From positions 64,290-128,289 of the forward strand of contig VFGV01000004.1 in NCBI GenBank assembly GCA_009392275.1: DNA of 64,000 nt, in the 5' to 3' direction. The notes under the pieces were generated by a model, which searched no databases, was not told where the DNA came from, and saw only the letters and a program-made list of their open reading frames with translations. This stretch comes from SAR202 cluster bacterium (lineage in GTDB: Bacteria; Chloroflexota; Dehalococcoidia; Lucifugimonadales; UBA2962). Position numbers and translations under genes: made by a program. Below are positions 1-64,000 of this stretch, piece by piece. Every line of letters begins with the position of its first letter. Positions within the stretch are counted from its first letter, which is position 1.

Positions 1-1
1 T

Positions 2-640
2 CGGTGGTTCGATGGAATCGTTGCTCGGGTATCCAGTCATGAAACGCTAAACCTACTTGCTGCAGGTTGCTCTATACCCGTAATAAATGCCCTATCAGAC
101 GTGGAACATCCTTGCCAAGCATTGTCTGACATCCTGACAATCAACGAAAAGCTAGGAGATATTAAAAACATTAAGATCGTATTTATTGGCGACGGTAACA
201 ATGTAGCATCAAGCTTAGCATTATGTGCTGGTGCACTTGGAGCGCATTTCGTAATGTGTAGCCCGCAAAGCTATAAAATCAATGAATCAACGTGGCAAAT
301 TGCGCTCGATCAAGCAAAGAAAACTGGAGCTAAGCTTGAATGGATTAAAGACCCCAATATTGCTGTCGAAAAAGCGGATGTGATTTACACAGATGTATGG
401 ATTAGCATGGGTGATGAAAATCAAACGGCACAACGAATTCAAGACTTTTCAGGATATCAAGTTACTCCTGAGCTTATTGGAATTGCAAATGATCAGGCTA
501 TATTCATGCATGATATGCCCGCTCATGAGGGGGAAGAAATATCCGAGGGACTACTGTATCATCCTCAATCAGTTGTATTTGATCAGGCAGAAAACAGGCT
601 TCATATGCAAAAAGCTATATTATCAAGCTTATTGAAATAG
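2..640 (+). CDS. argF: Ornithine carbamoyltransferase, C-terminal part (5' end outside window)
   Basis: Transfers the carbamoyl group of carbamoyl phosphate to ornithine, giving citrulline for arginine synthesis in the cytoplasm. The open frame runs from the first bases of the window without a start codon, so the gene is cut by the window edge. Visible family motifs are EHPCQAL (carbamoyl-phosphate side) and DVWISMGDE, the SMG loop that marks ornithine rather than aspartate transcarbamylases. The usual HCLPAHRGEE element near the C terminus reads HDMPAHEGEE here, so the ornithine-contacting Cys is Asp. It lies 11 bases before der. The family assignment is firm; exact substrate preference is less so because of the HDMP change. 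Confidence 0.9.
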   Translation, partial: RWFDGIVARVSSHETLNLLAAGCSIPVINALSDVEHPCQALSDILTINEKLGDIKNIKIVFIGDGNNVASSLALCAGALGAHFVMCSPQSYKINESTWQIALDQAKKTGAKLEWIKDPNIAVEKADVIYTDVWISMGDENQTAQRIQDFSGYQVTPELIGIANDQAIFMHDMPAHEGEEISEGLLYHPQSVVFDQAENRLHMQKAILSSLLK

Positions 641-651
641 GTAATCAGTCA

Positions 652-1995
652 ATGAAAAATCAAGCTATCCCTCTAGTCGCTATTGTCGGTCGTCCCAATG
701 TTGGTAAATCAACAATATTTAACAGGATTATCGGCGATAGGCAGGCAATAGTTTCAGATATCGCTGGAACTACACGAGACCGCTTAATTACTGAAACAGA
801 GTGGAGAGACATCAAATTCTTATTAGTCGATACAGGAGGATTAGAATCGACTGATTCCACCACCTCAACTAAAACTCAAATTTTAGAGAAGGTACAATCT
901 CAAGTCGACGTGGCAATTGCAGATGCAGATGTAATTATATTTGCCACAGATGCAAATACAGGTATTACTGCAGATGATGCCGCAGTTGGTCAAAAACTTA
1001 GAATGTCTGGCCATCAAGTCGTGTTGGCAGTCAATAAAGCAGATAATATTCAACGTGAAGCTGACACATCAGAATTCTATAAGCTTGGATTGGGAGACCC
1101 AATACCAATTAGTGCATACCATAACCAAGGTATAGATGACCTGATGATCTCGGTAGTTGATCGGTTACCAGATAATAATTTAATTAACGACTTAGTGTCA
1201 GATGTTCGTTTATCAATCATCGGCAGAGCAAATGTCGGAAAATCGCAGTTATTAAATGCCTTGACCGGCGATAATCGATCAATCGTTAGTGACATGCCAG
1301 GAACAACTAGAGACGCTATAGACAGTTCAATTAGCCATAAAGATAAGTCTATATTACTTATTGATACCGCCGGTATAAGACGGAGAGGGCGAATAGAACC
1401 AGGAATAGAGAATTACAGTGTAATTAGGTCACTGCGTGCTGTAGAGCGATCAGAAGTTTCTCTATTAGTAATGGATGCTACAGAATTAGCCACAGGACAA
1501 GATTCACACGTTGCCAGTTATCTGCTACAAGCACACAGAGGAATCGTAATTGTAGTTAACAAATGGGACCTTTCTAAAAGTTTAGGGCTATCAAAAGATC
1601 AAGCGAAGAAAATTATTAGAGAAAAAATGAAATTTATTCATTTTGTGCCAATCCAGTTTACTTCTGCATTAAATAAAACTGGTCTTGAAGCAATGTTAAA
1701 TACAGTGTTTAAGGTCCATACGCAATGGACTCAAAACTTACCTAGATATGACCTAAGGAGAACTATACTGAATGCAGTTGCTGACCATCCTCCAGCTTCA
1801 AATCCAAGGCATGGATTAAAAATTTATGGAGTAACTCAAGACAGCTATGGGCCACCAGGATTTACTTTTTATGTAAATAAAAGTGATTTAGTTCATTTCT
1901 CATACCGTAGATACCTAGAAAACACTTTACGAAAAACGTACGGTTTTGATGGTGCTCCATTAAAAATGCGATTTAAGGGAAGAGGAGAACACTAA
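652..1995 (+). CDS. der: Ribosome assembly GTPase Der (EngA), tandem G domains
   Basis: Essential double-Era GTPase that binds the 50S subunit during late assembly. The 447-residue product has the family's normal length and order. G domain 1 begins at residue 13 with P-loop GRPNVGKST and has DTGG and NKAD. G domain 2 has P-loop GRANVGKSQ, DTAG and NKWD. A C-terminal KH-like domain ends in a basic tail (KGRGEH). The stop codon TAA shares its last base with the plsY start (TAATG), indicating translational coupling. The der-plsY-gpsA order groups ribosome assembly with phospholipid synthesis. Nothing is odd in the sequence. Confidence 0.97.
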   Translation: MKNQAIPLVAIVGRPNVGKSTIFNRIIGDRQAIVSDIAGTTRDRLITETEWRDIKFLLVDTGGLESTDSTTSTKTQILEKVQSQVDVAIADADVIIFATDANTGITADDAAVGQKLRMSGHQVVLAVNKADNIQREADTSEFYKLGLGDPIPISAYHNQGIDDLMISVVDRLPDNNLINDLVSDVRLSIIGRANVGKSQLLNALTGDNRSIVSDMPGTTRDAIDSSISHKDKSILLIDTAGIRRRGRIEPGIENYSVIRSLRAVERSEVSLLVMDATELATGQDSHVASYLLQAHRGIVIVVNKWDLSKSLGLSKDQAKKIIREKMKFIHFVPIQFTSALNKTGLEAMLNTVFKVHTQWTQNLPRYDLRRTILNAVADHPPASNPRHGLKIYGVTQDSYGPPGFTFYVNKSDLVHFSYRRYLENTLRKTYGFDGAPLKMRFKGRGEH

Positions 1996-2612
1996 TGGAC
2001 TATTTAATTTTCATAATAGTTGGATATGTACTAGGAGCTATTCCGTTCGGCCTTATTGCCACAAAGATAGTCACTAAAGTAGATGTTAGGGAAAGTGGCA
2101 GCGGAAAAACAGGTATGACCAACGTGATCAGAGTTTCTGGCAAAAAAGTAGGCGTAACAGTACTTCTACTGGATATGTCTAAAGCTATTATTGCAATAGC
2201 CCTAGCTAGAATATTTACCGATACTCATGGTGCAGAGTCAGCTGCTGGTTTAGCCGCATTAATAGGCCACATGTTTCCTGTTTTTGCAGGATTTCGAGGA
2301 GGTAGAGCTATTTCAACTGGGTGGGGTGGATTATTTATCCTGAATCCCTGGGCCGGGTTAATTGCCACTGTCATCGGACTAAGCATTGTATACGCATCTC
2401 GTTACATGTCTATCGGGTCAATGATAGGTGCAAGTGTGGGATGTATTGCTTTAATTATTTTTGCAGCAACCGAGCTTAACCTGCCAGGAGGCACTCCTCC
2501 TATGGAGTTCATATGGTTTGGTGCAATTGGAGGACCACTCATAATTTTAAGACATTATGACAATATACAACGTTTAATTAAAGGCGAAGAACGCAAATTT
2601 AGAAAAGGGTAA
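1995..2612 (+). CDS. plsY: Acyl-phosphate:glycerol-3-phosphate acyltransferase PlsY
   Basis: Integral membrane enzyme that acylates the sn-1 position of glycerol 3-phosphate using acyl phosphate, the first step of phospholipid synthesis. The 205-residue protein has about five hydrophobic segments and three recognisable PlsY motifs in order: SGSGKTGMTN (usual SGNxGATN), GHMFPVFAGFRGGRAIST (usual GHxFPxFLxFKGGKGVAT) and a late GGP segment. Several normally invariant glycines and lysines are conservatively replaced, so the family is clear but the active-site loops are divergent. It overlaps der by one base and is followed after 31 bases by gpsA, whose product makes its substrate. Confidence 0.9.
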   Translation: MDYLIFIIVGYVLGAIPFGLIATKIVTKVDVRESGSGKTGMTNVIRVSGKKVGVTVLLLDMSKAIIAIALARIFTDTHGAESAAGLAALIGHMFPVFAGFRGGRAISTGWGGLFILNPWAGLIATVIGLSIVYASRYMSIGSMIGASVGCIALIIFAATELNLPGGTPPMEFIWFGAIGGPLIILRHYDNIQRLIKGEERKFRKG

Positions 2613-2643
2613 CCCTGAAAAATAAAATTGATAAACGTCCAAA

Positions 2644-3663
2644 ATGAATACAAATCAAACAAATAAAGTAGCCGTTTTAGGTACAACAAGTTGGGGTACA
2701 ACTCTAGCAATATTACTAGCAAGAAACGGCATTAAAGTTAATTTACTAGCAAGAACAGAATCTGAAGCGAAAGCATTAATTGATTCTGGTGAAAACACTA
2801 GATTTACACCTGGTGTGACATTACCAAGGTCTTTAATAGTGACATCATCACCTAAATCAGCAATTGAGAACGCACAGATAATTGTTATAGCTGTACCAAG
2901 TAATACCATAAGGGCAAATATAGATCGTATTTCGAGTTTCATCAAACCTGATGCTGTTTTAGTAAGCGCCACAAAAGGGCTTGAAGTAAAGACCGGTATG
3001 CGCATGACAGAAGTGCTAGTTGAAGAATTAAAGAACGATTGGAATGGAATTTTATGTGCTCTGTCAGGACCAAACCTTGCAAAAGAAATTTTACTTGGTA
3101 AACCGTCTACTACCGTTATTGCGTCTACGTCAAAACGCGAGGCTAAAAAGATCCAGGACGTTTTTAACTCAGAGTTGTTTCGTGTATACACTAACGATGA
3201 CATAGTAGGAGTTGAACTAGGCGGGGCGCTTAAAAACGTTTTTGCAATAGGAGCCGGGATATGTGACGGGATGAAAGTGGGAGATAACGCCAAAGCATCA
3301 TTTGTAACGCGTGGCTTGGCTGAAATGGTCAGATTAACTTCAGTTGCCGGAGGCAATCCATTAACTATTGCTGGCTTAGCTGGTGTAGGAGATACGATTG
3401 CAACTTGTTATAGTGAATTAAGCAGGAACCGGACAGTGGGTTTTAAATTAGCAACAGGCATGAAGTTAGATAAAATTTTGAAATCAATGGATCAAGTTGC
3501 TGAGGGGGTCATAACTACTGCCGCATTAGTTAAATTATCTAATAGTCTTGACGTGGACATGCCTATTACACAATGTACTTACGAAATATTATATGAAGGC
3601 TTATCCATAGAAGAAGCAGTGCTAAGATTGTTGGGACGTAATCCAGCATCTGAATGGGATTAA
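2644..3663 (+). CDS. gpsA: NAD(P)-dependent glycerol-3-phosphate dehydrogenase
   Basis: Reduces dihydroxyacetone phosphate to sn-glycerol 3-phosphate, feeding PlsY encoded directly upstream. The 339-residue product has an N-terminal Rossmann fold whose fingerprint reads GTTSWGTTLA in place of the common GxGxWGTALA. It then has KGLE, LSGPN, and the C-terminal catalytic and substrate segment GALKNVFAIGAG with the catalytic lysine. Length and domain order are normal. The missing second glycine of the nucleotide motif is unusual outside some Chloroflexota, as far as I recall. It converges on prmA with only 7 bases between the two stop codons. Confidence 0.94.
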   Translation: MNTNQTNKVAVLGTTSWGTTLAILLARNGIKVNLLARTESEAKALIDSGENTRFTPGVTLPRSLIVTSSPKSAIENAQIIVIAVPSNTIRANIDRISSFIKPDAVLVSATKGLEVKTGMRMTEVLVEELKNDWNGILCALSGPNLAKEILLGKPSTTVIASTSKREAKKIQDVFNSELFRVYTNDDIVGVELGGALKNVFAIGAGICDGMKVGDNAKASFVTRGLAEMVRLTSVAGGNPLTIAGLAGVGDTIATCYSELSRNRTVGFKLATGMKLDKILKSMDQVAEGVITTAALVKLSNSLDVDMPITQCTYEILYEGLSIEEAVLRLLGRNPASEWD

Positions 3664-3670
3664 AGAAAAA

Positions 3671-4594
3671 TTAATTTTTTGAAGCATCTCGTGATACTAA
3701 AAAGGAAACCCAGTCTTGACTGGTTATACACTCAACAACTACAAGTCCCGCAACTTTGATATGATTCTCAATATCCTTACTTCGATCTAACATAAAGCCC
3801 GACAAGACAGCTTTGCCCATAAAATCTAAATGTTTACCTATTTTAGGCAGGACATCAATTATGACTTTTGATGATATATTTGCAACTATCAAGTGGTATC
3901 TTTTTTCTAATGAAATATCATTTAAAGTTCCATCATATGCGTCTACTATATCTTCAACATGATTATTTATTATATTTTGCCTAGCTGCTTTAATTGATTG
4001 TTTATCAATGTCTATACCTTCAACTCGTAGGGCCCCTAATTTAGCTGCAGCAATAGAAAGTATAGCTGAGCCACAACCTAAATCTAATAAAGTGGATTCA
4101 GGTTGTATTAAAGTTTCTAACAACTCCAAACACATTTTTGTTGTTGGGTGATGCCCGGTACCAAACGCTAAGCCTGGATCTAATTCAATCTTAATTCGAG
4201 AACCTAACTTATATTCTTTTTCCCAAGTTGGGACTATAGCCAACTTTTTACCAATATTGATCGGCTTAATGTGTTTTTTATATTCTTCGTTCCACTCCGT
4301 TTCATATAATTCCTTAGATTGGAGAGTCTGTATTTCACCGACCAGCCTAAAAAGATCTAGTCCAGCTTGAATTGCAGCTTGTTTCTTTCCATGTTGACTA
4401 TCTTTCGCAATGTATGTTTTAACTGTTAACCATTCTTTTGGAGAGGCCTTTTCTCCTTCGTCTGGATTATAACCACCTTTAAGCTCAACCAACACATTAC
4501 CAACACCATACGTGTTAAATAATTCGGATATTGGTTCCACAAATTCTGGAAGGGTTTTTACGCTAAGCTCAATCCATTTAATATTAGAATTCAT
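3671..4594 (-). CDS. prmA: Ribosomal protein L11 methyltransferase
   Basis: S-adenosylmethionine-dependent methyltransferase that trimethylates L11. The 307-residue product has the N-terminal substrate-recognition domain (first about 100 residues) and a Rossmann-like SAM domain. That domain has the PrmA signature FGTGHHPTT, SAM motif I LDLGCGSAILSIAAAKLGA and the later VANISSKV (NPPY-like NI segment). Length matches the family. It follows dnaJ by 50 bases on the same strand; the dnaJ-prmA pairing is common in Gram-positive-type and Chloroflexota genomes and suggests cotranscription. Confidence is high. Confidence 0.93.
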   Translation of the reverse strand: MNSNIKWIELSVKTLPEFVEPISELFNTYGVGNVLVELKGGYNPDEGEKASPKEWLTVKTYIAKDSQHGKKQAAIQAGLDLFRLVGEIQTLQSKELYETEWNEEYKKHIKPINIGKKLAIVPTWEKEYKLGSRIKIELDPGLAFGTGHHPTTKMCLELLETLIQPESTLLDLGCGSAILSIAAAKLGALRVEGIDIDKQSIKAARQNIINNHVEDIVDAYDGTLNDISLEKRYHLIVANISSKVIIDVLPKIGKHLDFMGKAVLSGFMLDRSKDIENHIKVAGLVVVECITSQDWVSFLVSRDASKN

Positions 4595-4644
4595 GAGTGT
4601 GCTTGTCCCAAAATTACAACAAACTTCTAATTGAAATAATCTTT

Positions 4645-5727
4645 TTATTTATTGTTAGTTTTATCTAGGGTAGATTCAAAAGATTTTAGAATTTCACGCT
4701 GCTTCTTTGATAATTTACGAGGAGTTTCAACTACTATCTCAACTAATTGACTGCCTCTTTTCTTAGGATTTCTAAGATATGGAATCCCCTTGTCGCGCAA
4801 CCTTATTATTTGGCCAGATTGAATACCAGCAGGTATGTCTAACTCAGCTTCACCGTCTAATGTAGTTACTAAAACTTTTGTGCCAAGGCTAGCTTGAACT
4901 ATATCAATCACCTCAGAGTGTTTAACATCATTACCGTCTCTAACAAACAGTGGATGGTCTTTTATGTTTACTGATAAGAATAAATCACCTGGTCTTCCGC
5001 CATTCATGCTGGCTTCACCCTCTCCAGTTAACTTTAATTGTGTACCATCTTCGATTCCTGGAGGTATAGTCACAGCTAATTTACGTTTTTTCCTTTCCAA
5101 CCCACTTCCCCTGCATTGCTTACATGGATTGGAAACCACTCTACCCTCGCCAGAACACTGATCACAAGTGACAACCTGTACGAACTGTCCAAACATTCCC
5201 TGAGAAGCACGCCTAACTCTTCCTTGTCCATTACAACTGGTACATGATTTTAATTCGGAACCTGGTTCACTTTTAGTCCCTTTGCACTTACCACAGCTTT
5301 CGGCTCTCGTTAACTCGACATTATGCTCTATTCCATGGACAATATCTTGGAACTCTACTGTTACAGACGTTTGCAGGCTAGCTCCTCTAGTATTTCTTCT
5401 GCTTGTCTCCTGCCCCCCAAAGCCACCGAAAAATGTGTCAAATATATCGCCGAATCCAGCAAAATTCTCAAATCCATCAAACCCAGAACCTGCTTGTGAA
5501 GAAACGCCTTGATGTCCAAATTGGTCATATTTAGCCCGAAGAGATGAATCTGTCAAAACTTGGTAAGCTTCGTTTATCTCTTTAAACTTGTCCTCAGCCC
5601 CTTTTTCTTTATTTCGATCAGGGTGATATTTTAGAGCTAATTTACGGAAAGCTTTTTTAATATCCTCTTCCGATGCTCCACGAGGCACTCCTAGTACCTC
5701 ATAATAATCTCGTTTTTTTGTTGTCAT
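4645..5727 (-). CDS. dnaJ: Chaperone DnaJ (Hsp40)
   Basis: Co-chaperone that delivers unfolded clients to DnaK and stimulates its ATPase. The 360-residue protein shows all type I DnaJ parts. These are the J domain (residues 1-70) with the HPD tripeptide, a Gly/Phe-rich linker (about 72-110), four CxxCxGxG zinc-binding repeats ([31 protein letters not shown]) and the C-terminal substrate-binding domain. dnaK and grpE are not in the window. No CIRCE element (HrcA operator) is visible in the 228 bases upstream, so its heat regulation is not apparent from sequence. prmA follows on the same strand. Confidence 0.96.
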
Positions 5728-5925
5728 ATTAGCTTTTAGTCATTAAATAAATAAAAATGGATTGCCCGAAGTTATATTATATTCCTCATTTAACGTAAAA
5801 GGGGAGTAAGTAAATAAACTTAATTAATATAGTGTTGTCGAAAGTAACTTAACAATTACAAGTGATTTTAAGCTGCAAAGCCCAAGCAGAGCCCTTAAAA
5901 AGATTCAGATATACCGGTTAGCTAC

Positions 5926-5953
5926 ACGTTGAATTTTTTGCTCGCCTCAACGT
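5926..5953 (-). terminator. Small inverted repeat just past the stop of the Pro/Thr-rich protein gene
   Basis: A perfect 7-base inverted repeat (ACGTTGA at 5926-5932 and TCAACGT at 5947-5953) lies immediately after the stop codon of the minus-strand gene at 5956-7113. It could be a weak terminator or mRNA 3' stabiliser. There is no strong T run after it on the minus strand, so the assignment is tentative. The rest of the gap up to dnaJ (5728-5925) shows nothing recognisable. Confidence 0.3.
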
Positions 5954-5955
5954 CA

Positions 5956-7113
5956 TTATTTTTTTCGAAATCTTCGGTATCCCCAAACTAATCCTAGCGG
6001 AGCTAATATTAATAACCCATTAGCTACACTTTGGGCAATAGGAGCAGATTCCTGATCTGGAGCTGAGCAAGTACCGAAAAACTCTTCCTGGGGTACTACT
6101 GTAGGCTCTTCTTCCATAAGCATTTCGCTTGATGTCGCTATAGGAGTAGCGGTAGGAGGAACCGGGGTTGGAGTTGGTTCCGGCATAGGCGTTGGAGTTG
6201 GTTCCGGCATAGGCGTTGGTGGTACAGGTGTATTTGTTGGTTCAGGCTCAACCTCGTCAATAGTAACAACCGCAGTGGGCGTAGGTAAACCAGTAAAGAT
6301 CAATTCAAGTTCCTTGTTTCTAGCGCCACTTTCAAAAGGTACCGTCACGCTGGAAGGTATTCCATTAAGTAAAAATATTATTTCTAATTCGAGATATCTG
6401 GGATCAACGGGATCTATTACCAAATTTTTAAATTCATCTCCGATAATAAACGCCGGAGCGGATGTATAGTCACCAACTATAGCAATCAACTCTGCATCTG
6501 CAGGAACGACAGAACCGGCCACAATTATGGTTCCAGATAGTATCGCGGGTTGTGCTGCTAATGGTGTAGCTGTAGGCACCGGAGTTGGCGTGGCAGTTGG
6601 AGGTATCGGAGTTGGCGTAGGAGGAATAGTTGGGATTCGATCAAACGTTAAATTAAAACTATTCTCAATATTAAATCCTGTATAAGGTCGCACCTCAGAG
6701 GCTTGAACACTATCAATTATTGTCTCTCCAGAGCCATCATAAATAACCGCATGAAAAGTAACACAATTAGATGCGGAATAATTCTCTACAACTTTAGTCG
6801 TTAAGGAGCATTCATTACTAGCATTAATTTTACTAAGAAACCTAGCCTCAAGAGGAGTAACCACTAAGCTAAGATACTTACCATCTAGCACTTCAACATG
6901 AGCGGATTGGTATTCCAGTACCTTCGCAATTATTTTTGTGCCATCAGGCATATTAGCGCCATTACTTAACTTTGCAGTGCCTGAATAAACGTCAGGCATC
7001 TGAGGCAGCTCTTGGGCAGAACTAATTTGCGTACTAAGAACAACCATCAATAATACCATCAACGATAGTCCTATCTTCTTGTAACTCGATATAACCAATT
7101 TAACCTCCGGCAT
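5956..7113 (-). CDS. Secreted, membrane-anchored Pro/Thr-rich protein with a duplicated domain
   Basis: Family not recognised. The 385-residue product has an N-terminal signal peptide (basic start, hydrophobic core to about residue 34) and a domain at about 37-160. A Pro/Thr linker follows, then a second related domain at about 190-280, a long linker of repeated PTP and PEP units, and a C-terminal hydrophobic segment with a basic RRFRKK tail. Both domains end in a similar block (SFNLTFDRIPT and ELELIFTGLPT) and share an SGT start and a VxPLEARFL/IDPVDPRYL block, so they look like one duplicated unit. The tail resembles a cell-surface anchor without a visible LPXTG. An alternative TTG start at 7098 sits five bases after GGAGG. 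It is likely an extracellular protein on a stalk; function unknown. Confidence 0.7.
   Translation of the reverse strand: MPEVKLVISSYKKIGLSLMVLLMVVLSTQISSAQELPQMPDVYSGTAKLSNGANMPDGTKIIAKVLEYQSAHVEVLDGKYLSLVVTPLEARFLSKINASNECSLTTKVVENYSASNCVTFHAVIYDGSGETIIDSVQASEVRPYTGFNIENSFNLTFDRIPTIPPTPTPIPPTATPTPVPTATPLAAQPAILSGTIIVAGSVVPADAELIAIVGDYTSAPAFIIGDEFKNLVIDPVDPRYLELEIIFLLNGIPSSVTVPFESGARNKELELIFTGLPTPTAVVTIDEVEPEPTNTPVPPTPMPEPTPTPMPEPTPTPVPPTATPIATSSEMLMEEEPTVVPQEEFFGTCSAPDQESAPIAQSVANGLLILAPLGLVWGYRRFRKK
6167..6214 (-). repeat. 24-bp tandem repeat, two perfect copies, in the Pro/Thr linker
   Basis: Two identical 24-base units (6167-6190 and 6191-6214) lie in tandem inside the linker of the secreted protein and encode repeats of the PEPTPTPM type. 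A degenerate third unit follows. Perfect identity at the DNA level suggests recent slippage or expansion, so linker length probably varies among strains. Confidence 0.85.
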
Positions 7114-7196
7114 TATACCTTGTGTGGAGCTTACTAATTATAACTTAAACTTGAAAGGGGTTTTTTATATTCTGTTTGTAAGAACCTTATATATTA

Positions 7197-7239
7197 AAAA
7201 GACCTCCCTTCCCCGCAATTTGGAGAAGGGAGGTCTTTT
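7197..7239 (-). terminator. Strong intrinsic terminator of the S-layer-like gene
   Basis: A perfect 15-base-pair inverted repeat (arms 7197-7211 and 7225-7239, 13-base loop) with a GC-rich core (GACCTCCC/GGGAGGTC) lies 30 bases after the stop of the minus-strand gene at 7270-10452. On the minus strand the second arm ends in a T run (TCTTTTT). This is the clearest Rho-independent terminator in the window. It also separates the large surface-protein gene from the next secreted-protein gene. Confidence 0.9.
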
Positions 7240-7269
7240 GTTATCTAGACCTCATTGAGTTTAGCTTGA

Positions 7270-10200
7270 TTACGGAGTAATAATTCCGCTATCTGAAGCG
7301 TATACCCAGTAGCTTCGGCCGATTCTTACGTGCTGTGTATCATCATTGTAGTCAGCATCGGTATTAGTAAGATCGAGTTTTACCCACTTACTGTTCAATG
7401 TATCGTACCAGTACACAGTCGTTACTTTAGTGGTGCTAGCTGCGTTACCACAAGCTACGGATCCACAGAAGTAAGCCTTTAAGTCCTGACCGGTCGCATA
7501 GGTTAGTGATCCTGTTAGATCCAACACTGGAACCAGGTTCCAACCTTTAACTAAGCTAATAGTTGCAGGTATCGAAGGTGTTGCATCATCTGAGGATACA
7601 CCTGACCTTGGTATGTAAGTCTTAATTGACTGGAACGTATCGGTGAGCACCCAGTAAGCGTGTCCAGAAACCATATCAGTCAAAGTTCCTGAGAATGTAT
7701 CGTTTACAGTGTCTCTCGATGCAATCAGCCATTTTGCTGCAGTAGTTGGGTCGTATGCCATAACCGTAGTTACAGGCGCAGTTCCAATTACTGAATCCAC
7801 CGAAGTATCCGATGGGTCAGCAGGCAAGCTGATCATGTTCCAACCAGGAGTCAAAGGAATCTCAGTGTCTGCTCTCTGTGACACAGTAAATGTGTGCTGA
7901 GTGAAAGTCACTTTGTTTCCAGCAACGTCCTTAGCTTTAACGTCAATCTTATGTACACCTATTGCTAGGCCAGAAGCCTTGAATAGGAACCTAATGTTAT
8001 CAGCAGTTGAGAACGCAGTTGTGATATCAGTCTGTACTCCTGATGGAGGAGTATGCTTGATATGTTCAAGTGTTACCGTTCCGTGGGTATCAAGATCAGT
8101 TGATACTGTAGATGCATCGTTTGACCAAACACCTGCTGATGTCAAACCATATTCTTTACCTTCGTCAGCGAAGTTTACAGAAATGATTGTATTAGGGTCG
8201 TCTGTGCCTGCAGCTGTGCTAGGTAAGATTGTTGGAGCAGGAATTCCTGTATCCAACTCGAACATAACAACTGTTGCTGCAGTTATATCTACGCCTGCTG
8301 TCGATGTAGTACCAGCTGCTCCATAGTTACTTGTACTATTAAGGTCTCTAGCAGCTGCTCTAACGTTATACAGACCGTCTCCAGTCATATCAGCTGTTGC
8401 TGACCAAACTGTAGGACCACCTGTGTATGAAACCGAAGTTTCAGTCGAAGCATTATTTACAGAGTAGATTGTTGGCTTTGTAGCTGTAGTTCCATCCCAG
8501 GATCCGAATCTTACAACCGAGATTGTAATATCAGTACCTTTTTCGTTGGAAGTAAGTGCTACAGTAGCCTTATCGTTGGTAACTGGTCTAGTTGAGCCAC
8601 CTGTGGATGTTGAATCCGGTGTAGCTGTAGTAGACACGCTTAGAGTCAATGCTGGAGCCACAGAATCTGTTGCTGCAGTTATTGAATCTGCACTTGCTGC
8701 GTTACCAGCAGAGTCTTTTACTTCACCTACCAATGAAACTTTAGGCTTAGCATCTGGCTCAAGTGCTGTTTCTAATGTTAAGAATACAGCGTCTGAGTCT
8801 CCGCTAAATACCTCAGCTGCAGTTACTGTTCCGCCAGCTACAGTAAAGTCAGTAGCATCAACTGTGGTGGTGTCTAATGCTCCATCGAACTGTAGTTTAA
8901 GAGAAGTGCTCTTAGTCTTTGTAACAGTACTTTCAGTCTTGTCTGTAGTTGTCTTAGTAGTATCCCACCATGGGCCAACAACAGCGGCTGTTAGATCAGG
9001 AATAGTCCTGTCTACAGTTATCTTGTAGCCCTGACAGCCATAAACGTTAGCAGAAGTTGTAACAGTGATGCTGTTTATAGAATCAGCTGCTGCATCTGCG
9101 TGTTCAGTGTTGAAAGTCGATGCTGTACATGCGTCAGCCACACCAGTCACAGGGACTGTAGGCTCAGCGTCAGATACAACTACGTTTCCAGCATTGTCTT
9201 CAGAAACAACCCACCAGTATATGATGTGGTCTTCGTTCTGCTCAGCGCCGTCAATGGTCGACATATTCTGACTTAGTGTGTAGCCGTCAGTAATAGCTGT
9301 GTAATCAGCAGTAGCAACGGTTACAAGAACAGAGTCATCTATAGCGCCATCTGGTGTGTCTGTAGTATCAATAGCAATCAGTATCTTCATCGCAGTCTTC
9401 TTAACTAGTGACTGAGAGTCAGTTAACGAGATTGTTAAACCAGGCATGTTATCCCTAGTATTCGTATTATGAGCAGGAGCCGGATTAGCAAACGAAGGTG
9501 CCGTCGTCTCTACAGTAATGCTCTTTGATACAGGGCTAGCAGTACCAGTTGCTGTCGCATCATCAAACTTGAATACGACTGTATCAGCAGTATTCACCTT
9601 AAGTGAGCCTATTGCATATGCTCCACTCTCTATGGAGCCTTCTGGAACCAAGCCGGTTAAAGTTGTGTACGTATTAGCAGTACCATCTAGATCCTTTGAT
9701 CCAAACGTGCTGGTCAAAGCCTGACCAAACTGCTGTGTTCTATTGTCAGAACTTGTACAACCGGTTGAAGTATTACAAATTGGTGAGCTCGTGGAACTTG
9801 TTGATGTTAAAAGCAACGTTCCCTGGAATTTACCGCTAGTCTTAGTGGTCTCCTCAAGTCTCACTGTTGTAGCTACAGTTTCAGCATCTGAAGTGACGTA
9901 AACATCACCTGTAGTTGATCCATCTGCTGCAGTCTTATCTGTATCTCCACTGGAGTAGTTCAGGTCCACAAGATGTGATACAGCTATTAGTGAGCTACAC
10001 TGCATCGTAATAAATCCTGTACCAGCGTCAGCACCTACGATCTTCAAAGCGTCGGTCGAAGTTAGACCGAAGTCTGTTGAGTCGATGACTCCATTTCCAT
10101 CAGAGTCAATTATCGGTGCCTGGGTAACGGTTTTGTCATTACCAGTTGTAGTAATAGCCGCCATAGTAGAACTTGAGCTACCAGAAGTGCTCAAATTAAA

Positions 10201-10452
10201 CTGCGTACCCGCAGGACAAGATTGGTTAAAGGTGATCCTTAACCGATTTGATACCGAAGTATTCAAATCAGCATCTGATACCTCTAATATAAGCGATCCA
10301 TCCTGACGCACCCAAGACAAATCTGTCGTTGATGTCGCCGTGGACGGAAAGCGAATTGTGCCTGTAGCACCAAACATTGGCACCACGTAAAGCAGCGTCA
10401 ACAGCGCCACCACAGCGCCGAAGAGAATCGCTAGTCTTTGTTTGCTTTTCAC
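7270..10452 (-). CDS. Large secreted S-layer-like surface protein
   Basis: No family can be named with certainty. The 1060-residue product starts with a signal peptide (KSKQR, hydrophobic core, cleavage near residue 29). It is then very rich in Thr, Ser, Asp and Val, with Ig-like beta-domain character (repeated DADLN, TSDAET, DSAGN and KDVAGNK elements). The last 200 residues are an internal duplication: each copy has GWN, then a YDxxxxKW block, then a YWV block. The gene has a GTG start after AAGGGGG, a consensus promoter, a long hairpin-rich leader and a 15-bp terminator. By eye its G+C and codon use are richer than its neighbours'. This is what one expects of a very highly expressed envelope protein such as an S-layer subunit; that role is inferred. 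Confidence 0.75.
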   Translation of the reverse strand: MKSKQRLAILFGAVVALLTLLYVVPMFGATGTIRFPSTATSTTDLSWVRQDGSLILEVSDADLNTSVSNRLRITFNQSCPAGTQFNLSTSGSSSSTMAAITTTGNDKTVTQAPIIDSDGNGVIDSTDFGLTSTDALKIVGADAGTGFITMQCSSLIAVSHLVDLNYSSGDTDKTAADGSTTGDVYVTSDAETVATTVRLEETTKTSGKFQGTLLLTSTSSTSSPICNTSTGCTSSDNRTQQFGQALTSTFGSKDLDGTANTYTTLTGLVPEGSIESGAYAIGSLKVNTADTVVFKFDDATATGTASPVSKSITVETTAPSFANPAPAHNTNTRDNMPGLTISLTDSQSLVKKTAMKILIAIDTTDTPDGAIDDSVLVTVATADYTAITDGYTLSQNMSTIDGAEQNEDHIIYWWVVSEDNAGNVVVSDAEPTVPVTGVADACTASTFNTEHADAAADSINSITVTTSANVYGCQGYKITVDRTIPDLTAAVVGPWWDTTKTTTDKTESTVTKTKSTSLKLQFDGALDTTTVDATDFTVAGGTVTAAEVFSGDSDAVFLTLETALEPDAKPKVSLVGEVKDSAGNAASADSITAATDSVAPALTLSVSTTATPDSTSTGGSTRPVTNDKATVALTSNEKGTDITISVVRFGSWDGTTATKPTIYSVNNASTETSVSYTGGPTVWSATADMTGDGLYNVRAAARDLNSTSNYGAAGTTSTAGVDITAATVVMFELDTGIPAPTILPSTAAGTDDPNTIISVNFADEGKEYGLTSAGVWSNDASTVSTDLDTHGTVTLEHIKHTPPSGVQTDITTAFSTADNIRFLFKASGLAIGVHKIDVKAKDVAGNKVTFTQHTFTVSQRADTEIPLTPGWNMISLPADPSDTSVDSVIGTAPVTTVMAYDPTTAAKWLIASRDTVNDTFSGTLTDMVSGHAYWVLTDTFQSIKTYIPRSGVSSDDATPSIPATISLVKGWNLVPVLDLTGSLTYATGQDLKAYFCGSVACGNAASTTKVTTVYWYDTLNSKWVKLDLTNTDADYNDDTQHVRIGRSYWVYASDSGIITP

Positions 10453-10661
10453 TGCCTACCCCCTTAGTAGTTCTTAATTAAAAGTTCCGAATTTTTTCGC
10501 TTGTATATCTTATTTCTTATTTATATTTAAGATATACACACTAAAGTCTTAAATAGTATTTGGGACAGCAATAAATGCGTCCCGGAATCTTTATCTTCCA
10601 TTCCTCGTACTGTTTAATTTGCCCGTTTTCGCCGTTAATTCGGCTTTTACGAGGCATTTAG
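10453..10661 (-). promoter_or_regulatory. Structured 5' leader of the S-layer-like gene
   Basis: About 210 nt of untranslated leader lie between the predicted transcription start and the GTG start. Reading the minus strand, it holds a stem CCTCGT/ACGAGG (10649-10654 with 10603-10608) enclosing a GCCG/CGGC hairpin (10641-10644, 10631-10634). It also holds GGAAT/ATTCC (10600-10604 with 10584-10588, sharing two bases with the first stem), GGGAC/GTCCC (10579-10583 with 10562-10566) and an 11-bp hairpin TGTATATCTTA/TAAGATATACA (10538-10528 with 10512-10502). Shared bases mean some stems are alternatives. It ends in a strong AAGGGGG ribosome-binding site. It could stabilise the mRNA or be a cis-regulatory RNA; I match it to no known riboswitch. 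Confidence 0.5.
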
Positions 10662-10668
10662 ACATTAA

Positions 10669-10697
10669 ATTTAACCTACGTTCAAGCTTAATGTCAA
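10669..10697 (-). promoter_or_regulatory. Consensus sigma-70-type promoter of the S-layer-like gene
   Basis: On the minus strand a perfect -35 box TTGACA (10697-10692) is followed by a 17-base spacer and a -10 box TTAAAT (10674-10669). The start would fall near 10661, leaving a leader of about 210 nt. The remaining gap up to rho (10698-10913) shows no gene and no clear terminator for rho. Confidence 0.65.
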
Positions 10698-10913
10698 GGC
10701 CTGTAACGCAATCTTTATAATCTATTTTTTTCCTCTTAAAGTTTGATGGATTCAAAAAGATCTGCAATAAGTTTACTATTAATCTTTTTATTTACAACCC
10801 ATTTTTTATACTTTTCTTAAATTTTTACCAATACTGGGCAAAATCACTCTAATAAATAATGCCTTGGCTCAAATTTTTGCCGTAATGGCTATGTAAATTA
10901 TTCCTTATAACTA

Positions 10914-12191
10914 TTATTTTACTAATTCTCGACCAAGATTTGTTAAAAATTCTTTATTATCTTTTGATTTATATAACCGAGAAAACAGATTTTCAATTAC
11001 CTCATGAGAGCTACCTTCAGATGTTGCATTGGCCATACTAAGCATTCTTCTTAGTAACCAAACCTGCTTCAAGGTTTCCTCATTCATTAACAATTCCTCT
11101 CGCCTGGTTCCGCTTTTATGTATATCTATAGAAGGAAACATTCTGCGCTCTGCCAATCTTCTGTCCAAATGAACCTCCATATTACCAGTGCCCTTAAATT
11201 CCTCATAAATCACATCATCCATTCGGCTTCCAGTCTCCACCAGACAGGCTGCTAAAATTGTCAAGCTTCCACCCTCTTCCATATTACGTGCAGCACCAAA
11301 GAACTTTTTAGGCGGATAAAGTGCAATCGGGTCTATTCCTCCAGAAAGAGTTCTACCGCTTGTAGGAACGGCAAGATTGTATGCCCGAGTTAATCGAGTT
11401 AGAGAGTCCAATAGAATCACAACATCTTTACCAGCCTCCACTAACCTTTTTGACCTGGCTAACACTAGTTCAGCCACCCTGGTATGATCTTCAACTGGCT
11501 CATCAAAAGTAGAGCTGAATACTTCACCGTTTACTGACCTTCGCATATCTGTTACTTCTTCAGGCCGCTCTCCAATTAACGCTACCATCAGATGAATATC
11601 GGGCGAGTTAGCAGTTATTCCAGCTGCTATATCTTTAAGCAATGTTGTTTTACCTGCCTTTGGAGGTGACACGATCATGCCTCTTTGGCCCTTACCTACA
11701 GGTGCCAACATATCTATCAGCCTAGAAGATATTTTTTTGCTTTGAGTTTGAAGTATAATTTGCTCTAAAGGATGGACAGGAGTTAATTTCTCAAATTGCG
11801 GGCGTGCCCTTGAGGCATCCGGCTCCAACCCATTAACTTCCTCTACGCGGGTTAAGCCAAAATAACGCTCACCCTGTTTTGGAGGCCTTACTTGCCCACT
11901 CACCTCATCGCCAGTTCTTAAACTAAATCGTCGTATCTGAGACTGAGAAACATAGACATCGTTTGCGCCCTGCTGTCCGCCTACCTGCCGCAAGAAACCA
12001 TAACCATCATTCAAAACAGATAGGATTCCATCTGCTGTGATATTAAAGTCATCTCTCTCACTGAATTTATTCAAGACTTTGTAAAGTAATTCATTGCGCC
12101 TGCCGGATAGACCGTTTTCTGGCATTCCAACTTCTATAGCCATCTTTTTTACATCATCTTCTGTTAATTGTTGTATCTCTGTTAAATTCAT
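10914..12191 (-). CDS. rho: Transcription termination factor Rho
   Basis: Hexameric RNA-dependent ATPase/translocase that releases RNA polymerase. The 425-residue product has the N-terminal Rho domain (SAP-like helix bundle), and an RNA-binding cold-shock fold with GYGFLR and a [17 protein letters not shown] segment. The RecA-like motor carries Walker [11 protein letters not shown], Walker [16 protein letters not shown] and the Q/R-loop GGIDP. Length is normal and all motifs are intact. The gap to the upstream transaldolase gene contains an inverted repeat in the rho leader (12251-12299). Rho is commonly autoregulated, but no specific site is provable here. Confidence 0.96.
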
Positions 12192-12250
12192 AATCTAATG
12201 ATCCAAATATTGCCTGTGTTGTTTTAATAGCGAATAAAATTTTTAATGAA

Positions 12251-12299
12251 TATGAATCAATCTATTTCTTGTTTAAAAAGCCTCAGCATTTGATTCATA
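12251..12299 (-). promoter_or_regulatory. 10-bp inverted repeat in the rho leader
   Basis: TATGAATCAA (12251-12260) and its exact reverse complement (12290-12299) flank a 29-base spacer, between the transaldolase stop and the rho start. Transcribed from the minus strand it could fold into a hairpin upstream of rho, either ending the upstream transcript or acting in rho autoregulation. It lacks a GC-rich stem, so an intrinsic terminator is doubtful. Confidence 0.35.
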
Positions 12300-12342
12300 A
12301 GTTGTTAAAAGGTTATAGATTTAGAAGTGTAATGTGGTTTAT

Positions 12343-13002
12343 TTACGACTTCGACGCATACTCCCAATCTTTCGTAAAGCTTTCCAAACCTGCATCAGTT
12401 AAAGGGTGCTCCATCATCGAACATAAAACTTTGTAAGGTATCGTCGCTATATGAGCTCCAGCTTTAGCTGCCATAATGCAATGCAGCGGACTTCGAACAC
12501 TTGCTGCAAGTACTTCAGTTTTTATTTGATGTATTTTAAAAACTTCCACAATATCTCTGATAAGGTCCATTCCATCATGCCCTTTGTCATCTAAGCGTCC
12601 AATAAATGGACTAATATAACTCGAACCTGCTTGTGACCCAAGTACTGCTTGATTTAAAGAAAAACAAAGAGTTTGATTTATTTTTACCCCTTCTTTAGAT
12701 AAGGCATGCATCGCCTCAAGGCCTGCAATTGTACTCGGTAACTTCACTACAACATTAGGGTGCCACTGTGAAATACCTAAACCCTCTTCAATCATCCCTT
12801 CGGCATCAAGGCTCACTACTTCAACTGAAATTGGGCCATCAACAATGTCCGTTATCTGCAGAATTGCTTCTCTATAGTTTGCCGCAGTGCCAATACCTTC
12901 TTTTGCAGCAAGAGAAGGGTTTGTTGTTACACCGCTTACCACTCCCATTCGAGCAGCCTGTCTTATTTCATCTACATTGGCAGTATCAAGAAATATTCTC
13001 AA
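12343..13002 (-). CDS. tal: Transaldolase, short TalC/fructose-6-phosphate aldolase-type
   Basis: Small decameric-type transaldolase that moves a dihydroxyacetone unit between sugar phosphates in the non-oxidative pentose phosphate pathway. The 219-residue length places it in the short MipB/TalC group. Visible motifs are MRIFLDTAN at the N terminus, GVTTNPSL, and VVKLPST containing the Schiff-base lysine. The later segments GRLDD and AASVRSP are also typical. Sequence alone cannot fully separate transaldolase from fructose-6-phosphate aldolase; transaldolase is more likely in a free-living bacterium. It sits downstream of pyrG on the same strand with a 59-base gap. Confidence 0.9.
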
Positions 13003-13061
13003 CGGTGCACCTCAAAACATTAGCACAATTATGTTTAGCAGTAAACATTATAATCAGTTCG

Positions 13062-14771
13062 TTATCCCGAATTTTGCATTTCAGTAGGCGCATCCGAAGA
13101 TGAATCGCCAATACGACTTACTTCAGTCTTGTCATTTTTATCAAGAAGCATGGAATGCTGTCCACCTTCTCTCAGGGTGTTTTTAGCCGAATTCACAAAC
13201 TCTGTAAATAATGGGTGTGGCCTGTTTGGCCTAGACAGGAATTCAGGATGAAATTGAACGCCAAGCATAAACTCGTGATGTTTAAATTCCATTATCTCGA
13301 CTAGATTGCCGTCAGGAGAGACTCCTGTCGCTTCAAATCCAACCATTGCAAAACTATCGAGGTACTTATTGTTAACCTCAAACCTATGTCTGTGTCTCTC
13401 ATATACTAAATCTGCTCCATAAGCCTTTTTAGCCCGAGATCCGTTAATCAGCTTGCACGGGTAAACACCCAACCGCATTGTACCGCCTGTGTCTACTAGG
13501 CCTTCTTGGTCACTCATTAAATATATAACAGGATCCATTGTGTGCGGCTCGAATTCAGATGAATTTGCATCATTCAACTGAAGCATCGATCTCGCTCCCT
13601 CTATCACCATTACCTGCATACCTAAACACAACCCAAGATATGGTATACCCATTTCTCTACAATATTGGACCGTCTTAACCATTCCCTCTATGCCCCTTGG
13701 TCCAAATCCGCCAGGCACGACAATCCCATTCACTGAATCAAGATAATGTTCAGGTCCATTTTTCTCGATATCTTCACTTGCCACCCAAGAAATTTCTACA
13801 GCTAAATTCTGATGAACACCTGCATGTATTAGGGCTTCCTTTACCGAAAGATATGAATCTTCCAGTTCCATGTACTTACCTACAATTGCAATTTTAGTTT
13901 GCTTATTTATTCCTTGGATAGATGAAACCATCTCCCGCCAATTATCCATATCATTAACGGCTGATGGTAATGCTAGACAATCTACTATTAAATCTCCTAA
14001 GCCCTGTTCTTCTAATATCAGTGGCACCTCGTAAACAGATTCCACATTTGGCAATGAAATCACTCCATCTTTAGAAACATCACAATGAACCGATATTTTT
14101 GATTTAATATCTTCTTCCACTGGATGATCACTTCTACACACGATAGCATCAGGCTGAATTCCGATACTCCGTAATTCACGAACACTGTGTTGTGTTGGCT
14201 TCGTTTTTATCTCTCCGGTTGAAGCGATATGAGGCAATAATGTCACATGAATATACATAACATTATCGCGACCCACTTCGTTTCTCATTTGCCGTATCGC
14301 TTCTAAAAATGGCAGGCCTTCAATATCGCCTACAGTGCCGCCTACTTCAACAACCACAACATCTGCACTACTTTCTTCAGACAAAGTTGAAATTTTTTCT
14401 TTAATAGCATCAGTTACGTGCGGTATTGTTTGTATAGTGCCTCCCAAATACTCACCTCCACGTTCTTTTGATATAACCTCACTATATATTTGCCCAGCTG
14501 TAACGTTTGAAGATTTAGTCAAATCCATATCAATAAAGCGTTCGTAATGGCCCAAATCTAAATCAGTTTCAGATCCATCTTTGGTAACGTAAACCTCTCC
14601 ATGCTGATATGGCGACATTGTTCCAGGGTCCACGTTTAGATAGGGATCTAGTTTAAGAACAGTTACAGTTAAATTACGACTTTTAAGCAGTCTGCCGATA
14701 GATGCAACATTGATGCCCTTGCCAACAGAGCTTACTACTCCACCTGTAACAAATATAAACTTAGTCATCAA
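13062..14771 (-). CDS. pyrG: CTP synthase
   Basis: Converts UTP to CTP using ATP and glutamine. The 569-residue protein has the N-terminal synthetase domain (FVTGGVVSSVGKG at residue 7, then DPYLNVDPGTMSP). The C-terminal class I glutamine amidotransferase domain has the PGGFG oxyanion strand, nucleophile Cys in GLCLGMQ and catalytic His-Glu in HPEF. A C-terminal tail of about 35 residues beyond the amidotransferase fold is polar and probably disordered. The gene has its own promoter about 220 bases upstream with an unusually long leader. Confidence 0.96.
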   Translation of the reverse strand: MMTKFIFVTGGVVSSVGKGINVASIGRLLKSRNLTVTVLKLDPYLNVDPGTMSPYQHGEVYVTKDGSETDLDLGHYERFIDMDLTKSSNVTAGQIYSEVISKERGGEYLGGTIQTIPHVTDAIKEKISTLSEESSADVVVVEVGGTVGDIEGLPFLEAIRQMRNEVGRDNVMYIHVTLLPHIASTGEIKTKPTQHSVRELRSIGIQPDAIVCRSDHPVEEDIKSKISVHCDVSKDGVISLPNVESVYEVPLILEEQGLGDLIVDCLALPSAVNDMDNWREMVSSIQGINKQTKIAIVGKYMELEDSYLSVKEALIHAGVHQNLAVEISWVASEDIEKNGPEHYLDSVNGIVVPGGFGPRGIEGMVKTVQYCREMGIPYLGLCLGMQVMVIEGARSMLQLNDANSSEFEPHTMDPVIYLMSDQEGLVDTGGTMRLGVYPCKLINGSRAKKAYGADLVYERHRHRFEVNNKYLDSFAMVGFEATGVSPDGNLVEIMEFKHHEFMLGVQFHPEFLSRPNRPHPLFTEFVNSAKNTLREGGQHSMLLDKNDKTEVSRIGDSSSDAPTEMQNSG

Positions 14772-14990
14772 ACTTTACTAGATCCACTTGTATATGCAAT
14801 TAATCCACCTTTAATCCACTTGGAATATTATTTTTCTAAGTATTATTGAATCGCACAAAAAAATCTGATTCCACGAATAATAACGGACGCTTGATATGGA
14901 AATATATCGTAGTGACGGTAGGATGAGAGTGCTTCCGGAGTAAGTGCATAGCACCTGTAAACTCAAATCTATCACGCATATATCTCATGA
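14772..14990 (-). promoter_or_regulatory. Long, potentially structured leader of pyrG
   Basis: The 330-base gap between sucD and pyrG contains no gene. Downstream of the predicted promoter, the minus-strand transcript could form a rod. GAGATATAT near the 5' end pairs with ATATATTTC (one wobble), GTGA pairs with TCAC further in, and GTGCT pairs with AGCAC near the tip, all within about 100 nt (roughly 14895-14990). A T7 run follows around 14858-14864. This may be an attenuation-type leader or a small independent RNA. It matches no RNA family that I can recognise with confidence. Confidence 0.35.
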
Positions 14991-14996
14991 AACCCT

Positions 14997-15026
14997 AGTA
15001 TAGGCCTCAGAAAAAACTATTGTCAA
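14997..15026 (-). promoter_or_regulatory. Consensus-like promoter upstream of pyrG
   Basis: On the minus strand a perfect TTGACA (15026-15021) is separated by 18 bases from TATACT (15002-14997), five of six matches to the -10 consensus. Transcription would start near 14990 and run about 220 nt before the pyrG start codon. The remaining bases up to the sucD stop (15027-15101) show no terminator. Confidence 0.6.
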
Positions 15027-15101
15027 CGCGTAAAACTTATAGATCTAGTAATCAACAAACGTCAGCAATTAAATTAGATTGTTTTTGCCTTATAATACCA
15101 A

Positions 15102-15983
15102 TTAATTCTTTTCTAGGGCCTGCTTGGTAGTAGAACCTATATCGGCAGGACTGGGAACGATAAAAGCTCCTGCCTGCTCCAACGATTTAACTTTTGAGGA
15201 GGCGAGCGCTGCTGTGCCAGTTATAATTGCCCCAGCATGCCCCATTCGTCTGCCCGGAGGGGCAGTTTGCCCTACAATTAGCGATATTACCGGCTTTGAA
15301 ACTTCAGACTTGATAAACTCAGCTGCCTCTTGCTCTTTTGTACCACCAATTTCTCCGATCATCACTATTGCATCAGTAAAATCATCTTTTTCAAACAAAT
15401 TGAGCACATCAACAAAATCAGATCCGCTTACAGGGTCTCCTCCAATGCCAACGCAAGTAGACTGGCCAATACCCAAGGGAGTTAGCTGTCCCACTGCTTC
15501 ATATGTCAACGTACCACTTCTTGAAACAACACCTACCCTGCCGGGTGCGTAAACATGACCAGGCATAATTCCTGCTTTAACATTATCAACAGGGGAAATT
15601 ATCCCCGGACAATTGGGGCCAATCAATTTGGCTCCAGACCTCTTAACATAATCGCATACCTTTATTGAGTCTGAAACAGGTAACCCCTCCGTAATACAGA
15701 TGACAGTTTCAATTCCTGAATCAACCGCCTCTATAATTGCTTCTCCAGCAAAAGCAGGTGGCACAAAAATTAAAGACGTATTTGCCTTTGTATCTAAAAC
15801 TGCGTGCTTAACCGTATCGTAGACTGGCACTTTATCGGCAAATAACTGCCCACCTTTACCAGGTGTCACGCCAGCAACCACATTGGTTCCATACTCGATG
15901 CACCTGCTGGTATGATAACTCCCCTCTCTACCCGTTATGCCTTGAACTAATAATCTTGTTTCTTTTCCTACAAAAATACTCAT
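15102..15983 (-). CDS. sucD: Succinyl-CoA synthetase (ADP/GDP-forming), alpha subunit
   Basis: CoA-binding subunit of the TCA-cycle ligase that interconverts succinyl-CoA and succinate with substrate-level phosphorylation. The 293-residue protein has the N-terminal CoA-binding fold ([12 protein letters not shown]), the conserved IGPNCPG, and the active-site phosphohistidine in GHAGAIITG. Length is typical. It lies 10 bases after sucC on the same strand, so the two form an operon, and the C-terminal residues are intact. Its presence supports an oxidative or at least partial TCA cycle. Confidence 0.96.
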
Positions 15984-15993
15984 TGTTTAAAAC

Positions 15994-17151
15994 TCAAGAT
16001 AGGGATTTTATAGTTTTAGTTGCTTCAGTAAAATCATTCACTAAATATACCCCTATATTTGCTTCCTTTAAAATTTTTCTACCCTCTTCTGCATTTGTGC
16101 CCAACATTCTAACTACAATTGGCGGTACAGGAGTTTTGCTTGCTTTAGCTGCAGCTACTATCCCTTCTGCAACCACATCACACCGTAAGATCCCTCCAAA
16201 TATATTCACAAAGACCTTTTTCACTCCTGGATCAGACAAAAGTATTTCAACTGCTTTATGCACTTTATCAACATCTGCACCACCACCCACGTCTAAAAAG
16301 TTTGCCGGTGTAGCACCAGCCGCCATAGTTACATCCATGGTGGCCATTGCTAAACCAGCTCCATTAACTAAGCATCCAACATCACCATCTAGTTTCACAT
16401 AACTTAAACCACTAGTTCTGGCCAATTTTTCTATTTGAGGCTCCTGTCGCGAATCATATTGTAGGGATTCATCCGTTTGTCTAAACAAGGCATCCTCATC
16501 AATACTCGCTTTGGCATCTATGGCCAGTAATTCGCCTTGAGAAGTAATAGCTAAAGGATTAATTTCTATAAGTGAACAATCCGTTTGTATAAAAGCTTCA
16601 TATGTATTTAATAGAAGCTTAATAAATTGGCTATGTAGTTTTTTATCTATGCCCAGCCCCGTGGCCAAATCTCTGGCTTGGTAAGACATAAGTCCCACAT
16701 TAGGATCTACAACTACCCTCAAAATCTTGTCGGGTGTATCTTCAGCAACCTGTTCTATTTCCATGCCTCCAGCCTCGCTGGCCATTACGATAACTTTTCC
16801 TAATCCTCCATCAACAAGAATTGATAAATATAGTTCTTTGCTTACATTTAAGGCTTCCTCAATCAATAAGTCGTTAACCGGAACACCTTCTGGAGAGGTT
16901 TGATGAGTTACAATGTTTTTAGATAGTAATTGCCCAGCTACTTCCTCGGCCATATCAACGCTATCAACCAGTTTAACTCCTCCAGATTTCCCTCTGCCTC
17001 CAGCATGAATCTGGACCTTGACAACACACTTTCCATTAAAGTTTTGTGCACTCTGTCGAACCTCGCTTAAACTAGAAATGACTTCACTTCTAGGAACTGG
17101 TACTCCATGCTTTGATAAAAGCGCCTTTGCTTGATATTCATGTAATTTCAT
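15994..17151 (-). CDS. sucC: Succinyl-CoA synthetase, beta subunit
   Basis: Nucleotide-binding partner of SucD. The 385-residue product begins with the typical MKLHEYQAKALL ATP-grasp segment. It carries VKVQIHAGGRGKSGGV for nucleotide binding and the acidic INPLAI metal/nucleotide region. The C-terminal ligase-CoA domain has FLDVGGGAD and VNIFGGI, which shape the site shared with SucD. Length is normal. It is the first gene of the sucCD operon and sits 51 bases beyond the tRNA-Ser gene, which is on the same strand upstream. Confidence 0.96.
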   Translation of the reverse strand: MKLHEYQAKALLSKHGVPVPRSEVISSLSEVRQSAQNFNGKCVVKVQIHAGGRGKSGGVKLVDSVDMAEEVAGQLLSKNIVTHQTSPEGVPVNDLLIEEALNVSKELYLSILVDGGLGKVIVMASEAGGMEIEQVAEDTPDKILRVVVDPNVGLMSYQARDLATGLGIDKKLHSQFIKLLLNTYEAFIQTDCSLIEINPLAITSQGELLAIDAKASIDEDALFRQTDESLQYDSRQEPQIEKLARTSGLSYVKLDGDVGCLVNGAGLAMATMDVTMAAGATPANFLDVGGGADVDKVHKAVEILLSDPGVKKVFVNIFGGILRCDVVAEGIVAAAKASKTPVPPIVVRMLGTNAEEGRKILKEANIGVYLVNDFTEATKTIKSLS

Positions 17152-17202
17152 AAGTTAACTAATCACACCATTCCCCTATTTATATAAAGTTTACTGAAGC
17201 AG

Positions 17203-17289
<87 letters not shown>

Positions 17290-17315
17290 TAATTATCATG
17301 TCGGTTGTGATTCCT

Positions 17316-17343
17316 ATTGTAGTAATTCTCTGCTTGAAAGCAA
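17316..17343 (-). promoter_or_regulatory. Probable promoter of tRNA-Ser
   Basis: On the minus strand TTGCTT (17343-17338) is followed after 16 bases by TACAAT (17321-17316), which ends 26 bases before the tRNA 5' end. The -10 box is good and the -35 box weak. The fit in spacing and position makes it plausible. Confidence 0.4.
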
Positions 17344-17412
17344 ACTATAATAATCATACTGTATAAAACACGTGAATTGAAACAAAGATAAGCAATTAAA
17401 ATTCCTTATTCC

Positions 17413-17442
17413 TTGACACTCTTTTTTACCGATTGTTACACT
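17413..17442 (+). promoter_or_regulatory. Promoter of fbp
   Basis: TTGACA (17413-17418) is a perfect -35 box. It is followed after 18 bases by TACACT (17437-17442), which is preceded by TG one base upstream in the extended -10 position. The start would be near 17449, about 30 bases before the TTG codon at 17479. This argues against the longer reading frame that begins at 17413 inside the -35 box. Confidence 0.55.
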
Positions 17443-17478
17443 CCCAAATATACTTGTAATCATAAAAAGGGATTAGAT

Positions 17479-18456
17479 TTGACATCTTCATCATCACACT
17501 TAACTCTAAAAGAATTCTGTGATTCGAACTATAAAGGCTCTGAAACATATGATGGTTTAGAAACTGTACTCTATGGAATCGCCTCAGGTGCAAAAAACCT
17601 GGAAAGTCAAATCAGAAACGGCAATCTACTTGGCATGCTTGGCGCAACTGGTGACATGAACATCCAAGGCGAAATTGTTCAACAATTAGATGCAATCAGC
17701 TCGGACACATTTGTGCAAGAATTCAAAGATTCGAAGCAAGTAGCGATGGTTGGGTGTGAAGAAATTGAACACCCAGTCACATTTGGGGATAGTGACCAGC
17801 ACAAATTTATTGTTTTAATGGATCCACTAGATGGATCATCTAACATAGACGTTGCTGTGAGCATTGGATCAATATTTGGTATTTGGAAACGAGAACCTTC
17901 AACTCCTTTGAATGCTGATTTATTACTAAGGCCCGGTGCAGAACAGATTGGCGCAGTTTATGTTGTATATGGTTCATGCACAGTTTTAGTAATTGCGACA
18001 GAAGGTACGGTGAACGAATTTACAATGAATCCAAAAGACGGGGAATTCTATTTGACCTCAGCAAATTTAAAGTATCCAGATAAAACCCCATATTACAGCG
18101 TAAATGATGGCAATACCGCGAAATGGATTGACGGGATCGTAGAAGCAGTGGACCAACTAAGGGAAGGGCGTTCACAAAGATACATCGGATCTCTCGTTGC
18201 TGATTTTCACCGAAACATCATCAAGGGCGGAGTTTTTCTGTATACAGCTGATACCAAAAATACCGTTGGTCGTCTAAGATTGATGTACGAAGCCAACCCA
18301 CTAGGTTATGTTTCCGTACAAGCCGGCGGGGCTGTTTCAAACGGCATAGAAAATATCTTGGATATTAAGCCTGTCGAACTTCATCAAAGAGTGCCATTAA
18401 TTATAGGAAATAAAATGTTAGTAGAACAGATCATCGAAACTGTTAAGAAAACTTAA
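17479..18456 (+). CDS. fbp: Fructose-1,6-bisphosphatase, class I
   Basis: Hydrolyses fructose 1,6-bisphosphate to fructose 6-phosphate in gluconeogenesis. I choose the TTG at 17479, giving 325 residues. It follows AAAAGGG by about seven bases and lies just after the predicted promoter; the longer frame from 17413 would start inside the -35 box. Class I motifs are present: the GCEEIE metal site, LMDPLDGSSNIDVAVSIG (metal-binding aspartates) and the YVSVQAGGAVSNG region near the C terminus. It lies 25 bases before class I fba, the preceding enzyme in the gluconeogenic direction. Confidence 0.95.
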   Translation: MTSSSSHLTLKEFCDSNYKGSETYDGLETVLYGIASGAKNLESQIRNGNLLGMLGATGDMNIQGEIVQQLDAISSDTFVQEFKDSKQVAMVGCEEIEHPVTFGDSDQHKFIVLMDPLDGSSNIDVAVSIGSIFGIWKREPSTPLNADLLLRPGAEQIGAVYVVYGSCTVLVIATEGTVNEFTMNPKDGEFYLTSANLKYPDKTPYYSVNDGNTAKWIDGIVEAVDQLREGRSQRYIGSLVADFHRNIIKGGVFLYTADTKNTVGRLRLMYEANPLGYVSVQAGGAVSNGIENILDIKPVELHQRVPLIIGNKMLVEQIIETVKKT

Positions 18457-18481
18457 ATTTTTACTTATTCAGGAATACAAA

Positions 18482-19507
18482 ATGAACAAAGCAGATTTAG
18501 AGCAAATAGCCGCATCAATCGTGACTCAAGACAAAGGGATTCTAGCCGCAGACGAGAGTTCTCCAACAATAAAAAAACGATTCGACTCGATCAACACAGA
18601 TTCCACCGAAGAAAATCGCCGTGACTACCGAGAATTGTTATTCAAAACCAAGAATATTTCCCAGTACATAAGTGGAGTCATTCTGTTTCATGAAACCATT
18701 TATCAAAATGATTCCGATGGCAAACCACTTGTTAAAGTACTTACAGACCAAGGTATAGTACCAGGAATTAAAGTTGATAAAGGCGCCAAACCATTGGCTG
18801 GACATCCAAATGAAACGATAACTGAAGGCCTTGATGGCTTGAGAGAGCGGCTTGAAGAATATGCGGAGGCTGGTGCTAAATTTACTAAATGGAGAGCCGT
18901 AATATCAATTGGAGATTCAATTCCATCTAACTACTGCATAGAAGCCAATGCACACGCTTTAGCAAGATTTGCAAGATTGAGTCAGGAAGCAGGTCTTGTT
19001 CCTATAGTTGAGCCTGAGGTCTTAATGGATGGCGCACACAGTATCGACGATTGTTTCAGAGTTACAGAATCTGTTTTAAAAGAGGTGTATGATCAATTAA
19101 ACCGAAGTCAAGTTCACCTTCAAGGCACGCTACTAAAACCCAACATGGTTTTGAGCGGAAAATCTGCCGAAGGCCGTGCCAATCCAGAAGAAGTCGCTCA
19201 AGCAACAGTATCTTGTTTTAAAAATACAGTACCGTCTTCGGTTCCTGGAATCGTTTTTCTTTCGGGTGGCCAAAGTGACAAGGAAGCAACTATCAATTTA
19301 GACGCTATTAATAAATATGCACAAACAGTAAATGCTCCTTGGGAATTAAGCTTTTCATATGGCCGGGGCTTGCAAGCAGCCCCATTAAACGCGTGGCAAG
19401 GTAAACAAGTTAACATGTCAAAAGCGCAGGATGTTTTTTTCCAAAGAGCGTTAGTTACCAGTGCAGCTCGAAATGGAGCATACAGCCCAAGCATGGAGGC
19501 AGTATAG
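18482..19507 (+). CDS. fba: Fructose-bisphosphate aldolase, class I
   Basis: Schiff-base aldolase that joins or splits triose phosphates and fructose 1,6-bisphosphate. The 341-residue protein has the eukaryote-like class I motifs: GILAADES near the N terminus, VLTDQGIVPGIKVDKG, WRAVI, EPEVLMDG and the Schiff-base lysine segment GTLLKPNMV. FLSGGQS follows at the phosphate site. Class I aldolases of this type are less common in bacteria than class II. Its TAG stop overlaps the apparent start of rdgB, and a GGAGG inside its last codons may serve rdgB translation. Confidence 0.95.
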   Translation: MNKADLEQIAASIVTQDKGILAADESSPTIKKRFDSINTDSTEENRRDYRELLFKTKNISQYISGVILFHETIYQNDSDGKPLVKVLTDQGIVPGIKVDKGAKPLAGHPNETITEGLDGLRERLEEYAEAGAKFTKWRAVISIGDSIPSNYCIEANAHALARFARLSQEAGLVPIVEPEVLMDGAHSIDDCFRVTESVLKEVYDQLNRSQVHLQGTLLKPNMVLSGKSAEGRANPEEVAQATVSCFKNTVPSSVPGIVFLSGGQSDKEATINLDAINKYAQTVNAPWELSFSYGRGLQAAPLNAWQGKQVNMSKAQDVFFQRALVTSAARNGAYSPSMEAV

Positions 19508-20103
19508 AACTCCTAATAGCCACTCATAATCAAGGCAAATATCGTGAATTTGCTGATGCTCTTCGACCCATGGGAGTCAGTGTGCTAAGTTTAAAGACTC
19601 TAGGCATTCATAGGGAAGTTGAAGAAACAGGAACTACTTTTCAAGAAAACGCCATACTCAAAGCTACCGAATATTATTCGCATAGTAATATTCCCACTCT
19701 CTCCGATGATTCTGGCCTAATTGTTGATGTTCTTAATGGGGCACCTGGAATTAAATCCGCCAGATATGCTGGAAACAATGCAACGGATCAAGAAAATAGA
19801 GATAAGTTGCTTTACAAACTAGCAGATACTCCTGCAAACAAGAGAAGGGCGATGTTTGTATGCGTAATTGCTATTATTACCAAACCTAATGAAATCAAAC
19901 TTTTTCAAGGAAAAATACAAGGCCGTATTGCTAATAAAGAAACCGGCAAAATGGGGTTTGGGTATGACTCTATATTTATACCAGAGAACGATACAAGATC
20001 TATGGCGCAGTTGACAGATCATGAAAAAATCAAAATTAGCCACAGAGGAATTGCATTAAGAAAAACTAGCAATTGGTTCAAGAACTCTCGTATATTAAAT
20101 TAA
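19504..20103 (+). CDS. rdgB: RdgB/HAM1-type dITP/XTP pyrophosphatase with a non-canonical start
   Basis: Removes non-canonical purine nucleoside triphosphates (dITP, XTP). The frame encodes the family N terminus ELLIATHNQGKYREF before the first ATG at 19570, so that ATG cannot be the start because it would delete the nucleotide-binding THNQGK segment. Upstream in frame there is no ATG, GTG or TTG. The only plausible initiator is ATA at 19504, overlapping the fba TAG stop and four bases after a perfect GGAGG (19495-19499). Downstream motifs TFQENAILKA, LSDDSGL, GAPGIKSARYAG and GFGYDSIF are intact. A start-codon mutation or a base error in the assembly is the alternative. Confidence 0.88.
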   Translation: MELLIATHNQGKYREFADALRPMGVSVLSLKTLGIHREVEETGTTFQENAILKATEYYSHSNIPTLSDDSGLIVDVLNGAPGIKSARYAGNNATDQENRDKLLYKLADTPANKRRAMFVCVIAIITKPNEIKLFQGKIQGRIANKETGKMGFGYDSIFIPENDTRSMAQLTDHEKIKISHRGIALRKTSNWFKNSRILN

Positions 20104-20109
20104 CGGTAA

Positions 20110-21141
20110 TTGAAATTGAGCGATAAAAAAGAAATAAAAGATCAATTAAAAAGACCAATTAGAGATCTTAGAATATCAGTTACAGATCGTTGTAATTTCC
20201 GATGCGCATACTGTATGCCCGCAGAGATATACGGTGAAAGATACGAATTTCTGGAACAAGACAAGCTGCTAACTTTTGAGGAGATTACGCGTGTAACAAA
20301 TATCGCAGTAAACCTTGGTGTTGAGAAAGTTAGAATTACAGGCGGAGAACCTTTGGTAAGAAAAAACATTGACGTATTAGTGAGGCTTCTCTCAAAAATC
20401 CATAATCTTTCGGACATAGCAATGACTACTAATGGCTATTTACTACCCAAATTCGCACAGACGCTTAAGAATGCTGGACTTACAAGATTGACGGTTAGCC
20501 TTGACACTCTTAATGATGATATTTTTCGACAAATGAATGGCCGAAACTTCGGAGTCAAAAGTGTATTAAAAGGCATCGAAGCAGCTACTATCGCTGGCTT
20601 CCAGCCGATAAAGATAAACTCCGTTGTTCAAAAAGGAATAAATGACCATACGATAACTGATTTAGCAAAATATTTTATAAATCAAGGTCATATAGTGCGT
20701 TTCATAGAATACATGGATGTTGGAACACTAAATAATTGGAACATGAACCACGTAGTTACTGCAAAAGACATTATTAGTAAAATCAACGAAACCATTCCTG
20801 TTAAGGCAATTAAAGCTAAATATCAAGGAGAAGTCGCCAAGAGATACCGTGAAATAAATGGAACAGGCGAAATAGGTGTGATTGCTTCAGTCACAAATCC
20901 ATTTTGTGGAGACTGCACTAGACTACGCCTCTCTCCTGAGGGCAGTTTATACACTTGCCTTTTCGGAACAAAAGGCACAGATCTTAGGGGCCCGATCAGA
21001 GATGGTGCTTCTGACCAAGAACTAGTTGAGATAATTAGTAATACATGGCGAGTAAGAAATGATAGGTACTCAGAGACACGCAACATTAATGCTGATAAAA
21101 CTAATGATAAAAAGGTCGAGATGTACCATATTGGTGGATGA
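20110..21141 (+). CDS. moaA: GTP 3',8-cyclase MoaA
   Basis: Radical-SAM enzyme for the first step of molybdenum cofactor synthesis, converting GTP to 3',8-cyclo-GTP. The 343-residue product carries the N-terminal SAM cluster CNFRCAYC (CxxxCxxC) and ITGGEPL. The second 4Fe-4S site is CGDC followed by a third Cys after 13 residues, and the protein ends in the functionally important C-terminal Gly-Gly (MYHIGG). It starts at TTG, six bases after rdgB. The next gene, 34 bases on, carries MoaC, the partner enzyme for the second step, so the pathway pair is clustered. Confidence 0.95.
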   Translation: MKLSDKKEIKDQLKRPIRDLRISVTDRCNFRCAYCMPAEIYGERYEFLEQDKLLTFEEITRVTNIAVNLGVEKVRITGGEPLVRKNIDVLVRLLSKIHNLSDIAMTTNGYLLPKFAQTLKNAGLTRLTVSLDTLNDDIFRQMNGRNFGVKSVLKGIEAATIAGFQPIKINSVVQKGINDHTITDLAKYFINQGHIVRFIEYMDVGTLNNWNMNHVVTAKDIISKINETIPVKAIKAKYQGEVAKRYREINGTGEIGVIASVTNPFCGDCTRLRLSPEGSLYTCLFGTKGTDLRGPIRDGASDQELVEIISNTWRVRNDRYSETRNINADKTNDKKVEMYHIGG

Positions 21142-21175
21142 ATATAACCAGAGATCAATTAATCGAGCATAAAAA

Positions 21176-22075
21176 GTGATAGATATATATACAGACGGAG
21201 CTTGTTCAGGTAACCCTGGTCCCGGTGGGTGGGGTGCTATTGTAATTATTGATGGACAACAAACTGTATTGAAAGGTGGCCTAGCAAAAACAACCAATAA
21301 TCGGATGGAAATGATGGCAGTAATTGAAGGATTAAGGGCTTTACCTCCTAAATCAATCGTTACCATCCATACTGATAGCACATATATAACTAATACGATG
21401 ACAAAAGGATGGCGTAGAAAAGCCAATTTAGATCTCTGGCAAGAAATAGATGATTTGGTAGACAAACAATCCGTGACATGGAAATGGGTTAAGGCACACG
21501 CCGGCAACCCCCTCAACGAACTAGCAGATTCAATTGCCTTCAAAGAATCACAATCGCGAATTACAAAAAGTATAGACTCGATAGAAGAAAATCCAACTCT
21601 GTTCGATGAGGCATTAAGTCATGTTGATCATACTGGCAATGCAAGCATGGTGGATGTTGGTGAAAAAAGCTCCACTTTCCGTGTGGCTAAAGCTGAGGGA
21701 TGGGTTCAAATGAAACCCGCTACACTTAACTTAATTAAAGAAAATTCCATAGGAAAGGGTGATGTTTTAAGCGTAGCAAAAGTAGCGGGAATAATGGCTT
21801 CTAAGAAAACTGCAGATTTGATTCCATTATGTCATCCAATTCCTGTAGATAAAGTTTCAGTTGAAATATCAATCGATGACAATAAAAATGCTATTCATGT
21901 TGTCTCAGAAACTTCAACACATAGTAAAACTGGTATTGAAATGGAGGCTTTAATCGCTGTTTCGATTTCATGTTTAACAATCTACGACATGTGTAAATCT
22001 GCAGAACGAACAATAAAAATAGACGGGATTAGATTGTTGAAAAAAACAGGTGGAAAACACACCTACGAAATATGA
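21176..22075 (+). CDS. Fusion protein: RNase HI domain + MoaC (cyclic pyranopterin monophosphate synthase)
   Basis: One uninterrupted 299-residue frame joins two enzymes. Residues 1-125 are RNase HI: YTDGACSGNPGPGGWG, with the complete catalytic set D7, E45, D67 and D118, and H108 in the VKAHAG loop. After a polar linker (about 126-147), residues 148-299 are MoaC: MVDVGEK, KGDVLSVAKVAGIMASKKT, LIPLCHPIP, KTGIEMEAL and YDMCKS with the conserved Asp271 and Lys274. MoaC converts the MoaA product to cyclic pyranopterin monophosphate, and moaA is directly upstream. Both halves look active. RNase H removes RNA from RNA-DNA hybrids and has no obvious tie to molybdopterin. The start is GTG with a weak ribosome site. 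Confidence 0.93.
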   Translation: MIDIYTDGACSGNPGPGGWGAIVIIDGQQTVLKGGLAKTTNNRMEMMAVIEGLRALPPKSIVTIHTDSTYITNTMTKGWRRKANLDLWQEIDDLVDKQSVTWKWVKAHAGNPLNELADSIAFKESQSRITKSIDSIEENPTLFDEALSHVDHTGNASMVDVGEKSSTFRVAKAEGWVQMKPATLNLIKENSIGKGDVLSVAKVAGIMASKKTADLIPLCHPIPVDKVSVEISIDDNKNAIHVVSETSTHSKTGIEMEALIAVSISCLTIYDMCKSAERTIKIDGIRLLKKTGGKHTYEI

Positions 22076-22112
22076 TAAGTATTGTTTTCATAAAATTTAG
22101 TGCACATTCATT

Positions 22113-22745
22113 ATGATCAATCCATCTCACTTAAGGGGCTTAATACCTAAATTGACAAAACGTGGTGATTTCGATATTCCTAAATTAATTGTTTTAGGAA
22201 TTGGTAATCCTGAAAACGATTATCATCACACGAGGCATAACGTAGGATTATGGGCCGTTAACACAATACTTGATAAGCATCAGGCGACCTTAAATCACAC
22301 AAAAAGATCGTATGATGCCTGGATAGGAAAACTATATGGGGAGACAATAGTCGTTGGAAAATCTAAAACTTATATGAACGATAGCGGCATGGCAGCAAGA
22401 GCATTACTAAAAGAATATAAGTTATCCGCTGACTCTTTGTTGATCATCTATGATGACATGGACATCGCACCGGGCAATATCAGATTGAAAAAACAGGGAG
22501 GACCAGGAGGCCATAATGGAATGAAATCTATTTGTGAACGCCTAGATACTAAAGATTTCCCCAGACTTAGAATTGGGATCGGTCGTCCCTCTGATAAACA
22601 AGATACAATATCTTATGTTTTATCTAGCCCTAATCCAAAGGAGACAGAGTTAATAACATCCATCTTAGAAAAAATTGATGGAGTTTTAAATAGCATCATA
22701 TGCGACGGTTTAGATACAACTATGGAATGGGCTAATAGATCTTAA
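22113..22745 (+). CDS. pth: Peptidyl-tRNA hydrolase
   Basis: Releases peptides from prematurely dissociated peptidyl-tRNA. Family motifs are LIVLGIGNPENDYHHTRHNVG (with the catalytic His), KSKTYMNDSG and GGPGGHNGMKSI. At 210 residues it is somewhat longer than usual because of a basic extension of about 25 residues before the first strand. No internal start fits better, so I keep the ATG at 22113. It lies 37 bases after the RNase HI-MoaC fusion gene, closing the plus-strand run from fbp, and converges on the first Kelch gene. Confidence 0.95.
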   Translation: MINPSHLRGLIPKLTKRGDFDIPKLIVLGIGNPENDYHHTRHNVGLWAVNTILDKHQATLNHTKRSYDAWIGKLYGETIVVGKSKTYMNDSGMAARALLKEYKLSADSLLIIYDDMDIAPGNIRLKKQGGPGGHNGMKSICERLDTKDFPRLRIGIGRPSDKQDTISYVLSSPNPKETELITSILEKIDGVLNSIICDGLDTTMEWANRS

Positions 22746-22756
22746 TATCAAAAACC

Positions 22757-22772
22757 AACTAGTGTCCTAGTT
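22757..22772. terminator. Short stem-loop between convergent pth and Kelch genes
   Basis: AACTAG and CTAGTT (6-bp stem, 4-base TGTC loop) lie in the 26-base gap between the two convergent stop codons. The stem is short and has no long T run. It may contribute weakly to termination in either direction. Confidence 0.3.
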
Positions 22773-23944
22773 TAACGACTAAATTTTTCAGCCTCAGCCA
22801 ATATCATTTCCTTACCATTACCGCCTGCTACGAGTACAGTGCCATCATTTAAAACTACTGAGACGTGCCTAAACCGTGGTTCCTCCATGTTAGCCAAAAC
22901 AGTCCAACTATCGGTTTCTGGGTTATATATCTCAGCGGAACTACGATTACCCATGCCTCCAGTAACAATTACCTTGCCGTCTGCAGTAATTACGGCTGTA
23001 TGTTGTCCCCGCGGCTCTGATAAGTCTGGCGTCCTTGTCCACGTGTCAGCGGCAGGATCATATATCTCAGCATTATTCCTCTTTCCGCGGCCTCCTACAA
23101 TCAATACTCGGCCGTCTTGTAATAAGGTGGCGGTATGTGAGTGTCTACTTATTGCCATTGGTGCTACTGTTGTCCAAGTGTCTGTTGAGGCGTCATAAAT
23201 TTCAGCTGATTTAAGATATGGGCCATCTTCTTTACCCCCGCCCGTAATTAAAACCCTACCGTCCTGCAAAACAGTCGTTGTATGATTAGCCCTTTTATCG
23301 ACCATAGAAGCAGCTTCAGTCCAAGTGTCAGTGGATGGATCGTATATCTCTGCTGTCTTGTGTAAACCATAGTTCACGTTGTACCCACCAGACACCATGA
23401 ATTTTCCATCGTTCAAAACAGCTCCTTTAACTTCATCTCTGGGTTCGATCATAGGCGCGATAGATTCGAATTCTCCTGTTGCAGGATCCCATATCTCCGC
23501 ATCAGGATATGCATGAGTAAGTGTACCCCTACCACCGGCGACTATAACCCTTCCATCAGGCAATATCCCAGACGCAAAAGCATACCGATGAATTGCCATT
23601 ACTCCAGTAAATTCCCAAGTGTCTGTAGTTGGATCATATATTTCTGCTGTCTCAAAAATATATGTATTATGACTTGTTTTCTCACCAAGTCCCTTACCTC
23701 CCATAACCAACACCTTTCCACCTTCTATCAATATTGCTGAGTGCTGTATTCGAGCATTTTTCATATCTGCAACTCGTTCAAATTCACCTGGCGGTATTGA
23801 CTCGACTGAACCAGTATCATCTATAACTGAATCTTCTTGTTGAATACCTTTTGAGACATCCTGAATTGAATCATCTGAAGATCCACAAGAATAACTAAAA
23901 GCTAAAATAGTGCATAACGCTGTAAACAATAATAGTATTTTCAT
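22772..23944 (-). CDS. Secreted Kelch-repeat beta-propeller lipoprotein (copy 1)
   Basis: The 390-residue product has an N-terminal signal segment followed by SYSCGSSDD, a probable but imperfect lipobox. It then has an acidic linker and seven Kelch repeats. Each repeat has a DGRVLVxGG-type strand and an AEIYDPxTDTW turn, which predicts a seven-bladed propeller like the galactose oxidase N-terminal propeller. No catalytic domain is attached, so it is probably a binding or scaffold protein at the cell surface. It is the downstream member of a tandem pair; the partner (23963-25165) has the same architecture, and only 18 bases separate them. Function unknown. Confidence 0.8.
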   Translation of the reverse strand: MKILLLFTALCTILAFSYSCGSSDDSIQDVSKGIQQEDSVIDDTGSVESIPPGEFERVADMKNARIQHSAILIEGGKVLVMGGKGLGEKTSHNTYIFETAEIYDPTTDTWEFTGVMAIHRYAFASGILPDGRVIVAGGRGTLTHAYPDAEIWDPATGEFESIAPMIEPRDEVKGAVLNDGKFMVSGGYNVNYGLHKTAEIYDPSTDTWTEAASMVDKRANHTTTVLQDGRVLITGGGKEDGPYLKSAEIYDASTDTWTTVAPMAISRHSHTATLLQDGRVLIVGGRGKRNNAEIYDPAADTWTRTPDLSEPRGQHTAVITADGKVIVTGGMGNRSSAEIYNPETDSWTVLANMEEPRFRHVSVVLNDGTVLVAGGNGKEMILAEAEKFSR

Positions 23945-23962
23945 TTTTCACCTTACCTTTAT

Positions 23963-25165
23963 CTATGGAGTAAAAAGTTCAGTCTCAGCCAATAGGCCTT
24001 CCTTACCATTCCCACCAATAACTAAAATTTTCCCATTATCTAGTTCAATCATCTGATGTCGATAACGAGTGTCATGCATGTCCAATGTTCTCGTCCATGT
24101 TCCTGTATCAGGGTCAAATATTTCACCTGAAATTCTTAGGCCTATGCCTCCAGTAACCAAAACTCTTCCATCCTGCATTAACACTCCTGAGGCCTCTGAT
24201 CTTGGTATCTCAGTATTTCCCACTTTAGTCCAAACATCAGTCAAGGGGTTATAAACCTCAGCAGTCAACTTTTTACCACGACCTCCCACCACTAAAACGC
24301 TGCCATCCGATAGTTTTACAGCAGTATGCGACGCTCTTCCAGTAGACATTTCTGCAGCAAAAACCCAGCTATCAGTGGCTGGATCATATATTTCAGTAGT
24401 TTTTTCATAAGGAGGATCTAACTTTCCGCCGCCAGTCACTAACACTCGTCCATCATCCAATAGAGTTGCTGTATGCCGAGCTCTTGCAGCTGACATAGAT
24501 GCTGCTTCAGACCATTTGCCTGTAGACGGATCCCAAAGTTCTACTGACGCCTCTACAGCGTAGTCTCGCTCTTCACCACCAATAATAATTACACGCCCAT
24601 CATTTAGAGTTAAGCATGGCATGTAATCACGCCCTATATTCAGGTCATCAGTTTGAGACCACTCGCCAGTCGCGGGATCCCATACTTCTGCGGTTGGCAT
24701 TGCCATATTAAGTTTACCTCGACCTCCAGCAGCTAAAACTTTGCCATCATTTAACAACGCTGCACATAAATCGTGCCGCTGATCTACCATAGATCCAGTT
24801 AAGACCCACTCGTCATTATCTGGAGTATATATTTCTGCTGATTCGTACACAGTATTGTTTAAGTTGGCTCCAGGACCTCGCCCACCGACCACAAAAATCC
24901 TACCATCGGGCAATTTAATTGCACTATGTAATTGCCTGGCTGCCTTCATTTCATCAACAAGAATGAATTCCCCTTGAGATCCATCTGGGGCAGGTTTTTC
25001 ACCACTTTGAATAGTAACGGAGTCACTTTCACCTGAAGAGTTAGCACTGGACGAATCTCCTCCACATGCCATGATCATAGTTAGTAAAAGTAAAACTGAA
25101 ACGATGTTTGTCAACTCAATTTGCTTATAGGCTCTGCTATTTAACATATTTAATATGATTCTCAT
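23963..25165 (-). CDS. Secreted Kelch-repeat beta-propeller lipoprotein (copy 2)
   Basis: Paralogue of the next gene in the same operon. The 400-residue product starts with a longer N terminus, a hydrophobic segment and IMACGGDSSS (lipobox-like Cys). A Ser/Gly/Glu linker follows, then seven Kelch repeats with the same DGRVLV(T/V)GG and EIYDPxTDxW signatures. The repeats align one to one with copy 1, so the pair arose by tandem duplication of a whole gene rather than repeat shuffling. The two have diverged considerably, mostly in loops. The likely place is the outer face of the cell envelope; ligand unknown. Confidence 0.8.
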   Translation of the reverse strand: MRIILNMLNSRAYKQIELTNIVSVLLLLTMIMACGGDSSSANSSGESDSVTIQSGEKPAPDGSQGEFILVDEMKAARQLHSAIKLPDGRIFVVGGRGPGANLNNTVYESAEIYTPDNDEWVLTGSMVDQRHDLCAALLNDGKVLAAGGRGKLNMAMPTAEVWDPATGEWSQTDDLNIGRDYMPCLTLNDGRVIIIGGEERDYAVEASVELWDPSTGKWSEAASMSAARARHTATLLDDGRVLVTGGGKLDPPYEKTTEIYDPATDSWVFAAEMSTGRASHTAVKLSDGSVLVVGGRGKKLTAEVYNPLTDVWTKVGNTEIPRSEASGVLMQDGRVLVTGGIGLRISGEIFDPDTGTWTRTLDMHDTRYRHQMIELDNGKILVIGGNGKEGLLAETELFTP

Positions 25166-25371
25166 TTTTAATCCAGGAACTAAAGATTTGTTTCCAAAAT
25201 AATTTTCCGCGTATTTTAGAGTTTATTTGTTAAAAGTAATGTATATAATTTGAATCTAAAGGTAAATTACTAAATAATATCTGTAGGATTTTAACCATAC
25301 ATGGATCAGCTTACAAGTTAATGGTAAAAATTAATATCTAAAACTATTAAAACAATATCGAAACATAAAAA

Positions 25372-25659
25372 ATGAATTTATCAAGTGATGAAGTAAAACA
25401 CATAGCTAGCCTAGCGAAAATTGCGATGTCAGATTCTGAACTCAAAGTAATTGGATCTCAACTATCACAAATCCTAGATCAATTCCGGTCTTTAAGCACT
25501 TTAAACACTGAAAACATTGAAATAACCGCCCACCCAACAAGCCTCAATACCGTTTTGAGAACTGACGATATCACCAATTCTAAAGCAGATAAAAGCATGC
25601 TAGATAATGCCCCTAGAAAAGAAGGTGATTTTGTTCGAGTAAGGTCGGTACTAGAATAG
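25372..25659 (+). CDS. gatC: Asp/Glu-tRNA amidotransferase subunit C
   Basis: Small stabilising subunit of the GatCAB complex that converts misacylated Glu-tRNA-Gln or Asp-tRNA-Asn to the correct amide. The 95 residues show the family's LSSDEVKHIASLAKIAMSDSE start, the QLSQILDQFRSL helix and the late RTDD...NAPRKEGDFVRV segment. The stop is one base before the gatA start, so the two are coupled. The 206-base gap upstream contains a TATAAT at 25244-25249 without a convincing -35 box. Confidence 0.93.
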   Translation: MNLSSDEVKHIASLAKIAMSDSELKVIGSQLSQILDQFRSLSTLNTENIEITAHPTSLNTVLRTDDITNSKADKSMLDNAPRKEGDFVRVRSVLE

Positions 25660-25660
25660 C

Positions 25661-27130
25661 ATGCCTTCGCCTCATCCATGGTCTCTAACAATTTCTGAAG
25701 CCCACCACTTGTTAGCTAATAAGCAGTTATCTGCAGTCGAGCTTGTTGAATCAGTATTACAGCGAATAAAGCAAACAGATTCAAAACTTAACTCATTTAT
25801 ATCAGTTACTGAAGAATATGCACTGCAGTCCGCAGCAAAAGCAGACTCAATGATTTCCAACAGCAAACAAACTATGCTGACTGGCATCCCCTTTCAGGCT
25901 AAAGACAATATTTGCACAAATTCAATTGCTACAACTTGTGCTTCAAAAATGCTTGAAAACTTTATACCAAATTATGACGCTACTGCTATCACTAAGCTTA
26001 AATCAACAGGTGCAGTGCTTTTAGGAAAAGGCAATCTAGATGAATTCGCTATGGGTTCTTCAACAGAAAACTCTGTATTTTTCCCCACGAAAAACCCTCA
26101 TGACCTTAGCGCCGTCCCAGGAGGAAGCAGCGGAGGGCCTGCTGCGTCCGTTAGCGCTGAACAATGCCTTTTTGCTATTGGTTCCGATACCGGGGGCAGC
26201 GTCAGGCAACCCGCATCATTTTGCGGCGTAGTAGGATTAAAACCAACCTATGGACGTGTCAGTCGATACGGACTAGTTGCATTCGCAAGCTCTTTAGATC
26301 AAATAGGTCCATTGACTAAAAATGTTCAGGACTCAGCTTTTGTGCTAGAGGCAATTTCAGGAAAAGACCCAAAAGACAGCACATCTAACCCTGAGGTTGT
26401 TCCATCCTATTACAAGTATTTAGATGGTGATGTAAAAGACTTAAAGGTGGGAGTGCCAAAAGAATACTTCGTTGACGGAATGGACGCGGACGTGGCAAGT
26501 ACTGTCAGATCTGCCATAAAAACTATGGAGGATATGGGCGCTGAAATATCAGAGGTGTCTCTACCACATACATCACATGCATTAGCTGTTTATTATATTA
26601 TCGCCCCCGCTGAAGCTTCCTCAAACTTATCAAGATATGATGGAGTAAAATTCGGCTACTCAGACGCGAATTCTACTGATGTTTGGGATGCACTGGAAAA
26701 AACAAGACAGCACGGGTTCGGACCAGAAGTTAAAAGGCGTATTTTGCTTGGCACGTATGCTTTGTCATCAGGATATTATGACGCTTACTACTTAAAAGCA
26801 CAGCAAGTTAGGTCTCTAATACGTCAGGATTTTGTGAATGCATTTGCCAAAGTCGATATTCTAATAGCTCCATCAACACCAACTGTAGCTTTCCCCTTAG
26901 GAGATAAGTTGTCAGATCCAGTGCAAATGTATTTGAACGACATTTTTACAATCCCAGCTAATATCGCAGGCATACCGGCAATATCCATACCTGCTGGTTT
27001 AATAAAAAACATGCCTATTGGGATTCAAATCATGGGTCCACATCATTCGGAGAAAACCGTATTAAAAGCCGCTCATGCGTATGAGCAAGCTACAAATCAT
27101 GGTTTTTTAAAACCTTCGATTCAGGAGTAA
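25661..27130 (+). CDS. gatA: Asp/Glu-tRNA amidotransferase subunit A
   Basis: Amidase subunit that frees ammonia from glutamine for tRNA amidation. The 489-residue protein has the amidase-signature triad region: Lys in PFQAKDNI and the Ser-cisSer pair in PGGSSGGPAASVS, followed by SDTGGSVRQPASFCGVVG. GatA-specific features such as KPTYGRVSRYGLVAFASSLDQIGP are present, which separates it from the general amidase at 39236. gatB is not adjacent and must lie elsewhere. Two dehydrogenase genes follow on the same strand. Confidence 0.95.
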   Translation: MPSPHPWSLTISEAHHLLANKQLSAVELVESVLQRIKQTDSKLNSFISVTEEYALQSAAKADSMISNSKQTMLTGIPFQAKDNICTNSIATTCASKMLENFIPNYDATAITKLKSTGAVLLGKGNLDEFAMGSSTENSVFFPTKNPHDLSAVPGGSSGGPAASVSAEQCLFAIGSDTGGSVRQPASFCGVVGLKPTYGRVSRYGLVAFASSLDQIGPLTKNVQDSAFVLEAISGKDPKDSTSNPEVVPSYYKYLDGDVKDLKVGVPKEYFVDGMDADVASTVRSAIKTMEDMGAEISEVSLPHTSHALAVYYIIAPAEASSNLSRYDGVKFGYSDANSTDVWDALEKTRQHGFGPEVKRRILLGTYALSSGYYDAYYLKAQQVRSLIRQDFVNAFAKVDILIAPSTPTVAFPLGDKLSDPVQMYLNDIFTIPANIAGIPAISIPAGLIKNMPIGIQIMGPHHSEKTVLKAAHAYEQATNHGFLKPSIQE

Positions 27131-27133
27131 ATT

Positions 27134-27946
27134 ATGAAAGAACTAGCTGGCAAAGTCTCAATAGTAACAGGCGCAGGCCGAATGAGGGGAATAGGAAGAG
27201 CTGCTGCTGTACGTTTAGCTGAACTAGGATCTCACGTAGTAGTAACGGGAACAGGCAGAGATCCTAAAACATTCCCAGATGATGAGAGAAAAGCAAATTG
27301 GAAAGACATAGAAAGCACAGCCGAACAGATTCGAGCTCACGGAGTTAAAGCTTTAACATTAGTAGTTGATGTTACTGATCAAACACAAGTCGAAAACATG
27401 ATTAGCGATACTATTTCTGAATTCGGTCGTGTCGATATTCTCATCAACAATGCTGCTGCTCCCATCGGCGCAGATCGAGTTCCTATAATTGAAGTTGAAC
27501 CGGATGTCTTCCAGCGAGTTATTGACATAAAAATACGTGGCACATACTTATGTACTCAGGCATTTTTGAAGGCGAACTTAAAGCAAAATACAGGCGGTAA
27601 AATAGTCAACATCTCCTCTACAGCCGGGAAACGCGGCGTTCCAAATACATTTGCCTATAACGCGGCTAATTTTGCAATAGTTGGTATGACTCAATCAGCA
27701 GCTAAAGAACTGGGGTCAAACAACATTAATGTTAATTGCGTGTGCCCCGGAGCTACAGAAACCGCAAGAATGGATGAGCTGCAAAAACGCGGGCAAATGG
27801 ACCTTATTGCAGAGCAAACCCCGATAGGTCGAAATGGAACCGATGAGGAAGTGGGGCATTTAATCGCACACCTTTGTACAGAAGCAACCAGCTGGATCAC
27901 AGGACAATCTATAAATATAAATGGTGGTACCGTAGTAGAACATTAA
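27134..27946 (+). CDS. Short-chain dehydrogenase/reductase lacking the catalytic lysine
   Basis: Rossmann-fold SDR of 270 residues, starting 4 bases after gatA. The nucleotide motif is TGAGRMRGIG, two residues longer than the usual TGxxxGIG. NNAAAPIG gives the structural NNAG position and ISSTAGK the catalytic Ser. The active-site YxxxK reads YNAAN, with Asn replacing the Lys that lowers the Tyr pKa. The C terminus has the usual PG...T and INGGTVVEH. Either it uses an altered mechanism, or it binds ligand without normal oxidoreductase activity. Substrate unknown; annotation as 3-oxoacyl-ACP reductase would be over-specific. Confidence 0.88.
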   Translation: MKELAGKVSIVTGAGRMRGIGRAAAVRLAELGSHVVVTGTGRDPKTFPDDERKANWKDIESTAEQIRAHGVKALTLVVDVTDQTQVENMISDTISEFGRVDILINNAAAPIGADRVPIIEVEPDVFQRVIDIKIRGTYLCTQAFLKANLKQNTGGKIVNISSTAGKRGVPNTFAYNAANFAIVGMTQSAAKELGSNNINVNCVCPGATETARMDELQKRGQMDLIAEQTPIGRNGTDEEVGHLIAHLCTEATSWITGQSININGGTVVEH

Positions 27947-28005
27947 TATCTTTAACGGCTGATCAGTATGATTAGTAAATATTTAGGTGGATAAGGAAGG
28001 CATAT

Positions 28006-28782
28006 ATGGATCTCAAATTAAATGGTAAAAACGCCTTAATTACAGGCGGCAGCAGGGGATTGGGAAGGCAGTGTGCGCTATCACTAGCCAACGAGGGTGT
28101 CAACGTCGCGATTTGTGGACGTACTCCTGAGACACTAGCAGACACGAAGGTTGATTTGAAAAATATTGGGGTAAAAGTAATAACTATTGTGGGCGATATT
28201 TCGGCACCTGAGAAAGCTAAAGAAATTCACGCAAAAGCTACTTCAGAATTAGGCCATATAGACATCCTGGTCAATAATGTCGGTGGCACTCTTTCACGAG
28301 AGGACATATCCGGTACAAATCTAGATGACTTCAAGGGTACTTTCGATATAAACGTGTTCGGCGGCTATGAGTTAATGAGATTGGTGATACCGCACATGCA
28401 AAAACAGTCATGGGGGAGAATAATAAATATTGCTTCGATTTGGGGTCGTGAATATGGCGGAAATATATCCTACATGTCAGCCAAGGCGGCTCTCATAGGA
28501 GCCACAAAGCATGCCGCTGTTTCGCTTGGAAAATATGGTATTTTAGTGAACAGTATAGCTCCTGGATCAATAGCACATCCACAAGGATCCTGGGAAAGGT
28601 TTCAAAACAACAATTCCCCAGAAGTTGTAGAGCAATTTATATCGGACAACCTGCCTCTAGGAAAATTTGGATGGCCTGAACCAGTGGGTGACTTAGTCAC
28701 TTTTCTATCGTCAGATAGAGCAGGCACAATAACAGGCACTTGCATTCCAGTTGACGGAGGTCAAGGAATTTCAATGATATAA
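28006..28782 (+). CDS. Short-chain dehydrogenase/reductase
   Basis: Classical SDR of 258 residues with TGGSRGLG, NNVGG, catalytic Ser in NIASIWG and intact YMSAK (YxxxK), and the C-terminal PVDGGQGI. It is a different subfamily from its neighbour at 27134 and lies 59 bases downstream of it, with GGAAGG a few bases before the ATG. The fold and NAD(P)-dependent oxidoreductase chemistry are clear. Substrate cannot be assigned; it could act on a hydroxy or keto acid related to the nearby 2-hydroxyacid dehydrogenase. Confidence 0.9.
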   Translation: MDLKLNGKNALITGGSRGLGRQCALSLANEGVNVAICGRTPETLADTKVDLKNIGVKVITIVGDISAPEKAKEIHAKATSELGHIDILVNNVGGTLSREDISGTNLDDFKGTFDINVFGGYELMRLVIPHMQKQSWGRIINIASIWGREYGGNISYMSAKAALIGATKHAAVSLGKYGILVNSIAPGSIAHPQGSWERFQNNNSPEVVEQFISDNLPLGKFGWPEPVGDLVTFLSSDRAGTITGTCIPVDGGQGISMI

Positions 28783-28787
28783 ATTTC

Positions 28788-29768
28788 TTATATCTTTGCT
28801 CTCATTTTCCCAACCACCTCCTTGTTGTACAAGTTCTCAGGCATTTTCCCTGAAAGCACATCAGATATTGAACCTGCAGCTCTTGATTGAAGCTCAACTG
28901 TTGATTCAGGTGAGTAGAAAGCTACATGTGGTGACACAATAACATTATTCATTTTAAATAGTTGGTTATTATTTTCTGGATGATCTGATTCCATCACATC
29001 AAGGCCTGCTCCAGCAATCTCGCCTGATTCTAATGCGCTGATTAAAGAGGCTTCATCGATAAGTGGACCCCTGGCACAATTGATAATAAAGCAGTTTTTC
29101 TTCATAATTCGGAACTCGTTAATACTAATCATTCCTTTGGTTTCATTATTAAGGGGAGAGTGAATGGTAACGAAATCAGATTTTTCCAGTAGCTCTTTTA
29201 TAGGAACAACATCTATGTCTTCATTAACTGAATCATGCATGACAAAAGGGTCTGCAACTAAAACTTGCATCCCGAAAACTTTGGCTTTCTCGGCAACATT
29301 ACGACCAATTCGACCAAACCCTATTACACCTATCGTGCTACCTCGTAGCCTGTTCATAGGTAAATTCAAATCAACCGAGCCCCATCCTTTCATCTTTGTG
29401 TTGTAGTCAAAATTGATCACCTGTCGATTCCAGGCAAGCAAAAATGAAAAAACATGATCCGCAACTTCATCAACGCAATAATCAGGAACGTAAGTCACAG
29501 CAATACCTAACTCCGTTGCTTTATTAACAGCAATGTTATCTACTCCTACTCCATATCTTGCAATTACCTTTAAATTAGCTGCGTTATCTATAACCTTATC
29601 TGTAACTTTCGCGAAACATGTCAGTATCCCATCAACATCCCTTGCTAGTTCTGTTAAAGTTTGCTCGCTCCCGTCTGGAGCAATAACTAGTTCAAAGCCC
29701 ATTGGTTCTAGAACTTTTTTCTCTGGATCCAAATTTGGGAAAACGTAATCTGTTATTAAAATTTTCAT
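28788..29768 (-). CDS. D-2-hydroxyacid dehydrogenase (phosphoglycerate/glyoxylate reductase family)
   Basis: NAD(P)-dependent dehydrogenase of 326 residues that would interconvert a 2-hydroxy and a 2-keto acid. The cofactor domain has GFGRIGRNVAEKAKVFGM. The catalytic Arg is in NCARGPLID, the Glu in the GAGLDVMESDHP region and the His in VSPHVAFYS. There is no ACT domain, so it is not a regulated serine-pathway SerA; hydroxypyruvate/glyoxylate reductase or a C-terminal-binding-protein-like relative are options. It lies 41 bases downstream of the corrinoid activator gene on the same strand and may be the last gene of that operon, but a role in methyl transfer is not implied. Confidence 0.85.
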   Translation of the reverse strand: MKILITDYVFPNLDPEKKVLEPMGFELVIAPDGSEQTLTELARDVDGILTCFAKVTDKVIDNAANLKVIARYGVGVDNIAVNKATELGIAVTYVPDYCVDEVADHVFSFLLAWNRQVINFDYNTKMKGWGSVDLNLPMNRLRGSTIGVIGFGRIGRNVAEKAKVFGMQVLVADPFVMHDSVNEDIDVVPIKELLEKSDFVTIHSPLNNETKGMISINEFRIMKKNCFIINCARGPLIDEASLISALESGEIAGAGLDVMESDHPENNNQLFKMNNVIVSPHVAFYSPESTVELQSRAAGSISDVLSGKMPENLYNKEVVGKMRAKI

Positions 29769-29809
29769 ATTATTACCATCATTTTTTATATTCGGAGTTT
29801 TATAAAGAA

Positions 29810-31429
29810 CTATAATTTAAAATCCATCCTTTTGAATTGACAACCCTCAACAAACAAGTCGAAGAAATCGTCTGTTGTTTCTAATTCTATGTGCTCTACT
29901 TTCAACACCAAGTCCTCGATACGGTTCCTCAACTTCCCGGACAGTAGCATAATCGTTGCCCCCTCAAGTGACGCATTTCCGACCTTTTCAATGTCGTCTA
30001 AATCGACATTGGCTAAGAAGCCAATTTCAATAGCATTTTTCGCGTTTATATAATTCGCAAAACCTCCAGCAAGATAAAGCTTTGCAAGCTCGTTAATCGG
30101 CTGGCCAAATGCACGCAAAACAATCCATTGTCCACAATAATTTGCAGACTTGGCTTGAGCTAGAGCGGATATATCTGCTCGAGACAATGTTAACGCTTGT
30201 TCACTAGCAAATGTGAATTCATTTTCTCCGCTATTAAAAACGCCCAATTCCGTCATTCTTTGTGTTCTTCGTAATTCAGCTAACAAATCGATTAGTCCAG
30301 AACCACAAATACCTTCAGGGTCAGCATTGCCAATGGTTTCAATTTCTACATTGCTGTTATCCATCCTCACTGCCTCAACCGCCCCCTCATACCCAGGCAT
30401 TCCGAATTTAATTTCTCCACCTTCGAAAGCAGGACCTGCGGGGCATGAAGCGGCCAAAATACGATGTCTGTTACCAATAATCACCTCAGTGTTTGTGCCA
30501 ACATCCACTAACATAACACTTTCGTCCATCTCATCCATTCCTATAGCCAAAAGATCTGCCGCAACATCAGACCCAACATGGCTAGCAATTAACGGCCCAC
30601 CATAAATGTTTGCTTTCGGGAAAATCCTAATTCCCAAATCATCTGCTATAGCATTTAAGGCTGTTGACTTACGTTCCCCCTGAATAAACTCCATTTCTAT
30701 TTTAGATTTATATGGTTTTTCGCCTATTGTTTGTACATCAACCCCAAATACTATGTCCCTCATAGTCGAGTTACCAACCAACACTGCTTCATAAATCCGT
30801 CTTCTATGGACTTTGAGCTTGCGACACATATCACCAATTTCAAAATTAATCGATGAAAGCATAACTTTTCGCAATTCCCCATTGTATGGCCCGCCATCGT
30901 ACGAAATTCGATGCATCACGTCACTGCCCCCAAACTTTTGTGGGTTTTCAAAGGAAGTTGTGAATACAGTGACCTGTTTTTCTAAATCTACTAGATTCAT
31001 TGCTACGGTAGTTGTTCCCAAGTCGATGGCTAATCCATAGATACTTCCCTTGTATTCTTCTAGTCTTTGGTCTCCATAACATACAAAATCTCCCGATTTA
31101 CGAGTGATTGGATCAGCAACAATTTTACGTTTAATAGAGCTGGTGAGAATTTTAGGTTGGCGTCGCAAAACGGAAAATTCTAGATTCTCTGCGGCGTCCG
31201 AAATCGCCGCCTGGCATGCGAGCCTATATTGATCTTTAAGGAATTTCTCTGATTTTGTTCTATGTGTTAATCCATCGGAACCTTGTTTAATTTCAACTAT
31301 ACACTCATGGCACTCACCTGTTCGTCCACAAGAAGTAGGAACTCTTATTTTTAGGTCATCCGCATAATCAAATACAGTTTTCCCTTGAAGTAGAGGTATT
31401 TGCTTTTTACCATAAATTAGTGGAGACAA
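29810..31429 (-). CDS. Corrinoid activation protein: 2Fe-2S domain + ASKHA ATPase (RACo-like, DUF4445)
   Basis: Reductive activator that restores inactive Co(II) corrinoid to Co(I) using ATP. The 539-residue product has an N-terminal plant-type ferredoxin domain with Cys34, Cys40, Cys43 and Cys72. The ASKHA actin-like domain follows, with phosphate-1 motif AIDLGTTTVAMNL (about residue 133), phosphate-2 motif LVDVGTNTEVIIGN and a late AGGFA segment. This matches activators of anaerobic O-demethylase and CO-dehydrogenase/acetyl-CoA systems, though shorter than many. It starts at TTG. The gene is downstream of metVF and a corrinoid protein, so its client is very probably that protein. Confidence 0.9.
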   Translation of the reverse strand: MSPLIYGKKQIPLLQGKTVFDYADDLKIRVPTSCGRTGECHECIVEIKQGSDGLTHRTKSEKFLKDQYRLACQAAISDAAENLEFSVLRRQPKILTSSIKRKIVADPITRKSGDFVCYGDQRLEEYKGSIYGLAIDLGTTTVAMNLVDLEKQVTVFTTSFENPQKFGGSDVMHRISYDGGPYNGELRKVMLSSINFEIGDMCRKLKVHRRRIYEAVLVGNSTMRDIVFGVDVQTIGEKPYKSKIEMEFIQGERKSTALNAIADDLGIRIFPKANIYGGPLIASHVGSDVAADLLAIGMDEMDESVMLVDVGTNTEVIIGNRHRILAASCPAGPAFEGGEIKFGMPGYEGAVEAVRMDNSNVEIETIGNADPEGICGSGLIDLLAELRRTQRMTELGVFNSGENEFTFASEQALTLSRADISALAQAKSANYCGQWIVLRAFGQPINELAKLYLAGGFANYINAKNAIEIGFLANVDLDDIEKVGNASLEGATIMLLSGKLRNRIEDLVLKVEHIELETTDDFFDLFVEGCQFKRMDFKL

Positions 31430-31474
31430 ATTAACTTATACTCTTTTTTATTACACGTATCATGATGGGTCACA

Positions 31475-31723
31475 CTACATATCCCACGCATCACGATAAT
31501 CGAGTTTGTCACTACCAACACATAAGGCTAATTGACCTTTACCGTCAATGAAGTTTTGATTACGGCATCCAAACTTGGCGGTACATCTATCCTTAACGTT
31601 TTTGTACGGGCATCGTTTTTTAGATATATCAACAGCAGCGTCTGAAATACTACTATATATTGCCTGCAATTTATCAATACTTGCCTGATAACGATCTTTA
31701 TCAAAATTTTTATTCTGATTCAC
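31475..31723 (-). CDS. Small four-cysteine protein in the corrinoid cluster
   Basis: Not recognised. The 82-residue product starts at GTG behind AAAGG. It has a helical N-terminal half and then Cys38, Cys47, Cys53 and Cys68 (spacing x8, x5, x14) in a basic CPYKNVKDRC...KFGC region, ending in an acidic DYRDAWDM. Four spaced cysteines suggest a zinc or Fe-S site. It lies 45 bases before the activator gene and 9 bases after metF, so it is almost certainly cotranscribed. It could be an electron carrier for the activator or a MetVF accessory; both are guesses. Confidence 0.7.
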   Translation of the reverse strand: MNQNKNFDKDRYQASIDKLQAIYSSISDAAVDISKKRCPYKNVKDRCTAKFGCRNQNFIDGKGQLALCVGSDKLDYRDAWDM

Positions 31724-31732
31724 GGCTTGCCT

Positions 31733-32668
31733 TTAAATGTTATTGTTACGATTATCGAGTATACCTGATTCTGCAATTATCTCCGGCACTAATTCCTCTT
31801 GCCCATATGACATTATATGAATACCCTTAACTCCAGGCATTTCGATCGCCTGCTGTACGATTTCCAGACATATCTTTTTTCCTTCAGCGGCTTGGTCTTT
31901 CGCCTGCTTGAGCCTCCTAATGATCGCATCAGGTATGACAACACCAGGCACATTGGACCGAATCCATTGAGCAGATTTTGCGGATTTCAAAGGCCCGACT
32001 CCGATTAAAATAAATGCTTTTTCTGATAATCCCATGTCATTCACTGCATCCATATAAGTTTTTAACCTGGGCACATCGAAACAGTATTGGGTCTGAATAA
32101 ATTTTGCACCAGCATCTATTTTTTTCTTTAATCTTAACGGCCTAAAGTCAAAGGGTGGTACAAACGGGTTGGCGGCAGCACCTAAAAAGAACTTCGGTTT
32201 TGATTCAAGTTTTCTACCTGAAAGGAATCTACCTTCATGTGCCATTGTTCTGGTCATTTTTAAAAGGTTAATTGAATCCATATCAAACACGGATTTTGCT
32301 TCTGGGTGATCCCCTGTTTGCACCCCATCTCCAGTTAAACATAATACATTTTTTATATTTAATGCAGCTGCACCGAGCAAGTCCCCTTGCATGGCAATTC
32401 TATTGCGATCTCTACAAGATATTTGCATGACTGGTTCATAGCCAGCTTTTTGCAATATTGCAGATACAGCTATACTAGATAAATGTACGTTTGCACCAGA
32501 AGCATCAGTGGCATTTATTCCATCGCAAAGTGAGCCCAAAACTAAAGCGTTACGATGCACGGACTCGGGCAAGGAACTATCCGGCGAATTTATTTCAGCA
32601 GTAACAGCAAGCTGACCAGAGCGTAAAACACGCTCTAGTTTTGATTGTTCTTCAAGTTGACCACTCAT
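31733..32668 (-). CDS. metF: Methylenetetrahydrofolate reductase, MetF-like catalytic subunit
   Basis: TIM-barrel flavoprotein interconverting 5-methyl- and 5,10-methylene-tetrahydrofolate. The 311-residue protein has the barrel start VTAEINSPD (Glu of the family's catalytic TxEx strand), CRDRNRIAMQGDLLGA, VLCLTGDG, AKFIQTQYCFD and IGVGPLKS. It lacks a C-terminal regulatory domain. Its start lies within the 3' end of metV (17-base overlap). The MetVF pairing is typical of acetogen-like and C1-catabolic systems, so oxidation of methyl-tetrahydrofolate made by the cluster is the likely direction. Confidence 0.9.
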   Translation of the reverse strand: MSGQLEEQSKLERVLRSGQLAVTAEINSPDSSLPESVHRNALVLGSLCDGINATDASGANVHLSSIAVSAILQKAGYEPVMQISCRDRNRIAMQGDLLGAAALNIKNVLCLTGDGVQTGDHPEAKSVFDMDSINLLKMTRTMAHEGRFLSGRKLESKPKFFLGAAANPFVPPFDFRPLRLKKKIDAGAKFIQTQYCFDVPRLKTYMDAVNDMGLSEKAFILIGVGPLKSAKSAQWIRSNVPGVVIPDAIIRRLKQAKDQAAEGKKICLEIVQQAIEMPGVKGIHIMSYGQEELVPEIIAESGILDNRNNNI

Positions 32669-33107
32669 CTTGAATTATCTCCGTTCTACCAGATAGTTGG
32701 TTCGCCCATGCTGATGTGTCCTGCAATCTTCGATCTAATGGAGCCATAATTGCATTTATATTACGCCCATATATTGGCATCTGTTTTGATCTTTCCCATG
32801 CAGTCACCCATACACACATCATTTCAGGTTTAACTTCGCAATTACCATTGTTTCTAACACCGCCGCATGGTCCATTTCTCAAACTTTTTGGACACGTCAT
32901 TGGACAAGTCATACCAGTATTATGTAATACACATTGACCACACATTTGACAATCAAATACGGGCTTTTTGAATAAGCGTTCAGCAAAAATTAATCCTCTG
33001 TTTATAATACGACTACGTAAAATGAGCGGTTTTCCTAGGTTTAGAAATACGACTGTCGATTTATAAATTAGCTCGAGAAAAGCTGGATGCAGTCTAAACA
33101 TTGTCAT
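32652..33107 (-). CDS. metV: MetV-like cysteine-rich partner of methylenetetrahydrofolate reductase
   Basis: Matches the MTHFR C-terminal (MetV, PF12225-type) family. The 151-residue protein has eight cysteines at 53, 56, 59, 68, 72, 81, 90 and 98 in the pattern CQMCGQC, TCPMTCP, GPCGG and NCEV, a probable metal or Fe-S region. A C-terminal WxxxxxRSKQMP helix follows. In acetogens MetV forms a complex with MetF. The overlap with metF supports a stoichiometric complex. The first 45 residues are hydrophobic/basic and may touch the membrane. It carries no substrate domain itself. Confidence 0.88.
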   Translation of the reverse strand: MTMFRLHPAFLELIYKSTVVFLNLGKPLILRSRIINRGLIFAERLFKKPVFDCQMCGQCVLHNTGMTCPMTCPKSLRNGPCGGVRNNGNCEVKPEMMCVWVTAWERSKQMPIYGRNINAIMAPLDRRLQDTSAWANQLSGRTEIIQDEWST

Positions 33108-33167
33108 AATAAAGTAATCTTCTTTATTCTATTAATTTGTCTAAAATGACATATTATTGAGGGTATT

Positions 33168-33899
33168 TTATTTAGCTCGAACCATCTCTTTTACTAGATC
33201 AACACACGCCATGGCATCTTTACCATAACCATCGGCCCCCATATCTTCAGCAAATTCCTGAGTTACTGGAGCGCCTCCTATTATCATTTTAAATTCTTCA
33301 CGAATACCATTTTCTTCAAAAAACTCTATTGTACGGCCCATATTGGGCATTGTAGTAGTTAACAATGCTGACATACCTACAACTTGGGCTTTAAATTCAA
33401 GAGCTGCATCCATGAATTCATCAGGCTTTGTGTCCACTCCTAAGTCCTCTACTACAAAACCTGCGCCTCGGAGCATCATGATGCACAAGTTTTTGCCAAT
33501 ATCGTGTAGATCGCCTTTAACCGTTCCCATTATCACCATTCCCATTGGCTCCACGCCGGAAGCAGACAAAATAGGTTCAATATGAGCCATACCTGCCTTC
33601 ATGGCTCTAGCAGCAATTAGAACTTCTGGAACGAATATGATGTTGTCACGAAATTTAATTCCAACTATTGCCATTCCAGATATCAATCCATCGTCTAAAA
33701 CATCATTGGCAGAATATCCTTGATCCAGTGCCGTTTTCGTTAATTCATCAACTTTTTCGTTGTTTCCATATATAAGATTAAATGCGATTTCCTGCATAAG
33801 CATGTCATCTTTCTTAAATAAATCTTTAATATGATTTTGCTCGAAAGGCTTGGCTATATATTGCATTTCTCCAAGCAATCCTTCATGGATTATCGCCAT
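33168..33899 (-). CDS. Corrinoid (B12-binding) methyl carrier protein
   Basis: Carries the methyl group on cobalamin between methyltransferases. The 243-residue product has an N-terminal extension of about 30 residues, a helical B12-binding cap (about 31-115) and a Rossmann-like cobalamin domain with the DxHxxG motif GDLHDIGKN. His132 is the predicted lower axial ligand. The later SALLTTTMPNM and GGAPVT segments (about 185-225) complete the fold. It is of the MtaC/MtbC/MtvC type. It sits between the folate methyltransferase and metV, with GGAG nine bases before the ATG. It is the hub of the methyl-transfer cluster. Confidence 0.93.
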   Translation of the reverse strand: MAIIHEGLLGEMQYIAKPFEQNHIKDLFKKDDMLMQEIAFNLIYGNNEKVDELTKTALDQGYSANDVLDDGLISGMAIVGIKFRDNIIFVPEVLIAARAMKAGMAHIEPILSASGVEPMGMVIMGTVKGDLHDIGKNLCIMMLRGAGFVVEDLGVDTKPDEFMDAALEFKAQVVGMSALLTTTMPNMGRTIEFFEENGIREEFKMIIGGAPVTQEFAEDMGADGYGKDAMACVDLVKEMVRAK

Positions 33900-33957
33900 T
33901 TATGTTTTCTCCTCGTAACTTTGGTGTTCCGCAGAAACGCTTCGTGAATTGAAGGTC

Positions 33958-34995
33958 TTATTTTACTACTAACCGGCCCTCGTTATAAGCCTTGATGTAA
34001 TTCATGCAAAATTCATCTTCACCTAAAAGCATATCTCGTGCAAATCGGTGAGGCTCTGCATCTATATTTATAGATGAAGCTTTGGTTACATCAGTTTGTA
34101 TAGGATCTATGATGCCGCTATCGGCACCATACTCCAATGAGAGCTTTATAAATGTCTCATTAATGATCTTTCGCATAGGAAGCCCAAATGAAACATTGCT
34201 TAATCCTCCAGTGATTTGAATCTCATCGCCTTTTTCCTCCCTAAGCATCTTGACAGCATTGAGGTAATCTAAACCATAAGATCCATCCACAGAAATTGGA
34301 AATACTAGAAGATCTACAAATATATCTTCTTGCTTTATGCCTCTACGGTCAGCCTCTTCCAATAACCTCAGTACGTTTTCTAAACGTTCAATATCATTTG
34401 TTGGCATCTGAGACTCACCTGCAGCGGTGATTATGGCTTTGGCGTCATATTTTTCCACAAGGTCAAACGTCTCTAGTCTTTCTAATGCAACTGAATTTAT
34501 TAATGTTTTACCAAGTGAAGAATCTATCTGAGAAAGCCCCGCTGCAATAATTTCTGAATTAGATGAATCAATACTAAGAGGCACCGTTGAGACTTCCTGA
34601 ACAACACTAACCAACCATCGTATAGCTTCTTTTTGTATGTCTATTTTGTATGAAACTTCATCAACATTTAAATCTAGAAAGTCAGCCCCTGCTCTTATCT
34701 GACGCAAAGCCTCAGCCTGAACAAAAGAGGCGGATTCATGTTGTATTTCTTTATCTCCATTAATAGCTTCTAAAACCGCTATCATGAAATGCTTTACTTG
34801 GCCTTGCTCATACGGCTGCGTTTTTTTAAACCAATCTGGGACTGATATTTGGTTTTGGTTGCCGTTAACCTCTGTATACAGGATTACTTCATCACCATTT
34901 TCTAAAGTTTTATGTCTTTTACCGTCACGCAAAACAATCCTGGTAGTATGAATGTTCTCCCCAATGATTGAAAATTCTTCCTGTTTCGACTGCAA
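33958..34995 (-). CDS. Methyltetrahydrofolate:corrinoid methyltransferase (MeTr/MtvA-like)
   Basis: Pterin-binding TIM-barrel protein of 345 residues. The barrel segments GADFLDLNVDE, PLSIDSSNSEIIAAGL, KTLINSVALE, FPISVDG and GLSNVSFGLPMRK are those of MeTr, MetH and MtvA proteins, and rule out a dihydropteroate synthase. It would transfer methyl between the corrinoid protein and tetrahydrofolate. A 60-70 residue N-terminal region precedes the barrel (GENIHTTR start). It begins at TTG, six bases after the preceding UroD-family gene, and is followed by the corrinoid protein gene. Role: methyltransferase II of the cluster. Confidence 0.9.
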   Translation of the reverse strand: MQSKQEEFSIIGENIHTTRIVLRDGKRHKTLENGDEVILYTEVNGNQNQISVPDWFKKTQPYEQGQVKHFMIAVLEAINGDKEIQHESASFVQAEALRQIRAGADFLDLNVDEVSYKIDIQKEAIRWLVSVVQEVSTVPLSIDSSNSEIIAAGLSQIDSSLGKTLINSVALERLETFDLVEKYDAKAIITAAGESQMPTNDIERLENVLRLLEEADRRGIKQEDIFVDLLVFPISVDGSYGLDYLNAVKMLREEKGDEIQITGGLSNVSFGLPMRKIINETFIKLSLEYGADSGIIDPIQTDVTKASSINIDAEPHRFARDMLLGEDEFCMNYIKAYNEGRLVVK

Positions 34996-35001
34996 ACTGA
35001 T

Positions 35002-36033
35002 TTAATTCCTTTCTGTCCATTCACGAACAGCTTTTGGAATCTCCATAAGGTTTTCTAAACGCGTAGCTAAAGGAATCGCACATTCAGGAGCAATCATATC
35101 TACACCTGCATCTAAGCACTTGATAACTTCGTTTCGAACTTCCTCGGGGCCTTTAGAATACAGGGTCACGGGGTTATTTATATTACCAACAAGTCCAATT
35201 TTGCCATCAGCAATTTTTACAGCCTCAGCGGGGTCATTTTTCGAGTCAAAATGGAAGCTAGCCATGCCACTCTGGCCGATAGAATCTAATCTGTCTAAAG
35301 TATATCCACAAATATGTAATATCAATGGCACATTCAATCTCTCAGCCATTTCTTGATGAAGTTCTAAAAGAAACCTTTTGTAATATTCTCCAGAAACGAG
35401 ATCTCCTGTTGCGTGGTCTGGAAACGTTAAAACATCCGCACCAGCACCTATCTGAGCTTCTCCAAAAATAACTGATATTTCTTTAAGTTTATCCAATGCA
35501 CGTTTAGTCATTTCAGGATCATCTATACTCATTAATAAAAATTTTTCGACCCCGAAAACATGGTACGCGAGAGTCCAAGGTCCCATCGTCTTCCCAACAA
35601 TCGCCACTTCTTTTTTAAAGCTCTGCGCCAATATTTCAATTGATCTAATAATAGTTGAGGTATCTTGATGTTCTAAGAATCCCGGAGGTATCTTCACATC
35701 TTCAGGAGTGTCCCAGATTGGCTTACTCATGCGTACAGTCGGCCAATTATCTTTCTGTTCCCATTGCATTTCACATCCAAGCGCCGAAGATTCTTGTATT
35801 ATCGAAAAATATGGTGATATAGAGTCAAACCCTAATTCAGTGTATCCAGTCGCAGCAAGGCTAGCATTCAACTCAGGATTTCTATTTGCTTCAGGAAAAG
35901 GTGCATCGACCAAATCCATTAACTCGACAGTAGCGATATTTGTTGGATTGCATACTGGAGTACGATCAACTTTTCCTCCAGATAAAGCCGCCAAAACTCT
36001 ATCGTGTGAATTCATTTTTTCCATTTCAGCCAA
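35002..36033 (-). CDS. UroD-family corrinoid methyltransferase, copy 1 (MtaA/MtvB/CmuA-like)
   Basis: Member of the uroporphyrinogen-decarboxylase-like methyltransferase superfamily, 343 residues. Zinc-ligand motifs are visible: HICGYTLD (His and Cys) and PECAIP (Cys). The conserved AGADVLTFPDHATGD and GLVGNIN strands are also present. It lacks the arginine-rich N terminus of true HemE and is not in a heme operon. In this context it either demethylates the growth substrate (methyltransferase I) or moves methyl from the corrinoid protein. It is clearly paralogous to the gene at 36117, roughly two thirds identical by eye. TTG start after AAGGA; 6 bases from the next gene. Confidence 0.88.
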   Translation of the reverse strand: MAEMEKMNSHDRVLAALSGGKVDRTPVCNPTNIATVELMDLVDAPFPEANRNPELNASLAATGYTELGFDSISPYFSIIQESSALGCEMQWEQKDNWPTVRMSKPIWDTPEDVKIPPGFLEHQDTSTIIRSIEILAQSFKKEVAIVGKTMGPWTLAYHVFGVEKFLLMSIDDPEMTKRALDKLKEISVIFGEAQIGAGADVLTFPDHATGDLVSGEYYKRFLLELHQEMAERLNVPLILHICGYTLDRLDSIGQSGMASFHFDSKNDPAEAVKIADGKIGLVGNINNPVTLYSKGPEEVRNEVIKCLDAGVDMIAPECAIPLATRLENLMEIPKAVREWTERN

Positions 36034-36116
36034 AATGTTTTCCTTTGGTTTACTTATTGACCCTAGATGAATTTAAATATGTTAAAGGTCAGATATATTT
36101 TATACAAACTGAGCTT

Positions 36117-37163
36117 TTAATTATTCCTACCATTATTGTAAACACTTTTGGGATTTGCATCACTCCATGCTTTGACTGCTTTAGGTATTTCTAATATATT
36201 TTCCAGTTTGGTTTGAAGGGGCAAGGCGCATTCCGGAGCAATCAAATCTACCCCTGCGTCTAAACACTTGTTTACTTCATTACGAATCTCTTCGGCGCCT
36301 TTAGAAAACATTGTTATAGGGCAATTAATATTACCAACAAGCCGCATTCTGCCAGATGCTATATCCATGGCTTTTTGTGGGTCATTTTTTGAATCAAAGT
36401 GAAAGCATGACATTCCAGTTTCACAAATGTAATCCAATCTATCTAACGTGTACCCACAAATATGTAAAATTAAAGGAACGGGCAACCGCTCGGCCATTTC
36501 AGCGTGCAAATCCTTCAAAAAAGTTTTGTAATAGTCTCCAGAAACCAAGTCTCCTGTAGCGTGATCAGGAAACATCAAAACATCCGCACCTGCTGCAATC
36601 TGAGCCAGACCAAACATCACAGATATTTCTTTAAGTTTATGTAAGGCGACCTTGGTTAGCTCAGGGTCATCAATACTCATCAATAAAAAATTTTGGACTC
36701 CAAAAGTGTGATAACCGAGAGACCAAGGTCCCATAGTTTTACCGACGATACAAGCTTCAGCACCTATTTGCGTTTTAAGGATTTCTGTTGCTTTCAGTAC
36801 ACATAATGTATCTGGGTGCTCTAAAAAGCCTGGAGGTATCTTAATCTGATCAGGATGGTCCCAAATCGGCCTACTCATAACGACTGTGGGCCAGTTGTCT
36901 TTCTGTTCCCATTGAATTTCACAGCCCAATGCAGAGGATTCCTGAACAATTGTGTAATGATGGTAAGTTGAATCAAATCCAAGTTCATTAAACCCAGTTG
37001 CTGCTAAACGAGCATTTAATTCTGCATCCCTACATGCGTCAGGGAAAGAAGCATTTACAAAATCCATTAACTCTACAGTCATTATCGAACCAGGGTTAAT
37101 GACTGCAGGCCTGTCTACAGGGTCGCCTCTTAATGCAGCTAAAACTCTCTCTCTTGAATTCAT
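36117..37163 (-). CDS. UroD-family corrinoid methyltransferase, copy 2
   Basis: Tandem paralogue of 35002-36033 with 348 residues and the same core: ESSALGCEIQWEQKDNWPTV, VGKTMGPW, LMFPDHATGD, HICGYTLDRLD and PECALP (zinc Cys). The differences cluster near the N terminus (VINPGSIMTVELMDFVNAS against CNPTNIATVELMDLVDAP) and around residues 60-75, regions that line the barrel mouth in this superfamily. That suggests different substrates or a heteromer rather than redundancy. It has a C-terminal extension (KSVYNNGRNN) missing in copy 1. It lies 15 bases downstream of the unknown 221-residue gene. Confidence 0.88.
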   Translation of the reverse strand: MNSRERVLAALRGDPVDRPAVINPGSIMTVELMDFVNASFPDACRDAELNARLAATGFNELGFDSTYHHYTIVQESSALGCEIQWEQKDNWPTVVMSRPIWDHPDQIKIPPGFLEHPDTLCVLKATEILKTQIGAEACIVGKTMGPWSLGYHTFGVQNFLLMSIDDPELTKVALHKLKEISVMFGLAQIAAGADVLMFPDHATGDLVSGDYYKTFLKDLHAEMAERLPVPLILHICGYTLDRLDYICETGMSCFHFDSKNDPQKAMDIASGRMRLVGNINCPITMFSKGAEEIRNEVNKCLDAGVDLIAPECALPLQTKLENILEIPKAVKAWSDANPKSVYNNGRNN

Positions 37164-37178
37164 TAGATCAATTCGTCC

Positions 37179-37844
37179 TTACTGAGAAAATCCTAAAGTA
37201 CCTGTAGTCATTTGCCCCCTCGAATCATCTGCTTCAAGCATATCTTCTGTGCCGGTCACATTACGTGCGTATGGCAGCACACTTCTCACCAACTGATCAT
37301 AGCGACTTGAACAAGGGAATTTTAACTCTGTATCTCCAATCTTCTCCATCTCTCCGTACCGAACTAAGCCTGCTACGGTCGCTCTGATACGAATTTGCGG
37401 TCTCTCTGCTTCGCCTTCACCGTCAACCGTATAAATCCAGGTACCATTTTCTTCCCTAGGAGTCGCAAACAAAATCATATTACTTTTTAAATCCTTAACC
37501 TCTATTCTTCCATGAGGTATGGGGATAAGAGGCGATTTTTCAACAGAATTTCTAGCGAGAAATTTAAATGCTCGACTGTAAACAATACCTCCCGGAAAAT
37601 AAAATTCGTGTGGATTATTTGTTGATATAGCCAAGTCACCTAATGCAACAATGCGATTACGAATTTCTTCTAGTCTCGAAGAGACCTCATTACCTTCCTT
37701 AAAACTCCATACGGTTATTGTCCCCTCCTTCTCATAAAAACCCACTGACATCTCATCGCCATGAGGGTCAATTGGGATCAATTCTAGACACCTGCCAAGT
37801 CTAGAAAGAATCTGACTCACAGATTCCTTTTTTTCCAATGCCAT
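37179..37844 (-). CDS. Unknown 221-residue protein within the corrinoid methyl-transfer cluster
   Basis: Not recognised. It is soluble, with no signal peptide or membrane segment. It starts with a charged helix (LEKKESVSQILSRLGRCLELIPIDPHGDEM) broken by beta-rich segments. It has an acidic mid-part, a conserved-looking YFPGGIVYSRAFKFLAR block (about residues 102-118), IPHGRIEVKDLKSN, and a Ser/Thr/Gly-rich C terminus ending GTLGFSQ. It has four bases to the homocysteine methyltransferase gene and 15 to the UroD pair, so cotranscription is near certain. It may be a structural or substrate-binding partner of the methyltransferases. No catalytic motif can be named. Confidence 0.8.
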   Translation of the reverse strand: MALEKKESVSQILSRLGRCLELIPIDPHGDEMSVGFYEKEGTITVWSFKEGNEVSSRLEEIRNRIVALGDLAISTNNPHEFYFPGGIVYSRAFKFLARNSVEKSPLIPIPHGRIEVKDLKSNMILFATPREENGTWIYTVDGEGEAERPQIRIRATVAGLVRYGEMEKIGDTELKFPCSSRYDQLVRSVLPYARNVTGTEDMLEADDSRGQMTTGTLGFSQ

Positions 37845-37847
37845 TTA

Positions 37848-38750
37848 CTACTCCTTTATCTCGTTAATCAAACTAGCAACTTGTTTGATATGGGCAGGAG
37901 TCGTTCCACAACATCCACCCACAATATTAATCCCCATATCTATTAACTTAGAGAATCCATCTGACATGTAATCCGGGGTTTCTGGGTATATAATTTGGCC
38001 TTGACGTATCTCTGGAATCCCTGCATTTGAATTAATCCACACATATCCTTCTCCACATTCTCGAAACCTTTTTGCTAGTTCAGTCATAATTTCTATACCA
38101 TTACCGCAATTGGCCCCCACTATATCAGCATCCGCAGCGAATAACTCAGTAAAACATTTTTCCGGTGTGTCACCCATCATTGTAAAAAAACCACGAGGAC
38201 CTTTATCAAATGTAGTTAGTGCTGCTACAGGAAGTTCTGTGTTTTCTTTTGCTGCACTAATTGCTATCTTAGCTTCATCTAAAGAAATCATTGTTTCAAT
38301 AATGATTCCATCTGCTCCACCTTTTTCTAAAGCGATTATTTGCTGTTTGAATGCAGCATAAACCTCTTTAGCACTAGTTGTCCCAACCGGTTCAATCAAT
38401 TCTCCTGTTGGCCCAACAGAACCAAAGATAAACCTGTCTTTTTGTTGGAGATTTGGATTTAGGCTCGCAGATTTAGCTAAACTAGCTGCCTGAAAATTAA
38501 TCTCATCAACATTCGCTCCTTGATCATATCTACCCTGAACAAAACCATTTCCACCAAACGAATTGGTTTGAACCAAGTCACTTCCAGCTTCAAAATAATC
38601 ATGTGCCATGCCTTCAACGATACTTGCATGAGTAATGTTCATTAGTTCAGGATCTCCACCTGGATCTAATCCTCTAGATTGCAAATATGTACCGGTAGCT
38701 CCATCAGCAAGTAAAGTATTGTTATTGGCTAATTTAGACAGAACACTCAT
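37848..38750 (-). CDS. Homocysteine S-methyltransferase family protein (BHMT/MetH N-domain-like)
   Basis: Zinc-dependent TIM-barrel methyltransferase of 300 residues. The ligand cysteines are in VGANCGNG and the C-terminal GGCCGTTPAH, and DGATGTYLQSRG and VQTNSFGGNG are family-typical. These proteins move methyl from a donor (betaine, S-methylmethionine or methyl-corrinoid) to homocysteine. Here the donor may be the clustered methyl-corrinoid, giving methionine without full-length MetH, or the protein may demethylate a betaine-like substrate. A GGAG lies just before its ATG. It follows the PF13769-like gene after a 24-base gap. Confidence 0.9.
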   Translation of the reverse strand: MSVLSKLANNNTLLADGATGTYLQSRGLDPGGDPELMNITHASIVEGMAHDYFEAGSDLVQTNSFGGNGFVQGRYDQGANVDEINFQAASLAKSASLNPNLQQKDRFIFGSVGPTGELIEPVGTTSAKEVYAAFKQQIIALEKGGADGIIIETMISLDEAKIAISAAKENTELPVAALTTFDKGPRGFFTMMGDTPEKCFTELFAADADIVGANCGNGIEIMTELAKRFRECGEGYVWINSNAGIPEIRQGQIIYPETPDYMSDGFSKLIDMGINIVGGCCGTTPAHIKQVASLINEIKE

Positions 38751-38774
38751 TTAGACTCCCTCTTATTAAAATTA

Positions 38775-39125
38775 CTAAGATTCAGATTCAAACCACTGAT
38801 CAATCGATCCTGGGCTACTGTCTCGTGTTCCTTCTTTGTGTAAATCTCTCAACCTAGAAACCAAATCTTTTGGAAAGCCGCTATTGTAGTATTCTGATTT
38901 CCATCTAGCATAATCTCTTGCATCGCCTTCAACTTCCACTTCTTCACTCCATTGCCAGCCATCCAAATAATCATCTGTACCATATGACCCTTCGAGCATC
39001 GCTAACGAGTCGGCAGCCTCTTGAAACTTTGAATCAAGTAAGATCGAGATTTTCCCTATCGCATCTTGTGTTTGAATTTGTATTGGTATTTCTTTCCAAT
39101 ACAAAATACGCATTTTAGTATTCAT
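38775..39125 (-). CDS. PF13769-like small protein (annotated in databases as virulence factor domain)
   Basis: A 116-residue protein starting MNTKMRILYWKEIPIQIQ. The RILYWKEIPIQIQ start, the KFQEAADSLAM helix and the YLDGWQWSE block match what I recall of the PF13769 family, whose database name (virulence factor) is not a functional statement. I favour the ATG at 39125 over the frame's first ATG at 39161, because the family begins near MRILYW. Related genes occur beside folate and corrinoid methyltransferase genes in other bacteria, by recollection. It is the first gene of the cluster and is divergent from the amidase, with about 110 bases between the starts. Function unknown. Confidence 0.7.
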   Translation of the reverse strand: MNTKMRILYWKEIPIQIQTQDAIGKISILLDSKFQEAADSLAMLEGSYGTDDYLDGWQWSEEVEVEGDARDYARWKSEYYNSGFPKDLVSRLRDLHKEGTRDSSPGSIDQWFESES

Positions 39126-39235
39126 AATTATTAAACCAATGATAACATCGCAAATTATCATTTAACCTGCACGAATACGATTAACTAAAAGTTTAATTAT
39201 TAATTTTTTAAACATATTTTTAAATTTAAAGCCAT

Positions 39236-40678
39236 ATGAACACATCATCTGCTGATCAAAACTTATCGTACAAGCCGGCACTGGAGCTGATTTCAATGTT
39301 GAGGCAAAAAAAGATCTCATCTGTTGAATTAACCGGCCTTTTTCTTGAAAGGATTGAAAAGTACGATAATCGTCTACATTCATATTTAACAGTTGATGCT
39401 GAAAATGCGATGCATGCAGCACGCCTTGCTGACAAACGATTAATATCTGGTAATGTCGCTGGCCCCCTAGATGGATTGCCGATATCTATAAAAGATTTGG
39501 AGATTACAGCGGGATTAAAGACTACAGGCGGCTCACAAATATTTAAAGACAGAGTGCCTAAGGAAGATTCAGTTGTGGTGGAGAGAATCAAGGATGCTGG
39601 AGCAGTAATTCTAGGAAAAACAAATACTCCTGAATTTGGACTACTGGGTGTAACTTCCAACTTACTAGGTGAACATTGTCGAAACCCATGGAATACTAAC
39701 AAGACCTCTGGAGGTTCTTCAGGCGGAGCAGCTTCAGCTTTGGCTGCAGGCTTATGCCCAGTGTCAATCGGAGGTGATGGCGGAGGTTCTATAAGAATAC
39801 CTAGCAGTTTTTGCGGGGTATTTGGCTTAAAACCAACTCAAGGAAGAGTGCCTAAATATGGAGGGGCTGGATTACCCCTAGCAGCTAACCACTTATCACA
39901 AACAGGACCAATTAGTAGAAGCGTAGCCGATTCAGCCTTAATTATGGAAATAATTTCAGGATTTGATACACGTGATCCTTCCAGTTTTATCGAGAAAATA
40001 AATTGTGATACTTTTTCTTCACCTGGTTCAATCGATGGCCTAAGAATTGGCTGGAGCTCGGATCTAGGTTTTGCTGCTGTCGATAGTGAGGTTTTAAATA
40101 TATGCGAACAAGCTGCTACCTCACTAAAAATTGCGGGCTGTGAAATTGATAATGCAGATATTATATTGAATGAACCGTTTGGGCCGTTTAGAACTTTATT
40201 CTCAGCCATGGCATACACTGCTTACAATCAGCTATTAGAAAACTATCCGAATCAGCTTACCGACTATGCGGCTAATTGTATTGAAAATGGCGCATCTGTA
40301 ACTGGAGCCGAATATGCCGCTGCGCTAGGATATGTAGATCAACTTAAATGTATCTTTAATTCCGCATTTGAGCAATTTGATGTAATTATCACACCAACAC
40401 TTGCTGTTGAAGCATTCGATGCATTAGGGCCACTGGATACAATAAATGAAATAGATGGTCAAGAAGTCGATCCTTGGTGGGGATACTTTCCATTCACTTT
40501 TCCAATAAATTTAGCTGGCTTACCGGCATCATCTGTACCTGCAGGGTTCAGTAAAAATAAGCTTCCTATAGGGCTACAAATAATTGGCCGCACTCGAGAT
40601 GAAAAGACTGTTTTAAGTGTCTCCAGCGCGCTAGAAAAAATAAAACCTTGGACTAATATCAAGCCGAACTTAGATTAA
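39236..40678 (+). CDS. Amidase-signature hydrolase
   Basis: Amidase of 480 residues with the signature triad: Lys in PISIKDLEI, and Ser-cisSer in KTSGGSSGGAASALAAG followed by GGDGGGSIRIPSSFCG. It lacks the GatA-specific YGRVSRYGL and YSSSLDQIGP context and has a different C-terminal half, so it is a free amidase, not a tRNA amidotransferase subunit. Substrate unknown; an amide of the methylated compound handled by the divergent cluster is possible but unproven. It ends by overlapping four bases with the convergent DUF4395 gene. Confidence 0.9.
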   Translation: MNTSSADQNLSYKPALELISMLRQKKISSVELTGLFLERIEKYDNRLHSYLTVDAENAMHAARLADKRLISGNVAGPLDGLPISIKDLEITAGLKTTGGSQIFKDRVPKEDSVVVERIKDAGAVILGKTNTPEFGLLGVTSNLLGEHCRNPWNTNKTSGGSSGGAASALAAGLCPVSIGGDGGGSIRIPSSFCGVFGLKPTQGRVPKYGGAGLPLAANHLSQTGPISRSVADSALIMEIISGFDTRDPSSFIEKINCDTFSSPGSIDGLRIGWSSDLGFAAVDSEVLNICEQAATSLKIAGCEIDNADIILNEPFGPFRTLFSAMAYTAYNQLLENYPNQLTDYAANCIENGASVTGAEYAAALGYVDQLKCIFNSAFEQFDVIITPTLAVEAFDALGPLDTINEIDGQEVDPWWGYFPFTFPINLAGLPASSVPAGFSKNKLPIGLQIIGRTRDEKTVLSVSSALEKIKPWTNIKPNLD

Positions 40679-41166
40679 CTTGTTTTTGCTTCAAAATTTA
40701 TACAGGCTTCACACACTGATTCGGGTATCAGGTTCCACTTCATCAGATATCCAAACACAAAACATCCTGCGCAAAAACCAAAAGTAGATTCCAAAAACGC
40801 AAATCCTGCTAGAACTGCCAGAACAATACGGTAAGGCAAGTCCGAATCAACTACAAAGAAGAGAATCAATGCACTTAGAGAAAAGATCATCCCCACAAAT
40901 TGGGCAAATCTTTTTGGTGGGCCTGCAACAGGACGGTTTTTGCCAATGATAGGCACCAACAAACGTGTAGCTATCTGGCCAATTGGACTTAATGTAGGAC
41001 CAGTTGCTACACGAGCACAAAACCCATAAAGTAACACTGCTATGATAATCCATTGACCCGTGAATATCGCAGATAATGTCAATGCCATTACCATTCCTGC
41101 TACGCAACGAGCTGCCCATTCATTCACCGGGTTTGGAAAACTAAACATTTTGGTTAAATTAAACAA
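40675..41166 (-). CDS. DUF4395 integral membrane protein
   Basis: 163 residues with about four hydrophobic segments. Features I associate with DUF4395 are NPVNEWAARCVAG, GPTLSPIGQIATR and the basic loop GKNRPVAGPPKRFAQFVG. The C-terminal half has FGFCAGCFVFGYLM (CxxC) and CEAC. The paired cysteines suggest a redox or metal role at the membrane; DUF4395 proteins often accompany thioredoxin-like or sulfur-related genes, but none is adjacent here. The gene converges on the amidase with a 4-base overlap of the ends. Confidence 0.8.
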   Translation of the reverse strand: MFNLTKMFSFPNPVNEWAARCVAGMVMALTLSAIFTGQWIIIAVLLYGFCARVATGPTLSPIGQIATRLLVPIIGKNRPVAGPPKRFAQFVGMIFSLSALILFFVVDSDLPYRIVLAVLAGFAFLESTFGFCAGCFVFGYLMKWNLIPESVCEACINFEAKTS

Positions 41167-41598
41167 TTTTTAATCACGCTGTAGTGAATTATTTTAAACT
41201 AAAGAATCGTTAGAAAATCCTACTATACAATAAGACAAATTCAAACTAGTCATTATTATGTACATTTCAGTGATTCAAGTTTAATAAATGAAATCAACAG
41301 AAAGAACGTATCATCGATTAGAACAAGGATCTATCGCCTCTTTTAAAAGGGCTCCCATGCTAAAAAGTTCCAATCAGGTAATATCGACACTGGTGTAATG
41401 GGCGCTGACTATGATCAACTCTAGAGGCCCTATGAACTAGCTGTGTAATTAGTATTTCCATAATTTAACCCTATGATTGTTTATTTCGTTTTTACTAAAC
41501 ATAGGACTAAAACTGGTTTCCATAATTAATCATTACATCTATGATTCAATCATTAAAGAATCATGCAAACAGGACAGTCCTAGCAAGTTTCCTAAAAG
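41167..41598. other. Gene-free 432-bp region with direct repeats
   Basis: No RNA gene or convincing coding sequence is visible. The longest small plus-strand frame here (starting 41288, 36 codons) has no supporting features. Two direct repeats occur: TTTCCATAATT at 41455 and 41517, each followed by CTATGATT (41471 and 41539). An imperfect inverted pair CCTATG/CATAGG lies at about 41470-41505. These lie directly upstream of the propeller lipoprotein gene and could be operator-like, or traces of a decayed element. Confidence 0.4.
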
Positions 41599-42600
41599 AT
41601 GCAAAAAAATCAGGCCAACTTTTATACCGTAATATTCATATCATTATTAACGCTGTTTGCTTTAATTGGATGCAGTGAAAATCAAGTTGAACTAATAATA
41701 TTCACCTCTGATCGAAATGGTAATTTGGATCTCTATTCGATTAACCCAGTAACAACCGAGGAATCTAACTTAACCGCTTCGTCAATTGATGAATTCGAGC
41801 CACTCATTTCACCAGATAAATCGACCGTTGCATTTATATCAGAAGAAAACAATAAGACAGTCGTTGAAACCCTCAAACTTGTTGGAGAAAGTAAAGGCAG
41901 AATAAGAGTTGCACAAGAGCCTGGAATCAACAGCAGTCATCAATGGGACCCCTCTGGAAATAGAATAGCATTTTTGTTGGAATATCAAGGGTCGAAAACA
42001 ATATACACAACAAATTTAGTTGAAAATCTTCCAGTTAGATTAACAACAGTGAATGCAGACGAAGTCGGCCAATGGTCCCCGAACGGCGAATATTTACTTT
42101 TTACAGTTCATTCCGGTGATCGCAAAGGTATCTATAAACGCAATCCAGACGGAGTCAACGAAGAGCGGTTAACAACTGAAAACGACTCATCTCCAATTTG
42201 GTCTCCTGATTCCAAAAAGATTGCTTTTATTTCAATGCGAGATGGGAATAAAGAAATCTATGTAATGAATGCTGATGGATTAGAAGCACGACGATTAACC
42301 AATAATGACGCTGTTGATAGAGATATAGATTGGTCGCCAAATGGAAATAGAATTGTATTTGTGTCAGAAATCGACGGGAACCCTGAAATATATTCAATAA
42401 GACCAGATGGCTCGGACAAAAGAAGGCTTACGATAAATTCGATAAGAGATGAAAGTCCAGTTTGGTCGGCAAATTCAGAGAAAATAGCATTTGTATCATA
42501 TCTGGATGATGATTCTGAAATTGTAATAATGAATGCTGACGGCTCAAATCAACGTAGGCTAACAAATAACGATTTTAATGACATGGGTCCGCAGTGGTGA
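41599..42600 (+). CDS. TolB-like beta-propeller lipoprotein (PD40/WD40-like repeats)
   Basis: 333 residues: signal peptide with a good lipobox (ALIGC near residue 25) and then about seven repeats. They have the IAFxSxxDGNxEIY motif followed by xxADGxxxRRLT, typical of TolB-type PD40 propellers. There is no TolB N-terminal domain and no Tol-Pal genes nearby, so it is not a true TolB. It is a lipid-anchored surface propeller, analogous to the Kelch pair at 22772-25165. Function unknown; ligand binding or envelope scaffolding is plausible. Confidence 0.8.
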   Translation: MQKNQANFYTVIFISLLTLFALIGCSENQVELIIFTSDRNGNLDLYSINPVTTEESNLTASSIDEFEPLISPDKSTVAFISEENNKTVVETLKLVGESKGRIRVAQEPGINSSHQWDPSGNRIAFLLEYQGSKTIYTTNLVENLPVRLTTVNADEVGQWSPNGEYLLFTVHSGDRKGIYKRNPDGVNEERLTTENDSSPIWSPDSKKIAFISMRDGNKEIYVMNADGLEARRLTNNDAVDRDIDWSPNGNRIVFVSEIDGNPEIYSIRPDGSDKRRLTINSIRDESPVWSANSEKIAFVSYLDDDSEIVIMNADGSNQRRLTNNDFNDMGPQW

Positions 42601-42717
42601 CATCGTATTAAAAAACTATCACCTTTAATATAATCACTGTGTTTATATGAAACTCAATTTTGAGCTAACAGGAATAGAATTATAGCCCTTTAATCTTTAT
42701 GATCAACGGTTTCAAAT

Positions 42718-43881
42718 ATGTCTTCAGATAAGAGTAGGAAAAATCTTAATAAACCATTATTAGCCAAGCGAATAGTGGTGAAAATCGGCAGTGCTCTACT
42801 TACACACAAAACCGAAGCTATCAATAAAGCTATAGTAGAAAGTTTAGCAAATGAAATTGCAATGCTTTCACGCACAGGGATAGAGGTTATTTTGGTTTCC
42901 TCGGGAGCAATCGCTTCAGGACGCATTGCTCTGAATATATCCGATAAAATTCATGATGTGTCCCTTAAACAAGTTTTGGCTGCAGTTGGGCAAGGACTAT
43001 TACTACAACTATATGAGCAAACGTTTAAAACTCACAACATACGAATTGCTCAAGCTTTACTCACACGTCACGATATGGAGGAAAGGTTAGGATATCTCAA
43101 CGTAAGGAATACCCTATTGAAACTGATTGAATTAAAAGTAATCCCAATAGTTAATGAAAACGATGTAGTGAACATTGAACAGCTTTCAGACAAAACAATT
43201 GGTGACAACGACACTCTGTCTGCTTTAGTAGCTAACCTTGTTGATGCCGACTTATTGATAATGTTAGGCAAGCTTGACGGCCTATATAGTAACGACCCTC
43301 ACCTAGATAAGAGTGCCCGTTTTATTCCAAGTGTAGATAATATTGATGAAACCATATTATCTATGGGTGGAGATTCTTGGTCGGAAGATGGCGTCGCGGT
43401 TGGGTATGGAGGTATGTCAGCAAAATTACAGGCAGCAAAAATGGTGACCTCAGCCGGTGCCACTGCAATCATGGCAAGTGGACTGCAAAAAGATATCTTA
43501 ACGAAACTAATGTCTGGAGAAAACCTAGGTACTCGATTTTCTCCAACAGGAGACAGAATAGAAAGTCGAAAAAGGTGGATGCTAAGTGGAATCGCTCAAA
43601 AAGGAAATTTGACAATCGATTCTGGTGCTTCTGGAGCTCTTCGGCTAAAAACAAACAGCCTTTTACCTGCCGGGGTATTAGGGGTAACAGGATCTTTCTC
43701 AAGAGGCGATGTTGTAACCATTTCTGATGAAAGTGAAATTGTTATTGCTGCTGGAATTAGTAACTATAACTCAGAAGAAATAGATCAAGTAAAAGGTAAA
43801 CATTCAGAAAAAATTAGAACAACACTAGGATACGATTACGGTGATGAAATAGTCCATCGCAGTAATATGGTTAAATTATAG
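42718..43881 (+). CDS. proB: Glutamate 5-kinase
   Basis: Phosphorylates glutamate on its side chain, first step of proline synthesis. The 387-residue product has the amino-acid-kinase domain (VVKIGSALLT, LVSSGAIASGR, NENDVV, GDNDTLSALVA, MLGKLDGLYS) and a C-terminal PUA domain (KGNLTIDSGASGALRL to about residue 360). It is normally feedback-inhibited by proline. proA follows 20 bases downstream, so both enzymes of the pathway to glutamate semialdehyde are made together. No promoter stands out in the 117-base gap before it. Confidence 0.95.
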   Translation: MSSDKSRKNLNKPLLAKRIVVKIGSALLTHKTEAINKAIVESLANEIAMLSRTGIEVILVSSGAIASGRIALNISDKIHDVSLKQVLAAVGQGLLLQLYEQTFKTHNIRIAQALLTRHDMEERLGYLNVRNTLLKLIELKVIPIVNENDVVNIEQLSDKTIGDNDTLSALVANLVDADLLIMLGKLDGLYSNDPHLDKSARFIPSVDNIDETILSMGGDSWSEDGVAVGYGGMSAKLQAAKMVTSAGATAIMASGLQKDILTKLMSGENLGTRFSPTGDRIESRKRWMLSGIAQKGNLTIDSGASGALRLKTNSLLPAGVLGVTGSFSRGDVVTISDESEIVIAAGISNYNSEEIDQVKGKHSEKIRTTLGYDYGDEIVHRSNMVKL

Positions 43882-43901
43882 ATATTAGAAAAATAATAAT
43901 T

Positions 43902-45170
43902 ATGGAAAATAATCTAATACAAATTGGCAAATCATCCAAGAGTGCCTCACGTAGGCTTGCTACCGCAGATGCCACGACAATTGATACAGCACTAAAAAAT
44001 ATTGCCAACAGCATTTCGGATCGAGCAGTCGAAATTATTGAAGCAAATCAAACTGATATAAATGCTGCAATGAATTTGAATTCAGATGATCACGTGATTG
44101 ATCGACTTCTACTCAATAAAGATCGAATACACAAAATGTGTCAGGGCGTTTTAAGCATATCTAAATTACCGAGTCCAATTGGGATTGAATATGAATCCAA
44201 AGTTCTAGACAACGGAATTAAATTATCTCAAAGAAGTGTTCCATTGGGTGTTATTGGCGTAATATACGAAAGTAGACCAAACGTCACTGTAGATATTTCT
44301 GCTTTGTGCCTGAAGTCAAATAATGCAGTTATTTTACGTGGTGGAAAAGAATCTATAAATTCAAATATATGCTTAACTGGCATAATCCGCGATTGTTTAT
44401 TGACTACAGATTTACCCGAACTATCAGTTCAATTAATAACTGAGACAGACCGTAAAATGATCGATAAGCTTTTAAAAATGGATGAATATATTGATTTTTT
44501 AATTCCGCGCGGTGGCAGTGAATTAGTTAAGAAGGTTTCCACTGAGTCATTAATACCGACTGTTGTCGGAGGAATAGGTGTTTGCCATACATTTGTTGAC
44601 GAAACTGCTGATCTCAATATGGCGAACAAAATAATCTTAAACGCGAAAACGCAGCGCCCTTCAGTTTGCAACGCATTGGATACGGTATTAATACACTCCC
44701 AAACCGCTCCTAAATTTTTACCTATTTTATTGGAGAACTTTTCTGATCAAAAAGTAGAAATGCGATGTGACACAAGAACTCTAAGCATTATTGGCAATAC
44801 TCAGAACCCATTAATTAAAAAAGCTAGTGAAGCTGATTTTCGAACTGAGTTTTTGTCTCTAACCGCAGCGATCAAAATTGTTGATTCTCTTGAAGATGCA
44901 ATCGAACATATAAACGAAAATGGGTTTGGTCATTCGGAAGCTATAATAACCGATGACCTATCATCGGCTAAAAAATTCGTTGACGAAATCGACGCAAGTG
45001 CTGTTTTTGTTAATGCCAGTACACGTTTCAACGACGGAGGCGAATTTGGTTTAGGAGCTGAGGTGGCTATTAGTACAGGCAAAACACATGCACGAGGGCC
45101 AATGGGATTGAAATCGCTAACTTCGTATAAGTGGGTTGCAGTTGGGTCAGGCCAAATCCGACCTGATTGA
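43902..45170 (+). CDS. proA: Gamma-glutamyl phosphate reductase
   Basis: NADPH-dependent reduction of gamma-glutamyl phosphate to glutamate 5-semialdehyde, in series with ProB. The 422-residue aldehyde-dehydrogenase-fold protein has GVIGVIYESRPNVTVD and LKSNNAVILRGGKE. The catalytic Cys is in RPSVCNALDTVLIH, and the C-terminal NASTRFNDGGEFGLGAEVAISTGK block is typical of ProA. Length and order are normal. It is followed 30 bases later by a small unknown gene that may share its transcript. Confidence 0.95.
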   Translation: MENNLIQIGKSSKSASRRLATADATTIDTALKNIANSISDRAVEIIEANQTDINAAMNLNSDDHVIDRLLLNKDRIHKMCQGVLSISKLPSPIGIEYESKVLDNGIKLSQRSVPLGVIGVIYESRPNVTVDISALCLKSNNAVILRGGKESINSNICLTGIIRDCLLTTDLPELSVQLITETDRKMIDKLLKMDEYIDFLIPRGGSELVKKVSTESLIPTVVGGIGVCHTFVDETADLNMANKIILNAKTQRPSVCNALDTVLIHSQTAPKFLPILLENFSDQKVEMRCDTRTLSIIGNTQNPLIKKASEADFRTEFLSLTAAIKIVDSLEDAIEHINENGFGHSEAIITDDLSSAKKFVDEIDASAVFVNASTRFNDGGEFGLGAEVAISTGKTHARGPMGLKSLTSYKWVAVGSGQIRPD

Positions 45171-45200
45171 TATACAGAATTACTGAATCTGGAGACATAA

Positions 45201-45518
45201 ATGGCTAGTTTTGAATTTGAAAGAGAATGCAGAACACCTTCCTCTGAATGTTATGCAATAGTTGAAGAAGATGTTGCTCTTGGGAGGGTTGACCTACATT
45301 TCACAAAGGGAATCGTCCATGGAACCATAAATGTTTCTGAAAGCCTAACAATAGAGGCTATTCGCGAATTGATTGAATCTATCGACCAGCAAATCATAGA
45401 TGCGGCTGGCATAGCAAGAGATGAAGTAATTATGCATGTGCACCAGGGTAGAGATCTAGGTGTATTCTCGGGGCTCAAATATGAAGACCCAATAGATACG
45501 GATCCGCATATGGCCTAA
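45201..45518 (+). CDS. Conserved-looking hypothetical protein (105 residues)
   Basis: Not recognised. Small, acidic, soluble protein with alternating strands and one helix. It starts MASFEFERECRTPSSECY, has a GRVDLHFTKGIVHGTINV strand pair and a long helix EAIRELIESIDQQIIDAAG, and ends in VIMHVHQGRDLG. A GGAGAC lies about seven bases before the ATG. It is 30 bases after proA on the same strand and converges on the luciferase-like oxidoreductase gene. No domain or function can be assigned. Confidence 0.7.
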   Translation: MASFEFERECRTPSSECYAIVEEDVALGRVDLHFTKGIVHGTINVSESLTIEAIRELIESIDQQIIDAAGIARDEVIMHVHQGRDLGVFSGLKYEDPIDTDPHMA

Positions 45519-45536
45519 ATTGGCCTATAAAACCAA

Positions 45537-46394
45537 CTAACCAAAAAGTTTCTTTGCGAATCCATTTAATTGCGTCAGAGTCTCATCCTCAGAGGCAGTC
45601 TTAAGCTCTAAAATAACTCTGTTGGCACCACTTGCCTCCAAATTCTCTATTACATTGGCATCCGGCGGTTGATGGAACGCAGAAATTTCAAATCCATCTG
45701 GATCTACTCCGGCCTGATTAGCTAATTCTGTTAACTTTGATCGACCATTACGTATTTCATCGACTGTCGATGTTGTCGGAATCCAACCGTTACCATATTC
45801 AATAATTCTTTTGAACACATTGTTGGCATTACCGCCCAACATAATCGGAGGATGTGGACGCTGCACTGGCCTTGGAAAAGAATACACAGCTGGAAAATCG
45901 TAAAACTCCCCATGAAACTCACTTTCAACCTGAGTCCATAATTCTTTCATCGCCAAAATCGACTCTCTTGTTTGGCTCCAACGTCTTGCGAAATTTCCAC
46001 CCATAATTTCAGTTTCTTCCTTACACCAACCAGCACCGATACCAAAAATAAATCTTCCGCTTGATACAAGGTCAAGTGTAGCCACCTCTTTAGCTAACAA
46101 TAAAGGGTTTCTTTCCGGAACTAGACATATACCTGTAGCTAATTTCAATCTTGTAGTAACACCACTTGCTTTACCTAAGGCCACAAATGGATCTACAGTG
46201 TCATAATACTGTTTCGGTAATTCTTCTTCTCCTTCGCTGCCGGGATTTAAAAAAGATTGCATTGTCCTCACTTTCGGAATGACTGGATGTTCCGGCAACC
46301 ACAGAGATTCAAAACCCAGGGTTTCTGCCTCCATAGCCAATTTTGCAATATCGATGGAGTAGTCAGTGAGGAAACAATATATACCTATTTTCAC
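45537..46394 (-). CDS. Luciferase-like (LLM class) F420/FMN-dependent oxidoreductase
   Basis: TIM-barrel flavin or deazaflavin oxidoreductase, 285 residues from the GTG at 46394. That start lies six bases after AAGGAG, better than the TTG at 46412, which would precede the ribosome site. Family features are ETLGFESLWLPEH, ATGICLVPERNPLLLAKEVATLDLVSSGRF with GIGAGW, and HPPIMLGGN. The cofactor cannot be settled by sequence alone; F420 or FMN are both possible. Paralogous expansions of this family occur in SAR202-like Chloroflexota; only one copy is in this window. Substrate unknown. Confidence 0.88.
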   Translation of the reverse strand: MKIGIYCFLTDYSIDIAKLAMEAETLGFESLWLPEHPVIPKVRTMQSFLNPGSEGEEELPKQYYDTVDPFVALGKASGVTTRLKLATGICLVPERNPLLLAKEVATLDLVSSGRFIFGIGAGWCKEETEIMGGNFARRWSQTRESILAMKELWTQVESEFHGEFYDFPAVYSFPRPVQRPHPPIMLGGNANNVFKRIIEYGNGWIPTTSTVDEIRNGRSKLTELANQAGVDPDGFEISAFHQPPDANVIENLEASGANRVILELKTASEDETLTQLNGFAKKLFG

Positions 46395-46548
46395 ATTTTT
46401 CTCCTTAGCCAATTTATTTGGTAGAGCTTCACCTTATAGTAGGAAATAGTAGGAATTTTTATATTATATTTATGCTAAGCTGGTGGCAAGAACCAAACAT
46501 TTAGCCGAATAATGATAAAAATTCTAGTATCGTAAACGTTAATTATTT

Positions 46549-47310
46549 ATGAGATTAATTAGTTGGAATATAAATGGTATAAGAGCAGCATTCAGAAAAG
46601 GCTCTCTAGACAACATTGCAAACCTCAATGCTGATATCTTATGCGTCCAAGAACTAAAGGCACAACGGCACCAAATGGGTGATGGCTTTGATGTGCCTGC
46701 TGGATATGAAGGTTATTGGTCATTTGCTGACCGAAAAGGTTATAGCGGAGTAGCAACATTTACAAAATCCACACCTTTATCTTCTAGGAACGGTTTTGGA
46801 TTAAATAAATTTGACTCAGAAGGCAGAACAATTATTACTGAATTTGAAGACTTTACTTTATACAATATATATTTCCCAAATGGTCAATCAAATGCAGATA
46901 GACTGAACTACAAACTAGATTTTTATGATTCTTTTCTTAGGCATTGTGTAACAGAATTGCAACAAGGCAAAAAATTAATTGTTTGTGGTGATTTTAATAC
47001 GGCTCACAAAGAAATTGATTTAGCCAGACCAAAGCAGAACCAAAAAACATCTGGCTTTCTAGAGATTGAAAGAAAGTGGATTGACTCTTTCATTGAAAAC
47101 GGATTTGAGGACGTTTTTCGTAAAATCAATAAAGAGCCAAATTGGTACACTTATTGGGATCAAAAATCTCGCGCCAGGACAAGAAATGTTGGGTGGCGCA
47201 TAGATTATTTTTTTGTCCATAAGTCTGCTATGAACTTAGTCAAGAGTGCTAAAATCTTAAACAAAATAGAAGGGTCAGACCATTGCCCTATAGTGCTAGA
47301 TTTGGTTTAA
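46549..47310 (+). CDS. xth: Exodeoxyribonuclease III / AP endonuclease
   Basis: Base-excision repair nuclease that cuts at abasic sites and trims 3' ends. The 253-residue protein has the EEP-fold motifs SWNINGIRAAF, LCVQELKA (Glu metal ligand), VCGDFNTAHKEIDLA and the final GSDHCPIVLDL (catalytic Asp-His). Length and motifs are those of the ExoA/Xth group. It is divergent from the oxidoreductase gene across a 154-base gap containing a 10-base tandem repeat (TAGTAGGAAA type, near 46437-46455). Confidence 0.95.
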   Translation: MRLISWNINGIRAAFRKGSLDNIANLNADILCVQELKAQRHQMGDGFDVPAGYEGYWSFADRKGYSGVATFTKSTPLSSRNGFGLNKFDSEGRTIITEFEDFTLYNIYFPNGQSNADRLNYKLDFYDSFLRHCVTELQQGKKLIVCGDFNTAHKEIDLARPKQNQKTSGFLEIERKWIDSFIENGFEDVFRKINKEPNWYTYWDQKSRARTRNVGWRIDYFFVHKSAMNLVKSAKILNKIEGSDHCPIVLDLV

Positions 47311-47484
47311 ACTTAATTTAATATTGTTATATCAACAATAATGGCTATATTTTGTACCGACTAATTAAGGTAAAATGTAAAGGTTGATATTTAGAAAGTC
47401 GGCTAACCTGTAAACAGCCGTGCTAATCAATGTTGTATCAATATCACCTCGATTCGGATGGGTAACAAGTTGGAGGGTCCCGTA

Positions 47485-48186
47485 ATGACAAGCTTGAGTA
47501 ACACTAGTTCTATAAAAGATACTGCAGAAATAAAATTGAGTAATCGCTCAATCTCTGGGAAAAAAGTTGCTAACCTTAGAAAGGACGGCATAATGCCAGT
47601 GCATTTATATGGAGGAGATGGCGGACCGCTATCTTTGCAAGGAGATTCTGCGGAAATAAATAGGCTCCTTCCACGCGTAGGTTTAAACATACCCGTAACA
47701 GTAATAGTTGATAATAGTGAATCAGGTGAAATCTGCTTTGTAAGAGAAGTTCAACGTCATCCTTTAACACAAGACATCCTGCACGTAGACTTTCTGCGCG
47801 TAGACGTTAAATCTAAGATTACTGCTAGTGTTCCAATAGAAGTCGTAGGTGATTCTCCAGCAGTAAGGCTATTAGGTGGAACATTAATCCAAAATATGCA
47901 ATCAATAAATGTTGAGGCTCTGCCTTTGAGCGTGCCTGAAAAAATCACCGTTGATATTACTTCAATTGAAGACTTTGAGAGTGCAATACACATATCAGAC
48001 ATATCAGTGGAAGGTGATATAAGTATCACTAACCCTCCAGATGCACTGGTAGCACGAGTTGCACCTCCACGAATTGAACTCGAACCAGTATCTGATGAAG
48101 CGCCTGAGGAAGCTGTAGGTGAGATCGAAGGGGAGCAACAAGACAGTGAAACCGATGGTGATCAGCAAGAATCAGAGGAAAATTAA
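47485..48186 (+). CDS. rplY: Ribosomal protein L25 (Ctc/TL5 type)
   Basis: Binds 5S rRNA in the large subunit. The long form with a C-terminal domain, 233 residues from the ATG at 47485. That ATG is preceded by a strong GGAGG (47472-47476), so I prefer it to the ATG at 47458. The N-terminal L25 domain (about residues 10-100) has KVANLRKDGIMPVHLYGG. The TL5/Ctc C-terminal domain (about 105-205) includes VPIEVVGDSPAVR. A very acidic, Gln/Glu/Asp-rich tail follows. It precedes the CpaF-like gene by 9 bases. Confidence 0.93.
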   Translation: MTSLSNTSSIKDTAEIKLSNRSISGKKVANLRKDGIMPVHLYGGDGGPLSLQGDSAEINRLLPRVGLNIPVTVIVDNSESGEICFVREVQRHPLTQDILHVDFLRVDVKSKITASVPIEVVGDSPAVRLLGGTLIQNMQSINVEALPLSVPEKITVDITSIEDFESAIHISDISVEGDISITNPPDALVARVAPPRIELEPVSDEAPEEAVGEIEGEQQDSETDGDQQESEEN

Positions 48187-48195
48187 TAACTAATA

Positions 48196-49014
48196 ATGGT
48201 TCAAAGAATAAAGAGACGTGCGTCAGAATGGTGGGGCGATTCAGGTAAAGAGTCAAACAGGCCAAACATCGTCTCCATGATAAAAAACAATACTTTGGAT
48301 ACTAGATTGGCCGCAATGATTTGGTTGTTGTTCGAAAGAGGCTCATCAGTAATATTTGCTTCAGAGGAGAAAGCTGCAGGCAAAACGAGTATGCTCTCAG
48401 CGTTCATTGATTTTATTCCACCCAAGTATCAAAAATCTTATGTATATGGACCAAAATTCGAGAACCCAGAACAGCAGGAGGGTTTAACAAAAACCTATGC
48501 CTTAATGCCTGGAATCAGTGAAATTGGTGAAGCTAACCTATGGGGTGCTGATGTGGCCAAAATGTTGAACTGGACAAATGATGATAATTCGTTTAGCACA
48601 ACGATGTATGCTGGATCACCGGAAGGTGTAATAAGGGCCTTTAGTGACAAGCCTCTAAAAATACCTAATAAAACTTTAAGTACTATTGGAGCTATTGTCA
48701 TTGTTGATGCCATAAGTACAGGTGGAAGAAGCGTATCTAGAAGAGTACGGGAACTTGTCTTAGTTGTGCCTCAAAAATCTGGCAAGCCTAAACTTGTAAC
48801 ACTAGTAGGCTGGGAGCCCGATTTGGACCAATACATATTTATGGATAGTCAATTAGCGATATCAAATTTATCAAAGCATCTACATATAAAGGTTGACGAG
48901 CTGGAAGCCGAAATAAATCGCCTCCGAAGAAGGCTGGAGGCATGGATAACTATTGGTATCTCCACCACAAGTGAAGTAAGGAAGGCCGTTAATCAATATT
49001 ACATAACCGATTAA
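48196..49014 (+). CDS. Degenerate CpaF/VirB11-like P-loop protein
   Basis: 272 residues resembling the C-terminal motor of secretion/pilus ATPases. SSVIFASEEKAAGKTSML corresponds to a degenerate P-loop (GKT kept, preceding glycines lost). SAFIDFIPP follows it. MPGISEIGEANLWGADVAKMLN aligns with the Asp-box and Walker B, and FSTTMYAGSPEGVIRAF with the His-box region, where the usual TxHAxSP His is Tyr. There are no pilus genes nearby. It has a long C-terminal coiled-coil-like helix (ELEAEINRLRRRLEAW). It follows rplY by 9 bases, so likely shares its transcript. ATPase activity is uncertain; function unknown. Confidence 0.65.
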   Translation: MVQRIKRRASEWWGDSGKESNRPNIVSMIKNNTLDTRLAAMIWLLFERGSSVIFASEEKAAGKTSMLSAFIDFIPPKYQKSYVYGPKFENPEQQEGLTKTYALMPGISEIGEANLWGADVAKMLNWTNDDNSFSTTMYAGSPEGVIRAFSDKPLKIPNKTLSTIGAIVIVDAISTGGRSVSRRVRELVLVVPQKSGKPKLVTLVGWEPDLDQYIFMDSQLAISNLSKHLHIKVDELEAEINRLRRRLEAWITIGISTTSEVRKAVNQYYITD

Positions 49015-49033
49015 CGAAAATAGATTTCGTTAA
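49011..49033. terminator. Perfect 9-bp stem-loop between convergent genes
   Basis: TTAACGAAA (49011-49019) and TTTCGTTAA (49025-49033) form a perfect stem with a 5-base loop, starting within the stop codon of the CpaF-like gene. It lies between that gene and the convergent threonine aldolase gene, so it can act in both directions. It has no long T tract and the stem is AT-rich, so efficiency is uncertain. Confidence 0.5.
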
Positions 49034-49060
49034 TCGTATTACCAGTTATCAGCACAACTG

Positions 49061-50107
49061 CTACATATACTTTTTAAAAGTTCTATTGATAATGGGCAAT
49101 GCCCAATCAATATCTTCCTCTGTTATTCCATAATGGGTAACGAAGCGCCACCCCTCATCTAAGATTAACCCTCGTACACCATTATTTTCTAATTCATTCA
49201 ATAGTTTTGGTTGATCAGCTGAATTCACATTAAAATAAACCTGATTTGTTTCAACGTTTTCAGGGTTCAGCGTTATACCAGAAATCTGCGCTAAGCCATG
49301 CGCTAATTTGTTAGCATTGTAATGATCTTCTGCAAGTCTATCTACCATTTCAGTCAATGCCACAATACCTGCAGCAGCCATAACTCCAGCTTGTCTTAGT
49401 CCGCCGCCTAACGATTTTTTTATCAATCTTGCTCGATCTATATCCTCCTTATTACCACAAAGCATAGAGCCAAACGGCGCAGCCAGTCCTTTAGACAGGC
49501 AAAATGTAACTGTGTCTACTGTATCCACAAGTTCGGATAAAGATGTTTCCAATGCTACAGTCGCATTAAAAATTCGAGCTCCATCAATGTGAACTGGCAC
49601 TCCATGTTCATGGGCTAGTTGTGAAACCTTTAAAATGTCGGATTTTGTCAAAACGCGACCGCCTGTAGATCCATGAGTATTCTCGATCTCAACCATGCCA
49701 GTGTTTGGTTGCGGTTCATCCTTGGGGTTAAGCAGTTCATATACCTGATCCAAATTAAGCATGCCTCGTTCATCACTATCAACAAGCCTGAAAATCACAC
49801 CTCCATGAGCTGATGCCCCTCCCATTTCTCCAATGTAGCAATGAGCACGATGACCTACAATCATTTGGTCTCCTCTTTGACATTTGATAAGAGCCCCTAG
49901 TAAATTCCCCATTGTTCCACTACTAACTAATAACCCAGCTTCTTTCCCAGAAAGTTCAGCTGAAAGTTCTTCTAGTTTATTGATATTTGGATCATCCCCA
50001 TATGCTTCATCGCCGAGTTCTGCGTCAGCCATCGCTTTTCGCATATGTTGTGTTGGCAAAGTAACGGTATCGCTTCTTAAATCCACAATTCTTTTATTAT
50101 TTGTCAT
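49061..50107 (-). CDS. ltaE: Low-specificity L-threonine aldolase
   Basis: Pyridoxal-phosphate enzyme splitting L-threonine or allo-threonine to glycine and acetaldehyde; it feeds glycine and C1 metabolism. The 348-residue fold-type I protein has VDLRSDTVTLPT near the N terminus and GDEAYGDDPN. The conserved ENTHGSTGGRV and IDGARIFNA (Asp to the pyridine nitrogen) follow, and the PLP lysine is in TFCLSKGLAAPFGS. Length is normal. It is divergent from mfd with 122 bases between the starts. Confidence 0.92.
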   Translation of the reverse strand: MTNNKRIVDLRSDTVTLPTQHMRKAMADAELGDEAYGDDPNINKLEELSAELSGKEAGLLVSSGTMGNLLGALIKCQRGDQMIVGHRAHCYIGEMGGASAHGGVIFRLVDSDERGMLNLDQVYELLNPKDEPQPNTGMVEIENTHGSTGGRVLTKSDILKVSQLAHEHGVPVHIDGARIFNATVALETSLSELVDTVDTVTFCLSKGLAAPFGSMLCGNKEDIDRARLIKKSLGGGLRQAGVMAAAGIVALTEMVDRLAEDHYNANKLAHGLAQISGITLNPENVETNQVYFNVNSADQPKLLNELENNGVRGLILDEGWRFVTHYGITEEDIDWALPIINRTFKKYM

Positions 50108-50229
50108 TTAATTGAGTTCCCTTAAAATCCATATTAATTCAAATTTTAGCATTGACTCTGTTAAAATCGATTACCAGGCAAGCGCTCTGCTTGCCCTTTT
50201 GGCGTTTAAATTGAAAATTACGGTGTTGG

Positions 50230-53200
50230 ATGAGACCAAAAACATTTGGATCTTTCATAGATGGTATCGTTGAATACAACAAATTTATCCAGGAATTAAA
50301 ATCCGGGACAACACCGCTTACATTACAGTCCGTGAGCGAAAGCATCCCATTTTTCTTGGCAAATCTTTCTATAGACATTCAACGCCCCATGCTAATCTTG
50401 ACCCCCAAACAAGATCAAGCGCAACAAATATATGAACAAATGCAATATTGGGGTGCAGTTAACGCAGTGCTGTTCAATGAAACAGAAGCATTGCCCTTCG
50501 AAAGAGTATCGCCTGATTTAGAAATAGGATACCAGCGACTTTCCGCTCTAGATGAATTAAAAAGCAATGTAGAAAACCAATTAATCGTGAGCTCTGCAGC
50601 AGCTGTAATGCAAAAAACGTCTCTTCCTGAAGACTTCTGGGACTCAACGATAACACTACAAAGAGGAGACTCGCACGAATTTCGGTCCCTATTAGATTTG
50701 TGGATTTCATGCGGATACACACCTGAAACCTTAGTAGAGCATCCAGGCCAGCTTAGTTATAGAGGCGGAATAATTGACATATTTCCACCAAACTCTCAGG
50801 TCCCAATCCGCATTGAGCTTATAGGCGACAGTATTGATACTATTCGGACATTCAGCCCTATATCTCAAAGATCTATTGAACAAATCGATTCATGCAATAT
50901 AAGACCGGCCACAGAATTTTTGAATATAAACCAACTAAAAGAAATACTAGAAAATATTATCTCTAATCCCAATCTACCAGAAAGTGAAAAAGATCAAATA
51001 AAGAAAGATTTAGAGTTAGTGAATAATAACCAAAATGAGCAATTAATTGAAATTTTAAATTTATATGGAGGCTATTTAAATCGTGGCTCTATATTTGATT
51101 ATCTCAATCAGACCTTCTTGCTCATAATATGTAACCCTGTTGATTTCAATAACACAGTTAATAAGTTTAATGAAAGAATAAACGACATTAGAAACAAAAA
51201 GGTGGCACGTCGGCAACTACCAGATGGTTTCCGATCGTCTCACATTTCGCCAGAAGAACTTAAAAATAAGCTAATGCGTTTTGGTAAAACGATCGATATC
51301 GTGCCATGGGGCACATCAAAAAATGATATCAATACTCATTTTCAAATGCCATTCACAACCAGTGAGAGTTTTTATGGGAAATTAGACGTTGCTGCAAGAA
51401 GAATATCTGAATTGTCAAAATCCGGCTCAATTGTTGCTGTGGTAACTAATCAATCAACACGGATCAAAGAGGTTTTTAAGCAATACAATATAAAATTATG
51501 CAGCCGGTCCAAGTCCATGTCTAAGCTAAAACCTGGAGAGGTTATTGTTATGAAAGCGTCTGAGACCTGCGACATACATGGATTCTCAATTAAATCTCAA
51601 GATAACTCAATAATATTATTAAGTGACGCAGAAATTTTTGGGGCCGCTAAAATTCGTCGCGCGAAACTTAGACGTTCAAAAAGAATTCGTAAATCTCTGA
51701 TGAAAGATCTCAAGCTAGGGGATTATTTAGTCCATGTTGATCACGGTATAGCAAAATTCACTGGCACCCATAAAGATCCGAAGAATCAAAATGAATATTT
51801 GATTCTTCAATACGCTTTAGATGACAAGCTTTATGTTCCCATGGAAAGCTTAGAAAGAGTAAATCCTTATATTGCTCCACTTGGACGAACGCCACACTTA
51901 TCGAGGCTCGGGTCACAAACATGGAATAACACCAAAGCCAAAGCATCCGAAGCTACAAAAGAATTAGCAGGCGAACTTCTAAATATTTACGCTACCAGGA
52001 ATTCAGCTACTGGTTACCAATTCTCGACCGACTCTGTTTGGCAGAACCAACTAGAAGACTCTTTCCCACATAAAGAAACGGACGATCAAATCGAAGCTTT
52101 GTCAGCTATCAAAGCGGATATGGAAAGCAAAAAGCCTATGGACAGGTTGATATGTGGCGATGTTGGATATGGGAAAACGGAAATTGCTATAAGGGCTGCT
52201 TTTAAGACAGTTATGGAAGGAAAGCAGGTCGCATTACTAGCTCCAACCACCGTACTTGTTCAACAGCATTATGTCACCTTTTCCGAGAGACTTTCTGCTT
52301 ACCCAATTAATATTGAATATCTGAGTCGATTTAGGAGCCCAAAAGAGCAAAAGCAAGTAATAAATGACTTAGTAAAAGGTAAGGTTGATATATGTATCGG
52401 TACACACATGTTAATTCAACCAAATATCGAGTTCACAGATTTAGGGCTACTAATAATTGACGAAGAACAAAGATTTGGAGTCTCTCAAAAGGAGCAGATG
52501 AAAAAAATAAGATCCGAAGTCGATGTAATAACATTAACGGCAACACCAATCCCAAGAACCTTACAGATGTCCATGGCCGGCATTAAAGATATTAGCATGG
52601 TAATGACACCTCCTGAGGAGCGAATACCTATTAAAACATATGTAACAGAGCAATCAGATGAGCTTATTCGCGATGCAATTATCAGAGAGCTAGATCGAGG
52701 TGGACAAGTTTATTTTGTGCATAACCGCGTAAAAGACATTCATTCAATAGCAAAAAGAATCAGTAATATTGTTCCTGAAGCAAAGATAGCAGTTGGCCAT
52801 GGCCAGCTAAACGAAGCAGAACTTGAAAAAACCATGTTAGATTTTGCCGATGGGCATATAGATGTTCTTATTTGCACAACCATAATTGAATCCGGACTAG
52901 ACATCCAAAATGCCAATACAATGATTATTAATAGGGCTCATACATTTGGCCTTGCACAGCTTTACCAACTGCGAGGTCGAATTGGTCGTGGACCAAAAAG
53001 AAGTTATGCCTATTTCTTAGTACCTGACAATGTCGTGATAAATGAAGTAGCCAGTAGAAGACTAAAAACCATGTTGGCGGCGACTAATCTAGGAGCTGGT
53101 TTCCAAATAGCTATGGCTGACTTAGAAATTCGCGGCGCAGGTAACATTTTAGGTGGACAGCAAAGTGGGCACATAAATGCAATTGGATATGATCTATATT

Positions 53201-53745
53201 CCAAAATGCTGTCAGAAGCTACAGAGCAACTTAGAGTCGACAAGATTAATCCTGCAACAAAAACAATTGATCAAAATCTTACCTCCATCAACTTAGACAT
53301 TCCTGCAAATATTCCTTCAAGTTATATTTCCGATCTTCATTTAAGAATGGATATATATAAACAAATAATCCAAGCCAAGGACGAACAATCCTTGAAAGAA
53401 GCAGAGGCAATGTTAGTTGATAGGTTTGGCATTCTACCTATTCAATTAGAAAATCTTTTATCAATTTCTAAATTAAAAGTAATTTCGTCTCGCATTGGAA
53501 TACGTTCTATCTTTATAAGAGATAACACAATAGTCATAAGAATGAAGCATGAATTGAAAGATATGAAAATTGCCCTAAAAAAACGATTAAGCCACCATGT
53601 ACAAATTGGTAATCAAGAAATCAGGCAGCAAATCTCTGGTAAAAACAGTAATATACTGAAGGATCTATGCGATTTGGTGAATATTATAGATAAATTTCAG
53701 GGTGATATTAATAAACATATTGAACAGATCGCACACTCCACCTAA
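50230..53745 (+). CDS. mfd: Transcription-repair coupling factor Mfd
   Basis: Large ATP-dependent translocase that displaces stalled RNA polymerase and recruits UvrA. The 1171-residue product shows the full Mfd layout. The UvrB-like N domain has ALPFERVSPDLEIGYQRL and YRGGIIDIFPP. The RNA-polymerase-interacting domain starts near residue 490 (GDYLVHVDHGIAKF). The RecG-like motor has GDVGYGKTEIAIRAA, DEEQRFGV, TATPIPRTL and QLRGRIGR. The C-terminal TRCF domain follows (to about residue 1150). All helicase motifs are intact. Confidence is high. Confidence 0.97.
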   Translation: MRPKTFGSFIDGIVEYNKFIQELKSGTTPLTLQSVSESIPFFLANLSIDIQRPMLILTPKQDQAQQIYEQMQYWGAVNAVLFNETEALPFERVSPDLEIGYQRLSALDELKSNVENQLIVSSAAAVMQKTSLPEDFWDSTITLQRGDSHEFRSLLDLWISCGYTPETLVEHPGQLSYRGGIIDIFPPNSQVPIRIELIGDSIDTIRTFSPISQRSIEQIDSCNIRPATEFLNINQLKEILENIISNPNLPESEKDQIKKDLELVNNNQNEQLIEILNLYGGYLNRGSIFDYLNQTFLLIICNPVDFNNTVNKFNERINDIRNKKVARRQLPDGFRSSHISPEELKNKLMRFGKTIDIVPWGTSKNDINTHFQMPFTTSESFYGKLDVAARRISELSKSGSIVAVVTNQSTRIKEVFKQYNIKLCSRSKSMSKLKPGEVIVMKASETCDIHGFSIKSQDNSIILLSDAEIFGAAKIRRAKLRRSKRIRKSLMKDLKLGDYLVHVDHGIAKFTGTHKDPKNQNEYLILQYALDDKLYVPMESLERVNPYIAPLGRTPHLSRLGSQTWNNTKAKASEATKELAGELLNIYATRNSATGYQFSTDSVWQNQLEDSFPHKETDDQIEALSAIKADMESKKPMDRLICGDVGYGKTEIAIRAAFKTVMEGKQVALLAPTTVLVQQHYVTFSERLSAYPINIEYLSRFRSPKEQKQVINDLVKGKVDICIGTHMLIQPNIEFTDLGLLIIDEEQRFGVSQKEQMKKIRSEVDVITLTATPIPRTLQMSMAGIKDISMVMTPPEERIPIKTYVTEQSDELIRDAIIRELDRGGQVYFVHNRVKDIHSIAKRISNIVPEAKIAVGHGQLNEAELEKTMLDFADGHIDVLICTTIIESGLDIQNANTMIINRAHTFGLAQLYQLRGRIGRGPKRSYAYFLVPDNVVINEVASRRLKTMLAATNLGAGFQIAMADLEIRGAGNILGGQQSGHINAIGYDLYSKMLSEATEQLRVDKINPATKTIDQNLTSINLDIPANIPSSYISDLHLRMDIYKQIIQAKDEQSLKEAEAMLVDRFGILPIQLENLLSISKLKVISSRIGIRSIFIRDNTIVIRMKHELKDMKIALKKRLSHHVQIGNQEIRQQISGKNSNILKDLCDLVNIIDKFQGDINKHIEQIAHST

Positions 53746-53769
53746 TATCTAACGACTTAAATAACTGAA

Positions 53770-54474
53770 TTACATTTTTTTTAATAACTCAGGTAGCTGA
53801 ATTAAGGTAGTTATTCTTGGACCGTCTTCAAAAGTTTCATTTAAAGAATACCTGTCAATAAGGATGTAGTTGGTACCGACGAGCTTTGCTCCTATTATGT
53901 CTGACAAGATTTGGTCTCCCACATGAATATTTTCCTCAGGTTCACATTTGGCTTTTTTAAAAGCCATTTCAAATATACGTTTATCTGGTTTTTCTGCTTT
54001 TGCTTCCAGCGACGTTATTGCAAAATCTATTTGTCCTATTAGATCTAACTCGGCTAGAATTTTATAGCCAGTTGTATTCATGTTTGTTATGACAGCCAAA
54101 ACAAACCCTTGATCTTTTAGTGTTTTTAAGACAGGTCTTACATCATCAAAAACTGTTAACTTGTATGACATTTTTTGTGTTTCTAACCAAACATCTAAAG
54201 ATTTATCTAGGTTGATATCAGGATCTGCCTCAGAAAGTATTAATTTTTCATATTCTGCAAAAAAATTTAGTTTCTCTTGGCTGGTCATCGATCTAATAGG
54301 AATTGTCGCATTTTGTTTTGACATGAATTCATCAGCCTTAAAATAACCTCTCTGAACATGATCTTCAGTTAAATGCAAGCCGAACTTTGCAGCGGCTTTC
54401 GACTGGATTTCATATCTACTTGGTGAGAAACCAGCTAATGTTCCGTATAAATCAAAAGTTATTGCCTTTATCAT
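53770..54474 (-). CDS. HAD-superfamily hydrolase (haloacid dehalogenase/phosphatase type)
   Basis: 234-residue HAD protein with motif I FDLYGTLAGF (the nucleophile Asp, with DLYGT rather than DxDxT). Motif II is AVITNMNTTGY, motif III EAKAEKPDKRIF, and motif IV is HVGDQILSDIIGAK. A C1-type helical cap lies at about residues 20-90. This is the subfamily of small-molecule phosphatases and dehalogenases. DLYGT lacks the second Asp that phosphatases usually use as acid/base, which leans to dehalogenase-like or altered activity. Substrate unknown. It converges on mfd. Confidence 0.88.
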   Translation of the reverse strand: MIKAITFDLYGTLAGFSPSRYEIQSKAAAKFGLHLTEDHVQRGYFKADEFMSKQNATIPIRSMTSQEKLNFFAEYEKLILSEADPDINLDKSLDVWLETQKMSYKLTVFDDVRPVLKTLKDQGFVLAVITNMNTTGYKILAELDLIGQIDFAITSLEAKAEKPDKRIFEMAFKKAKCEPEENIHVGDQILSDIIGAKLVGTNYILIDRYSLNETFEDGPRITTLIQLPELLKKM

Positions 54475-54528
54475 CAGATTGCATGCTATCCTTTTATCAT
54501 TAAACTAATATTTTATAGGTTAATCCAA

Positions 54529-55557
54529 ATGGAAATTAAATCAGGAAAACTGCCTGCTCCATTATTGCAAAAACTACTAAGCAAAATTAAACATGTAGAC
54601 CCCAGGGTGCTAGTTGGTCCCAAATTAGGCGAAGATGCAGCTTTAATAGAGTTTGGAGACAAAATACTGGCCGCAAAAACTGATCCGATTACATTTGCCA
54701 CAGATTTAATTGGCTGGTATCTAGTTCAAGTTAATACCAACGACTTAGCTGTGGTTGGGGCCACACCACGGTGGATGCTTGTAACACTATTACTACCTGA
54801 AGGTACCAATGAGCAACAAATAACTTCTATTTTTAGCGACCTAACTAAAGCAGCTAAAAGTCAAAATATTGCTTTAATAGGGGGGCATACTGAGATTACT
54901 TCCGGAATCACTAGATCTATTGCCATAGGAACTCTTTTAGGAGAATTGGACTCTAAAGATGCAATTAAGACCGCTGACATTAAAGATGGAGATGCAATAA
55001 TACTAACAAAAGGCATAGCTATCGAAGGCACGTCTCTTTTATGCAGGGAAAATGAAAACAAATTGCTTGAATTAGGTGTGAATCCAAACATCATAAATAC
55101 TGGCAAAAAAATGCTTTTTGAACCTGGAATAAGTGTAAGAACTGATGCTGAACTGGCTAGGAAAACCGTTAAAGTAAATTCCATGCATGACCCTACAGAA
55201 GGCGGAATCGCCACAGGTCTTGAGGAAATGGCTTCAGCTTCAGGTTTGGGGTTCAATATTGACTCTTCAAATATAGTTATTTATAAAGAGTCGAAAATTG
55301 TGTGCGATGCGCTAGGATTAAACCCACTTGGGTTAATTTCATCAGGAGCCTTATTGCTGACAACCTCCGCAGATAACGCTCCTAAATTACTGTCCGCTTT
55401 CCACAAGAACAACATCATTGCCAATATTATTGGTACAGCTACTAAACAACATAAAGGCGTAAATGTTCTTAAAGATGGCACAGTGAGTATAATGGAATCC
55501 TTTGATCGCGATGAACTTGCGCGCTACTACGACGATAATACAATTTCCCACCAATAA
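54529..55557 (+). CDS. AIR-synthase/HypE-like ATP-grasp-fold protein
   Basis: 342-residue member of the PurM/HypE/SelD/ThiL superfamily: GEDAALIEFGDKILAAKTDPITF, VNTNDLAVVGATPRWML, GGHTEITSGITR, MHDPTEGGIATGLEEMA and ISSGALLLTT. It resembles HypE most in the middle, but it ends ...NTISHQ. HypE proteins end in a carbamoylated Cys, so it is not a functional HypE. There are no hydrogenase or hyp genes nearby. It lies 107 bases upstream of nuoA on the same strand. An unspecified ATP-dependent small-molecule enzyme is the safe call. Confidence 0.8.
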   Translation: MEIKSGKLPAPLLQKLLSKIKHVDPRVLVGPKLGEDAALIEFGDKILAAKTDPITFATDLIGWYLVQVNTNDLAVVGATPRWMLVTLLLPEGTNEQQITSIFSDLTKAAKSQNIALIGGHTEITSGITRSIAIGTLLGELDSKDAIKTADIKDGDAIILTKGIAIEGTSLLCRENENKLLELGVNPNIINTGKKMLFEPGISVRTDAELARKTVKVNSMHDPTEGGIATGLEEMASASGLGFNIDSSNIVIYKESKIVCDALGLNPLGLISSGALLLTTSADNAPKLLSAFHKNNIIANIIGTATKQHKGVNVLKDGTVSIMESFDRDELARYYDDNTISHQ

Positions 55558-55664
55558 ATAGTAGTTACCAATCTGGAAATAAAACTAGTAAGATATTAAT
55601 ATAAGCTAATACGCTAATTTGAATTATTCTGTCTTTAGCAATCTGGTTAAAACCCTTAGAGTAG

Positions 55665-56042
55665 GTGTTTTTCTTGCCCCCAGGGTACGACGTAAATTGG
55701 ATAGTTGTTATCATATTACCCATAATGGGAGCTTTACTAATTGGAGCTCTATTCGTTGTATCAAAATTTATAGCCCCTAAGCGTTTTTCAAAAGTAAAAG
55801 ATGAGCCATATGAATGCGGTATTCCTCCCGAACCATTTAGATGGTCTCAAATTAGAATTCGATATTATATTTTTGCAATTCTGTTTATCATATTCGATAT
55901 AGAAGCAGTATTTTTATTTCCATGGGCAATCATATACCTAAAGTCTGGATCAATGATTTTCTATGAGATGCTGATATTTATTGGGATTCTATTTTTTGGC
56001 ATTATCTACAGTTGGCGCAAAGGAGTATTGCAGTGGAAATAA
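55665..56042 (+). CDS. nuoA: Complex I subunit A (NuoA/ND3)
   Basis: First gene of the complex I operon. The 125-residue membrane subunit has three transmembrane segments and the conserved loop [11 protein letters not shown] (containing the functionally known Cys of ND3), then [23 protein letters not shown]. The start is GTG at 55665; TTG at 55674 is possible but less likely. It overlaps nuoB by 10 bases. A clear promoter is not visible in the 107-base gap from the upstream gene. Confidence 0.94.
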
Positions 56043-56626
56043 ACCAAGATAAGTATGCAGACCTTACCACCGGTTATGATAATGCTGCTGCAGAAAATGG
56101 AAATATAACGGCTGAAAGCGTTTTTGAACAAGTATTGCCAAACGTGGTCGCCGCAAAATCTAATGAACTATTTGCATTGGCTAGAAAATCATCTTTGTGG
56201 ACATTATCATTTGGCCTTGCATGCTGTGCAATAGAAATGATGTCGACCCATATGTCTCATCACGATATTGATCGTTTCGGTATAGTGACTTGGCCATCGC
56301 CCCGGCAATCCGATGTTATGATTGTCGCAGGGACTGTAGTAAAAAAAATGGCAGACCCCATAAAGCGCTTATATGAACAAATGCCTGACCCTAAATGGGT
56401 GATTGCGATGGGAGCATGTGCCACCAATGGTGGCCCTTACTACCGATCCTATTCGGTAGTGATGGGGGTTGACCATTTAATACCAGTTGATGTGTACGTG
56501 CCAGGATGCCCCCCAAGGCCTGAAGCCTTAATGTACGGCATAATGGAATTGCAAGACAAAATTTCTTCAGATGCTAAAAACCGAGAGAATTTAATAAACG
56601 ACAAACAGCTTAATAATGGAAACTAA
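56033..56626 (+). CDS. nuoB: Complex I subunit B (NuoB/PSST)
   Basis: Carries cluster N2 next to the quinone site. I choose GTG at 56033 (197 residues): it follows AAAGGAG by seven bases, whereas the longer frame from TTG 56012 has no ribosome site. Cluster ligands are visible: adjacent Cys-Cys in [10 protein letters not shown], Cys in GACATNGG and Cys in PGCPPRPEA. The loop [13 protein letters not shown] contacts the quinone site. The N-terminal region of about 40 residues before the fold is longer than usual and polar. Confidence 0.95.
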
Positions 56627-56659
56627 ACGCAGATTATTTATCGTAAAGACCCATAACCA

Positions 56660-57172
56660 TTGGACTTTATCATAACAATGGAAGGCACAGAACATAAAAA
56701 TATCGTCCTAAGCGAGGTAAATCAAAAGTTACTAGAGCTTTTACCTTCGATTTTAAATGAACCAGATGTTGAGTACGGAACCAAAATTGATGAAGTGGTT
56801 TTAAACGTTCCTAGCAATCTTATACATCCAATATGCAAAACTTTGCACTTAAACACCGAGTTGTTCTTCGACTATCTAAGATGTCTTTCTGTAGTCGATT
56901 ATAAAGATATTCTGGAAATCAATTATCATCTTTTCTCATATACAAAACGGCATAAAATGGTTCTGAAGTGCGAACTTAATCCTAAGAAGCCTGTCATCTC
57001 ATCTGTTTCCAATATTTGGAAAGCAGCTAACTGGTTTGAAAGAGAATCCCATGATCTTTTTGGAGTGGTATTTAAAGACCATCCGAGTTTAGATAGGTTA
57101 CTTTTACCAGATGACTTTGAAGGCAATCCTGGTTTAAAGTCATATCCGCTGCACGAATATAAAGAGTGGTGA
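56660..57172 (+). CDS. nuoC: Complex I subunit C (NuoC, 30 kDa)
   Basis: 170-residue hydrophilic subunit that pairs with NuoD in the connecting arm. Typical features are EINYHLFSYTKRHKMVLKCEL in the middle and the family signature ERESHDLFGVVFKDHPSLDRLLLPDDFEG, then SYPLHEYKEW at the C terminus. The start is uncertain: TTG at 56660 or ATG at 56678, with no ribosome site for either. It is a separate gene from nuoD, unlike the NuoCD fusions of enterobacteria. Confidence 0.92.
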   Translation: MDFIITMEGTEHKNIVLSEVNQKLLELLPSILNEPDVEYGTKIDEVVLNVPSNLIHPICKTLHLNTELFFDYLRCLSVVDYKDILEINYHLFSYTKRHKMVLKCELNPKKPVISSVSNIWKAANWFERESHDLFGVVFKDHPSLDRLLLPDDFEGNPGLKSYPLHEYKEW

Positions 57173-57229
57173 TCCGTCATTTGCAAACATAATAGTAATT
57201 AATAAATAGTTATCGGAACATAAATAACA

Positions 57230-58354
57230 TTGGAAATTAATAAAAACGTTAACGAATCAGGATCGATGGTTGATATGTTAATCAACATGGGTCCGCAACA
57301 TCCCAGTACTCATGGAGTATTTCGTTTAGTTTTACAACTCGATGGTGAATTAATCGTTGACGCTGAACCTCATATTGGTTATCTACATCGCGGCTCAGAA
57401 AAATTATGTGAGGCTGAGAGTTATTCTCAAGTAGTCACGTTATTTGACAGACTAGATTATGTTGCTAACTTAAATGGCGAATTGGCATTTTGCATGGCAG
57501 CGGAAAAATTACTGGAATTAGAAATTCCAGACCGCGCTTGGTACATAAGGACCATCCTCTGCGAACTAAACCGTATTGCTAGCCATATGCTATTTTATGG
57601 CGTTTACGGGCTCGATGCAGGAGCCATGACGCCTGTACTTTACGGATTTAGAGAAAGAGAGCGAATTCAATCTTTGTTTGAGCAAGTTACCGGCGCAAGA
57701 ATGATGCATAACTACATTAGAATAGGGGGAGTAAAAGAGGATTTACCCTCAGGGTTCGAGAATAAATTATATTCTGTAATTGATGAATTAGATGCCGCTA
57801 TTGAAGAATGCGATGAGCTATTAACCCAAAATGAAGCATTTTTGGCTAGGACTAAAAATGTCAGTCGTTTACCGATCGAGGATGCTGTTAATTTTGGTGT
57901 TACCGGTCCTATTTTAAGGTCAACTGGACTGATAGAAGACGTTAGAATATCTGAGCCTTACGGAATATATGATAGATTTGATTTTGGAATACCTATTGGT
58001 AACACTGGAGACTGTTGGGATCGATATTATGTGCGTATGCAAGAAATGCGAGAATCTTTATCTATTATTAAACAAGCCATGAAACAAATAGAGCCTGGTG
58101 AGATTCAGGCAAAAATGAGACGAATAGTTCGACCCCCAGAAGGAGAATGTTTTGTTAGAACCGAATCTCCTCGCGGGGATTTAGGGGTATTTCTAGTGAG
58201 TGACGGCAGCCAAAACCCATATCGAGTTAAAGTTAGAGCCCCATCATTTGCAAACCTTCAGGCTATAAAACATATGTTAGAAGGTGTTTATGTTGCGGAT
58301 GCGGTGGTAATTTTAGGCTCATTGGACATCGTCTTAGGAGAGGTTGATCGATGA
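57230..58354 (+). CDS. nuoD: Complex I subunit D (NuoD, 49 kDa)
   Basis: Quinone-site subunit of 374 residues with NMGPQHPSTHGVFRL at the N terminus (His and Tyr/His of the quinone pocket region), IGYLHRGSEKL, ELNRIASHMLFYGVYGLDAGA and the C-terminal APSFANLQAIKHML and LGSLDIVLGEVDR. The last Arg precedes the ATGA overlap with nuoH. Start is TTG at 57230 with a weak GGA upstream. Nothing is missing from the family pattern. Confidence 0.95.
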   Translation: MEINKNVNESGSMVDMLINMGPQHPSTHGVFRLVLQLDGELIVDAEPHIGYLHRGSEKLCEAESYSQVVTLFDRLDYVANLNGELAFCMAAEKLLELEIPDRAWYIRTILCELNRIASHMLFYGVYGLDAGAMTPVLYGFRERERIQSLFEQVTGARMMHNYIRIGGVKEDLPSGFENKLYSVIDELDAAIEECDELLTQNEAFLARTKNVSRLPIEDAVNFGVTGPILRSTGLIEDVRISEPYGIYDRFDFGIPIGNTGDCWDRYYVRMQEMRESLSIIKQAMKQIEPGEIQAKMRRIVRPPEGECFVRTESPRGDLGVFLVSDGSQNPYRVKVRAPSFANLQAIKHMLEGVYVADAVVILGSLDIVLGEVDR

Positions 58355-59502
58355 GCTGGCAAAATTTAGTTTTCTATGTGCTTGGAGCTGTCGGATTAAT
58401 AATATTTTTATCATTAACTGTCATGGTTCTAACTTGGATAGAGCGTAAATTTCTTGCTCGTATACAGCAAAGAATGGGTCCCATGAGAGTCGGCCCACAT
58501 GGACTGCTACAACCCATCGCAGACGTAATCAAATTAATTAGCAAGGAGGATATTCTACCAAGTTGGGCTGACAAGCCAATATACTGGATTGCCCCACTCG
58601 CGATTTTCGTCCCGGCAATAGCAATATGGGTAACAATTCCATTCTCAGAAACGCTGGTACTGCAAAATTTAGACTTGGGCTTATTTTATATAGCAGCGAT
58701 ATCTGTATTGTCGGTACTAGGTTTAGTAATGGCAGGTTGGGGATCAGCAAATAAGTATTCAATGTTAGGAGGCTTAAGAGCTGTCGGGCAATTGATCAGT
58801 TATGAAATTCCATTCATTATGGCAATACTTGGGGTTGCGATGTTAAGTCAATCATTGAGCCTAATCGATATAATTAATGATCAATCTAAAATCGCCAATA
58901 TAATTGTTCAACCAATAGGGTTTTTGATTTTTCTCGCAGCTGGCCTTGCCGAGTTAGGGCGAACGCCATTTGATATCCACCATGCAGAATCCGAAGTGGT
59001 TGGAGGGCCTTTTGTTGAATACAGTGGAGCACATTGGGCGATTATACAGCTTGCCGAATATGTCAACACCTTCGCTATAGCAGCTTTGATAGCAGTGATG
59101 TTTTTAGGAGGGTGGAGCTGGCCTTCAATGCCATTTAGTGGAATCCCTCATCATTTACTATCCGTTATATGGTTCTTAATAAAGATATATGCGGTAATCT
59201 TACTGATATTTTGGATCAGAGGAACTTATCCTAGACTAAGGATAGATCAGCTAATGTCATTCGGATGGAAGGTTTTAGTTCCAGTATCATTTATCAATAT
59301 AGTGTTTACAGGTTTTGTTCGTTTCTACAACCTTCACTGGTCAATACTTACAGTTCTATCTTTGATAACAATTGGCTCCATCTTCTACCTAATATACAAG
59401 ACTCCCCAGCAATCAAGAGGGGAAAATTCTATAAGAATTGTACCGTCTAAAGAAGCAGCCAGTAGACCTCCAGAAAACTATGGAGATGTAAATGTTAGGT
59501 AG
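58351..59502 (+). CDS. nuoH: Complex I subunit H (NuoH/ND1)
   Basis: 383-residue proton-channel-adjacent membrane subunit, eight or nine transmembrane segments. Conserved blocks are WIERKFLARIQQRMGPMRVGPHGLLQPIAD, LRAVGQLISYEIPF, ELGRTPFDIHHAESEVVGGPFVEYSG and GTYPRLRIDQLMSFGWK. These form the loops facing the quinone tunnel. It starts at the ATGA overlap with nuoD and overlaps nuoI by 11 bases. nuoE, nuoF and nuoG are not between D and H, so the operon skips the NADH module. Confidence 0.96.
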   Translation: MSWQNLVFYVLGAVGLIIFLSLTVMVLTWIERKFLARIQQRMGPMRVGPHGLLQPIADVIKLISKEDILPSWADKPIYWIAPLAIFVPAIAIWVTIPFSETLVLQNLDLGLFYIAAISVLSVLGLVMAGWGSANKYSMLGGLRAVGQLISYEIPFIMAILGVAMLSQSLSLIDIINDQSKIANIIVQPIGFLIFLAAGLAELGRTPFDIHHAESEVVGGPFVEYSGAHWAIIQLAEYVNTFAIAALIAVMFLGGWSWPSMPFSGIPHHLLSVIWFLIKIYAVILLIFWIRGTYPRLRIDQLMSFGWKVLVPVSFINIVFTGFVRFYNLHWSILTVLSLITIGSIFYLIYKTPQQSRGENSIRIVPSKEAASRPPENYGDVNVR

Positions 59503-60079
59503 TATCAAAGGATTGAAAGTTACTTTAGTAACTATGATGCGTAAACCAGTTACTGCTCAATACCCAATTCCGAGCAAGCGCCTAGATATTGAGAAGCGTT
59601 TCATGGGTTTTCCTGCATTACTATGGGACGACTCTAATAACGAACCCTACTGTACAGGATGTATGGTATGTGTGCGGGAGTGTCCTACTCAATGTATGAG
59701 TGCCACAATGACAGATAATGATAAGTTTACTGAAGAAAAATCGACTAGAAAAAAAATCATTGATTCGTTCGAGATCAACCTCTCTAGATGTATAGTTTGT
59801 GGTATTTGTGTAGATGTATGTAATTTTGATGCAATTGAAATGAGTCATGAACACGAGTTAAGCAAATTCCAACGTAATGCCAATCGAGCCAACTTAGAAT
59901 CTTTGCTAGAGATGGGTAAAACATTTCAGGAAAAAATCGGCTGGAAGCCTGTACAAATAAAAAACATAGGCGACCCAGTTCTTAGAAGCAAATTGCAGGC
60001 TGAAGCCAAAGAGAAGTTAAAAAAACTCAATTCTACGGATGCCAAAGTGGATACAAAACCGGAGGATTTGTCGAAATGA
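59492..60079 (+). CDS. nuoI: Complex I subunit I (NuoI, 4Fe-4S)
   Basis: 195-residue iron-sulfur subunit with two 4Fe-4S motifs: CTGCMVCVRECP (about residues 52-63) and CIVCGICVDVC (about 92-102), followed by NFDAIEM. These carry clusters N6a and N6b. The C-terminal half has an extra charged extension (EKIGWKPVQIK to DAKVDTKPEDL) longer than standard NuoI. It overlaps nuoH by 11 and nuoJ by 4 bases. In an 11-subunit complex this subunit may take electrons from ferredoxin or another donor. Confidence 0.95.
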   Translation: MLGSIKGLKVTLVTMMRKPVTAQYPIPSKRLDIEKRFMGFPALLWDDSNNEPYCTGCMVCVRECPTQCMSATMTDNDKFTEEKSTRKKIIDSFEINLSRCIVCGICVDVCNFDAIEMSHEHELSKFQRNANRANLESLLEMGKTFQEKIGWKPVQIKNIGDPVLRSKLQAEAKEKLKKLNSTDAKVDTKPEDLSK

Positions 60080-60573
60080 CTTCTCTAATAATTTTTTATT
60101 TGGCTAGTTGTGTCGTTCTCGGTGGAGGATTGGCCGTTGTATTGTCCCGAAATATTGTTTATGCAGCATTTGGGCTTATCGCATCGCTTTCTGGAGTTGC
60201 TGGAATATTTATCCTTTCTTTTGCTCCATTTCTTGCATTGGTACAGATATTAATCTACGGAGGTGCAATAGTAATTGTAATCATATTTGCTCTGATGTTA
60301 ACGAAACTTGAAGATTTTCGAACACTTTCAGATCATAAACACTGGCCAATAGCTCTTGTTACTTCATTAATTACCTTGGGAATAATAATCTCTACTGCTT
60401 TTTACAGACCAGCAAATTTGACGTCTCGAAGTGGATTAGACCTGTCAAAACTGGCTGACGAACTTTTTTCAAAATGGGCCGTTCCATTCGAAATGGCTTC
60501 CTTGGTTTTACTAATTGCACTAATGGGTGGAGTGATAATGGTACGTAAAATAGATTCGAGGGACGATAAATGA
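60076..60573 (+). CDS. nuoJ: Complex I subunit J (NuoJ/ND6)
   Basis: 165-residue membrane subunit with five hydrophobic segments. The conserved VYAAFGLIASLSGVAGIF and the pi-bulge segment LVQILIYGGAIVIVIIFALML are present, ending in VLLIALMGGVIMVRKID. It starts four bases before the end of nuoI and ends four bases inside nuoK (both ATGA-type). A loop of moderate hydrophilicity at residues 105-130 is variable in this family. Confidence 0.95.
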   Translation: MTSLIIFYLASCVVLGGGLAVVLSRNIVYAAFGLIASLSGVAGIFILSFAPFLALVQILIYGGAIVIVIIFALMLTKLEDFRTLSDHKHWPIALVTSLITLGIIISTAFYRPANLTSRSGLDLSKLADELFSKWAVPFEMASLVLLIALMGGVIMVRKIDSRDDK

Positions 60574-60887
60574 TCGAATTAACGCATTTCCAAGTACTTA
60601 GCGGCCTCCTGTTTGCTATAGGACTCTATGGAGTTCTTGCCCGTAGAAATGCAATCCTTGTATTGATGTCCATTGAATTAATGTTAAACGCCGTAAATAT
60701 TAACTTAATCGGATATTCCATTTTCATGAACGCTAGTGAATCTCACAGAGCTCTCGGGCACGTATTAATTATATTTGTTATCACCATTGCAGCTGCCGAA
60801 TTAGCTTTAGCTATAGCAATAATATTAAGGCTGTATCGTAATAAATCTTCTATAAATACTGATGATATAAATATCATGAGATGGTGA
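60570..60887 (+). CDS. nuoK: Complex I subunit K (NuoK/ND4L)
   Basis: 105-residue three-helix membrane subunit with the two conserved membrane glutamates, in LMSIELMLNAVN and TIAAAELALAIAII. Both are needed for the proton relay. Family length is about 100 residues. It starts within the ATGA overlap with nuoJ. A 72-base gap with no gene separates it from nuoL, the longest gap in the operon. Confidence 0.95.
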   Translation: MIELTHFQVLSGLLFAIGLYGVLARRNAILVLMSIELMLNAVNINLIGYSIFMNASESHRALGHVLIIFVITIAAAELALAIAIILRLYRNKSSINTDDINIMRW

Positions 60888-60959
60888 TTAATGTGAGGAG
60901 ATTTAACATAAATAAAACTATTATGAATTCAATTTTTAGTAACAATTTAAAAGGTAGCA

Positions 60960-62864
60960 ATGGAATCAAATAATACACTTGGATTGCATGCCGCATGGAT
61001 AATACCTTCAATAAGTGCAGTCGCATTCTTAATCATAGTAGTGTCTATGCGAATAGCAGGATACTTCTATTCAGACAGAACAAAACTTGCATTGTTGGCG
61101 CCAATAGTTTCAATTACTGCTATCTTAGCTGGATTTATTTTATTTTGGTTAGTGCTTTTAGATGTGCTTAATTTCGGTGGCGGTTCTATATCGATGAATT
61201 GGTTAGTGGTTGGACTAACCGAAATTCGTTGGGGAATATTTGTGGATAAGGTTTCCGTTGCCATGCTTGGACTTGTTACATTCATTTCTCTATTAGTACA
61301 GGTTTATTCAATTGGGTATATGAAAGGGGACAAACATTTCGAATGGTACTTTGCTATACATGCACTTTTTGCAGCTGCTATGCTCACTCTAATATTGGCT
61401 GACAACTTATTATTTTTATACTTTGCTTGGGAATTAGTAGGGCTCGGATCTTACCTATTGATTGGATTTTGGTGGGAAAAACGATCAGCTGCTGAGGCGG
61501 CAAAAAAGGCTTTCATAACTACCAGAATCGGTGATGTGTGTTTACTCATTGGCATAATTCTTTTGTTCAAGGCAACAGGAACTTTTAATATATCAACAAT
61601 TTTTCACATAGCTGAGTCAGGCGGCATTAGTGATGCAATATTAAACAGTTCGATCTTATTGATTTTTATAGGTGCCATGGGTAAATCAGCACAATTTCCT
61701 TTTCATGTCTGGCTTCCAGATGCGATGGAGGGCCCTACTCCGGTTTCGGCATTAATTCACGCCGCGACTATGGTTGCAGCAGGAGTATATTTAGTAGCTA
61801 GAATGATGCCCATTTTTGAGTTGGCTCCAGAGATCATGCTTATCGTAATGATAATAGGATTAATCACATTTATTTTTGCAGGGTCTATGGCTTTAGTAAT
61901 GAGTGATATTAAAAGAGTTCTAGCTTACTCAACTATTAGCCATTTAGGATTAATGATGTTATGCCTAGGCACCGGTGGAGTAGCGGCTGCAATATTTCAT
62001 CTTATTGTACATGGCATTGCTAAAGCTTTATTGTTCCTTGGTGCCGGTTCGGTCATGCACTCCATAGATAACGAAACGAATATTTGGAAAATGGGTGGAT
62101 TACGGCATCGCATGCCAATTACAGCCATAACATTTTTTATTGGAGCGGCATCTCTGGCAGGTTTACCTCCACTAGCTGGATTCTTTTCCAAGGACGAGCT
62201 ACTGTTGTCTATCCTTCATGATGGCCAATACGTAGTTTTAGCAATCACTCTGTTAGGGGTGTTTTTGAGTGCTTTATATATGGCAAGAGTTGCTATAGTT
62301 CCATTCTTAGGTTCCACCCCAAAACATTTAGAGCAAAGCCATGAAAGCAGTTCGATAATGTGGGTGCCACTAGTCATATTAGCAATTCTTTCTGCGGGAA
62401 TAGGCTTTTTGATATTACCCTTAAGTTCAACATATCCTGGTTGGGCTGAATTTATTGACCCTTCACATCACTTTGAACTTGAACCATGGCTAATGATCTT
62501 ATCAATCATCTTAGCGTTAGCTGCTTTAATTTTCGGGTGGTCTGTTTATTTAAGAAAATCAGTTTCGGCAAAACAAATTATTGAATTTGCCCCTTCTTTC
62601 TATAAAACAATCCTAAATAAATATTATATTGATGATTTATATCAATGGATTATCGATAAATGCGTGCTAGCTTTTGGAAATTTGGTTGCGTTATTTGATC
62701 GTGTAGTAATTAACGACAAAGCTGTTGATGGATCAGCAATATCTGTATATATGTCAGCCCTTAAGACTCGCGTTTTACAGACTGGTTATCTTTTTACTTA
62801 TGGCGCCGCTATGATGTTAGGAGCATGTGGGCTAGCTATATTATGGTGGATATTACTTGATTAA
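60960..62864 (+). CDS. nuoL: Complex I subunit L (NuoL/ND5)
   Basis: 634-residue antiporter-like subunit with about 16 transmembrane segments and a C-terminal lateral helix. Conserved segments are DNLLFLYFAWELVGLGSYLLIGFWW (Glu of TM5), MGKSAQFPFHVWLPDAMEGPTPVSALIHAATMVAAGVYL and YSTISHLGLMM, then PLAGFFSKDELL. These carry the Glu/Lys/His proton relay. The start follows AAAAGG by six bases. Its length is typical and its order before nuoM fits complex I. Confidence 0.96.
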   Translation: MESNNTLGLHAAWIIPSISAVAFLIIVVSMRIAGYFYSDRTKLALLAPIVSITAILAGFILFWLVLLDVLNFGGGSISMNWLVVGLTEIRWGIFVDKVSVAMLGLVTFISLLVQVYSIGYMKGDKHFEWYFAIHALFAAAMLTLILADNLLFLYFAWELVGLGSYLLIGFWWEKRSAAEAAKKAFITTRIGDVCLLIGIILLFKATGTFNISTIFHIAESGGISDAILNSSILLIFIGAMGKSAQFPFHVWLPDAMEGPTPVSALIHAATMVAAGVYLVARMMPIFELAPEIMLIVMIIGLITFIFAGSMALVMSDIKRVLAYSTISHLGLMMLCLGTGGVAAAIFHLIVHGIAKALLFLGAGSVMHSIDNETNIWKMGGLRHRMPITAITFFIGAASLAGLPPLAGFFSKDELLLSILHDGQYVVLAITLLGVFLSALYMARVAIVPFLGSTPKHLEQSHESSSIMWVPLVILAILSAGIGFLILPLSSTYPGWAEFIDPSHHFELEPWLMILSIILALAALIFGWSVYLRKSVSAKQIIEFAPSFYKTILNKYYIDDLYQWIIDKCVLAFGNLVALFDRVVINDKAVDGSAISVYMSALKTRVLQTGYLFTYGAAMMLGACGLAILWWILLD

Positions 62865-62888
62865 TATATTTCTAATGGCTAACAGTTT

Positions 62889-64000
62889 ATGAATACATTT
62901 GAATCCTGGCTGTTGCTAATAATAATTATGATTCCGCTTATTGGGGCGGCTGTGTTTATATTTATGCCAAAAGACCGAGAAGAAATGATTCAATGGTCAG
63001 CTACTATTCTTGGTCTTATAACAATGGTTCTGTCCATATACTGTTTTGCAGCCTACAACCATAATGACGGAGGATTTCAATTCGCAAACAGTTGGATTTG
63101 GCTCGATCTTCCAAGCAATCCTATCATTGGACAGCAAGCTATTCAGCTAAATTTGGGAATAGACGGAATATCTGCGCCGATGATAATGCTGACTGGCATA
63201 GTCATGTTCACAGGTGTTCTTGCCTCTAGGTCTATATCCGACAGACCTAAGGAGTTTTTTGTACTCTTCTTTCTACTGATTTCTGGAGTATTTGGCGTGT
63301 TTGCTTCTTTGGATTTATTTTTTCTGTTCTTTTTCTATGAACTTAGTGTGTTGCCAATGTACCTCCTAATCGGCATATGGGGAAGCAGTACCGACTTTAA
63401 AACATTTATCCGCACAAAAGAGTATGGTGCAATGAAATTGATGCTTTATCTAGTGGCCGGAAGTGTTCTAATATGGATATCTATATTAGCTATATTTGCT
63501 GAATCCGGGTTGGGAACATTCTTGATACCAGCATTATCAGAAATAGATTTCAACACAACCTTCCAATTGATAATTTTCCCTCTTGTTGCCCTAGGATTTG
63601 GTATCTTGGCTGGATTGTGGCCATTTCATACATGGTCTCCAGATGGACACGTTGCAGCACCTACTGCAGTAAGCATGGTACATGCTGGCGTATTAATGAA
63701 ATTAGGCGCATATGGGATTATTCGAGTTGGCATGTTTCTTTTGCCTGAAGGTGCAGAACAGTGGGCCCCAGTGCTATTAGGTTTAGGAACAGTCAATGTG
63801 ATTTATGGAGCATTATCCGCCCTTGGACAGAGAGATTTAAAATATGTAATTGGATATTCATCGGTTAGCCATATGGGATATGTTTTAATGGGCATTGCAA
63901 CTCTAAATGTCATCGGCCTTTCCGGGGCGGTATTACAGATGTTTTCTCACGGAATTATGACAGCGCTATTTTTCGTGGTTGTTGGCGTGATTTATGAACG
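62889..64000 (+). CDS. nuoM: Complex I subunit M (NuoM/ND4), N-terminal part (runs off window)
   Basis: About 370 codons are present before the window ends, open throughout. The ATG at 62889 is followed by a hydrophobic start and the conserved LNLGIDGISAPMIML, FFYELSVLPMYLLIGIWG (membrane Glu), GLWPFHTWSPDGHVAAPTAVS and YSSVSHMGYVL. It is the third antiporter-like subunit. nuoN would be expected next. It lies 24 bases after nuoL. Confidence 0.95.
   Translation, partial: MNTFESWLLLIIIMIPLIGAAVFIFMPKDREEMIQWSATILGLITMVLSIYCFAAYNHNDGGFQFANSWIWLDLPSNPIIGQQAIQLNLGIDGISAPMIMLTGIVMFTGVLASRSISDRPKEFFVLFFLLISGVFGVFASLDLFFLFFFYELSVLPMYLLIGIWGSSTDFKTFIRTKEYGAMKLMLYLVAGSVLIWISILAIFAESGLGTFLIPALSEIDFNTTFQLIIFPLVALGFGILAGLWPFHTWSPDGHVAAPTAVSMVHAGVLMKLGAYGIIRVGMFLLPEGAEQWAPVLLGLGTVNVIYGALSALGQRDLKYVIGYSSVSHMGYVLMGIATLNVIGLSGAVLQMFSHGIMTALFFVVVGVIYE

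Follow-up and report, generated by a model that had tools for sequence, protein, structure and literature searches.

Why should an RNase HI-type domain and MoaC, an enzyme of molybdenum-cofactor synthesis, be made as one polypeptide? A gene of a SAR202 cluster bacterium, from a group placed by NCBI in Chloroflexota, Dehalococcoidia, encodes exactly this pair, and it raises several questions. Are both halves still enzymes? How did they come to share a frame? What keeps them together? These questions were approached by computational analysis of the 64,000-nucleotide stretch of DNA that carries the gene (hereafter the window), of the genome to which it belongs and of related genomes. The answer that we favour, with a probability of about 0.68, is that the protein arose by fusion within an operon and unites two working, largely independent enzymes, and that it has been kept because moaC lost its own start site.

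The fusion gene and its neighbours

The features of the locus are as follows:

19570..20103, forward strand: rdgB (XTP/dITP diphosphatase), first gene of the rdgB-moaA-(rnhA)-moaC cluster
20110..21141, forward strand: moaA (GTP 3',8-cyclase), directly upstream of the fusion gene; TIGR02666, 389 bits against a cut-off of 284
21176-22075, forward strand: RNase HI-MoaC fusion gene, 299 amino acids plus stop in one uninterrupted frame
21176..21553, forward strand: RNase HI domain, residues 1-126, catalytic D7, E45, D67, H108 and D118
21554..21607, forward strand: linker of 18 codons, hypervariable
21608..22072, forward strand: MoaC domain, residues 145-299
22073..22075, forward strand: stop codon of the fusion gene
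22113..22745, forward strand: pth (peptidyl-tRNA hydrolase), downstream, conserved less often

The frame opens with a GTG codon at 21176, 34 nt past the moaA stop. As the original prediction had said, RNase HI and MoaC lie in a single open frame directly behind moaA, and across its 299 codons both Pfam domains are matched, RNase_H (PF00075) over residues 4-124 (E 3.1e-33) and MoaC over residues 158-293 (E 5e-55). The C-terminal half exceeds the cut-offs of the moaC equivalog TIGR00581 (193.8 bits against 141.5) and of PRK09364 (209.3 bits against 162), and it is the only MoaC match in the window genome, a 1.53 Mb draft of 23 contigs that is 89% complete. The N-terminal half scores 142.4 bits with the rnhA equivalog PRK00203, just below the cut-off of 160, which in our reading fits a deletion of 13 residues; judged by its sequence it is an RNase HI-type domain, for which the status of an rnhA equivalog is not claimed. 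What is missing from it, a feature not mentioned in the original prediction, is the basic protrusion (window sequence at the deletion, TNTMTKGWRRKANLDLW), the corresponding segment having 15 residues against 28 in E. coli. This protrusion is typical of the E. coli type of enzyme and is not a defining feature of all RNases HI.

In phmmer comparisons with PDB sequences, residues 2-122 of the RNase HI domain were aligned to residues 5-138 of E. coli RNase HI, and residues 147-295 were aligned, without any gap and with an offset of 143, to residues 4-152 of E. coli MoaC. D7, E45, D67, H108 and D118 correspond to D10, E48, D70, H124 and D134 of E. coli RNase HI, while K194, H220, E255, E257, D271 and K274 correspond to K51, H77, E112, E114, D128 and K131 of E. 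coli MoaC. The earlier assertion that both active sites are intact and free of decay was borne out, as every residue named at that time is correct and further catalytic residues of MoaC are present. Among fused relatives the catalytic residues of MoaC are near-universal, and RNase H residues D10, E48, D70 and H124 (E. coli numbering, used from here on) are each found in at least 110 of 114 copies.

Purifying selection is equal on the two domains. When 13 close pairs sharing no member were pooled, pN/pS was 0.11 for RNase H and 0.12 for MoaC, and it was about 0.5 (0.47) for the linker; between the window and a relative of 93% identity, the values were 0.10, 0.15 and 0.62, respectively. No RNase HI other than the fusion was found in the window genome (G000) or in its genus, and the window genome has an RNase HII besides.

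Beyond pth, on the reverse strand of the window, two adjacent related genes (22772-23944 and 23963-25165) apparently encode secreted kelch-like repeat proteins, as judged by eye, and are likely to be a tandem duplication. The translation of another reverse-strand gene (29810-31429) resembles, again by eye, a 2Fe-2S plus ASKHA-type corrinoid activation protein.

Distribution and history of the fusion

The same fusion, which the original prediction had proposed to seek in related genomes, is present in one frame and in one copy each in five of the five genomes of the genus, with 75-100% identity. Among the matches listed, the closest named record is that of SAR202 cluster bacterium ALOHA_A2.5_113, whose fusion has 93% identity. 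The search covered overlapping genome samples at three ranks (order, 247; class, 294; phylum, 301), and about 200 loci were fetched. The two genes were close together at 170 loci, fused without a stop at 117 and separate at 53, the separate genes being within 250 nt of each other at 50 of the 53 (median gap, 102 nt). Counted by genome, in numbers that are biased to strong matches and are not frequencies, the order has the fusion in 84, adjacent genes in 50 and no nearby rnhA in 17, the corresponding numbers for the rest of the class being 28, 2 and 18. Within the class, the fusion is therefore carried by at least 112 genomes, and 52 have separate adjacent genes. Of the 51 family codes in which both genes were found together, 49 include a fused copy.

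Outside the class the picture is different. Among the matches listed, none of the roughly 263 genomes sampled from other Chloroflexota classes had a single-frame fusion. A search of two of these classes at a strict E-value (327 and 47 genomes, in overlapping samples with no internal positive control) also gave no fusion, and this empty result is weak evidence, even with a query that does match in the home class. When 84,980 species were scanned with short peptides from the window as seeds, only Chloroflexota contigs matched both domains among the matches listed (80 loci).

The RNase HI encoded here comes in two forms. The short form, to which the window copy belongs, lacks the basic protrusion; the other form is long. 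The partners in the fusion are operon neighbours. In molybdenum-cofactor synthesis the MoaA step precedes that of MoaC, and the product of MoaA is the substrate of MoaC. Upstream on the same strand, and usually adjoining, moaA is found at 85 of 107 fused short loci, 16 of 18 separate short loci and 26 of 33 separate long loci, and rdgB is found upstream on the same strand at 78 of the 107 fused short loci and precedes moaA at most loci; contig ends may explain some of the loci that lack moaA or rdgB in these counts. Other lineages of the class have rdgB-moaA-moaC without rnhA, often with a gap of about 45 nt between moaA and moaC. Since the cluster exists without it, rnhA can be regarded as a movable element inserted into a two-step cofactor operon.

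A concatenated tree was made from the two domains after removal of the protrusion. On this tree, whose root was not inferred so that gain and loss are not told apart with certainty, the fused or separate state changes at least nine times and the short or long form changes once. The long clade contains at least two independent fusions (L163; L007/L008/L177/L243), and the mostly fused short clade contains about six lineages with separate genes. The short or long form changes nine times on a tree of MoaC alone and once on a tree of RNase H alone, which we read as a sign that rnhA may have been replaced in place between moaA and moaC, the support values of the MoaC tree being modest. Some loci hold more than one RNase H copy. 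At G147:C1:1979894-1981413 (L177), three RNase H matches stand in a row, two of them in a frame of 506 codons and the third being an RNase HI-MoaC fusion. At G397:C114:17394-18142 (L261), a degenerate RNase H copy with one TAG within the match lies directly upstream of the fusion, which suggests tandem duplication at the site.

The original prediction regarded relatives with two separate adjacent genes as evidence against the fusion. Such relatives are numerous, and they show from what the fusion arose rather than refuting anything. The proposal of a translational fusion fixed in the lineage agrees well with the adjacent separate genes of relatives, with the repeated gains and losses and with the hypervariable linker. 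The description of the lineage as streamlined holds only in part, since genomes as large as 3.2-4.0 Mb (G043, G050, G062, G079, G371 and G382) carry the fusion as well; judging from these genomes, streamlining was rejected as the sole cause.

What holds the two domains together

In an AlphaFold2 model both domains have pLDDT values above 90, the linker falls below 50 (core residues 132-146) and pTM is 0.52; the linker is predicted to be disordered, and no fixed relative pose of the two domains is predicted. Might the domains then be made or kept separate in the cell, through an internal start for MoaC or through cleavage of the linker? Besides the predicted disorder, an in-frame ATG at 21647 (residue 158, at the position of E. 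coli MoaC M15) speaks for this, but a start there would remove about 14 residues of MoaC, and the 25 codons that lead up to the MoaC anchor of the window include no in-frame start codon. Across relatives, start codons near the MoaC border occur in 51 of 114 fused loci, which is the chance rate (about 46% expected by our estimate), and a start together with a Shine-Dalgarno-like motif occurs in 17 of 114 fused loci versus 22 of 52 separate ones. Because there is no start near the border in the window and starts occur at the chance rate in fused relatives, MoaC is probably produced only as the fusion. An internal translation start was rejected, as starts are not enriched above chance in fused loci, and separate products in general are very improbable. 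The chance that a stop or start was simply missed at the junction by sequencing or assembly is negligible. The assembly is indeed a draft in 23 contigs, and in many relatives a stop codon interrupts the junction, but an open junction is common to all five genomes of the genus and to more than 100 others with linkers differing in length and sequence, and an artefact was rejected on the strength of these independent genomes.

In part of the clade, the sequences indicate that the fused RNase H may be changing its function. D134 is replaced by N in 32 and by H in 4 of the 114 fused copies, whereas it is D in every scorable separate copy. The D134N variants (and some D134H) are spread over families f88, f101, f29, f22, f14, f5, f32 and others, several of them being the sole RNase HI found. 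In family f7 (L232, L234; G068, G047), the fused RNase H has D10A and H124P and no D134, and a second, long, separate RNase HI is encoded elsewhere in the same two genomes. The dead domain of f7 is still constrained, with a pN/pS of 0.11 (interval 0.06-0.19). Such constraint is not strictly expected of two wholly independent passengers; a need for folding would explain it, and the dead but constrained domain is the one hint of the functional tie that the original prediction had considered, in which a nucleic-acid domain would locate or stabilise MoaC. In a sister genome of these two (G010), the RNase H domain has been lost and moaC comes straight after moaA.

The favoured explanation, an operon-born fusion, would work as follows. 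With rnhA standing between moaA and moaC in the conserved rdgB-moaA-rnhA-moaC cluster, the rnhA stop was most likely lost in frame with moaC, which would give one polypeptide. Most likely the two domains do the usual jobs of their families, the N-terminal one cleaving RNA within RNA:DNA hybrids and the C-terminal one converting the MoaA product to cyclic pyranopterin monophosphate. MoaC proteins form hexamers, and with a flexible linker a hexamer would present several RNase HI heads per particle. We infer that a ratchet keeps the genes fused, as they could be split only by gaining a new stop as well as a new start. Counting against this explanation, besides the constraint on the dead f7 domain and the replacements of D134, persistence of the fusion across most of the sampled families exceeds what pure accident would obviously suggest.

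The main rival, though unlikely, is functional coupling, in which the MoaC hexamer with its many heads would supply the affinity for hybrids that an RNase HI without a protrusion is missing. It is modelled by analogy on mycobacterial Rv2228c, in which the RNase H has no protrusion, the isolated domain is slower than the full-length protein and the CobC domain was suspected to be the replacement (PMC7466739); the hybrid-binding domain of the B. halodurans enzyme has been proposed to compensate likewise for the missing protrusion (PMC1950709). The protrusion is absent from 109 of 114 fused copies but from only 18 of 52 separate ones, as coupling would have it. Against this, the concatenated tree and the RNase H tree each show a single change of the short form, so that the association rests on about one event, and a paired test of fused against short state on the tree found no informative independent pair. 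Moreover, 18 short copies are separate, short standalone RNases HI are present in Bacteroidales and Peregrinibacteria, five long copies are fused, and in SCO2299 of Streptomyces the two domains act independently (PMC7466739). Protrusion loss as a consequence of fusion was likewise rejected, given the single change on the tree and the short standalone enzymes elsewhere.

An improbable alternative is that the RNase H fold now serves MoaC as a structural or localising part, with catalysis secondary or dispensable. The f7 domain, dead and yet at a pN/pS of 0.11 in genomes with a separate long RNase HI, would be understandable in this way, as would the 32 D134N and 4 D134H copies. However, in the window and most relatives the catalytic residues are intact and the fusion is the sole RNase HI, and G010, having lost the domain and kept MoaC, indicates that MoaC does without it; separate moaC genes are common as well. 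A broader picture, also improbable, combines the two ideas: an RNase HI without a protrusion would have the MoaC hexamer as its multivalent scaffold, and exaptation in some families would have made the RNase H a dead nucleic-acid-binding or structural subunit of MoaC. If that were true, molybdenum-cofactor synthesis would be tied to nucleic acid.

Significance and comparison with known systems

The host group is large, mostly uncultured and oceanic. Its clade keeps most stages in the life of a fusion: no rnhA, adjacent genes, an intact sole-copy fusion, an altered site together with a second RNase HI, a dead domain, and loss. With this natural series one can ask if selection favours fusions of unrelated enzymes or simply tolerates them. 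There is a warning for annotation too: a 'MoaC' in this group often bears the only RNase HI of the cell.

That no RNase HI-MoaC enzyme is established, as had been stated at the outset, is consistent with the open-licence PMC literature, in which no earlier report of the architecture was found. Compared with stand-alone MoaC (TIGR00581) and RNase HI (rnhA), each half has the same domain and catalytic residues, and here they form one polypeptide. As in MoaC/MoaB (PRK03604), MoaC/MOSC (PRK14499) and MoaC/MobA (PRK14500), MoaC is joined to a neighbour gene; unlike the RNase HI of the window, the partners in those proteins belong to the same or a linked pathway. Membership in these bifunctional families was rejected by score (185.5 against 285, 180 against 457 and 136.7 against 606, respectively). 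In Archaea, MoaC-MoaC, MoaC-MoaE and MoaC-MoaB fusions have been described, and frameshifts in conserved syntenic blocks have been suggested as their origin (PMC11237513).

The closest precedent is the RNase HI-CobC (acid phosphatase) proteins of Actinobacteria, namely Rv2228c, MSMEG_4305 and SCO2299 (PMC7466739), which judging from the sequences is an independent parallel. The window protein scores 47.7 bits with PRK07238 (RNase H/acid phosphatase) against a cut-off of 326, and 142 with the rnhA model of the E. coli type; with this score and with MoaC as the C-terminal domain, membership in the RNase H/acid phosphatase family was rejected. The two systems are alike in having an N-terminal RNase HI, without the protrusion in Rv2228c, followed by a C-terminal enzyme of cofactor synthesis (PMC7466739). 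They differ in that the partner in the window is MoaC and not CobC of B12 synthesis, and in the lineage of the RNase HI. After RNase HI-CobC of Actinobacteria, the fusion in the window is thus a second independent case in which a protrusion-less RNase HI is joined to an unrelated enzyme of cofactor synthesis.
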